Assembly: GCF_001808555.1 (NCBI RefSeq)
Contig: NZ_KV793784.1
Coordinates: forward strand, 1 to 35,853
Direction of reading: 5' to 3'
Length of the DNA: 35,853 nucleotides
Source of the DNA: Porphyromonas sp. HMSC065F10
Lineage (GTDB): Bacteria; Bacteroidota; Bacteroidia; Bacteroidales; Porphyromonadaceae
The notes below the pieces were generated by a model, which had not been told where the DNA came from, did not search any database, and saw only the letters and a program-made list of their open reading frames with translations. Each line of letters begins with the position of its first letter. Position 1 is the first letter of the stretch. A program made the position numbers and the translations under genes. Shown here piece by piece: positions 1-35,853 of the stretch.

Positions 1-374
1 CGCTCTGATTTTCAGACGTTTTTCTTGTTTTTGTTCAGCGAGACCTCGGGCAAATCCAAAAACGTCCCCCCTGGATGACGAACCGCTAAGCAGAGCGGTG
101 TATGATCCGAGCCCCTGATCTAATATCGGTATTAGAGATCACTAATACCGGTAAAAGAATTCACTAATACCGATATTAGTCTTCTCTAATACCGGTAAAA
201 GAATGGAGTTTGATGCCGAGACTGTTAGGCTGGCGTAAAATCCACCTGATGTCTCGCAAGGGGCAGGGTCATCGTGTGTGCGCTCGGGCATGGTCGTGAC
301 GCTATTTACCGATCCTCATACCCGTCACCACTGCTCAGTGGGTGGGGCGAAGCGAGGGAGGCGTGTAAAATCAG
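1..374. other. Gene-free region with repeat cluster
   Basis: I see no credible gene here; the only open frames are short and have no recognisable protein character. The stretch holds a small inverted repeat TCTGATTTTCAGA at 4-16, the repeat cluster at 120-204 (separate entry), and an imperfect hairpin at 326-344 (CACCACTG against CAGTGGGTG). Words at 242-250 (CCACCTGAT), 258-265 (AAGGGGCA) and 274-283 (GTGTGTGCGC) recur in the intergenic region at 19149-19197, which suggests shared ancestry of the two non-coding regions. Confidence 0.6.
120..204. repeat. Intergenic repeat cluster, copy 1
   Basis: Four alternating units are visible. Near-palindromic units lie at 120-135 (CTAATATCGGTATTAG) and 163-180 (ACTAATACCGATATTAGT). 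Directional units ending in GGTAAAAGAAT lie at about 142-161 and 185-204. The same two unit types occur at 18874-18955 and 29886-29945. Unit order here is palindrome, directional, palindrome, directional, with both directional units in the same orientation. I do not recognise the family. Confidence 0.85.
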
Positions 375-382
375 TATCTTTG
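375..382 (+). promoter_or_regulatory. Promoter -7 box for queD-queE
   Basis: TATCTTTG followed by C matches the Bacteroidota primary-sigma -7 consensus TAnnTTTG. No good TTTG -33 element stands at the usual distance. The implied leader to the queD start at 583 is about 190 bases, unusually long, and begins with a small hairpin (AAAGAT at 397-402 pairing with ATCTTT at 407-412). I saw no preQ1 riboswitch in this leader. Confidence 0.45.
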
Positions 383-582
383 CATAAGGAAATAAGAAAG
401 ATACGGATCTTTGTGCCCTACTGTGTCGGGGGCTTATCGAGACTCCACCACGGATAGGTATGAGAGTTCGTTCTCCCGATATGTATTCCCCGTCCCGACC
501 GCCCATTGATCGGTCCTTGTCATCGGGGCAATCAGCACAGATCCACTCAATCCCTTTTTGTAAGAGGACACTATATAATATT

Positions 583-933
583 ATGTACTATATCGCTAAG
601 AGACTTGAGGTCGCCGGATGTCACCATCTAGAGCTTCCCTATCCCAGCAAGTGTAGCCGAGTGCATGGGCACAACTGGATCATCACGATCTATTGCCGCT
701 CCGAGCAGCTCAATGCCGAGGGTATGGTGGTAGACTTCAATGTCATCAAGGAACGGATCCACACCTATCTCGATCATGGGGACTTCAATGAGCTGCTGCC
801 CTTCAACCCCACAGCGGAGAATATCGCCCGCTGGTGTGTGGAGCAGATCCCCAATTGCTACAAGGCTAAGGTGTGTGAGTCGGAGAATAATACTGCACTC
901 TATTCCATCGACGACAATGACGCCGGCCTATGA
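583..933 (+). CDS. queD: 6-carboxytetrahydropterin synthase QueD
   Basis: QueD converts dihydroneopterin triphosphate to 6-carboxy-tetrahydropterin in the preQ0/queuosine pathway in the cytoplasm. The 116-residue product has the family layout: a first zinc histidine in the GCHHLEL segment (His14 or His15), the catalytic-type cysteine Cys24, and the HGH zinc pair His28/His30. GMVVDF (about 47-52), LDHGDFN and the NPTAEN motif follow, and a C-terminal CESENN segment carries the conserved Glu. The frame is open 123 bases upstream, but homology begins at the ATG at 583, which sits behind an A/T-rich stretch typical of Bacteroidota starts. The stop overlaps the queE start (ATGA), so the two are translationally coupled. 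Length agrees with the roughly 120-residue family norm. Confidence 0.93.
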   Translation: MYYIAKRLEVAGCHHLELPYPSKCSRVHGHNWIITIYCRSEQLNAEGMVVDFNVIKERIHTYLDHGDFNELLPFNPTAENIARWCVEQIPNCYKAKVCESENNTALYSIDDNDAGL

Positions 934-1508
934 GGGTCTGCGAGATCTTTTACTCCCTGCAGGGAGAGGGCGTGCAGGCAGGTACTCCGGCGGTCTTCCT
1001 TCGCTTCTCGGGCTGCAACTTAGCCTGTGACTTCTGTGACACAGACTTCCGGCACGGCACCGAGATGACGGAGGCTGAGATCCTCACGGAGATCGGTTCA
1101 TACCCCGCTCCGCTCGTTGTTGTGACCGGTGGAGAGCCCTCTCTCCAGCTGACGGAGTCTCTCGTTGAGGGGCTTCGGGCGCTCGGCAAGCGTGTCGCTG
1201 TGGAGACCAATGGCACCCATCCGCTCCCCCCTGGGGTGGACTGGGTCACCTGCTCGCCCAAGCTCGCCTATGTGGGGGCAAAGGGTCGTGTGGTCCTCGA
1301 GCGCGTAGATGAGCTCAAGGTGATCTACGACGGGGCGCATGAGGTGAGCGACTACGGCATCCACGCCGACCACTACCTCCTCCAGCCCTGTGATGTGGGC
1401 GACCCGGTGCGCAATCGTGAGATCATCGCTGAGACCGTCGCCTATGTGCTCGCTCATCCGCAGTGGCGCCTCTCTCTCCAGCAGCATAAGCTCCTCGGTG
1501 TCCGCTGA
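930..1508 (+). CDS. queE: 7-carboxy-7-deazaguanine synthase QueE
   Basis: QueE is the radical SAM enzyme that turns QueD's product into 7-carboxy-7-deazaguanine. The 192-residue protein begins with the substrate-binding signature EIFYSLQGEG, then has the 4Fe-4S cluster motif Cys29-x3-Cys33-x2-Cys36 with the CDTDF context. The SAM-binding GGEP is at 67-70, followed by an ETNG motif, SPK, and a C-terminal QQHKLLGVR close to that of characterised QueE proteins. It overlaps queD by four bases. QueC and QueF, the next steps, are not in this window. Confidence 0.95.
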   Translation: MRVCEIFYSLQGEGVQAGTPAVFLRFSGCNLACDFCDTDFRHGTEMTEAEILTEIGSYPAPLVVVTGGEPSLQLTESLVEGLRALGKRVAVETNGTHPLPPGVDWVTCSPKLAYVGAKGRVVLERVDELKVIYDGAHEVSDYGIHADHYLLQPCDVGDPVRNREIIAETVAYVLAHPQWRLSLQQHKLLGVR

Positions 1509-1540
1509 CTTTTTCAGGGGATAGTGCGTACAATTTTGAT

Positions 1541-1548
1541 TACCTTTG
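1541..1548 (+). promoter_or_regulatory. Promoter -7 box for the glyS unit
   Basis: TACCTTTG followed by C fits TAnnTTTG. It lies 57 bases before the glyS ATG at 1606 and just after the queE stop, so glyS-FKBP-surE-lpxB probably starts its own transcript here. A -33 TTTG at ideal spacing is not evident; the nearest T-rich run is at 1510-1514. Confidence 0.55.
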
Positions 1549-1552
1549 CGTA

Positions 1553-1571
1553 GACGACCTTCGGGGTCGTC
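1553..1571 (+). other. Hairpin at predicted 5' end of glyS mRNA
   Basis: GACGACC (1553-1559) pairs perfectly with GGTCGTC (1565-1571) around a TTCGG loop. It starts about five bases after the -7 box, so it would form the extreme 5' end of the transcript. It has no T-run, so it does not look like a terminator for queE. A role in mRNA 5'-end stability is inference. Confidence 0.55.
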
Positions 1572-1605
1572 CTTGTAAGCGAACCAATTGATTTTCCCAT
1601 ATAAT

Positions 1606-3150
1606 ATGTCTGAGAATAACGAGACGCTCTTCAAGACAATCATCAGTCACTGCAAGGAGTATGGCTTTGTCTTCCCCTCCTCCGAGATCTACGATGGTCT
1701 CAGTGCCGTCTATGACTATGGTCAGAATGGAATTGAGCTGAAGAATAACATCAAGCGCTACTGGTGGGAGAGCATGACGCACCTGCACGATAATATCGCA
1801 GGGCTGGACTCCTCCATCTTTATGCACCCGAGGATCTGGGAGGCGTCGGGTCACTTGGCGGCCTTCAATGACCCGATGATTGACAATAAGGACTCCAAGA
1901 AGCGGTACCGTGCCGACGTCCTTGTGGAGGATTATATCGCTAAGCTGGATGGGAAGATCGAGAAGGATATCGCCAAGGCGCGTAAGCGCTTCGGTGATAG
2001 CTTTGACGAGGCGCAGTATCGTGAGACGAGTGTCAATCTGAAGCGCGTACTCGATGAGCGAAAGAGGGTCTACGACCGCTACGCTGAGGTGGCGGGGAGT
2101 GGTGATCTGGTGGGACTTCATCAGCTGATCCTGGACTGCGAGATCGCTGATCCGGTGAGCGGCTCACGCAACTGGACCGACGTGCGGCAGTTTAACCTTA
2201 TGTTCTCCACCCAGATGGGCTCCGCCTCCGACGACACGATGACGGTCTATCTGCGGCCCGAGACGGCACAGGGAATCTTTGTCAATTTCCTCAATGTGCA
2301 GAAGACGGGTCGCATGAAGATCCCCTTCGGCATCGCACAGATCGGTAAGGCGTTCCGCAACGAGATCGTGGCACGGCAGTTTATCTTCCGTATGCGTGAG
2401 TTTGAGCAGATGGAGATGCAGTACTTCGTGAAGCCCGGGACGGAGATCGACTGGTTTGAGCAGTGGAAGGCGGCGCGGATGAAGTGGCACAAGAATCTCG
2501 GTCTCGGGGACGATAAGTACCGCTTCCACGACCACGAGAAGCTGGCGCACTACGCCAATGCAGCGACGGACATCGAGTTTGAGATGCCCTTTGGCTTCAG
2601 CGAGGTGGAGGGAGTCCACTCGCGGACCAATTTTGACCTCAGCCAGCACGAGAAGTACAGTGGCAAGAAGCTACGGTACTACGATCCGGAGCTGGGTGAT
2701 AGCTATGTCCCCTACGTGGTAGAGACCTCCATAGGTGTGGATCGCCTCTTCCTCAGCATCATGTGCGGCTCCTACGTGGAGGAGGAGCTTGAGAATGGCT
2801 CCTCCAGAGTGGTGCTCAAGCTGCCACCGGCACTGGCGCCCACCAAGGTGGCTGTGCTCCCGCTGGTCGCTAAGGACGGTCTGCCTGAGATCGCTGAGTC
2901 GGTCATGAAGGAGCTGCGGTATGACTTCAATTGTGTCTACGATGAGAAGGACTCCATCGGCAAGCGCTACCGCCGTCACGACGCCATCGGCACGCCCTAC
3001 TGCGTGACTATTGATAATGACACACCTTCGGACGAGGCAGTGACCGTTCGCTTCCGCGACACGATGGAGCAGAAGCGTGTCCCGATCCGGGAGCTGCACG
3101 CACTGATCGATGAGAAGGTCAGTATGAAGTCCCTCCTGAAGAACCTCTGA
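1606..3150 (+). CDS. glyS: Glycyl-tRNA synthetase, class II single-chain type
   Basis: This enzyme charges tRNA-Gly with glycine. The 514-residue product is the homodimeric (eukaryote/archaea/Bacteroidota-like) form, not the alpha2-beta2 GlyQ/GlyS form. Class II motif 2 is seen as FRNE at 250-253 with downstream RQFIFRMREFEQMEMQ, and motif 3 as GVDR at 377-380. A C-terminal anticodon-binding domain follows (about 400-514, starting near KVAVLPLV). A TTG 18 bases upstream is in frame, but the ATG at 1606, giving MSENNETLF, is the better start. Its own promoter lies at 1541. No T-box leader is visible. Confidence 0.96.
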   Translation: MSENNETLFKTIISHCKEYGFVFPSSEIYDGLSAVYDYGQNGIELKNNIKRYWWESMTHLHDNIAGLDSSIFMHPRIWEASGHLAAFNDPMIDNKDSKKRYRADVLVEDYIAKLDGKIEKDIAKARKRFGDSFDEAQYRETSVNLKRVLDERKRVYDRYAEVAGSGDLVGLHQLILDCEIADPVSGSRNWTDVRQFNLMFSTQMGSASDDTMTVYLRPETAQGIFVNFLNVQKTGRMKIPFGIAQIGKAFRNEIVARQFIFRMREFEQMEMQYFVKPGTEIDWFEQWKAARMKWHKNLGLGDDKYRFHDHEKLAHYANAATDIEFEMPFGFSEVEGVHSRTNFDLSQHEKYSGKKLRYYDPELGDSYVPYVVETSIGVDRLFLSIMCGSYVEEELENGSSRVVLKLPPALAPTKVAVLPLVAKDGLPEIAESVMKELRYDFNCVYDEKDSIGKRYRRHDAIGTPYCVTIDNDTPSDEAVTVRFRDTMEQKRVPIRELHALIDEKVSMKSLLKNL

Positions 3151-3165
3151 TCCCCTTTTTTGCAT

Positions 3166-3714
3166 ATGAAGTCCATACTAAAAGGTCTCCTCCTCTCGCT
3201 TACCCTCGGCCTCTCGCTCGGTCTCCTCACCGCCTGCGATCAGACGGCTCCCGATGAGGCGAAGTCGGAGTATAGGGTGAAGAACGAGAAGTACGTGGAG
3301 GATATCGCTGCTGATACCTCCTACAAGAAGCTTGCTTTTGAGCTGTCTCCCTATGCCATTTACTACAAGGTGATCAAGGGCTTGCCGGAGGGAGCCGAGC
3401 CTCAGAGGCCGCTCCAGAATAGTCAGGTGGAGTATAAGTATACCATCAAGCTGATTAGCGGTGAGGTGCTTGAGACCGACGAGATTGTCAAGTCCTGGAT
3501 ATACCACCAGGAGGGTAACGGACGACCTGAGTCGATCATCCGGGGGATGCAGCTGGCTCTCCAGCATATGTCTGTCGGTGAGAAGTGGGAGGTGGTGATC
3601 CCCTGGCAGCTGGGCTACGGCGCCTATACCTATGGTGGCTCCTCTCGCTCGTCTATCCCTGCATTCTCTACCCTGATCTTTGAGGTGACCCTTCTCTCTA
3701 TCCCCACGCTCTGA
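3166..3714 (+). CDS. FKBP-type peptidyl-prolyl isomerase lipoprotein
   Basis: Predicted envelope lipoprotein with an FKBP-like domain, expected to assist folding of exported proteins. The N-terminus (MKSILKG, then a leucine-rich core) ends in a lipobox LLTAC with the lipidated cysteine at residue 24. A linker runs to about residue 85. The FKBP core covers the last 95 residues: VEYKYTIKL, then IIRGMQLALQHMSVGEKWEVVIPWQLGYG, and IPAFSTLIFEV, which are the usual FKBP strands and active-site wall. I chose the ATG at 3166 over an in-frame TTG at 3160. It starts 15 bases after glyS and shares one base with surE (TGATG). Catalytic activity is not proven, since several aromatic pocket residues vary across the family. 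Confidence 0.85.
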   Translation: MKSILKGLLLSLTLGLSLGLLTACDQTAPDEAKSEYRVKNEKYVEDIAADTSYKKLAFELSPYAIYYKVIKGLPEGAEPQRPLQNSQVEYKYTIKLISGEVLETDEIVKSWIYHQEGNGRPESIIRGMQLALQHMSVGEKWEVVIPWQLGYGAYTYGGSSRSSIPAFSTLIFEVTLLSIPTL

Positions 3715-4484
3715 TGGCCAAGCGTCCACTTTTCTTAGTCAGTAATGATGACGGCGTCTTCGCCAAGGGGCTGACGGAGCTCTCCCTCTCGCTACGAGAT
3801 ATGGGCGATGTGATCGTCGTCGCACCTGATGAGCCGAGGAGTGGCTCCTCGAGTGCCATCACCACCCGCAACCCGATCACCTACAGCCTCGTCCGCTCGG
3901 AGCCGGGGCTGACGGTCTATAGCTGCACCGGCACGCCTGCCGACTGCGTCAAGCTGGCACTCAATGTCATCGTGACGGAGATGCCGGATATCGTCATTGC
4001 GGGGATCAACCACGGGGACAATAAGGGCATTGCGGTGAATTACTCCGGCACCCTTGGTGCTGCGATCGAGGGGTGCATCTTTGACATTCCCTCCCTCGCC
4101 ATCTCGCTTATCCATGGCAAGCAGGAGAGCGACTACCTCGCCTGCTGTCGCTATGCGCGTGCCATCTGCCGGCGGATCCTCAAGGAGGGGTTGCCTCGTG
4201 GGGTCTACCTCAATGTCAATGTGCCCAATATCCCTCGCGTCAGAGGGCTGAGGGTCTGCAGTCAGGCGGACGGGAGGTACCACAACGAATTCATCAAGCA
4301 GCGTAACCCTCAGGGGAAGGATGTCTACTGGCTGAGTGGTGACCTGGTGCTCAATGAGCCGGCCGAGAAAGGTTGGGACGTAGCTACCCTTGATCGAGGC
4401 TACGCCACGATGGTGCCGTGTAAGATCGACGTCACTGCCTATCAGTATGTACGCGACCTGCAGTCGTGGGAGGAGGATGACTGA
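3714..4484 (+). CDS. surE: 5'/3'-nucleotidase SurE
   Basis: SurE is a metal-dependent phosphatase acting on nucleoside 5'- and 3'-monophosphates, usually linked to stationary-phase survival. The 256-residue protein has the diagnostic N-terminal SNDDG with metal ligands Asp12 and Asp13. The PRSGSSSA loop carries the third ligand (Ser43), and GINHGDN carries Asn99. TGTPADCV and the NYSGTLGAAIEG helix complete the fold. It overlaps the preceding gene by one base and is followed after six bases by lpxB, so it is in one transcription unit with an envelope gene. Confidence 0.95.
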   Translation: MAKRPLFLVSNDDGVFAKGLTELSLSLRDMGDVIVVAPDEPRSGSSSAITTRNPITYSLVRSEPGLTVYSCTGTPADCVKLALNVIVTEMPDIVIAGINHGDNKGIAVNYSGTLGAAIEGCIFDIPSLAISLIHGKQESDYLACCRYARAICRRILKEGLPRGVYLNVNVPNIPRVRGLRVCSQADGRYHNEFIKQRNPQGKDVYWLSGDLVLNEPAEKGWDVATLDRGYATMVPCKIDVTAYQYVRDLQSWEEDD

Positions 4485-4490
4485 CGCCGG

Positions 4491-5621
4491 ATGAAGTATT
4501 TCCTCATAGCGGGTGAGGCGAGTGGAGACCTCCACGCCGCACATCTGATGTCTGCCTTGAGAGTCGAGGACCCTCAGGCAGACTTTGCCTATATGGGCGG
4601 TGCCGCCATGAGAGAGAGGGGAGGGACGTGTGTGCTGAGGTCGGAGGAGATGGCCTACATGGGTATCGTGGATGTCCTACGGCACTACCCCGAGATCAGA
4701 CGAGGACGGAATGTGGTGAGGCAGTCCCTGCTTGACTATCGCCCGGATGTGGTGATCTGTGTGGACTACGGCTCCTTCTGTATGCGGTATATCCTGCCCT
4801 TTGTGCGGAAGCAGCTGCCCACGACGCGGATCGTCTACTTTATCCCGCCCAAGGTGTGGGCATGGAAGGAGTTTCGCGTCCGTCAGCTGAGGCGTGACTG
4901 CGACTTGATCCAGTGTATCTTCCCCTTCGAGGTACCTTACTTCCGCTCCAAGGGGGTGGAGCGTGTCTCCTATGTCGGCAATCCTACCTATGAGGAGGTG
5001 ATGCACTTCAGGTCACACCGCAGCGCTGACGTGACGATAGAGGAGCGACCTTACATTGCGCTACTCTGTGGTAGTCGTCTCTCAGAAGTGAGGCGTAATC
5101 TCCCCCTGATGCTGGAGAGTGTGGCGTCTCTTGGCGACAGGTACCGGCTGGTGGTGGCCGGCGTCTCCGCCATCGACCGGTCGCTCTACAGCGAGATCAT
5201 AGAGCGCCACAGCATACAGAGGGTGGAGGTGCGGTATGGGGAGACTTACGAGATCCTCTCGGGTGCGGATGCAGCATTAGTGACCTCCGGCACGGCGACC
5301 CTTGAGACGGCTCTTCTCGGTGCGCCTCAGGTGGTGTGCTATGCTACGCGTGCCGGACGATTGGTGAATTTCGCCTTTGACCACTTCTTCAAGGTCCCCT
5401 ATATCTCGCTCGTCAATCTGATCGCTCGCCGTGAGGTGGTGGCGGAGCTCTTCGGAGCAAGGTGTTCGGTCAAGGCGATACGGAGTCACCTCACGCCCCT
5501 GCTCTCTGACACGGCTGAGCGAAGAGCGCTGCTGGAGGCTTACGATGCCGTCTCGGAGGCTCTCCGGACGGAGTTCCCGGCCTCGACGTTGGCGGCTCGG
5601 GAGATCGTTGCTCTACTTTGA
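4491..5621 (+). CDS. lpxB: Lipid-A-disaccharide synthase LpxB
   Basis: LpxB condenses UDP-2,3-diacylglucosamine with lipid X to form the lipid A disaccharide at the inner face of the cytoplasmic membrane. The 376-residue length matches the GT19 family. Visible motifs in order: GEASGD (7-12), MGIVDVL, PDVVICVDYGSFC, YFIPPKVWAWKEFRV, FPFEVPYF, YVGNP, CGSRLSEVRRNLP and a late VTSGTATLETALLG that matches the donor-binding segment. PPK replaces the SPQ of proteobacterial enzymes, a difference I associate with the Bacteroidota form. Its last nine bases overlap the tail of the opposing glycosyltransferase gene. Confidence 0.95.
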   Translation: MKYFLIAGEASGDLHAAHLMSALRVEDPQADFAYMGGAAMRERGGTCVLRSEEMAYMGIVDVLRHYPEIRRGRNVVRQSLLDYRPDVVICVDYGSFCMRYILPFVRKQLPTTRIVYFIPPKVWAWKEFRVRQLRRDCDLIQCIFPFEVPYFRSKGVERVSYVGNPTYEEVMHFRSHRSADVTIEERPYIALLCGSRLSEVRRNLPLMLESVASLGDRYRLVVAGVSAIDRSLYSEIIERHSIQRVEVRYGETYEILSGADAALVTSGTATLETALLGAPQVVCYATRAGRLVNFAFDHFFKVPYISLVNLIARREVVAELFGARCSVKAIRSHLTPLLSDTAERRALLEAYDAVSEALRTEFPASTLAAREIVALL

Positions 5622-6575
5622 GCCTTCCCCCCTCCCTATCTTTGCCTCAATAAAGCCGATCCCGTAGCCAAAGAGCTGGACAAAGGCTGCTATCACGCAA
5701 TTGACCGCCAGCTCGAGCGAGTCGCCCCGACCATAGACATCAAAGATGATCAGGAGGGCGTACAGGAGTGGAAACATCAGCCCGCCATATAGGCTGGTGA
5801 GTAGGGCGATGAAGCATAAGACCACGAAGAGTGAGGGAAGGTAGTGCACCGGCTTCATGCTGCCGGGATGGAGACGCTCCAGCATCACGCGAGCCCGTCC
5901 GCTGTGGCGTACCTGTGCGAAGAATTTCTTGTACGTGTCTCGCCGCTTGTGGTAGACAAAGAGGTCTTCGTACAGCGCAGAGTGGTAGCCCGCCTCTATC
6001 ACCCGCAGGCTGAAGTCAATGTCCTCCCCATAGCGTAGATCTTGACGAAAGCCTCCTACCGCCTCATACGCCGTGCGCGACACGCCCATATTGTAGGTGC
6101 GGGGGTAAAACTTGTCCAGAGGCTGGTCCTTTCGCCCCCCTCGGATGCCTCCTGTGGTGAAGAATGAGGTCATCGCATAGCTGATCGCACGCTGTGTCAC
6201 GGTGTAGTCCTCCTTCGCCGCATCCGGACCGCCAAAGAGGTCTGCCGGTCTCCGCTCTATGTTGAGGGCCAGTGTACTCAGGTAGCAGGACGGGAGCTCT
6301 ACGTCGGAGTCAAGGAAGAGGAAGATATCTCCCTGTGCCACTTTGGCCCCATAGTTGCGCGCAGCGGAGGGACCGGCATTGGGGGACTGGTAGAGGTATC
6401 GGACCGGCAGCTTGTCGGCATAGCTCTCGCATACCTCACGGCAGGGGAGGTCGGAGCCGTCCTCCACGACCACCACTTCGTAGTCGAGGGGCGTGCTCTC
6501 CTGACTGAGGAAGCTCTCGAGGAGCTCCTTGATCTCATCGGGGCGATTGTAGACAGGGATGATGAAGGATATCAT
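5613..6575 (-). CDS. GT2-family glycosyltransferase, membrane-anchored
   Basis: Inverting GT-A glycosyltransferase; the sugar and acceptor cannot be named from the sequence. The 320-residue protein starts MISFIIPVYNRP, has the nucleotide-binding EDGSD at 38-42, the metal-binding DSD at 89-91, a GGFRQDLRYGEDIDFSLR segment that supplies the catalytic acid region (near 185), and a HKRRDTYKKF basic stretch. Two hydrophobic segments near residues 245-300 should anchor it in the inner membrane. It is the last gene of the ptpA-purD-membrane protein unit, 13 bases after the membrane protein. Proximity to lpxB suggests surface polysaccharide or lipid work, but that is inference. Confidence 0.88.
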   Translation of the reverse strand: MISFIIPVYNRPDEIKELLESFLSQESTPLDYEVVVVEDGSDLPCREVCESYADKLPVRYLYQSPNAGPSAARNYGAKVAQGDIFLFLDSDVELPSCYLSTLALNIERRPADLFGGPDAAKEDYTVTQRAISYAMTSFFTTGGIRGGRKDQPLDKFYPRTYNMGVSRTAYEAVGGFRQDLRYGEDIDFSLRVIEAGYHSALYEDLFVYHKRRDTYKKFFAQVRHSGRARVMLERLHPGSMKPVHYLPSLFVVLCFIALLTSLYGGLMFPLLYALLIIFDVYGRGDSLELAVNCVIAAFVQLFGYGIGFIEAKIGRGEGSK

Positions 6576-6588
6576 AGGATGCGTGTCA

Positions 6589-7458
6589 TCAGAAAAGGGG
6601 GTATAGGAATGCGTATAGCGTAAAGCCGGTTATAGACCCGAGTACGGATGTGAGAAATACAAGGCGTCGGGTATTTGTGCAGAGAAATGCGGTCACGCAC
6701 GAGATGCAGAAGAAGAGTGACAAGACGGGCGAGGGCATCTCTGCCGAGTAGTAGAGACAGTATAGGACGAAGAGGAACCAGCCCAGCCTGAGGTGGAGAT
6801 GGGTGACCCAACGGTATCTCGCGATGGCGTGCCTGCGGACTATCATAGTCTCTATAGTGGCAGCCGTCAGCAGCATCAGGAGGGATGATACTCGTAGCCA
6901 GTCGTCGGTACTACTCGGGAGACTTGGGTGAAGAAGAGATCCATAGGTGCGGTCAATAAATCCCAGCACACCCTCCGGTGTGGGAGGCGCAAGGAGGAGG
7001 ATCCCCACCCAGAGCACCATAAGCACCCCCAGAACCATGGCAGAGTAGTGACGCCAAGTCCCCAGCCCGATCTGCCTGAGCATAAAGCCAAAGATGAGGA
7101 GTGTCGGCAGCCATACCGGATCAATCAGAGAGAGAAGCCCGATGCCAAGCCCGATATTAAAACCGATGAATGGGGACTTGTGCTGAGCGATCGAGGTGAT
7201 GATGTACTCGCTGAGGAAGACCAGGATGATCGTTGCGATCACCGTCAGGGAGAGTGAGCGTGTCGCTATGCCTACCTGACTCGTCATCAGGAGCGCCATC
7301 ATTATCCACGAGGTCGTCTCGTGGATATGTGATCCGTAGCTGAGGATATTGTGCCTGTGGAGCAGGAATAGTAGGGCTGCGGAGAGTACGAGCGCAACTA
7401 TTGGCTCAGAGAGCACTTGCTCTCCGAGTGACGATAGCTTAGTCAGGTATTGCTCCAT
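6589..7458 (-). CDS. Polytopic inner-membrane protein, unknown function
   Basis: I do not recognise a function. The 289-residue protein is almost wholly hydrophobic, with eight or nine likely membrane segments (approximately 17-34, 50-66, 70-88, 100-130, 140-158, 190-207, 225-240, 243-262 and 266-286) and only short loops. It resembles the DUF6427-type membrane proteins annotated in Bacteroidota, but that assignment is from memory of overall shape and is unconfirmed. It lies between purD (23-base gap) and the GT2 gene (13-base gap) on the same strand. A partner role with the glycosyltransferase, such as lipid-linked sugar handling, is possible but only suggested by position. Confidence 0.75.
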   Translation of the reverse strand: MEQYLTKLSSLGEQVLSEPIVALVLSAALLFLLHRHNILSYGSHIHETTSWIMMALLMTSQVGIATRSLSLTVIATIILVFLSEYIITSIAQHKSPFIGFNIGLGIGLLSLIDPVWLPTLLIFGFMLRQIGLGTWRHYSAMVLGVLMVLWVGILLLAPPTPEGVLGFIDRTYGSLLHPSLPSSTDDWLRVSSLLMLLTAATIETMIVRRHAIARYRWVTHLHLRLGWFLFVLYCLYYSAEMPSPVLSLFFCISCVTAFLCTNTRRLVFLTSVLGSITGFTLYAFLYPLF

Positions 7459-7481
7459 AAGGCTCAGTCTCCGGTCCCTCC

Positions 7482-8771
7482 TTACTCGTACTCCACGAGA
7501 TCCTTGCCGATGTCGTGCCGGTAGTACATATCGTCAAAGCAGGTCATCATCATCCGGTCGTAGGCTCTCTTCCTCGCCCGCATGATCCCTCTATCAAGTG
7601 CGGTGACGGCAAAGACTCGCCCGCCACATGAGCGGATGTCTCGTCCGCTGCCTGTGGTCCCGGAGTGGAAGACGATTGAGCTGTCGGTGTCGTCACCGTA
7701 GATGATGACCTGGGCGCCCTTGGGGTAGCTCTCTGGATAGCCCTTCATGGCCGCCACGACCGTGAGCGCTGTCTCCTCGATCTCGCCGGGGTCCTCGGTG
7801 TCGGCTAAGGTCTGATCCCGGAGGGCAAGCAGCGATGGAACCAGGTCGCCCGCAATCCTCGGCATTACCGCCTGTGTCTCGGGGTCGCCCATGCGGCAGT
7901 TGTACTCAATGACGTAGGGGTCGCCACCCTGATTCATCAGACCGAAGTAGAGGAACCCTCGGTAGTCTATCTCGTCCTCCGCAAGGCCGCGGATGGTGGG
8001 CTCGATGATCCTCTCTTTCACCTTCGTCATAAATTCATCATCGATAAAGGGGACAGGTGATACCGCACCCATACCTCCTGTATTGAGTCCCGTATCTCCC
8101 TCTCCGATGCGCTTGTAGTCCTTTGCCGTCGGCAGGATGCGGAAGCTCTTGCCATCGGTGAGGACGAAGACGGAGCACTCAATGCCGGTGAGGCAGCTCT
8201 CTATGAGGATCGTGTCGGCTGAGTGCCCAAACTTTCCCCCGAGCATACTGTCCAGTCCCTCCTCTGCCTCCTCGAGGGTCTGACAGATCAGCACGCCCTT
8301 GCCGGCTGCAAGACCATCCGCCTTGAGGACATAGGGAGCCTTCTCTTCGTTGCGGAGGTAGTCCATCGCCTGCTCCCGCTCATCGGCAATGAAGGAGCGG
8401 TACTTGGCTGTTGGGATGCCATGCCTCTGCATAAAAGCCTTGGCGAAGTCCTTACTCCCCTCCATCTGTGCCGCCTCGCGAGTGGGACCTACGATGTGGA
8501 GGGAGCTTAGCTCGGGGCGTGCTAATAGCCGGTCTACCAGCCCGCCTACTAAGGGCTGCTCCGGACCGACCACAAGTAGCTCGACAGACTCTTTGGTCAG
8601 AAAGTCTGCAACGGCATCGGCATCATTGATGTCGAGGTCGGCATTCCTTGTCTTGGGGAAAGCCCCCGCATTGCCCGGTGCAATGATCACCTCGCTGACC
8701 AGTGGACTCTTGGCTATTTTCCATGCTATGGCTTGCTCACGTCCTCCGGAGCCGAGCACTAATGCTTTCAT
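7482..8771 (-). CDS. purD: Phosphoribosylamine-glycine ligase PurD
   Basis: PurD joins phosphoribosylamine and glycine using ATP, the second step of purine synthesis. The 429-residue length is normal. It begins with the N-domain motif LGSGGREQA (usual family text GGREHA, so His is replaced by Gln). The family text continues with VGPEQPLV, then the ATP-grasp domain with KADGLAAGKGV, GDTGLNTGGMGA and the metal-binding NCRMGDPETQ. The C-terminal domain closes with SCGGRVFAVTA. It follows ptpA by 20 bases, so it is probably cotranscribed with a secreted peptidase. Confidence 0.96.
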   Translation of the reverse strand: MKALVLGSGGREQAIAWKIAKSPLVSEVIIAPGNAGAFPKTRNADLDINDADAVADFLTKESVELLVVGPEQPLVGGLVDRLLARPELSSLHIVGPTREAAQMEGSKDFAKAFMQRHGIPTAKYRSFIADEREQAMDYLRNEEKAPYVLKADGLAAGKGVLICQTLEEAEEGLDSMLGGKFGHSADTILIESCLTGIECSVFVLTDGKSFRILPTAKDYKRIGEGDTGLNTGGMGAVSPVPFIDDEFMTKVKERIIEPTIRGLAEDEIDYRGFLYFGLMNQGGDPYVIEYNCRMGDPETQAVMPRIAGDLVPSLLALRDQTLADTEDPGEIEETALTVVAAMKGYPESYPKGAQVIIYGDDTDSSIVFHSGTTGSGRDIRSCGGRVFAVTALDRGIMRARKRAYDRMMMTCFDDMYYRHDIGKDLVEYE

Positions 8772-8791
8772 ATCACTTACAGAAATTGAGA

Positions 8792-10945
8792 TTACTTGAG
8801 GAAGTCATCGAAGTAGCGACTGATGACGTTATTGAGGTGTACCCGATCCGGACCCAGGACATTGTGCTCGTGATCGGGATAGATCATATAGTCCGGGTAG
8901 GTGCGGGCGGCAATGCAGGCGTTGAGGAAGGTCTGAGAGTTTTGCCACACTACTACCGGATCGACACCGCCGTGGATGAGGAGCAGTCTCCCTCGCAGGT
9001 CCTTGGCTCGGTCAGAGAGACGCGCGGCAGCGTAGCCCTCGGGATTCTCCTGCGGGGTGTCCATATACCGCTCGCCGTACATGATCTCGTAGAACGCCCA
9101 GTCGATCACCGGACCGCCGGCGACACCGACCTTGAAGGTATCCCCGTGGGTCAGCATCAGATTGGTAGTCATGAAGCCACCGAAGCTCCAGCCGTAGACG
9201 CCAAGTCGGTCGGTATCGACGTAGGGTAGGGAGGAGAGAAACTTTACCCCCTCCATCTGGTCCTCCATCTCCGCCTTACCCAGCCGGCGGTGGATGATGC
9301 TCTCAAAGGCCATTCCTCGATTGTTGGATCCACGTCCGTCCACAGTGAAGACGATGTAGCCCTGCTCAGCCATATAGTTGTCCCAATTGTACCGGAGGCT
9401 CCGCCAGCTATCCGTCACCAGCTGGGCATGAGGACCTCCATAGACATAGACGATGGTCGGGTACTTCTTCCCCTCCTCGAGCGTTGCGGGCAGGGTCATC
9501 TTGTAGTACAGATCGGTCACACCATCGGCCGACTTGATCGTCCCGAGACGTACCTCGGGTCGATGGGAGAGGTCGGAGGGTACCTCGCACTTCTTGAGCA
9601 GATGAGAGCGGATGGCTTTTTTCCCTAAGTCAATGATCCGAGCCTCCGCCGCGGTGTCCTTGGAGCTGAAGAGATCATACGCTGTCGTATAGTCCGCCGA
9701 CAGACTGCAGGAGTGCCACCCCCGCTCAGGGGTGATGGCGGTCATCTTGCCACTCGCAAGCGCCACCCTATAGAGTGCCTGACCCATCGGGTAACCCTCG
9801 TTGCCGATGAAGTAGGCGTAGCGATCGTCCGGTGAGATCCCGTAGAGCGACTTGACCTCCCACTCTCCCTTGGTGAGCTGACGGATCAGCTTACCGTCCC
9901 TCGTGCGATAGAGGTAGAGGTGGCGGTAGCCGTCGATGCGGGTGGAGCGGACAAAAGCCTTGCCGTCACCGGTGAAGGCTATGGGTTCCAATGGCTCGAT
10001 GTACCTTTCGTTGCGCTCTGTCAGCACGGTTCGCACGGCGCGACCGCTCTCCACGCTGTACTCCACCAGGTTGCACTCGTCCTGCGAGCGCTTCACCTCA
10101 TCGATGTAGAGGCTCTTCTCGTCCGGTGCCCAGGAGAGGTTGGTGAAGTACCTGTCTCTGGGCTCACCGGTGGCGAGGTAGCGGATGGAGCCATCTGCTG
10201 TGTCGTAGATGCCTACGGTCGTATGCTGAGAGCCTTGTCCTGCCATCGGGTACTTCAGCGGGTCACTCTCCGCTATCGGACGATGGATCCGGACGATCGG
10301 GTAGTCCGTCACCTCCGACTGGTCGATGCGGTAAAAGGCGAAGTACCTGCCGCTCGGGGAGAAGAAGATACCCGACTCGGTCCCAAACTCGTTCCGCGCG
10401 GCCGGCATCCCGTAGACAATATCGTGCGATGAGTCGCTCACCAGCTCACGAGGCTCAGCCGCACCGCTCTCCAGTAGGGCCATCGTCTCACCGTCCGAGA
10501 GGACGATGTAGGAGGCTCCCGGAGCCACGTGTAGATGCTGCCACCGCTTCGTGTCGTACGCAAAGTGCTTGGCGACGGACTTAGACTTCAGGCCAATGAA
10601 GTCGATGCCCCTCTCTGTGGTGCGTGACAAGTACTCACCTTTGCCGTACACCGTCAGCCAGGGAAGTGCCATGACCGGGGTGTCGTCGATCTGTGACCAC
10701 TCTTGCAGCGTCAGGAGATCGGTCTCGCGACCGGACTTGTCCACCAGCTTGAGTCCCTCCTTGTCGTATGTGACCACGCCATCACCGATGATCCCGCAGA
10801 TCATCGGTGTAGAGGGTTGGTGGCTCCAGTAGGTCCGCCCCCCGGGGGTGACATCATCCAGCGTCAGTGGCTCGACGGTCTGTGCCTGTAGCAGGTGGCA
10901 ACCGGCGATCAGGGAGAGGAGAAAAAGGTAAGTCTTGGTGCTCAT
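8792..10945 (-). CDS. ptpA: Prolyl tripeptidyl peptidase, S9 family (PtpA-like)
   Basis: Serine exopeptidase that removes N-terminal Xaa-Xaa-Pro tripeptides, working at the cell surface or periplasm after endopeptidases such as gingipains. The 717-residue protein has the DPP-IV beta-propeller with the YPMAGQGSQHTTVGIYD segment and a C-terminal alpha/beta hydrolase. The triad is Ser587 in GWSFGG, Asp662 in GGVDPVV and His694 in DHEHNV. Glu620 in the YEIMYGER segment lies 33 residues after the serine, exactly where P. gingivalis PtpA has the Glu636 that distinguishes tripeptidyl from dipeptidyl peptidases. The signal peptide is short; it contains LIAGC at 12-16, which could be a lipobox, or it may be cleaved near LQA-Q. 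First gene of the purD unit. Confidence 0.92.
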   Translation of the reverse strand: MSTKTYLFLLSLIAGCHLLQAQTVEPLTLDDVTPGGRTYWSHQPSTPMICGIIGDGVVTYDKEGLKLVDKSGRETDLLTLQEWSQIDDTPVMALPWLTVYGKGEYLSRTTERGIDFIGLKSKSVAKHFAYDTKRWQHLHVAPGASYIVLSDGETMALLESGAAEPRELVSDSSHDIVYGMPAARNEFGTESGIFFSPSGRYFAFYRIDQSEVTDYPIVRIHRPIAESDPLKYPMAGQGSQHTTVGIYDTADGSIRYLATGEPRDRYFTNLSWAPDEKSLYIDEVKRSQDECNLVEYSVESGRAVRTVLTERNERYIEPLEPIAFTGDGKAFVRSTRIDGYRHLYLYRTRDGKLIRQLTKGEWEVKSLYGISPDDRYAYFIGNEGYPMGQALYRVALASGKMTAITPERGWHSCSLSADYTTAYDLFSSKDTAAEARIIDLGKKAIRSHLLKKCEVPSDLSHRPEVRLGTIKSADGVTDLYYKMTLPATLEEGKKYPTIVYVYGGPHAQLVTDSWRSLRYNWDNYMAEQGYIVFTVDGRGSNNRGMAFESIIHRRLGKAEMEDQMEGVKFLSSLPYVDTDRLGVYGWSFGGFMTTNLMLTHGDTFKVGVAGGPVIDWAFYEIMYGERYMDTPQENPEGYAAARLSDRAKDLRGRLLLIHGGVDPVVVWQNSQTFLNACIAARTYPDYMIYPDHEHNVLGPDRVHLNNVISRYFDDFLK

Positions 10946-10970
10946 TTTATCTCTATCTATACTCTTATAT

Positions 10971-11009
10971 TAAATGTACAAGACAATCGTTAGCTCAGTG
11001 TAAATGTAC
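10971..11009 (-). promoter_or_regulatory. Paired direct repeats upstream of ptpA
   Basis: The nine-base word TAAATGTAC occurs at 10971-10979 and again at 11001-11009, exactly 30 bases apart (three helical turns), in the 79-base gap between the MATE gene and ptpA. Read on the minus strand each copy is GTACATTTA, close to the TAnnTTTG -7 box. They could be tandem promoters or a regulator site. I cannot decide between these. Confidence 0.35.
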
Positions 11010-11024
11010 CAAAAGAAGTCCGAA

Positions 11025-12401
11025 TTATGCTCCCTCTGGTATCTGCTCCACGGACGTATCGGTGGGCGGGTAGATCTTGGCGCGTCCCTTCAGTAGGTAA
11101 TAGCCGCCTGCAAGTGTCCCCTTGAGGATGCAGGTGATGCAGATCGTCCACCAGAGGCAGGAGATCCCGCCGATCAGGCTGAGCAGTACGAGAGCCATGG
11201 GGATACGGAGGAAGTTGCACCCGATACTGATCGCTGACGGAGGTAGTGGGCGTCGCATACCGTAGAAGAAGCCCTGGAAGCAGACCTCGACCATCATAAA
11301 GGCTTGGGCCCATGCATCGATCCGGAGGTACTCCGCCCCGGCGGCGATACCGTGGGGATCATTGGGGATGATGAGGGAGAATAGCCACGACCCGCCGAAG
11401 TAATTGATCAGCGTCCCCACGATCCCGAAGAATAGGCAGAGCCAGAGGGTAAATCGCAGCCCCTCGCGGATCCGTCCGTACTTCGCAGCGCCATAGTTTT
11501 GCGACACAAAGCTGGAGAGAGACGTGGAGAATCCCTGACCGGCATTCCACGTGATGCCCTCCAGCTGTCCCCCGATCGTCAGGGTCATCACGCCGGTGGC
11601 GCCCCCCGCTGCGGAGGCAAAGCGGCCAAGGATAAGGTTGATCACCGCCAGGAACGCATTCATCAGCGCAGCCGGTACCCCCAGCTTAAGTATGGTCCGG
11701 GTCGTCTGGGCAGACAGCGTCCGGATCATCCGGAAGCCTCCCAGCAGCCGATCTCGGTACTTCATCTGGATGAGGAAGAGCGACATCAGGATCGCCTGTG
11801 AGAGCACCGTGGCGAGAGCGGCACCCCGTATGCCGAGACCGAGGACAAAGATGAATATTGGATCAAGGATCATATTGAGCCCCAGCCCGATCACATTGAC
11901 TACAAAGGGGATCTTGGAGAGTCCGGAGGCGTTGTATATCCCGATGAATGCATTGCTGAGAAAGATGAAGGGGAACCCCAGCGCACAGAGCCTCAGGTAG
12001 TCAGTCGCATACCTGTCCACCGGTGCCTCGAGCCCATAGAAGCCGATGAAGGTGTCTGTGAAGAGCATAAAGGTGAGCGAGGTGACGAGACCGAGGTAGA
12101 GTGCCAGTGTGATATTGTGAGCCGCAAAGTCCGCTGCTGCCCGCTCGTCCTTTCGCCCAATGCCATTAGCCACCGTTACCTCAGCACCTACCTTGGTGAT
12201 GAGCGTAAAGCAATTGACCAACCAGGTAAAGACGGATGCCGCACCGGAGGCAGCGACCGTCTGGCTACTCAGTCGTCCCAGCCACGCCATGTCGACGAAG
12301 CTGTAGAGCAGTAGGGTAAATGAGCTCCCCAGTATCGGCAGTGCCAGCGAAACGATCTGCTTACCGATCGGTCCCGCAGTAAGGTCCTTGGCCTCTCTCA
12401 T
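11025..12401 (-). CDS. MATE-family multidrug/cation antiporter
   Basis: Multidrug and toxin extrusion transporter of the inner membrane, expected to export a small molecule in exchange for Na+ or H+. The 458-residue length and roughly twelve hydrophobic helices fit the family. The N-terminal half has ALPILGSSFTLLLYSFVDMAWLG and a KVGAEVTVANGIGRKDERAA loop; the second half shows the pseudo-repeat, with GVPAALMNAFLAVINLILGRFA and WNAGQGFSTSLSSFVSQNYGA. The substrate cannot be predicted. It is the last gene of the ctpA-sui1-addA-rlmN unit, starting seven bases after rlmN. Confidence 0.92.
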   Translation of the reverse strand: MREAKDLTAGPIGKQIVSLALPILGSSFTLLLYSFVDMAWLGRLSSQTVAASGAASVFTWLVNCFTLITKVGAEVTVANGIGRKDERAAADFAAHNITLALYLGLVTSLTFMLFTDTFIGFYGLEAPVDRYATDYLRLCALGFPFIFLSNAFIGIYNASGLSKIPFVVNVIGLGLNMILDPIFIFVLGLGIRGAALATVLSQAILMSLFLIQMKYRDRLLGGFRMIRTLSAQTTRTILKLGVPAALMNAFLAVINLILGRFASAAGGATGVMTLTIGGQLEGITWNAGQGFSTSLSSFVSQNYGAAKYGRIREGLRFTLWLCLFFGIVGTLINYFGGSWLFSLIIPNDPHGIAAGAEYLRIDAWAQAFMMVEVCFQGFFYGMRRPLPPSAISIGCNFLRIPMALVLLSLIGGISCLWWTICITCILKGTLAGGYYLLKGRAKIYPPTDTSVEQIPEGA

Positions 12402-12407
12402 CGGTGA

Positions 12408-13439
12408 CTACGAGAGTGGCTTAAGTGTGGAGAGCATACCACATGCGGCGTCAATGTCCTGACCGCGCGAGCGACGTATCGTGGCGATGACGCCGTGATC
12501 ATTGAGGTAGTCGGCAAATTGCTCGATGACCTCCCTCCGGGACGAGTGATAGGGTAGTCCCTCGATCGGGTGGTAGGGGATAAGATTGACCCGAGACCTG
12601 AGTGGGCGGATCAGCTCCACCAGTGCCTTGGCGTGGCGGAGGTCGTCATTGAGCTCACCGAAGACGATGTACTCAAAGGATAGTCTCCGCTGACCGGAGA
12701 AGTCGTACTTGCCCAAGGTCTCGATTACCTCCTCGATGGGAAAGAGCCCCTCCACAGGCATTATCTCCGCCCGCTCCTCGGGGAAGGGGCTGTGCAGACT
12801 AACGGCAAGATTGGCTCTCTGCTCCTCAAGGAAGCGTGTCAGCCCCACTCGGGGACCGACCGTGCTAACGGTGATCCTCTTAGGGCTCCAGGCAAGCCCG
12901 TACTCAGCGGTCATGATCTCCAACACGGAGGCGACCACCTTGTAGTTATCCAGTGGCTCACCCATACCCATAAAGACGACGTTGGTGAGGGAGTCAAAGT
13001 GGGGAGCACTGAGCACTTGATTGATCACATCAGCTGCGGTGAGGTGCCCGTGAAATCCCATCTGCCCCGTGGCGCAGAAGCGACATCCCATCCGACATCC
13101 CACCTGTGAGGAGATACAGAGTGTCGCACGACCGTCCTCCTCCGGGATATAGACGGTCTCAAAGGTCTGCTCCGGACGATCCTGCTTGCGGAAGAGGTAC
13201 TTCTCCGTCCCATCTCGGGACACCTGCGTGAGAGCGACCGGGCAGCGACCGATGGTGCAGCAGGCATCTAACTTTGTGCGGAGAGCCTTCGGGAGATTGG
13301 TCATCTCGTCGAGGGTGGTGGCTCTCTTGACGTATAGCCACTCAGCGAGCTGCTTTGCCCGATACTTTGGCTCCCCGACCTCCTGCACAAGGGCGATAAG
13401 CTCGTCTAAAGTCAGTCCCAGTAATGTTCTTTTACTCAT
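12408..13439 (-). CDS. rlmN: Dual-specificity rRNA/tRNA methyltransferase RlmN
   Basis: RlmN is a radical SAM enzyme that methylates C2 of A2503 in 23S rRNA and of A37 in some tRNAs. I start it at the ATG at 13439, which overlaps the helicase stop by one base (TGATG); a GTG six bases upstream is in frame but less likely. In this 343-residue form the cluster cysteines are Cys115, Cys119 and Cys122 (CRMGCRFC). The SAM site is VFMGMGEPLDNY, the STVG motif follows, and the C-terminal cysteine that becomes the methyl-carrying thiol partner is Cys333 in AACGML. LIPYHPIEG is also typical. Confidence 0.96.
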   Translation of the reverse strand: MSKRTLLGLTLDELIALVQEVGEPKYRAKQLAEWLYVKRATTLDEMTNLPKALRTKLDACCTIGRCPVALTQVSRDGTEKYLFRKQDRPEQTFETVYIPEEDGRATLCISSQVGCRMGCRFCATGQMGFHGHLTAADVINQVLSAPHFDSLTNVVFMGMGEPLDNYKVVASVLEIMTAEYGLAWSPKRITVSTVGPRVGLTRFLEEQRANLAVSLHSPFPEERAEIMPVEGLFPIEEVIETLGKYDFSGQRRLSFEYIVFGELNDDLRHAKALVELIRPLRSRVNLIPYHPIEGLPYHSSRREVIEQFADYLNDHGVIATIRRSRGQDIDAACGMLSTLKPLS

Positions 13440-16400
13440 CAGCACACCTTGATTATCCCATCAGGACTGCGAAGGTACCACAAATATCCGGTCACCTCGT
13501 CCACGCCACTGCTGCGGAGCTGGTCGACATAGTGCCTGACCTGTCGGCGATAAGCCTCAGACACAGGGCCCAGGTCGCCCAGCTTGTAGTCTATGACCAC
13601 ACCGTGGAGCGTCCCGTCGCTTGCTCTCTTGAGTACTACCCGATCCGGTCTCTGCTCCCTACCATAGCCTTGGTCATAGAGGGTCGACTCCGTGCGGATG
13701 ATCGCCTTTCCATAGGATGGAAACCATTCGGAGTAGGTGGGATCATCCATCGCGGTGGTGAAGTTGTTGAGGAGCGTCTTGTAGTCCTCCTCGTTGATCC
13801 TGCCGGTGTTGCTGAGATTCTGGAGCAGGGGGGCAAAGTCATCAGCGGTATACACTGATGAGAGGAGACCGTGCATCAGTATGCCGAAGTCAGTCTTCTC
13901 ATCCGCATACTTATCTCGTACCTTCAGGTCTTTAAGGTCGACGATGCTGACGAGGCTGTCGAGGGTTACCTGACCACAGCTCGTCGAGGTCGACTCCTCC
14001 TTATGTCTCCGTGGCTTCTCCTCTACGTTGCTTCGCCACACCGATATGCCCTGCTGCTCCTCTGTGATAAGATCACCCTTGAGGTTGTCTAAGACAGCCA
14101 TACGATCCAGGATGATATCATTTATCCTGGTTGTCGTGCTTTTTTGAGGCTTTGGCTCAGTGAAGACATAGAGCTCGCTCTTGGCCCTCGTGAAGGCAAC
14201 ATACAGGAGATTAAGCATCTCCATATAGAGTGCCTCTCTCTCTGCCTCATAGATAGGTGCCAGGTCACTCGCCAACCCTCGCTTCTTATCATTTAGATCA
14301 ATCAGGTAGATGCCCGACTTCACCACTGAGGACAGCTCAGGATAGTCCTTATCAGGGATCCGGATCAGGCGGAGATCCCTCTTGTTTTCATTCAGTTTGT
14401 AGATGTCCCAGTTGGCGAATGGGAGTATGACGATGGGGAACTCAAGCCCCTTTGCTTCGTGTATCGTCAGGACATTGATGCGATCCAGCTCACCGCTTCC
14501 CATATCGATCTTAGCCTTCTTTATGTTCTGCTCCAGCCAGTCGTCAAACTGCCGGATCGTCAGATCCGGACTTCGCCTGCTGTAGGTGTATGCCAGGTCG
14601 ATGAAGGAATTGACATAGAGCTTTTCCTCGACAGGCAGCTCTCCGAGGAGATTAATGGCTCTGAGGAGGAACTCATACACCGACAGACCGGTGGTGGAGA
14701 GCTTCATAAGACTATCGTAGAGCTGCTCTGCTCTCTCCGTATCGCCCTCAGGCTTACTACTCTGTATATAGGACTGGATCATCAGTCTCAGTAGATTCTC
14801 GCTCTGAGGAGAGGCGGTCGAGAGTGCCCTGATCAGGGTCCTGAGGAGACGGACTATGACAGAGCTAGTCAGGCTGAGAGCACCCTTGCTTACAAAGGCA
14901 TACTGCCCTGCCTGATCTCCCTCCTCGGCAGCCCACTTGGTAAGCCACGTGGCGACTTCTTCGCACTTGCTGTTTGATCGCGAAAGGATCGCGATGTCCC
15001 CCGGCTTATATCCGCGGGCGAAGAGATCCACAAGGTGGTTGTGGAGGTAAGTCTTTACATCAGGTATACTCTCATCCTTTTTATTATCTGGTAGGACGGA
15101 GACCTCAATGTACCCGGCGCGGGAGGCTTTCTTATGATCGGGGACTTCTTGCTTCACATTATCCCTCTCATATACCATCTTGTGGAGCCTGGTCAGGTCG
15201 GTATCGTAGTCCTCTGTGTAGTAGCCATTATAATTATAGATGTCTGCAAAGAACTCGTTATTAAAGGTGATGATCCTCTCGTCGCTCCGCCAGTTTGTGG
15301 GCAGATTGATGACCTGATCGGTTTCGCCAGATCCTTTTTTGATCTCATCCACCAGGTTGATGAAGTTGCTACTCTCTGCCCCGCGGAAGGCATAGATGCT
15401 CTGCTTGGCATCACCGACGACGAAGTTCTCGTGTCCACTGCTTCGAGCTTCATTGATGAGTGGCTCAAAGTTGGACCACTGCAGCTTGGCCGTGTCCTGA
15501 AACTCGTCAATCACGTAGTGGTGCAGTCGCACGCCCACACGGTCGTAGACAAAGGGGGTGTCGTCTCCGTCTATGATCTGATCAAGGAGCTGATTAACCC
15601 TGGGGATGAGGAGCAGGTGATTCTGATGCTCATACTCCTCGATCGACTTGGCGATCTCTGCCAGTATGGGGATATAGTCCAAGTAGTCCAGTAGCAGTCG
15701 GGCGGCTAGGTACTCCTTGACCTCTTTATCATCCGGGAAGCAATTAAGAACGTCACCTATTAGCTTAGAGATTTCTTTTGTTCTTTCTTCCGTTTTCTCA
15801 TTGACCTTCCATTCCTTGATTAAGCTCTTGGAGATTCGCTTTGTTGGATCGGTGCTGCAGAAGGCTTTAATGAGTTCATCAATAGAGCTCAACCTCTTGA
15901 CTTTTTCTACTAGCTTGTTTGGTCTAAGCTCTATTAGTCTCTTGCCATATTCTACAGCTTTACTTAGGTCTGGCTCGTACTTGTCGACTACTCCTGTGAG
16001 GTATTGTTGGTTTTGACTTACGAGCTGTTGTGCTTTTTGGCTTAGGAGGTCGGACTTGATCTGCTCCCACTCATTGCCATTGATGAGGTGCTTAGCGATG
16101 TCAGCGATTTCCTTGAAGGGGTCCACCTGTTCGTCCGTGCCGATAGACTCGGTCTGGAGTCTTCTGACCACTTCCGAGATGTTGCTGTAGGTATTAGCAT
16201 CCATCTCGAGCTTTAGGTTATCGATGGCAAGGCTGATCGCCTCCTCGACATTCAGCTCAATCTGGTACGACCCGGAGAAACTCTGACCGGTGATCTCGCG
16301 GCGCAGACCCCGCAATACCTCTTGGAAGAAGGAGTCGATGGTCCGGACATTGAAGTGGCTGTAGTCCTCAAGGATCTGCTTTACAGCGTGCTCGCTAAGG

Positions 16401-16765
16401 CGTGGCAGGTCGGTACTCAGCTCCTTCACTGTCTTGCCGACCAGACCGCTCAGCTCCTTGATGACATCCTTGGAGATTCCCGTGATCTCATCCCCCTGCT
16501 TCACCTCGCTCAGGCGGATCAGCTCGCGGAGGATCCTCTGCTTGAGCTCCAGGGTCGCTTTCTTCGTAAAGGTGACGCCCAGGATACCCTGGAAACCGAA
16601 GTTGTACGGTTTCTCCTTCGACTCGGTTACATCACGGTCCCCTGAGCGGTCTGAGAGTGGGGTGTAGTGATTAAGAAAAAGGAGCAGCAGGAATTCCTTG
16701 ACCAAGCTGTACGTCTTGCCGCTTCCTGCCGAGGCAGAGTAGACCGTGAGTGTCTTCCTATCCAT
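13439..16765 (-). CDS. addA: UvrD/AddA-type helicase-nuclease
   Basis: Superfamily 1 DNA helicase with a C-terminal nuclease, expected to act in double-strand break end resection for recombination. In 1108 residues it shows Walker A ASAGSGKT (Lys17), the UvrD motif Ia VTFTKKA, Walker B/motif II DEFQDT at 420-425, motif III VGDAKQSIYAFRGAE, motif IV TNWRSDE, motif V TIHEAKGLEFP and motif VI LLYVAFTRAKSELYVF. The C-terminal PD-(D/E)xK nuclease has Asp1041, Asp1059 and Lys1061 (IDYK) with a following YRRQVRHY helix. No AddB gene is next to it, although the two often pair, so the AddA label is by domain order. Residues about 235-350 are Lys/Glu-rich and encoded by DNA near 39% GC, well below the neighbours. 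Confidence 0.88.
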   Translation of the reverse strand: MDRKTLTVYSASAGSGKTYSLVKEFLLLLFLNHYTPLSDRSGDRDVTESKEKPYNFGFQGILGVTFTKKATLELKQRILRELIRLSEVKQGDEITGISKDVIKELSGLVGKTVKELSTDLPRLSEHAVKQILEDYSHFNVRTIDSFFQEVLRGLRREITGQSFSGSYQIELNVEEAISLAIDNLKLEMDANTYSNISEVVRRLQTESIGTDEQVDPFKEIADIAKHLINGNEWEQIKSDLLSQKAQQLVSQNQQYLTGVVDKYEPDLSKAVEYGKRLIELRPNKLVEKVKRLSSIDELIKAFCSTDPTKRISKSLIKEWKVNEKTEERTKEISKLIGDVLNCFPDDKEVKEYLAARLLLDYLDYIPILAEIAKSIEEYEHQNHLLLIPRVNQLLDQIIDGDDTPFVYDRVGVRLHHYVIDEFQDTAKLQWSNFEPLINEARSSGHENFVVGDAKQSIYAFRGAESSNFINLVDEIKKGSGETDQVINLPTNWRSDERIITFNNEFFADIYNYNGYYTEDYDTDLTRLHKMVYERDNVKQEVPDHKKASRAGYIEVSVLPDNKKDESIPDVKTYLHNHLVDLFARGYKPGDIAILSRSNSKCEEVATWLTKWAAEEGDQAGQYAFVSKGALSLTSSVIVRLLRTLIRALSTASPQSENLLRLMIQSYIQSSKPEGDTERAEQLYDSLMKLSTTGLSVYEFLLRAINLLGELPVEEKLYVNSFIDLAYTYSRRSPDLTIRQFDDWLEQNIKKAKIDMGSGELDRINVLTIHEAKGLEFPIVILPFANWDIYKLNENKRDLRLIRIPDKDYPELSSVVKSGIYLIDLNDKKRGLASDLAPIYEAEREALYMEMLNLLYVAFTRAKSELYVFTEPKPQKSTTTRINDIILDRMAVLDNLKGDLITEEQQGISVWRSNVEEKPRRHKEESTSTSCGQVTLDSLVSIVDLKDLKVRDKYADEKTDFGILMHGLLSSVYTADDFAPLLQNLSNTGRINEEDYKTLLNNFTTAMDDPTYSEWFPSYGKAIIRTESTLYDQGYGREQRPDRVVLKRASDGTLHGVVIDYKLGDLGPVSEAYRRQVRHYVDQLRSSGVDEVTGYLWYLRSPDGIIKVC

Positions 16766-17115
16766 TACTTTCCTGTCGTCTGCTTATATCCCATCTCTCT
16801 CAGGAGAGAGGCTACTCTCTCGACCACCTCTCCCTGGAGGATCACCTCTCCCTCCTTGACACTCCCCCCGATGCCACACTTTGCCTTTAGCTCCTTGCTC
16901 AGCTCCTCCAGGTCGGACGATCGCCCGACAAAGCCGGTGATCAGTGTCACCGTCTTCCCCTTGCGTCCCTTCCGCTCCATATGGACGTGGAGCCGCTGCT
17001 CACTGGGGGAGAGCGTCTCCTCCTCACTGCCGAGGGTGATCCCCTCGAGGAGTGATGCCATAGTCTCCTTGCCGGTCGAGTAGACCAGACCGCCCTCGCC
17101 CTTACTCCTTGCCAT
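16765..17115 (-). CDS. SUI1/eIF1-family translation factor (YciH-like)
   Basis: Small protein of the SUI1 fold, related to eukaryotic eIF1 and E. coli YciH, thought to bind the small ribosomal subunit and affect start-codon choice. The 116-residue product has a variable N-terminus. The core runs RLHVHMERKGRKGKTVTLITGF, then LEELSKELKAKCGIGGSVKEGEVILQGE, then an amphipathic end; the GIGGSVKEGEVILQG loop is diagnostic. It overlaps ctpA by 14 bases and shares one base with the helicase start (TAATG), so its translation is probably coupled to both. Confidence 0.92.
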   Translation of the reverse strand: MARSKGEGGLVYSTGKETMASLLEGITLGSEEETLSPSEQRLHVHMERKGRKGKTVTLITGFVGRSSDLEELSKELKAKCGIGGSVKEGEVILQGEVVERVASLLREMGYKQTTGK

Positions 17116-18787
17116 CGCTCCGGCCCTTAGGCGTGAGTAGGTCTCGATAGCTCTTACGATCCCCGAGGACTCGCACTGCCTCCTTAAGTGATGGATCCGT
17201 CTCCATCATCACCGCATAGTACCCTTGGGATCCAAAGAAATGCATCGCCATCTCCCCTCGCAGCATGTCCAGTACCAGCTGCTTATGTGGGGCAATATCT
17301 CTGCGGAGCGAGGGGCTGAGCTTAGCCCGCAAGGCGTCAAACTCTGCCTTACTCCCCTCGGCATAGCCCTCGTAGTCGGCAAGCTCTCTCAGCTGGTCAA
17401 GTGCCTTGGCGCTCATCTCACCATACCGGAAGTCCCCCGCCTCGAGGGTGTCTAAGAGTGCCTCATACTCAGCATCGCTGATCACGATGTCGCGGTAGCT
17501 CGATGGTGTCGGACGACCGGAGACTAAGTGTCCGGCGTACCTGAAGAGTGCCCCCTTGCGTGACATGGAGAGGATAGGCTCAGTCAGTATCTCGTCCTCG
17601 ATCTTGATATCCGGGCGGATGCCACCCCCATCCCGCACGATGCGACCGGCAGCGGTGTGGAAGGTCTTGGTGAGGCTGTCCGGGACGGCAGCCACCGAGC
17701 CATCGGGATTTCGGTGGCTGTAGTCCAGCTGCTGGATGCACCTCCCGCTCGGGATGTAGTATCGCGCTACCGTCACCTTGAGGATGCCATTGTATGGGGT
17801 GGGGCGTGTCGACTGCACGAGACCCTTCCCGAAGCTCTTACTCCCTATCAGGACTGCTCTGTCCAGGTCCTGCAATGACCCAGCAACGATCTCACTTGAG
17901 GAGGCAGAGGAGCCGTTGATCAGCACCGTCAGGGGGAGGTCAAGGCTTACCGGGTCTGTGGTCGTGCGATACTCCTGACCGGACTGCGGTAGCCTCCCCT
18001 TGGTCTCCATGACCTTAGTCCCCTTGGGGACAAACATCCCCACGATATCTATCGCTCCATCCAGCACACCACCGGTATTTCCCCTGAGGTCCAGCACCAG
18101 CCCCTTGAGCTTGCCCGAGCTGCTCAGTCGCTCGTAGGCGCGCCGCACGTCAGCCGCACTCTTGTCGGTAAAGGAGCTGAGCCGGATATATCCTATGCGA
18201 TCGCCATAGATGGCGCTGTAGACCACCTGATCCACCACCACATTGGCGCGCGAGAGGGTCTTCTCTACCGGCTTCGTCGCGCCGACAGGTAGGATGCTCA
18301 CCCTCACATCGGTCCCTACGGGACCCTTCAGCTTATCACTGATCATAGAGGCGGTGCCGGGCACCACGCTCTTCCCGTCGATCTCGAGGAAGGCGTCTCC
18401 GCTCCGGAGACCCGCCTTGGCTGCCGGAGAGCCCGGCATAGGCTCCCGCACGTAGACCACCGAGTCCACCTGCAGGATGTAGGCGCCGATACCGCCATAC
18501 TCCCCTGTGGTCATGAAGGCGAAGTCAGCCCGGTCTGACTCGGGGAAAAAGTTGGTGTAGGGGTCCAGCTGAGAGAGCGTCATATTCAGTCCCTGAGCGG
18601 ACACCTTCTCCATATCGAAGGTGTCCACATAGAGTGTCGAGACATTACCGAGGACGCTCCTGTATATATCGATCGCCCTGGAGGTGGCGAGCTGAGGATC
18701 TGTAGGGGTCTTGTCGCTCTGGGCGACAGCAGAGAGGCAAAGCCCGGAGAGCAAGCCTGCAGTAAGTAGGGATAATATTTTATTCAT
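17102..18787 (-). CDS. C-terminal processing peptidase, S41 family
   Basis: Periplasmic serine protease of the CtpA/Prc family that degrades or trims exported proteins from their C-termini. I use the ATG at 18787, giving MNKILSLL and a clear signal peptide ending around VAQ at 21-23; a GTG four codons earlier is in frame. A PDZ domain spans about 98-175 (GGIGAYIL, GSPAAKAGLRSGDAFLEIDG). The catalytic dyad is Ser296 in GSSASSSEI and Lys321 in SKSFGKG, at the 25-residue spacing of E. coli Prc. LDLRGNTGG is the usual core strand. The last 150 residues (helical, charged) extend past the core, as in other Bacteroidota members. First gene of its unit, behind the promoter at 18831-18862. Confidence 0.94.
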   Translation of the reverse strand: MNKILSLLTAGLLSGLCLSAVAQSDKTPTDPQLATSRAIDIYRSVLGNVSTLYVDTFDMEKVSAQGLNMTLSQLDPYTNFFPESDRADFAFMTTGEYGGIGAYILQVDSVVYVREPMPGSPAAKAGLRSGDAFLEIDGKSVVPGTASMISDKLKGPVGTDVRVSILPVGATKPVEKTLSRANVVVDQVVYSAIYGDRIGYIRLSSFTDKSAADVRRAYERLSSSGKLKGLVLDLRGNTGGVLDGAIDIVGMFVPKGTKVMETKGRLPQSGQEYRTTTDPVSLDLPLTVLINGSSASSSEIVAGSLQDLDRAVLIGSKSFGKGLVQSTRPTPYNGILKVTVARYYIPSGRCIQQLDYSHRNPDGSVAAVPDSLTKTFHTAAGRIVRDGGGIRPDIKIEDEILTEPILSMSRKGALFRYAGHLVSGRPTPSSYRDIVISDAEYEALLDTLEAGDFRYGEMSAKALDQLRELADYEGYAEGSKAEFDALRAKLSPSLRRDIAPHKQLVLDMLRGEMAMHFFGSQGYYAVMMETDPSLKEAVRVLGDRKSYRDLLTPKGRSDGKE

Positions 18788-18830
18788 CTGAGGTAACACG
18801 ACTTGGTGTCATAGTCATATAGGATAGACA

Positions 18831-18862
18831 CAAAGTTCCACTTTTTCCCCCACCTTCCCAAA
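18831..18862 (-). promoter_or_regulatory. Promoter of the ctpA-MATE unit
   Basis: Read on the minus strand, TTTG (18862-18859) is followed by 20 bases and GAACTTTG (18838-18831). This fits the Bacteroidota pattern TTTG-N19..21-TAnnTTTG with one mismatch. It leaves a leader of about 35 bases before the ATG at 18787. This is the best-formed promoter in the window. Confidence 0.65.
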
Positions 18863-18873
18863 CAAAAGCGCGC

Positions 18874-18955
18874 CTAATACCGGTAAAAGAATTCTCTAAT
18901 ATCGGTATTAGAGTTCACTAATATCGGTATTAGAGAATTCTTTTCCCGGTATTAG
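18874..18955. repeat. Repeat cluster copy 2, 82-bp near-palindrome
   Basis: The 41-base left half and the 41-base right half are reverse complements with about four mismatches. Order of units: directional CTAATACCGGTAAAAGAATT, palindrome CTAATATCGGTATTAG, palindrome again, directional unit inverted (reading GAATTCTTTTCCCGGTATTAG less its last base). In RNA or extruded DNA it would form one very long hairpin, or two shorter ones. It lies between the ctpA promoter and the region downstream of ftsH. Confidence 0.9.
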
Positions 18956-19196
18956 AAATGCCGTATATCCCGGGTCTGATTGTCAGACTATTACGAAGTG
19001 ACTCTTTGGGGTCTCAAGAGAGGGACGAAGGTGGAGGAATTTCGTGGGGTATGTAGACCTATTAGGAGGCTTCGGTGCCCTCACTGAGTGATGGCGATCA
19101 TCGGGGGCGGTTTGGTCTCTCACTATGGATGGTCGCGGTGCCGGCAGGGTGTGTGCGCGTCTTTATCAGTCCACCTGATCCGGTGACGTAAGGGGC
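18956..19196. other. Non-coding region with words shared with other loci
   Basis: I see no gene. The stretch has an inverted repeat GTCTGATTGTCAGAC at 18974-18988, nearly identical to the one at 4-16. It also has GAGAGGGACG at 19018-19027, shared with 29996-30005, and GTGTGTGCGC, CCACCTGAT and AAGGGGCA at 19149-19197, shared with 242-283. It lies beyond the ftsH terminator and may hold an unrecognised RNA or the remains of a larger repeat; neither is established. Confidence 0.5.
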
Positions 19197-19253
19197 AAAA
19201 AAAAGAGATCGAGTCTCCCTTGTCCGGAAGGGACAAGGGAGACTCGATCTCTT
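19197..19253 (-). terminator. Rho-independent terminator of ftsH
   Basis: A perfect 23-base-pair stem is formed by 19203-19225 and 19231-19253 around the loop GGAAG. Read on the minus strand it is followed by eight T residues (19204-19197). It stands 31 bases after the ftsH stop and should end the rlmD-rsfS-ftsH transcript. Confidence 0.92.
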
Positions 19254-19284
19254 GCGCTAAGTGTGATTAGAGCGGTGCCGCTAA

Positions 19285-21438
19285 TCAGTCTCCGCAGGAG
19301 TCCGCCCCGAGGATGCCGGAGTCGTGGACCTGCTCGCTGCAGGAGTCCTCCTCCTCAGTCTTAGAGGAAAAGGGTGGGGGTGGGGGAGTGGATCTGCCCT
19401 CTGAGGGCGTGCTCTTAGGCTCGTCAGAGGGGTGGTCGGGTGTCTCGGTCTCGTGAGGGGTCTCCTCCTTACCCTCGCTTCCCTGCTCCTCCGCATCCCT
19501 AAGCAGCTCCTCAGCTCGGGAGTCCCATGGACGCTTGCCGAGGATCTTCTCCACATCCTCGGTGTAGATCACCTCGCGCTGGAAGAGCAGGTCTGCCATC
19601 TCGTGGTGACCCTTCTCCTCCTCCCGCAGGATCTTCTTGGCTCGCTCATACTGCTCCGCGATGATGCTCCGGATCTCTTGGTCGATCAGTCGGGCTGTCT
19701 CGTCGCTGTAGGGTTTGGTAAAGTTGTACTCACCCTGATTGTCCTGATAATTGACATTCGGGATCTTGTCGCTCATGCCGTAATTGACCACCATCGCCTG
19801 CGCCATGCGGGTCACCTTCTCGAGGTCGTTGGAGGCACCCGTGGAGATGTGCCCTATGAAGAGCTCCTCAGCTGCACGGCCACCAAGGGTCGCACACATC
19901 TCGTCCTCGATCGCTTCCTTGGGGACGATCTGCCGCTCCTCAGGCATATACCAGGCGGCTCCGAGCGCGCGCCCTCTCGGTACGATGGTTACCTTGACGA
20001 GCGGATTGGCATAGCGGAGGCGCCAGCTGATGGTGGCGTGACCCGCCTCGTGGATGCAGATCATCTTCTTCTCCGACTTGGTGATGATGGCACTCTTCTT
20101 CTCCAGTCCACCGACAACGCGGTCGACAGCGTTGGAGAAGTCGACAGCCTCCACGGCATTCTTGGACTCACGGGCGGCGATCAGTGCCGCCTCATTGCAG
20201 ACGTTGGCAATGTCTGCCCCGGAGAATCCCGGCGTCTGGCGAGCCATCTTATCCGGATCCACGTCGGGCGCCAGCTTGAGCCCCTTCATGTGGACGAGGA
20301 AGATCTCCTTCCGCTCATTGAGGTCAGGCAGGTCGATGTAGATCTGTCGGTCAAAGCGGCCGGCACGCATCAGCGCCTTGTCGAGGATGTCGGCACGGTT
20401 GGTAGCCGCCATGACGATGACTCCGCTATTGGTGTCGAAGCCGTCCATCTCCGTCAGCAGCTGATTGAGGGTATTCTCTCGCTCGTCGTTGCCTCCAAAG
20501 CCGGCATTCTTTCCCCTCGCCCGCCCGATGGCGTCGATCTCATCGATGAAGATGATGCAGGGGCTCTTCTCCTTTGCCGTGCTGAAGAGATCCCGCACGC
20601 GGCTGGCTCCCACACCGACAAACATCTCGACGAAGTCTGAGCCGCTGAGGGAGAAGAATGGCACGCCTGCCTCACCGGCAACAGCCTTGGCGAGGAGTGT
20701 CTTGCCGGTCCCGGGAGGCCCTACGAGGAGTACGCCCTTGGGGATCTTACCGCCGAGGTGGGTGTAGCGCTTCGGCTCCTTGAGGAAGTGAACCACCTCC
20801 ATCACCTCTTGCTTGGCACCATAGAGGCCGGCAACGTTGTCAAAGGTGGTCTTCACCTTTGTCTCCGGATCAAAGAGCTGAGCCTTCGACTTGCCGACAT
20901 TCATCACACCGCCACGACCGCCCATCCCAGAGAAGCCTCTCATCATCCAGATCCAGAAAACGACCAGGAGGAGGAAGGGTAGGGTCTGGAGGAGGATGGT
21001 CCAGATGCTGATGCTCTGATTGACGTACGAGATCTCTGTGGAGATCGGCTTGTCGGAGCTCTTGATCCTCTGATAGATGTCGTTGAAGGCTGTCGCCCCC
21101 GGCATCTCAGATGTGACCTGGGTGGCACCGAGGAGGCGCGGGCGGGTCTGCTTGACTTGCTCGGCCGGTATGATGCCGAGATCGACGAGACGTCCCTCCT
21201 TACCCTGGCGGAGGGTGGCATCCACCTTCCCCTTAGAGGAGTAGACGGTGATGGACTCAAAGGCATTATCCTCCATCAAGGTCTGGAAGTCAGACCACTT
21301 GACGGAGCGGGCGGAGTTATTGTCACCGAAGAAGTAGAGCCCCAGGATCACCATCATGATGATCATGAAGATCCAGCCGATATTGATATTTGGCTTGCGC
21401 TTCGGGTTGCCTCTCTGAGGCATGGCTTTATTTGGCAT
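19285..21438 (-). CDS. ftsH: ATP-dependent zinc metalloprotease FtsH
   Basis: Inner-membrane AAA+ protease that extracts and degrades misfolded membrane and regulatory proteins. Two membrane segments (about 21-37 and 143-166) flank a periplasmic domain. The AAA module has Walker A GPPGTGKT at 240-247, Walker B IIFIDEID at 295-302 and the second region of homology with ARG-containing MRAGRFDRQ near 357-365. The protease has HEAGH at 463-467, with the third zinc ligand probably Asp538. The last 70 residues or so (from about 645) form a long acidic, proline-rich tail with a run of five Pro and two Cys near the end; this is longer than the usual family tail. Followed by a strong terminator; preceded by rsfS. 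Confidence 0.96.
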
Positions 21439-21467
21439 ACGAGTGGATCATTTTGCTGTAATACATC

Positions 21468-21845
21468 TCAGGCTTCGTCCTCCAGTCGGGTCATATCGGC
21501 ATCCTCCCACATCTGCTCGAGATGGTAGAAGGTGCGGAGCTCCGGCGTGAATAGGTGGACCATCGCATCGACATAGTCCATGGCAATCCACTCCCCGCTC
21601 CCCTTGTGGACGCGGATGGGACGCTCACCGGCCTGCTCCTCCACCACCTCACGGACCGACTCCTCGAGAGTGCTGATGCCTGTGGGGCTGTTGCTCTCAG
21701 CGATGATCATATAGTCGGTGGGTCGATCGTGCAGGCGGTGCAGGTCGAGAATGGTGATGGCGTGTCCTTTCTTGGCCCTGAGGCCCTCTACGATACTGTG
21801 GACTAGCGCTTCCGTGCGCTCGTGTGTGGTGGTCGAAGTTGTCAA
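21468..21845 (-). CDS. rsfS: Ribosome silencing factor RsfS
   Basis: RsfS binds ribosomal protein uL14 and blocks joining of the subunits when nutrients are short. The 125-residue product has the family core ILDLHRLHDRPTDYMIIAES, then WIAMDYVDAMVHLFTPELRTFYHLEQMWEDA. There is no ATG upstream of the conserved core in this frame; the only plausible start is the TTG at 21845 giving MTTSTTTHERTEALV. It lies between rlmD (33-base gap) and ftsH (29-base gap). The rsfS-ftsH order is one I associate with Bacteroidota. Confidence 0.93.
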   Translation of the reverse strand: MTTSTTTHERTEALVHSIVEGLRAKKGHAITILDLHRLHDRPTDYMIIAESNSPTGISTLEESVREVVEEQAGERPIRVHKGSGEWIAMDYVDAMVHLFTPELRTFYHLEQMWEDADMTRLEDEA

Positions 21846-21878
21846 AAGTCGGGATGTATTGAAATAAAATGGTGTGAC

Positions 21879-23306
21879 TTACTTACGGACGAGGAGGACA
21901 ACGTTTTCGACATGGTGCGTCTGCGGAAACATATCCACCGGCTGCGTCACGGCAACGGTGTACTCCTCCTGAAGAGTCTGCAAATCTCGTGCCTGACTGG
22001 CGGGATTGCAACTCACGTAGACGATGCGGTCGGGGTGAGCATGCAGGATCGTCTGCAGCACATCGGGGTGCATGCCGGCTCGAGGCGGATCGGCGATGAT
22101 TACATCGGGTCGCCCGTGGGACGAGACAAAGTCATCGGTTAGGATATCCTTCATGTCACCGGCGTAGAAGTCAAGGTTTGTCAGGCCATTGAAGTCCGCA
22201 TTGAGCCTCGCATCCCGGATGGCCTCCTCGACGTACTCGATGCCGATCACGTGTGCGGCCTGACGAGAGACGAAGGAAGCGATGGTGCCGGTGCCGGTGT
22301 ATAGGTCGTAGACCATCTCCTTGCCGGTGAGCCCGGCCAGATCGCGCACTACGGAGTAGAGACGGTAGGCCTGGCGACTATTGGTCTGGAAGAAGGACTT
22401 GGGTCCCACCTTGAAGTGCAGCCCCTCCATCTCCTCGACGATATAGTCTCTGCCGGAGAAGGACTTCACCTCAAGCCCGTCGAGGGTGTCGTTGCCCTTT
22501 GTATTGATCACATAGAGGAGGGAGGTGATCTCGGGGAATGCCTCTCTCAGCGCGCTCAGTAGGGCAGTGCGCCGCTCCTCATCCTCCTCTCCGAAAGCGA
22601 TGACCAGCATCACCTCGCCCGTGGAGGAGATCCGTAGCATCATCGTCCGCATCAGCCCCACCTGCTCTCTCAGATCAAAGAAGGTGTACCCCTCATGCGT
22701 GAGGCAGTAGTGACGGATGAAGTTTCGGATCCGATTATTCAGGTCATCCATCAGGTGACACTCCCGGATGTCCAAGACCTTGTCGAAGCGTCCCGGGATG
22801 TGGAAGCCCACGCCTCGCCGCTCATCGACCGCCTCACCATCCAGCAGGTCGCGCTCCTCTTCGGTGATCCAGCGGGAGGAGGAGAAGGTGAACTCGAGCT
22901 TATTGCGGTACCCCAGCTCCCTCTCGCAGCCCAGTATGGGGCGCTGCTCCCCGATCGTCACCTTGCCGATACGGGTCAGCTGGTCATAGACCTGCTGCTC
23001 CTTGGCCTGCAGCTGCATCTCGTAGGGCACATGCTGCCACTTGCAGCCACCGCAGAGTCCGAAGTGGGGGCATACCGGCTCTCTCCGCCGATCCGATGGG
23101 GTGACTAAGCGGTCGATCAGCCCCTCCGCATGGGAGTGCTTGCTCCTCGTAATAAGTAGGTCGGCCACATCTCCCGGAGCGCTGTATGGCACAAAGACCA
23201 CACGCCCGTCCTCTAAGTGACCGACACACTTCCCCTCGGCCGCCATCTTCTCGATGATGATGCCGGGAGCGATCACTCTCTTTTTCTCTCTTTTCTTAGC
23301 TTTCAC
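21879..23306 (-). CDS. rlmD: 23S rRNA (uracil-C5)-methyltransferase, RlmD/RumA family
   Basis: SAM-dependent enzyme that makes 5-methyluridine in 23S rRNA (U1939 by E. coli precedent). A TRAM-type RNA-binding domain occupies about 10-68. Iron-sulfur ligands are Cys79, Cys85 and Cys88 (CPHFGLCGGC), with a later cysteine such as that in IRECHLMD as the probable fourth. The catalytic half has VYDLYTGTGTIASF for SAM, DPPRAGMH, nucleophile Cys433 in YVSCNPASQARD and the general base Glu467 in HHVEN. The only upstream start that keeps the TRAM domain whole is the GTG at 23306. RlmD is one of several related enzymes, so the target position is inferred. Confidence 0.92.
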   Translation of the reverse strand: MKAKKREKKRVIAPGIIIEKMAAEGKCVGHLEDGRVVFVPYSAPGDVADLLITRSKHSHAEGLIDRLVTPSDRRREPVCPHFGLCGGCKWQHVPYEMQLQAKEQQVYDQLTRIGKVTIGEQRPILGCERELGYRNKLEFTFSSSRWITEEERDLLDGEAVDERRGVGFHIPGRFDKVLDIRECHLMDDLNNRIRNFIRHYCLTHEGYTFFDLREQVGLMRTMMLRISSTGEVMLVIAFGEEDEERRTALLSALREAFPEITSLLYVINTKGNDTLDGLEVKSFSGRDYIVEEMEGLHFKVGPKSFFQTNSRQAYRLYSVVRDLAGLTGKEMVYDLYTGTGTIASFVSRQAAHVIGIEYVEEAIRDARLNADFNGLTNLDFYAGDMKDILTDDFVSSHGRPDVIIADPPRAGMHPDVLQTILHAHPDRIVYVSCNPASQARDLQTLQEEYTVAVTQPVDMFPQTHHVENVVLLVRK

Positions 23307-23373
23307 AATGGGTTATCTCAGGGGGGTAATACCTACTGTAGACCGATAGCAAGGTCTGCGGGTAAGGCAGGGG

Positions 23374-23381
23374 CAAATGTA
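23374..23381 (-). promoter_or_regulatory. Promoter -7 box for rlmD-rsfS-ftsH
   Basis: On the minus strand TACATTTG, followed by C, matches TAnnTTTG exactly. Twenty bases further upstream stands TTCG (one mismatch from TTTG), inside the edge of the palindromic element at 23390-23513. The leader of about 60 bases holds a hairpin (AGACC 23340-23344 with GGTCT 23353-23357). Confidence 0.55.
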
Positions 23382-23389
23382 CGCAATTT

Positions 23390-23513
23390 GAGACTGTTGC
23401 ACGAAGGCGATCTGCTGCGTTGCTTTCGGAATTCGGTCTCGGTCACGTACGTGAGTACGCTCCTTTCGGTCTCATCCTCAGCGCCTTGCATCTCATCCTT
23501 CGTGCAAAGTCTC
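23390..23513. repeat. 124-bp intergenic palindromic element
   Basis: The ends are inverted repeats: GAGACTGTTGCACGAAGG at 23390-23407 faces CCTTCGTGCAAAGTCTC at 23497-23513 with a one-base indel. The interior has a perfect 12-base palindrome TCACGTACGTGA at 23442-23453. Internal text (CTGCTGCGTTGC, GGTCACGTACGTGAGTACGCTCC, GCGCCTTGCATCTC) has the look of a dispersed palindromic repeat. It holds no gene and is unrelated to the CTAATACCGG repeats. Confidence 0.8.
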
Positions 23514-23515
23514 AG

Positions 23516-23561
23516 CACATTTGAAACAAATGTGCGAGAATGCACTTCGTGCAACATTCTC
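23516..23561. repeat. Two small hairpins beside the palindromic element
   Basis: CACATTTG (23516-23523) pairs perfectly with CAAATGTG (23527-23534). GAGAAT (23536-23541) pairs with ATTCTC (23556-23561), enclosing GCAC-TTC-GTGC. CTTCGTGCAA in the second hairpin (23545-23554 with the preceding base A-shifted) repeats the arm of the large element, so these appear to belong to the same repeat block. No T-run follows on either strand. Confidence 0.55.
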
Positions 23562-23583
23562 ATTTTAATGCTTAGGTATGTGC

Positions 23584-23633
23584 AAAAAAAGCCCAGCCCG
23601 GCAGCATCGGAGTAAACCGGCTGCCGGGCTGGG
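23584..23633 (-). terminator. Rho-independent terminator of the ffh-to-secreted-protein unit
   Basis: A perfect 14-base-pair GC-rich stem forms between 23592-23605 (CCCAGCCCGGCAGC) and 23620-23633. Read on the minus strand it is followed within two bases by seven T residues (23590-23584). It lies 20 bases after the stop of the small secreted protein gene. Confidence 0.92.
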
Positions 23634-23652
23634 ATTAGTGGTGGGGCGAAGA

Positions 23653-24138
23653 CTATAACTCCCCTTGCCTCGTGGAGATGTCTTGCTTGAAGTCCTTGAT
23701 GGCGATGTAGATCTCACCCAACTTCTTATTCTGGAAATAGGGCTTGAGAGATAGGTAGAGCCGTAAGCGACACTTCTTCAGCTCAACATCGAGATTGAGC
23801 ACCTTCTCAAGCGTCTTCCCATATTTGTAGTCGCTCAGGTCCCCATTCTCAAGCAGGTCAAGGAGCTCAGCTCGCTCCTTCCAGAGGATCATCTTCTTGC
23901 GGTCATAGCGTGCCAGCTCAGTGTCCAGAGCCTTAGCCTCGTCGGCTGTAAGCTTACAGGTCCGGGTCACATAGGCAACGCACTCCTTCCGTATCTGATC
24001 TGCCATAGGAGTCTGTGTCGTGGGGCCGGCAGATATCGGCTGTGGCGCCAGTTGCACCATGCCACTGCCGTGAGCCTTTCCGAGCGACAGGGGGAGGAGA
24101 ACAAAGAGGAATATCAGGGTGAGAATTAGTCTATTCAT
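23653..24138 (-). CDS. Small secreted helical protein, possibly Spy/CpxP-like
   Basis: 161 residues with a clear signal peptide (MNRLILTLIFLFVLLPLSLG, cleavage probably in KAHG). The mature part is mainly charged helix: CKLTADEAKALDTELARYDRKKMILWKERAELLDLL, then LEKVLNLDVELKKCRLRLYLSLKPYFQNKKLGEIY. The LTADEA start and the long amphipathic helices recall the LTxxQ helical repeats of Spy/CpxP-type periplasmic chaperones and sensors, but the Gln is absent and I would not assign the family firmly. Three cysteines (53, 61, 123) remain in the mature protein. It is the last gene after an ECF sigma and its likely anti-sigma (26-base gap), a common place for an envelope-stress output or feedback sensor. 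Confidence 0.75.
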   Translation of the reverse strand: MNRLILTLIFLFVLLPLSLGKAHGSGMVQLAPQPISAGPTTQTPMADQIRKECVAYVTRTCKLTADEAKALDTELARYDRKKMILWKERAELLDLLENGDLSDYKYGKTLEKVLNLDVELKKCRLRLYLSLKPYFQNKKLGEIYIAIKDFKQDISTRQGEL

Positions 24139-24164
24139 AGGGATGATGTGGGTAGACTGTGAGA

Positions 24165-24578
24165 TCAGAGACCGCTATAGGTGACGTGTAGGTAATAGTC
24201 GTCCGCCAAGTCCTCCGAGAGGTAGTCCTCGTAATCTTGGTCGCTATACTGCTCGTAGCGCTCCAGGTCGTTACTACGTCCCGAGAGTGTTGTCTCCTCG
24301 TCCTGGATCTTTATGATGCCTGTGGTGTAGATCAGCGGGATGGCAAGTAGCACGGCTACCACCGAGGCGACAGCTATGTAGAGGCTCTTGCGGGATCTGC
24401 GTCTCTCGCTCCGGTCGCGGTGACTCAATCGCTCCTCCACCTGCTCTATCGTCTCGATCCGTTGCTTGACACGATCCGCCAGTCCCTCAAAATACCCATC
24501 AGGGACGGAGAAGTGCCTTGCGGGATCAAGCGGCTTGATGATATTACGGCTCCTCAGGGGAGTTTTCTTGATGCTCAT
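24165..24578 (-). CDS. Putative anti-sigma factor, single-pass membrane protein
   Basis: 137 residues. The cytoplasmic N-terminus (1-65) has HFSVPDGYFEGLADRVKQRI at 22-41, a FxVPxxYFxxL pattern that I associate with proteins encoded directly after ECF sigma genes in Bacteroidota. A basic stretch (HRDRSERRRSRKS) precedes one membrane helix at about 66-88. The outer C-terminus is short, acidic and tyrosine-rich. It lacks a recognisable zinc-binding HxxxCxxC motif. Position after the sigma gene, topology and the N-terminal pattern support the role; the function is inferred. Confidence 0.72.
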   Translation of the reverse strand: MSIKKTPLRSRNIIKPLDPARHFSVPDGYFEGLADRVKQRIETIEQVEERLSHRDRSERRRSRKSLYIAVASVVAVLLAIPLIYTTGIIKIQDEETTLSGRSNDLERYEQYSDQDYEDYLSEDLADDYYLHVTYSGL

Positions 24579-24624
24579 ACTTATGTGAAAGACGATTCTA
24601 ATGGTATCTCCTCGTACCTCAGTA

Positions 24625-24652
24625 CAATTATAGGATCCTCAGTGGGGGCAAA
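24625..24652 (-). promoter_or_regulatory. Possible internal promoter before the anti-sigma gene
   Basis: On the minus strand TTTG (24652-24649), 16 bases, then TATAATTG (24632-24625), one mismatch from TAnnTTTG with slightly short spacing. The -7-like box sits between two direct copies of ACTGAGG (24643-24637 and 24623-24617) exactly 20 bases apart. This could be a promoter with an operator in the 77-base gap. Confidence 0.35.
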
Positions 24653-24655
24653 AGT

Positions 24656-25225
24656 TTAATCCTCATCCTCTACCACGCCGAGGTACTTATACAGCTTCTG
24701 AGTGGCATGGTGGTAATTCGCCTTGAGCGCCCCGACGCTGGTGCCGGTGATCTCAGAAATCTCGGCATAGGGTAGCTCCTCAAAGTACCGCAGCTCAAAG
24801 GTTGTCCTCTGCTTCTCAGGGAGCTTATCTATCGCCTCCATCAGCCGGATCTCCGCCTCGTCGCCATCGAAGTAAGGGTCGCTGGTCAGCGTCTCTGCAA
24901 GACTGTAGGTGTCGGTCTCTATGGGCAACTGACGCTCTGGGCGGTTTCTCCTCAGGAGCGAGCGTGCTTCATTGAGTGCGATGGTGTACATCCAGGTGGA
25001 GAGCTTGGACTTGCCCTCGAAGTGACCAAGGTTTTTCCATACCTTGATCAGCGTATTCTGCAGGGCGTCATTGGTGTCATCGTGGGTGATGAGCACACGA
25101 CGGATCACGGCATAGAGCATCGGTGAGTAGCGGTCAACGATGAGACGGAAGGCCTCCTCTTGGCTCTCCGACTGTTGTGCGAGCTCTACCAGCTCCTCAT
25201 CGGGTATGTCAGGACTGATCTTCAA
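24656..25225 (-). CDS. ECF-family RNA polymerase sigma factor
   Basis: 189-residue sigma-70 of the extracytoplasmic-function type, expected to direct polymerase to envelope-stress or similar promoters when freed from its anti-sigma. Region 2 covers about 26-93 (DRYSPMLYAVIRRV, DALQNTLIKVWKNL, STWMYTIALNEARSLLRR). Region 4 covers about 128-182 (LPEKQRTTFELRYFEELPYAEISEITGTSVGALKANYHHATQKLYKYL). No ATG occurs before region 2; the start is most likely the TTG at 25225, 13 bases after pgpH. Its anti-sigma candidate follows. Confidence 0.92.
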   Translation of the reverse strand: MKISPDIPDEELVELAQQSESQEEAFRLIVDRYSPMLYAVIRRVLITHDDTNDALQNTLIKVWKNLGHFEGKSKLSTWMYTIALNEARSLLRRNRPERQLPIETDTYSLAETLTSDPYFDGDEAEIRLMEAIDKLPEKQRTTFELRYFEELPYAEISEITGTSVGALKANYHHATQKLYKYLGVVEDED

Positions 25226-25238
25226 GGGAGAGTGGGGC

Positions 25239-27314
25239 TCACTTGGCCTGAGCAGCCTTAGCCTCCTTATTCAGCTCGGGGTACTTGATCCGAGAGTGAT
25301 TCATCGTCCGGAGCTTATCGAGGAATACCTGCTTGATCATCTCGATGTCCTTAAGCGTCAGCGGAGTATTTCGCAGGTAACCACCGCTGACTATGCCATC
25401 CACGATCTTGTCGATGTGATTGGTGAGGATCTCCTCATTCATCTCCTTGAGGCTTCGGGAGGATGCCTCCACCTGATCGGCCAGCATCATCACGCCCTGC
25501 TCCCGGGTCCAGGGGTTGGGCCCCGGGTAGCGGAACATACTCTCGTCCACCACCTCACCCGGGTGCTCATTGCAGTACTGGATGTAGAAGTACTTCGTCA
25601 TACCGAGACCATGGTGAGTGCGGATAAAGTCAATGATCTGCTCAGGGAGCTTCGCATTGCGAGCCATCTCCACGCCGTCCGTGACGTGGCTGATGATGAT
25701 CTTGGCACTCTCCTCGGGGCGGAGCTTGAAGTGTGGATTATTCTCCCCGCCCTGGTTCTCCGTGAAGTAGATCGGGTTTTTCATCTTCCCGATGTCGTGG
25801 TAGAGCGCACCGGTGCGGGTCAGTTGCACGTTGCCACCGATCTTGGAGATCGCAGCGGTGCTGAGGATAGAGACATTGAGCACGTGCTGGAATGTCCCCG
25901 GTGCCACCTCGCTCTCCCTCTTGAGGAGCGGCTTGTTGATGTCGCCCAGCTCCACGAGGCTGATCGGTGTGATGTAGCCAAAGACCTTCTCCACTATATA
26001 GAGGAGTGGGTAAGAGAACATTAGGAAGATGAAGCCGATCGCAAAGTACCACACAAGGTTGATGTCAAAGCCGGTCAGCGTCCCCTCCATAGCAAGCGTG
26101 TAGGCGGTGTAGACGGTGATCTGGACAAATGGCACCCACACCGCGGAGTAGATCAGGTCGCGCCTCTGAGAAATGTCAGACAGCGTTGCCAGCACGACCG
26201 CCCCGCTGATCACCTGGAGTAGGAGGAAGAGAGCGGCATCAGGCACCACGAGGGTGGTGAGGAGCACGGCCGTGATAAAGGTCACGAGGGCGGTGCGCCC
26301 GTCCATCACCACGCGTGTCAGGATCAGCACCATGCAGTAGGGGATCACGTAGACCACCATCGGTGAGATCGGAGCAAGTAGGTAGGAGGCAGCAGGAAAG
26401 AGAAGCACCTGTAGGAGCAGGAAGAGCCTATTGCGACGCTCACTCATCAAGTCGGGACGGGCTATCCGGAGGTAGAAGTAGAGACCCAGCAGTGTGCCGG
26501 CGATCAGAGCCAGCAACCCCAGTCGGACGATCACTATGTCTGACGTGCTGCGGGCATACTCGTTGTAGGCTGACTCATACCCCTTGAGCTTCTGATAGAT
26601 CTCCGGGGTGACCATCTCGCCAAGACCGACGATCTTCGTCCCCTTGAAGACCACTCCCACCACCTCATTGATCGAGGCGATGCGGGCGTCCGCCATACGG
26701 CTCGTCTGGTCGGTGTCGTAGATCACATTGGGCATCAGTAGTGCCGCTAGGTCGGCCTGACGCAGCGTGAGACTGTCCAGTCCCTTAGGGGCCTTGGCTA
26801 TGATCGAGTCGTACGCCGCCGCCGTCGTGATCAGGTCGGAGAGCTGGCGCTCCCGAGCCACATTGTCCTTGCCGATCACGAAGACCTTGGCGGAGTCTGT
26901 GAGCTGCTCCACCTCTGCCGGATCAACCATGCCAAGGTCGTAGAAGTGCTCCAGCTCCCTCAGCAGATAGGCGACGTAGCTGCTATGCTCCATGATCACC
27001 CGGGGCAGCTTGGCATCGTGATAGGCCTCGAGCAGCTGATCCTTCTGCTGCCTGTACACCTCTCTATTATAGGAGAAGTAGAGATCCTTGTGTGCCTCTA
27101 TGTAGGCCTGCTCCTGCTGTACCGCCTCCGGGCTCTTCCGCACCTCGAAGTCGTACGGCGCGATCAGCACATCTTGGTAGCGCCAGGGCTGATTGACCGC
27201 ATACTTGTACTTGAAGTGTGACTGCCCGCCCGGGTAGCACAGTGCCAAGATCGCCGCCGTAGCAAGGATGGCGACGAACGTCCAAAGGGCGGTGGTGCGA
27301 TGTACCTTCTTCAT
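25239..27314 (-). CDS. pgpH: 7TM-HD phosphohydrolase, PgpH family
   Basis: Membrane HD-domain phosphodiesterase; characterised members hydrolyse cyclic di-AMP. I start at the ATG at 27314 (MKKVHRTTALWTF); the frame is open to another ATG at 27392, adding 26 residues without family character. In the 691-residue form one N-terminal membrane helix (about 9-26) is followed by a large outer domain with many helices (7TMR-HDED type). About seven membrane helices come next, then a cytoplasmic HD domain with FQHVLNVS, His506-Asp507 in YHDIGK, HFKLRPEESAKIIISHV and a THHGLGMTKYFY motif. It precedes the ECF sigma gene by 13 bases. Enzyme specificity is inferred from the family. Confidence 0.92.
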   Translation of the reverse strand: MKKVHRTTALWTFVAILATAAILALCYPGGQSHFKYKYAVNQPWRYQDVLIAPYDFEVRKSPEAVQQEQAYIEAHKDLYFSYNREVYRQQKDQLLEAYHDAKLPRVIMEHSSYVAYLLRELEHFYDLGMVDPAEVEQLTDSAKVFVIGKDNVARERQLSDLITTAAAYDSIIAKAPKGLDSLTLRQADLAALLMPNVIYDTDQTSRMADARIASINEVVGVVFKGTKIVGLGEMVTPEIYQKLKGYESAYNEYARSTSDIVIVRLGLLALIAGTLLGLYFYLRIARPDLMSERRNRLFLLLQVLLFPAASYLLAPISPMVVYVIPYCMVLILTRVVMDGRTALVTFITAVLLTTLVVPDAALFLLLQVISGAVVLATLSDISQRRDLIYSAVWVPFVQITVYTAYTLAMEGTLTGFDINLVWYFAIGFIFLMFSYPLLYIVEKVFGYITPISLVELGDINKPLLKRESEVAPGTFQHVLNVSILSTAAISKIGGNVQLTRTGALYHDIGKMKNPIYFTENQGGENNPHFKLRPEESAKIIISHVTDGVEMARNAKLPEQIIDFIRTHHGLGMTKYFYIQYCNEHPGEVVDESMFRYPGPNPWTREQGVMMLADQVEASSRSLKEMNEEILTNHIDKIVDGIVSGGYLRNTPLTLKDIEMIKQVFLDKLRTMNHSRIKYPELNKEAKAAQAK

Positions 27315-27455
27315 ATCATCTGATAGACTGGCGAGTGACAAGGAGAGGATGACCGACGGCCGGTGGGGAGTCTCCCGCATGACCTTGGTCATCCCTCTCT
27401 CTCCTATGCGTGCATTACATGTGTTCCTTCCCTCGGGGGAAGGGTAGGTCGGGAC
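27315..27455. other. folD-pgpH gap, no gene
   Basis: 141 bases without a gene. It contains a seven-base-pair hairpin (CCTTCCC 27426-27432 with GGGAAGG 27437-27443) just after the folD stop but with no T-run. The near-palindrome ATGACCTTGGTCAT lies at about 27378-27391, over the rejected upstream pgpH start. No TAnnTTTG box is seen, so pgpH is probably read through from folD. Confidence 0.4.
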
Positions 27456-28355
27456 TTACTTCTCGAGACCCCTATTGCGCCGGGCGGCGAGGAGGGTATT
27501 GTGAAGCAGTGCGATGATCGTCATCGGGCCCACACCTCCCGGCACGGGAGTAATGTAGGAGCACTTCGGTGCGACGTTGTCGAAGTCCACGTCACCGCAG
27601 AGACGGAAGCCTTTCGCTCTCGAGGCGTCCGGTACGCGGGTCGTACCTACGTCGATCACGACAGCACCCTCCTTGACCATATCGGCCTTGACGAAGTGGG
27701 GCTGACCCAGTGCGGCGATGATCACGTCGGCGTGACGGGTGTAGAAGGCGATGTCCTTCGTGTGGCTGTGGCAGACCGTGACGGTCGCATTGCCGGGATT
27801 GGCCTTGTGGAGCAGCAGCTGTGCCACCGGCTTACCGACGATGTCGCTCCGGCCCAGCACCACCACGTGCTTGCCGTCGGTGCTGATGTTGTACCGCCTC
27901 AGCAACTCGCAGATGCCGAAGGGGGTGGCGGAGACAAAGCCCGGCAGTCCGATGGAGAGCTTGCCGACGTTGGTCGGGTGGAAGCCGTCCACGTCCTTCC
28001 TCGGATCGATTGCCTCGATCACCTTTTGCGCATCAATATGCTTAGGCAGAGGCAGCTGGACGATGAAGCCGTCGAGGTCGTCGTCCGCATTGAGCTTGGC
28101 GACCTCCTTGAGCAGCTCCTCCTCCGTGATGTCTGCCTCGAAGCGCAGGGTCTCGCTGCGGATCCCGCATGCCTCGCAGGTGAGCATCTTATTGTGTACG
28201 TAGGTCTCGCTGCCACCATCGTGGCCGACGAGTACGGCGATCAGTCGGGGAGACTTGTGTCCCTCAGCGACCATCTTCTCCACCTCCGCCTTGATCTCCT
28301 CTCTCATCTGCCGATTGATCTCCTTGCCATCGAGCAGTGTGTAGGGTGTTTCCAT
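27456..28355 (-). CDS. folD: Methylenetetrahydrofolate dehydrogenase/cyclohydrolase FolD
   Basis: Bifunctional folate enzyme that interconverts methylene-, methenyl- and formyl-tetrahydrofolate and supplies one-carbon units. The 299-residue product has the catalytic Tyr52-x3-Lys56 in TYVHNKM, QLPLPKH, the DVDGFHP segment and the NADP-binding GRSDIVGKP. The terminal signature [11 protein letters not shown] is also present. It follows ffh by 36 bases on the same strand. Confidence 0.97.
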
Positions 28356-28391
28356 AATGTTGTGTGACTATTTTGGTAAAAAATGATTATC

Positions 28392-29744
28392 TCATCTGCC
28401 ACCTCTCATCTGCTGTCGCATCTGAGCCATAGAGGGAGCGCCCTTGCCACTGAGGCCGAGGCTGCTCATCTTCTTCATCATCTTCTTGGCGGCATTGAAT
28501 TGCTTGATCAGCCGATTCACCTCCTGTATGTCCTTCCCGCTACCGGCAGCGATACGCTTACGCCGCTCAGCGTTGATGATGTCCGGATTGGCGCGCTCCT
28601 CGGGCGTCATCGAGCGGATGATCGCCTCGATCCCGCTAAAGGCGCTGTCGTCTACGTCTAAGTCCTTGATCGCACTGCCGACACCGGGGATCATGGCTAA
28701 GAGATCCTTGAGGTTGCCCATCTTCTTGATCTGCTGGATCTGATCAAGGAAGTCGTCGAAGTCAAACTTATTCTTCCTGATCTTGCTCTCCAGCTGGGCT
28801 GCCTTCTTCTCATCGTACTGCTGCTCCATCCGCTCCACGAGGGAGACAACATCGCCCATCCCGAGGATGCGGTCCGCCATACGGGTGGGGTAAAAGACGT
28901 CGATCGCCTCCATCTTCTCTCCTGTACCGATGAAGAGGATTGGCTTGTCGACTACCGTGCGGATCGAGAGTGCGGCACCGCCGCGGGTATCACCGTCCAA
29001 CTTCGTCAGGACTACACCGTCGAAGTCAAGCCGATCATTGAATTCCTTGGCCGTATTCACCGCATCCTGTCCCGTCATTGAGTCGACGACGAAGAGGATC
29101 TGTGTCGGTCTGACAGCCGCCTTGATATTGGCGATCTCAGTCATCAGCACGTCATCCACGGCGAGACGGCCGGCGGTATCGATGATGATCGTGTCGCGAC
29201 CATTCATCTTCGCAAAGGCGAGCGCCCGCTCAGCGATTGCCACCGGGTCCTGATTGCCCTCCTCACTGTAGACCGGTATGCCGATCTGAGCGGCGATCAC
29301 CTTGAGCTGCTCGATGGCGGCAGGGCGATAGACATCCCCGGCCACAAGGAGAGGCTTCAGCCCCTTCTTCTTGTGCAGCATATTGGCGAGCTTGCCGGCA
29401 AAGGTGGTCTTACCCGAGCCTTGCAGACCCGACATCAGGATGATATTGGGGTCCGCATCAGTACGCAGCTCCACCTCGGAGCCGCCCATGCAGCGCGTCA
29501 GCTCATCATGGACGATCTGGACCAGCTTCTGTCCCGGCTTGATGGAGGAGACTACCTTCTCGCCCACAGCCTTGTCGAGGACGCTCTTCGTAAAGTCGGA
29601 GGCGACGGTATAATTGACGTCCGCCTCCAGCAAGGCCTTACGTATGTCCTTGACGGTGTCAGCGACATTAAGTTCGGTGATGGATCCCTCTCCCTTAAGG
29701 TTCTTAAAGGACTCAAGAAGTCGGTCCGATATACTTTCAAACAT
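28392..29744 (-). CDS. ffh: Signal recognition particle protein Ffh
   Basis: GTPase that binds signal sequences and SRP RNA and targets ribosomes to the membrane. The 450-residue protein has the N-domain helical bundle (1-90), G1 GLQGSGKTT at 106-114, G3 DTAGR at 189-193 and G4 TKLD at 247-250. The M domain (about 330-440) ends in methionine/glycine-rich text including MMKKMSSLGLSGKGAPSMAQ. No SRP RNA gene was seen nearby. First gene of its unit, behind the box at 29810-29817. Confidence 0.97.
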   Translation of the reverse strand: MFESISDRLLESFKNLKGEGSITELNVADTVKDIRKALLEADVNYTVASDFTKSVLDKAVGEKVVSSIKPGQKLVQIVHDELTRCMGGSEVELRTDADPNIILMSGLQGSGKTTFAGKLANMLHKKKGLKPLLVAGDVYRPAAIEQLKVIAAQIGIPVYSEEGNQDPVAIAERALAFAKMNGRDTIIIDTAGRLAVDDVLMTEIANIKAAVRPTQILFVVDSMTGQDAVNTAKEFNDRLDFDGVVLTKLDGDTRGGAALSIRTVVDKPILFIGTGEKMEAIDVFYPTRMADRILGMGDVVSLVERMEQQYDEKKAAQLESKIRKNKFDFDDFLDQIQQIKKMGNLKDLLAMIPGVGSAIKDLDVDDSAFSGIEAIIRSMTPEERANPDIINAERRKRIAAGSGKDIQEVNRLIKQFNAAKKMMKKMSSLGLSGKGAPSMAQMRQQMRGGR

Positions 29745-29809
29745 ATGTTGTTGCTACTACAAGTACAAGCTATTATTGATTGCGAGCCATCGGCCCGCCC
29801 ATAACCCTG

Positions 29810-29817
29810 CAAATCTA
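29810..29817 (-). promoter_or_regulatory. Promoter -7 box for the ffh unit
   Basis: On the minus strand TAGATTTG followed by C is an exact TAnnTTTG match. No TTTG stands at the usual upstream distance. The leader of about 60 bases begins with a hairpin (GCGAGCC 29782-29788 with GGCCCGC 29792-29798, one G-U pair in RNA). Confidence 0.5.
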
Positions 29818-29885
29818 CCAAAAAAGCATCATCCGTATGCGACTGAGATTCACAGGGAAGTTACCTCACACCTTCTGGGCTATTT

Positions 29886-29945
29886 CTATTACTGGTAATA
29901 GGCGTGACTAATACCGCTAAAAGATTTCTCTATTACCGCTATTAG
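29886..29945. repeat. Intergenic repeat cluster, copy 3 (diverged)
   Basis: Palindromic unit CTATTACTGGTAATAG at 29886-29901, directional unit CTAATACCGCTAAAAGATTT at 29908-29927, palindromic unit CTATTACCGCTATTAG at 29930-29945. It is clearly related to the copies at 120-204 and 18874-18955 but more diverged. It lies upstream of ffh and downstream of the outer membrane protein gene. GAGAGGGACG at 29996-30005 nearby is also shared with copy 2. Confidence 0.8.
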
Positions 29946-30023
29946 TTATGACCCTGAAGTCGTGAGAAAAAACTACTCTTGGAATAATTGGGTTGGAGAG
30001 GGACGGTGGCAAGGGCTCGGGGC

Positions 30024-32591
30024 CTACCGCTTGAGGGTAAGAGTAAGAAGCACCTCCCGACCGCGGAGGGTGGTACACCGGCTGCTGCTATTGATACCGT
30101 CGGTCCGGCGGTAGTACTCTGAGCGGACGTTGGTCAGGTTGGTGAGGTCGATCTGGAGACGGAGTTTGTCCCTCGTGTAGTAGATCTTGCCGTCGAGGAA
30201 GACTTGGTTGATCGGGTCATATAGGGGCGAACTGCTGTAGCGGTGCTGGAGGTCGGCGGATACTCCCCAGTGTGCGCCGAGGAGTAGGGTACCTCGCAGG
30301 GTCTGCTCCAGACTCCGGGTGATGAGGTCTGTCGCCCTATCCCCGATGTGGACTCGGGATCGGTCGCTCTCGATGCCATACTCGAGGGTCATCAGCGTGC
30401 TTCCCATCCAGTTCAGGGATGCCCCATACGAGAGGTCAGACCCACGATAGGGGATCATGAGTCCCTGCTGGTAGGTGTCGCCCTTGGAGCTGTCCCAGCC
30501 TACCGTCCCCTTGAGTGTGATCATCGGTCCAGAGAAGTACTTGGAGAGCTCCGCAGAGAGACCGCCGGAGAGGGCGCTGTGGGCGAGTGGGAGGTAGGAG
30601 CGGATCCTCTTGCCCTCCCTGACAGAGAGACGGTAGATCCTCGGTGCGGTCACGTGCCCTCCTCGACCGGTGAGCACATAGGAGAGATCCCACGGCGCTG
30701 TCCCCTCCTGTCGGAGCAGTAGGTTGTGCGAGCGTGTCACCCCTTGGTCCGTGATTCCCTCCCGGTAGTCTGTCAGACCGACGCGGATCATGTGCGGGAA
30801 GTAGGATGTCAGCTCCGGTCGGCTTGTGCTGAAGCTGTAGATGAGTAGTGTCCTCCCGCCCATCCAGTCATGCCTGATCGAGGAGCTGACGCCGGGGAGG
30901 AGGTGTTGCTGTCTCCCTCCGGGGAGATCTTGCAGTCTTGCACTAAGGGCAGGCGTGAGCTTCAGTTCCAGTCCATTACTCTGGTATCGATACTCTACAG
31001 AAAGGTTGGAGGTCAGCTCCTTACTGTGGACCTTACGGGGATCCTGCTCTTGCTCCCCGATCCTAAGCTCATAGCTCTCCAGGCCGCCTCTGATCTGTGG
31101 GGAGAGCTGATGATGACCTATGGAAAAGGTGCCCTCCAGAGCGAGTGTGGCAGTGAGGTCATCGGACTGCAGCCGATAGGGAGTCTCTCCTGCGAGGGTC
31201 ATCTCCTGAGGACGGCTGCTGTACCCTATGCCGAGGGCGGCGGTATAGAGATGCCCACCGAGGAGCTTCTTAGCGGTGAGCGAATTGGAGAGCCGGAGGG
31301 AGGGGAGGAGCATATCAATGGTGCGAGGCTGACCATTGACGGCAGCGTTGTCCTCGGTGGTGAGGTGGTGGTAGCGGACGGAGAGGATGTCCTTGAGATA
31401 GAGCTCCTCCCCATTCTGCTCATAGGTTAGCTCATTCTCTGTCGCGCTGCGTCTCGAGAGGTAGTCGGTGGTCTCTCGGAGGTCGATCGATCCGAGCGCA
31501 GGGTCGTAGTAGTGGCTCTCCCTCTCCTCTCTAAGTCGGTTTCGGTCGTGGAATCCGTTGAGATTGATCCGAAGGGTTTCGCTGTCGGACAGGGCGATGA
31601 GATGATTGAGGGAGAGGAAGGCGGTCTGATTGTCGCGCCTTCGATCACGTCCGAAGAAGGTGCTGTAGATCTTTCGCTCCGCAAAGAGGTTCTCCGGTCC
31701 TCCGGAGAGTTGGTAGGGGTTGAAGACCACCCCCATACCGATGTTTTGTACTCGGGTCTCGAAGATGATGTCGTCGCCGGTATTGTCTCCCTTGGCGACG
31801 AGGATGGTCTGCCGCCGGGGCTGGAAGTTCATGAGCGAACCGCTCACCTTGCCGATCGGCGGCCAGCCGCCGACAGCACCGCTTAGGTCCCTGAGCCACC
31901 TCTTCTTGGCAGACTCCTTGAGCTTCACATTGAGTGCGGCGCGATCGGACCGGCTTTGCTCTCTGAGCAGCCGGATCGGCTCATGGCGCTCATAGATCTG
32001 TACGGAGGCGACATCCTCGGGGCGGATGTTGCGTGAGGCCAGTGTGTAGCGGCTGCCGAGGAGGTCGAGATTCTCTATGTAGAAGCGATTGATGCTTCGT
32101 CCCTTGTAGGAGATCATGCCGTCGGCGGAGACGGTGACATCGGGGAGCCGAACGAGCACATCCTCCAGCTTGGTGTCCATCGCTTGGGCAAAGGCGGAGG
32201 TGCGGTAGCTGACCGTGTCTCCGTGCTGCTCGATAGCCCTTGCCCGCACCTGCACCTCTGGGAGCTTGAAGTCCTGCCGGTGGAGCAGGATCTCTTTTCC
32301 CTCTCTCATGAGGAGGGTGTCTAAGCGAACCACCTCCGTCCGGTAGCCGATCAGTGCGGCGCGGACCGTGAGGTCGGACTTGGAGTCGGGTAGATCGAGA
32401 CAGAAAGTGCCGTCCTCCCGGCTGATCGTCTGGCGGATCACCTTGCTCTCACCACGGAGGAGAAGGATCTGAACTGTCGATATCCCCTCCCCTGTCTCTG
32501 CGTCCCTGACCACTCCACACCACTCCTCAGCGGTGGCAATGGTCAGGGTGAGGGGAAGGAGAAAAAGGAAAAGGAGATGCCTACGGATCAC
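30024..32591 (-). CDS. TonB-receptor-like outer membrane protein with regulatory N-domain
   Basis: 855 residues. After a signal peptide ending near ATA-EE (residue 21), a carboxypeptidase-regulatory-like beta domain spans about 23-105 (GVVRDAETGEGISTVQILL, DGTFCLDL). A TonB-box-like strand LPEVQVRA at 110-117 and a plug-like domain at about 120-226 follow. The remainder looks like a beta-barrel of alternating strands, including a C-terminal EVLLTLTLKR strand that lacks the usual terminal aromatic. The start is GTG at 32591, and GTGA overlaps the stop of the GLPGLI gene, so the pair is translationally coupled. Receptors of this type are often encoded beside GLPGLI proteins in Bacteroidota; the substrate is unknown. 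Confidence 0.85.
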   Translation of the reverse strand: MIRRHLLFLFLLPLTLTIATAEEWCGVVRDAETGEGISTVQILLLRGESKVIRQTISREDGTFCLDLPDSKSDLTVRAALIGYRTEVVRLDTLLMREGKEILLHRQDFKLPEVQVRARAIEQHGDTVSYRTSAFAQAMDTKLEDVLVRLPDVTVSADGMISYKGRSINRFYIENLDLLGSRYTLASRNIRPEDVASVQIYERHEPIRLLREQSRSDRAALNVKLKESAKKRWLRDLSGAVGGWPPIGKVSGSLMNFQPRRQTILVAKGDNTGDDIIFETRVQNIGMGVVFNPYQLSGGPENLFAERKIYSTFFGRDRRRDNQTAFLSLNHLIALSDSETLRINLNGFHDRNRLREERESHYYDPALGSIDLRETTDYLSRRSATENELTYEQNGEELYLKDILSVRYHHLTTEDNAAVNGQPRTIDMLLPSLRLSNSLTAKKLLGGHLYTAALGIGYSSRPQEMTLAGETPYRLQSDDLTATLALEGTFSIGHHQLSPQIRGGLESYELRIGEQEQDPRKVHSKELTSNLSVEYRYQSNGLELKLTPALSARLQDLPGGRQQHLLPGVSSSIRHDWMGGRTLLIYSFSTSRPELTSYFPHMIRVGLTDYREGITDQGVTRSHNLLLRQEGTAPWDLSYVLTGRGGHVTAPRIYRLSVREGKRIRSYLPLAHSALSGGLSAELSKYFSGPMITLKGTVGWDSSKGDTYQQGLMIPYRGSDLSYGASLNWMGSTLMTLEYGIESDRSRVHIGDRATDLITRSLEQTLRGTLLLGAHWGVSADLQHRYSSSPLYDPINQVFLDGKIYYTRDKLRLQIDLTNLTNVRSEYYRRTDGINSSSRCTTLRGREVLLTLTLKR

Positions 32592-33400
32592 TTAGCTCGC
32601 TCGATATACTGGTACGACTTGCGAGAGAGCGCCATCCTGCGAAGGTCCTCCGGGGTCTCTTCAGGTTGGCTGGACACGGGGTAGAGCTTCTTGAGCCAGG
32701 CTCGGTTGTTGGTGGCGCACTGATGTAGGGCGTGGAGGACCTCCTTCTTGGACTGTTTCTTGGATGGTGATGAGGCGGTCAAGGGTGAGGGTATGATAGG
32801 ACGCTCGTCATCGGGGGTGAGGGCAAAGGAGATGAGCGTGAAGTGGAAGAGACTGTCGGTCGTGACCGCCTCTGTCACCAGACCGGGCAGACCGGTGAGC
32901 TTCCACGGCCCCACAGGCAGGGGGACATCCGTCGCATAGGAGACGATCCACTCGCGTCCGTAGAGCTTGCCTCTCGCCTGCTTGGAGGGGATGCCATTGA
33001 CCTCTTTTACCTCGTCTGACAGCTCCCATGTCACGACGGGAAGAGGCTCCTCGTAGTGGATCTGGGTCATGGGATACTCGTATACCGTCCTGGTATTGCC
33101 TGCGAGGTCGGTGAAGATACGTGTCCTCTGTCCTCTCGCCATATCTCGTGTCATGGCAACGATGGTGTAAGGATCAAGTCCGGTCTGGAGGAGGGAGTCC
33201 TGTACTAACTTCTTTTGGTAGGTATTCTCGCTGACACAGGAGAAGTAGCCTTTCTCAGAATTAAGACGTATGATGTCGTTAGTGACTTTGCCGGTCGTGG
33301 CATTCCGCTCTGTGTAGCTGTATAGCGCTGTATATCTCTGTTGTCCTGTCGCGAGGAGCGAGGTGGTTAGGAGGAGAATCAGGGAGAGGAGATATCGCAT
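32588..33400 (-). CDS. GLPGLI family secreted protein
   Basis: 270 residues with a signal peptide (MRYLLSLILLLTTSLLATGQ). The family signature region is present: YEEPLPVVTWELSDEVKEV, then YGREWIVSYATDVPLPVGPWKLTGLPGLV, with the namesake motif as GLPGLV at 170-175. Members are exported proteins of unknown function from Bacteroidota. The C-terminal third is basic and serine/lysine-rich. The gene lies 11 bases after manA and overlaps the outer membrane protein gene, so it probably works with that protein at the envelope. Confidence 0.88.
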   Translation of the reverse strand: MRYLLSLILLLTTSLLATGQQRYTALYSYTERNATTGKVTNDIIRLNSEKGYFSCVSENTYQKKLVQDSLLQTGLDPYTIVAMTRDMARGQRTRIFTDLAGNTRTVYEYPMTQIHYEEPLPVVTWELSDEVKEVNGIPSKQARGKLYGREWIVSYATDVPLPVGPWKLTGLPGLVTEAVTTDSLFHFTLISFALTPDDERPIIPSPLTASSPSKKQSKKEVLHALHQCATNNRAWLKKLYPVSSQPEETPEDLRRMALSRKSYQYIERAK

Positions 33401-33411
33401 AGTCTTATGAT

Positions 33412-34413
33412 TTACATAGGTACGTAGACGTCAACGAGGTGGGCCTCGGGGGTGAGGGGGTGGAGGTCGGCGCGGTGCAGCTCGGCGGGGAGCAGGGCGC
33501 CGTGTCCCTTGGTGAGGCGGAGCTCGCCGCCATCGGTGGTGATCGCCACCTCGCCCTCCTCGCAGAAGAGGTAGGTGAAAGAGTCACGCTCAGCCACCGG
33601 CAGGGCGAAGTCCTTCGTCAGGCGGAGGACAGAGGTGCAGAAGTAGGGGCTGCGGACGAGCGTGACGAGGGCATCCTTCTTCTCCCGGTCATAGGTCGCC
33701 TTGCCGTCCCGGTCGACTTCGTAGTTGATCACCTCGACAGCTCGGTCGATGTGCAGCTCACGTGTCCGCCCTTGGGCATCGGTCCGGCCGAAGTCGTAGA
33801 GCCGATAAGTGATGTCAGACGCCTCCTGTATCTCAAGGAGCAGGCAGCCGGCACCTATGGTGTGGACCTTACCTGCCGGGAGGTAAAAGACATCTCCCCG
33901 CTCGGCGTGGTAGCTGTGGATGTAGTCCATCACAGCATCGCTCTTGACCAGCTCTCGTAGCTGCTCCGGGCTCGTCTCCCTCGACCAGCCGGCGCGGATG
34001 GTGGCGTCAGGGGTGGGGTCGAGGAGGTACCACATCTCCGTCTTGCCGCGGGAGTGCTCATGCCCGCGTGCGTAGTCGTCGTTGGGGTGGACCTGCACGG
34101 AGAGATCCTGCCGGGAGTCGATGACCTTGATGAGGAGGGGGAAGGAGTCCCCAAAGCGCTCCCTGACGTGATGCCCGAGGAGCCTCTCGCCATACTCTTG
34201 GGTGAGCGTCGGTAGATCGACCCCCTTGAGAGGACCGGCGACAACGACCGACTCATCGCCCGGCATCGGTGAGACCTCCCAGCTCTCGCCAATGTCATCG
34301 TAGGGAGAGGGCAGTCCTTTGTACTTGAATATTCGGTCACCGCCCCAGATCTTTCGCTTGAAGGGGGCGTCAAAGGTGAGTGGGTAGAGTGGTGTGGATG
34401 TGGGGTGAGACAT
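33412..34413 (-). CDS. manA: Mannose-6-phosphate isomerase, class I
   Basis: Zinc enzyme interconverting mannose-6-phosphate and fructose-6-phosphate, feeding GDP-sugar synthesis and hexose use. The 333-residue product is of the short class I form. Zinc ligands are visible as Gln107 and His109 in SVQVHPND, Glu126 in KTEMWYL and His184 in GKVHTIG; KIWGGDRIF and GESWEVS near the N-terminus are also typical. It starts six bases after the glgB stop, so the two are cotranscribed. Confidence 0.95.
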   Translation of the reverse strand: MSHPTSTPLYPLTFDAPFKRKIWGGDRIFKYKGLPSPYDDIGESWEVSPMPGDESVVVAGPLKGVDLPTLTQEYGERLLGHHVRERFGDSFPLLIKVIDSRQDLSVQVHPNDDYARGHEHSRGKTEMWYLLDPTPDATIRAGWSRETSPEQLRELVKSDAVMDYIHSYHAERGDVFYLPAGKVHTIGAGCLLLEIQEASDITYRLYDFGRTDAQGRTRELHIDRAVEVINYEVDRDGKATYDREKKDALVTLVRSPYFCTSVLRLTKDFALPVAERDSFTYLFCEEGEVAITTDGGELRLTKGHGALLPAELHRADLHPLTPEAHLVDVYVPM

Positions 34414-34418
34414 GAGCT

Positions 34419-35853
34419 TTATTTTGATTTCTTAAGTACAAGAGCGGTACGCGGGGGGAGGTAGAGCTTGAGCCAGCCCTTGCCGTCCTCCATGAAGTGG
34501 GGGTCGTACTGAGTGAGGTGTGCCACGGAGTGATCCTGGCGATCGTAGCCGCCAAACCTTGGGTCGTCGCTGTCGAGGACGATCGTGTACTTGCCCGATG
34601 GGGCGAGGATGCCGTAGTCGGTGAAGGCGCGTGTGGGGCTGAAGTTGTAGACAAAGACGAGATCCCCACGGGAGTAGGCGAGTACCTGATCCTGGTCCTG
34701 GTCCCAGAGCTTGACCACCGGTACTCTCTCAAAGTCGGGGACACTCTTGACGAGCTTGAGCATCGCCTCGTCAAAGTCCTCGAGGAGGCTGTACTTGAGG
34801 AAGCCATTCGTGGCTAAGCTCCACTGGCGACGGGCATACTTGTAGCTCCAGCCATTGCCCTCGCGAGGGAAGTCGATCCACTCCGGGTGCCCAAATTCGT
34901 TTCCCATAAAATTGAGATACCCGCCATTCATCGTGGTGCAGGTGACAAGGCGGATCATCTTGTGCAGTGCCGTACCGCGGTCCACCGCCTCGGTGTGGTG
35001 CGCCCGGTCCATATAGTCGTACATCTCGGCATCGATGAGACGGAAGATGATCGTCTTGTCGCCCACCAGTGCCTGGTCGTGAGACTCGGCGTAGGAGATG
35101 CTCTTCTCGTCGCTTCGGCGGTTGGTGGTCTCCCACCAGATGGAGCCGGGGGTCCACTCCTCATCGCGACGCTCCTTGATGATCTTGATCCAGTAGTCGG
35201 GGATATTCATCTGTAGGCGGTAGTCAAAGCCGTAGCCGCCGTCCTTCACCGGCACGCCGATGCCCGGCATCCCGCTCACCTCCTCAGCGATGGTAATGGC
35301 ATCGGGGTAGACCTCGTGGATCAGCTGATTGGCGAGGGTGAGGTACATGATCGCATCGCCATCTTGTCCGCCATTGTAGTAGTCGGAGTAGGTGCAGAAG
35401 GCCTGACCGAGACCATGATTGAGGTAAAGCATCGAGGTGACGCCATCGAAGCGGAAGCCGTCGAAGTGGAAGCTCTCGAGCCAGTACTTACAATTGGAGA
35501 GGAGGAAGTGGAGCACCTCGTTTTTTCCGTAGTCAAAGCACATTGAGCTCCACGCCGGGTGGATCATCCGCTCGCCACCGTGGAAGTACTGGGTGTAGGT
35601 GCCGTCAAAGCGGGCGAGCCCCTCCTCCTCATTCCTCGCTGCATGGGAGTGGACGATATCCATGATGACGAGCAGCCCGAGCCGGTGCGCCTCGTCGATC
35701 AGTGCGCGCAGGTCATCCGGTGTACCGAAGCGGGATGAAGGAGCAAAGAAATTGGTCACCTGATACCCAAAGGAGCCGTAGTAAGGGTGCTCCATGATCG
35801 CCATGATCTGCAGGGCGTTGTAGCCCTTCTCCTTGATCATTGGCAGCACATTT
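34419..35853 (-). CDS. glgB: 1,4-alpha-glucan branching enzyme GlgB, partial
   Basis: GH13 enzyme that makes alpha-1,6 branches in glycogen. About 477 C-terminal residues are present; the N-terminus lies beyond the right edge of the window, and the codons at the edge read N-V-L-P-M-I-K, mid-protein. Catalytic features: IMDIVHSH (first conserved region), nucleophile Asp in GFRFDGVTS, acid Glu in ITIAEEVSG, and AESHDQAL for the third carboxylate. MEHPYYGSFGYQVTNFFA and the FMGNEFGHPEWIDFPREGNGWSY segment are of the eukaryote-like branching enzyme subtype. The beta-sandwich C-domain ends at LPPRTALVLKKSK. It implies this organism makes glycogen. Confidence 0.93.
   Translation of the reverse strand, partial: NVLPMIKEKGYNALQIMAIMEHPYYGSFGYQVTNFFAPSSRFGTPDDLRALIDEAHRLGLLVIMDIVHSHAARNEEEGLARFDGTYTQYFHGGERMIHPAWSSMCFDYGKNEVLHFLLSNCKYWLESFHFDGFRFDGVTSMLYLNHGLGQAFCTYSDYYNGGQDGDAIMYLTLANQLIHEVYPDAITIAEEVSGMPGIGVPVKDGGYGFDYRLQMNIPDYWIKIIKERRDEEWTPGSIWWETTNRRSDEKSISYAESHDQALVGDKTIIFRLIDAEMYDYMDRAHHTEAVDRGTALHKMIRLVTCTTMNGGYLNFMGNEFGHPEWIDFPREGNGWSYKYARRQWSLATNGFLKYSLLEDFDEAMLKLVKSVPDFERVPVVKLWDQDQDQVLAYSRGDLVFVYNFSPTRAFTDYGILAPSGKYTIVLDSDDPRFGGYDRQDHSVAHLTQYDPHFMEDGKGWLKLYLPPRTALVLKKSK

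Follow-up and report, generated by a model that had tools for sequence, protein, structure and literature searches.

A dispersed palindromic element upstream of rlmD in Porphyromonas is very probably an IS5-type MITE that carries an ERIC-like core

The stretch of DNA analysed here (the window, 35,853 nucleotides of contig NZ_KV793784.1 from Porphyromonas sp. HMSC065F10) holds a palindromic sequence beside the rRNA-methylase gene rlmD, which raises the questions of what this sequence is, what moved it there and whether its interior is related to palindromic repeats of other bacteria. A sequence-only reading had described a 124-bp palindromic block followed by two further hairpins at this place and had suspected a dispersed mobile repeat without being able to name it. 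The arms, the block and the internal palindrome TCACGTACGTGA were all recovered, and so were the two further hairpins; the block exists as described, but the unit that is repeated is longer, spanning 23390-23561 and measuring 172 bp (172-173 bp across the genome copies, with 34 sites aligned side by side). The features to which the text refers are the following.

23374..23381, minus strand: -7-like box of rlmD, TACATTTG, 8 bp outside the element and kept in the close relative G001, which has no copy there
23385..23389, no strand: left copy of the target duplication, AATTT, imperfect, with four of five bases identical to the right copy
23390..23561, plus strand: probable MITE, the whole mobile unit of 172 bp, with constant ends and 5-bp target duplications across copies
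23390..23406, plus strand: left terminal inverted repeat GAGACTGTTGCACGAAG, its first 13 nt being one end of an insertion sequence (IS) of genome G006
23390..23513, plus strand: hairpin 1, the 124-bp palindrome with the ERIC-like core, from arm search and folding
23415..23421, plus strand: motif CTGCGTT, left side of the lower internal loop
23442..23463, plus strand: core GTCA-CGTAC-GTGA-GTACG-CTCC, which as GGAG...TGAC on the minus strand can form tandem G.A pairs
23481..23487, plus strand: motif GCGCCTT, right side of the lower internal loop
23515..23535, plus strand: hairpin 2, GCACATTTG/CAAATGTGC, from sequence and folding
23536..23561, plus strand: hairpin 3, GAGAATG...CATTCTC, containing the right terminal repeat, from sequence and copy comparison
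23545..23561, minus strand: right terminal inverted repeat, GAGAATGTTGCACGAAG on that strand, its first 16 nt being the other end of the G006 IS
23562..23566, no strand: right copy of the target duplication, ATTTT, imperfect

Two sets of inverted arms organize the element, one of 18 nt and 94% complementarity joining its ends (23389-23406/23545-23562) and one of 11 nt and 100% complementarity (23397-23407/23497-23507), and the direct repeat CTTCGTGCAA occurs at 23498 and at 23545. Folded as RNA, the 172 bases reach -67.8 kcal/mol, where shuffled sequences average -45.3 (z -6.15), and the opposite strand has a z of -6.29. In a Porphyromonas levii copy the arms of hairpin 2 are GCCGATTTG/CAAATCGGC. 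A mechanical open reading frame of 132 aa spans the element, with no evidence of a gene. The element is not a product of chance, because the same bases recur across the genome.

This recurrence is extensive. The host is a 2.12-Mb draft genome in 103 contigs, and its search with the element region gave 38 matches, among which 24 extend over nearly the whole element at 94-100% identity. The element has roughly 25-30 copies in all, and the single copy that would have spoken against a mobile repeat is therefore not what the genome holds. A match was also found in 9 of the 12 genomes of the genus sample, in some to the core only, and genomes of this sample have 200-mers in common with named Porphyromonas somerae (G005), P. 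levii (G004) and Porphyromonadaceae bacterium FC4 (G011). The 124-bp block had no match in plasmids, and viral contigs gave 0 matches to an 18-base core pattern.

The flanks of these copies carry the mark of insertion. Among 28 sites having both ends, 15 are bordered by a perfect 5-bp target duplication and 25 by one of at least four identical bases of five, while 10,000 shuffled pairings gave means of 0.9 and 3.2, with maxima of 6 and 11. The width is specific, since perfect flank matches of 3, 4, 5 and 6 bases number 6, 3, 15 and 0, and the left-flank 5-mers are 81% A+T. Two of the 28 sites (L011:3399 and L013) have the same flanks. The six aligned sites left out of this test are an inner form without the outer end (L011:1002), a copy at a contig end (L030:1313), an 84-bp deletion form (L032), two copies at assembly gaps (L033 and L034) and a single degenerate arm (L038). 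Besides the 84-bp form, a short form of 125 bp occurs (L031), which recombination between the two CTTCGTGCAA repeats could explain. A 27-bp relic at L037:2001-2027, flanked by GATTA and AATTA, resembles hairpin 3 alone.

Empty counterparts were found in the close relative G001, from which 776,820 bases, about 39%, were taken as stretches and 30 sites compared. The copy L011:3399 sits inside another repeat, and G001 copies of that repeat lack exactly the element and retain a single target copy; the copies L031 and L027 likewise have empty counterparts, and the comparison at L028 was uninformative. At the rlmD site G001 is without the element, but its upstream neighbour gene differs; thus the empty site proposed as a check is documented for three other copies and not for the rlmD site itself. 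The many copies, the target duplications and these three empty counterparts bear out the suspicion of a dispersed mobile palindromic repeat. The repeat that serves as target at L011:3340-3620, and also seen at L196 and L211 in G001, is another dispersed one, containing GACCGATGCCTATGGAGCGAGCACCCTTCGGGTGCC.

What could have moved the element is indicated by its ends. A search for the end pattern in seven relatives yielded, among the matches listed, three pairs 1383 bp apart in genome G006, and these are three identical IS copies of 1383 bp with perfect 5-bp duplications (TCTCT, TAAAT and TTGAT). They encode a transposase of 374 aa (Pfam DDE_Tnp_1, 2.7e-33; NCBIfam IS5 family, 5.4e-73), and their two ends are unequal in the same way as those of the element, with which they have 13 and 16 bases in common. 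The transposase matches three full copies and one weak copy in G006, and in P. levii (G004) it has 29 partial matches, several of them at the first bases of contigs; the three partial copies that were read there have the same end as the G006 IS. In the part of PMC4596501 available to us, ISPg4 and MITE464 of P. gingivalis are listed with the end GAGACTGTTGCA, and the first 12 nt of our left terminal repeat are as listed there for ISPg4.

The host genome gave no match to the G006 transposase, and because of this the MITE is probably orphaned there. Four PF01609 matches were found in the host, one of them at a locus with long runs of N; no matching end pair accompanies any of the four, and single end matches with two mismatches occur at three. 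A loose scan of the fetched loci returned 32 long-spaced end pairs, of which, judged by sight alone, none was convincing.

Since the element has dispersed copies, 5-bp duplications, empty counterparts and an IS whose two unequal ends match its own, we propose that it is a MITE which depended for its movement on an IS5-family transposase resembling that of ISPg4 and acting in trans, with the interior palindrome as a passenger, and we hold this with high confidence. Several features of an IS5-family MITE are present, namely a size of 172 bp, terminal repeats, dispersed copies, a duplication of fixed length, an IS with the same ends and three empty sites. To judge from ends and duplications, the mover is most likely an ISPg4-like IS5 transposase, which would act on the element ends and duplicate 5 bp of mostly AT-rich target. 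The passenger would consist of an outer stem, a lower loop formed by CTGCGTT and GCGCCTT, an inner stem, an upper loop formed by TCA and CTC, and a short apical hairpin. A palindrome of the REP/RAYT type, moved by a Y1 transposase, would also be short and present in many copies, but the IS5-type ends and the 5-bp target duplications make such an origin scarcely credible.

At the site itself, the question is what the insertion did to rlmD, the identity of which is confirmed (TIGR00479, 8.3e-100). It had been suggested that the insertion may have supplied or altered the rlmD promoter. The -7-like box, judged by what we take to be the -7 consensus, lies outside the element and is kept in G001 without it, and a supply of the promoter by the element is not supported. 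Accordingly, it is very improbable that the promoter arose by the insertion and that the insertion persisted for this reason: the edge of the element would include the -33 area, but it offers a weak TTCG only, and a sigma-70 scan found no promoter, though its consensus does not cover Bacteroidota. Instead, the upstream promoter half may have given way to the inserted sequence, and the most likely effect of the insertion is that the -7-like box was parted from its old upstream half. On the other side, a minus-strand hairpin with a T-run after it, at 23589-23636, could well serve as terminator of the upstream gene; it is absent from the results of the consensus terminator scan, which does not allow a loop as long as its 14. 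Placed between this terminator and the -7 box, the element would probably be a near-neutral spacer, or else could act as a processing hairpin in read-through transcripts.

The element is not alone in carrying this type of core. A second MITE-like family of the host (L025, L027, L029 and L036), with the ends GAGACCTTTGCA and TGCAAAGGTCT, is similarly built of three hairpins, and its core stem, TGTGC/GCACA, shows compensated changes; at L029 a single target duplication encloses one of its copies together with an adjoining copy of the first family. The end GAGACCTTTGCA is the one listed for ISNme1 and is one base from that listed for ISPg1 in the available part of PMC4596501. A third family, with the stem CATAC/GTATG and quite different edges, occurs in G008, G007 and P. 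crevioricanis. The three Porphyromonas families differ in their ends, and therefore the core stays while the ends change.

The core also reaches beyond the genus, in keeping with the earlier impression that the internal text has the character of repeats seen in other bacteria. In a scan of 84,980 species genomes, the exact 22-mer GTCACGTACGTGAGTACGCTCC occurs in 71 stretches, from Porphyromonas and other Bacteroidota, from Bacillota (Shouchella and Sporosarcina isolates, a Clostridia and a Selenomonadales genome) and from genomes labelled Sandaracinaceae (Myxococcota) or Proteobacteria; the labels are those of the records, and several of these genomes (Sandaracinaceae, Bacteroidia, Bacteroidales and Clostridia) are metagenome-assembled. 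We estimate about 0.03 chance matches to the exact 22-mer in 257 Gb of random sequence. The stems flanking the core differ in these genomes from those of the Porphyromonas element. With at most one mismatch, the core pattern is present in 1 to 23 copies in each of 13 core-bearing genomes, and the reversed pattern in none; in the family of Sporosarcina it occurs in 13 of 61 genomes, the query genome included, and the reversed pattern in 0 of 61. Within samples of Bacteroidota the core is rare, with matches to a model in 2 of 296 genomes (under the stricter filters of Infernal, with 14 candidates scored per listed genome) and to the pattern in 1 of 345, the host genome being among them both times.

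Several of the Bacillota cores lie in rRNA or tRNA operons. A Shouchella locus (L070) has two different ERIC-like cores, at 4190-4211 and 7323-7344, in the 23S-5S and 16S-23S spacers of one operon and on the strand opposite to the rRNA, and Sporosarcina has pairs of cores 122-123 bp apart (L073:3411-3555, L119:804-947 and L287:201-345), those of L073 and L119 within tRNA clusters. Altogether six cores in three Bacillota loci (L070, L073 and L119) are inside rRNA or tRNA operons, and in all of them the GGAG strand is the transcribed one. The Bacillaceae-1 RNA (RF01690) adjoins two cores in the tRNA cluster of L073 as a separate structure without overlap, and no Rfam match at gathering score covers the cores of L070, L073, L094, L120, L122, L119, L286, L287 or L071. 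The element region itself, searched in Rfam by E-value threshold, gave six matches, all far below the gathering score. Two further Sporosarcina loci seem by eye to adjoin the start of 16S, in a fragment without Rfam match. As a separate observation, loci L274-L285, labelled Sandaracinaceae or Proteobacteria, hold a repeat with the variant core CTCACCTACNNNNGTAGGCTCC, its edges near CTAAACAG and CTGTTTAG in many copies, with at least 12 matches in G361 and at least 19 in G362.

Base pairing was also counted across the copies. In 108 distinct 82-mers, selected by a pattern and hence unbiased only where the pattern leaves a base free or does not reach, the second apical pair, left free by the pattern, is Watson-Crick in all 108 (G-C 102, A-T 4, T-A 2), and the pair that borders the core on its outer side is Watson-Crick in 97 (G-C 79, A-T 18) and G.T in 5; many of these 82-mers are near relatives and hence not independent. 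Slid by one, the latter pair would be Watson-Crick in 15 and G.T in 46. The next two positions outward are Watson-Crick in 40 and 9 of the 108 and often C.T and T.C or T.T. All but two of 16 folds show the apical stem complete. Many copies of G366 possess an outer stem of their own, and the tandem copies of L090 repeat theirs.

A folded RNA tolerates G.A and G.U pairs. On the GTCA strand of 79 copies, mismatches that stand singly in the stems beyond the core number C.T 91, A.C 73, G.T 45, C.C 19, T.T 16, A.G 9, G.G 9 and A.A 8, counts that come from related copies and may take in part of the lower loop. Because C.T and A.C of the GTCA strand become G.A and G.U on the other, the GGAG...TGAC strand is probably the one that folds, as RNA or as single-stranded DNA, though a pyrimidine-rich strand would yield part of this bias by its composition. 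The upper loop and the apical stem return in several phyla with other stems and other ends, the lower-loop motifs in part of the families only.

These data allow the reading that the element is primarily a structured or cis-regulatory RNA acting on neighbouring transcripts, its mobility being incidental. The stable fold, an upper loop that is constant while the stems change, the six Bacillota cores with the GGAG strand transcribed, and the predominance of C.T and A.C over A.G and G.T speak for it. We regard it as unlikely, however, as host copies have a mixed orientation to their neighbour genes (26 sites: 7 GGAG-sense, 5 GTCA-sense, 5 divergent, 5 convergent and 4 undecided), no Rfam family covers the cores tested, and the mismatch counts, drawn from related copies, may reflect a pyrimidine-rich strand. 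A MITE with a palindromic passenger remains the preferred reading of the element.

The passenger, in turn, recalls the ERIC repeats of enterobacteria, which are widely used for strain typing. The ERIC primers, as we presumed and then tested, enclose the same core as that of the element, and a 44-base ERIC centre is present in 5375 of 5426 E. coli genomes. A model (R1) was built from 22 seed sequences, none of them ERIC, of which 16 carry the exact 22-mer. It nevertheless recovered the ERIC between cusC and cusF at 25 bits, the next match having 7.4, and ranked ERIC first in 30 kb (E 2.2e-4, next 0.67); five of five E. coli ERIC loci were matched, standing for three places, and by our own scaling about 0.04 such recoveries would be expected per E. 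coli genome. The lower-loop motifs CTGCGTT and GCGCCTT, chosen after ERIC had been seen, each agree with ERIC at 6 of 7 bases, no more than four bases from where they are expected (joint p 9e-4). Six of seven bases on both sides are reached by only 6 of the 22 non-ERIC seeds, with Shouchella, Clostridia and Sandaracinaceae scoring 3-5, and a weight matrix of the whole flanks gave no signal against ERIC (p 0.22-0.24). In 71 core contexts, GTCA/CTCC was compared with eight rearranged tetramer pairs, which scored 0 each, a biased comparison in that 55 of the 71 carry the exact middle used for fetching many of the loci.

On these comparisons of sequence, kinship of the core with ERIC is plausible, though not proven. 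We tentatively propose that ERIC could be one branch of a module spanning several phyla, in which the upper loop and apical stem stay fixed, the lower loop is fixed in part and the other stems vary freely; the module would act as a folded GGAG strand, and different systems would add to it their own ends or settings (two IS5-type ends in Porphyromonas, TA in enterobacteria, placement in rRNA and tRNA operons in Bacillota). We place this proposal somewhat below even chances, and slightly lower than at first, given how poorly Shouchella, Clostridia and Sandaracinaceae match the lower-loop motifs. Convergence, by which repeats from separate phyla, or at the minimum ERIC on one side and all others on the other, would have no common origin, is a serious possibility, to which we give slightly less credence. 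It accords with the whole-flank comparison, with flank motifs that are absent or weak in 16 of the 22 seeds under the six-of-seven rule on both sides, and with stems that differ between groups and, in G366, between many copies of one genome. It has to account, however, for an exact 22-mer common to genomes labelled Bacteroidota, Bacillota and Myxococcota, where so few chance matches are estimated, for a reversed pattern without a match in all 13 and all 61 genomes, and for the recovery of ERIC by a model trained without it.

If the trans-phylum module is real, its persistence would be explained by selection on the folded form, and not by common ends. The data suggest that repeats defined by their stems can belong to a structural family spanning phyla, and the ERIC-like core in other phyla is the part of the finding worth following. 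If the same kind of core rides MITEs with an identifiable IS5 partner in Porphyromonas, experiments outside enterobacteria could address how it moves and what its folded form does. The literature covered, with few subscription papers and no bioRxiv, gave, among the matches listed, no description of ERIC-like repeats outside Enterobacteriaceae and Vibrionaceae, the groups in which a review, in its available part, places ERIC (PMC10969869); its text contains none of three 14-mers taken from the core and neither of two strings from the ERIC core, and the accessible parts of the literature found name no mover for ERIC. In Yersinia, ERIC is reported, in the portion of PMC2229807 at hand, to affect mRNA stability via RNase E.

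Compared with known systems, the element resembles ISPg4 of the IS5 family in the end GAGACTGTTGCA, and a relative of ISPg4 in G006 makes the same 5-bp duplications; this relative encodes a transposase, whereas the element has only its 13 and 16 outermost bases. Like the element, MITE464/MITEPgRS and BrickBuilt of P. gingivalis are transposase-free Porphyromonas repeats with IS5-type ends, and MITE464 is listed with GAGACTGTTGCA as its left end; compared by description, however, in the available part of PMC4596501, these carry tandem repeats of 41 and 23 nt, and the element has three hairpins and an ERIC-like core. By mechanism the element is an ordinary MITE, and as a family it is apparently new. 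ERIC (also IRU or RU-1) of enterobacteria is, like the element, a dispersed imperfect palindrome with a core of GTCA, a 5-bp stem, a 4-nt loop, the 5-bp stem again and CTCC, although the stems of the two differ. In the parts of PMC2229807 and PMC10969869 at our disposal ERIC is described as 127 bp long with TA termini and 7-bp terminal inverted repeats (TIRs), and the element, which has the central GTCA...CTCC palindrome and neither the TA termini nor the 7-bp TIR, bears instead IS5-type ends and 5-bp duplications.
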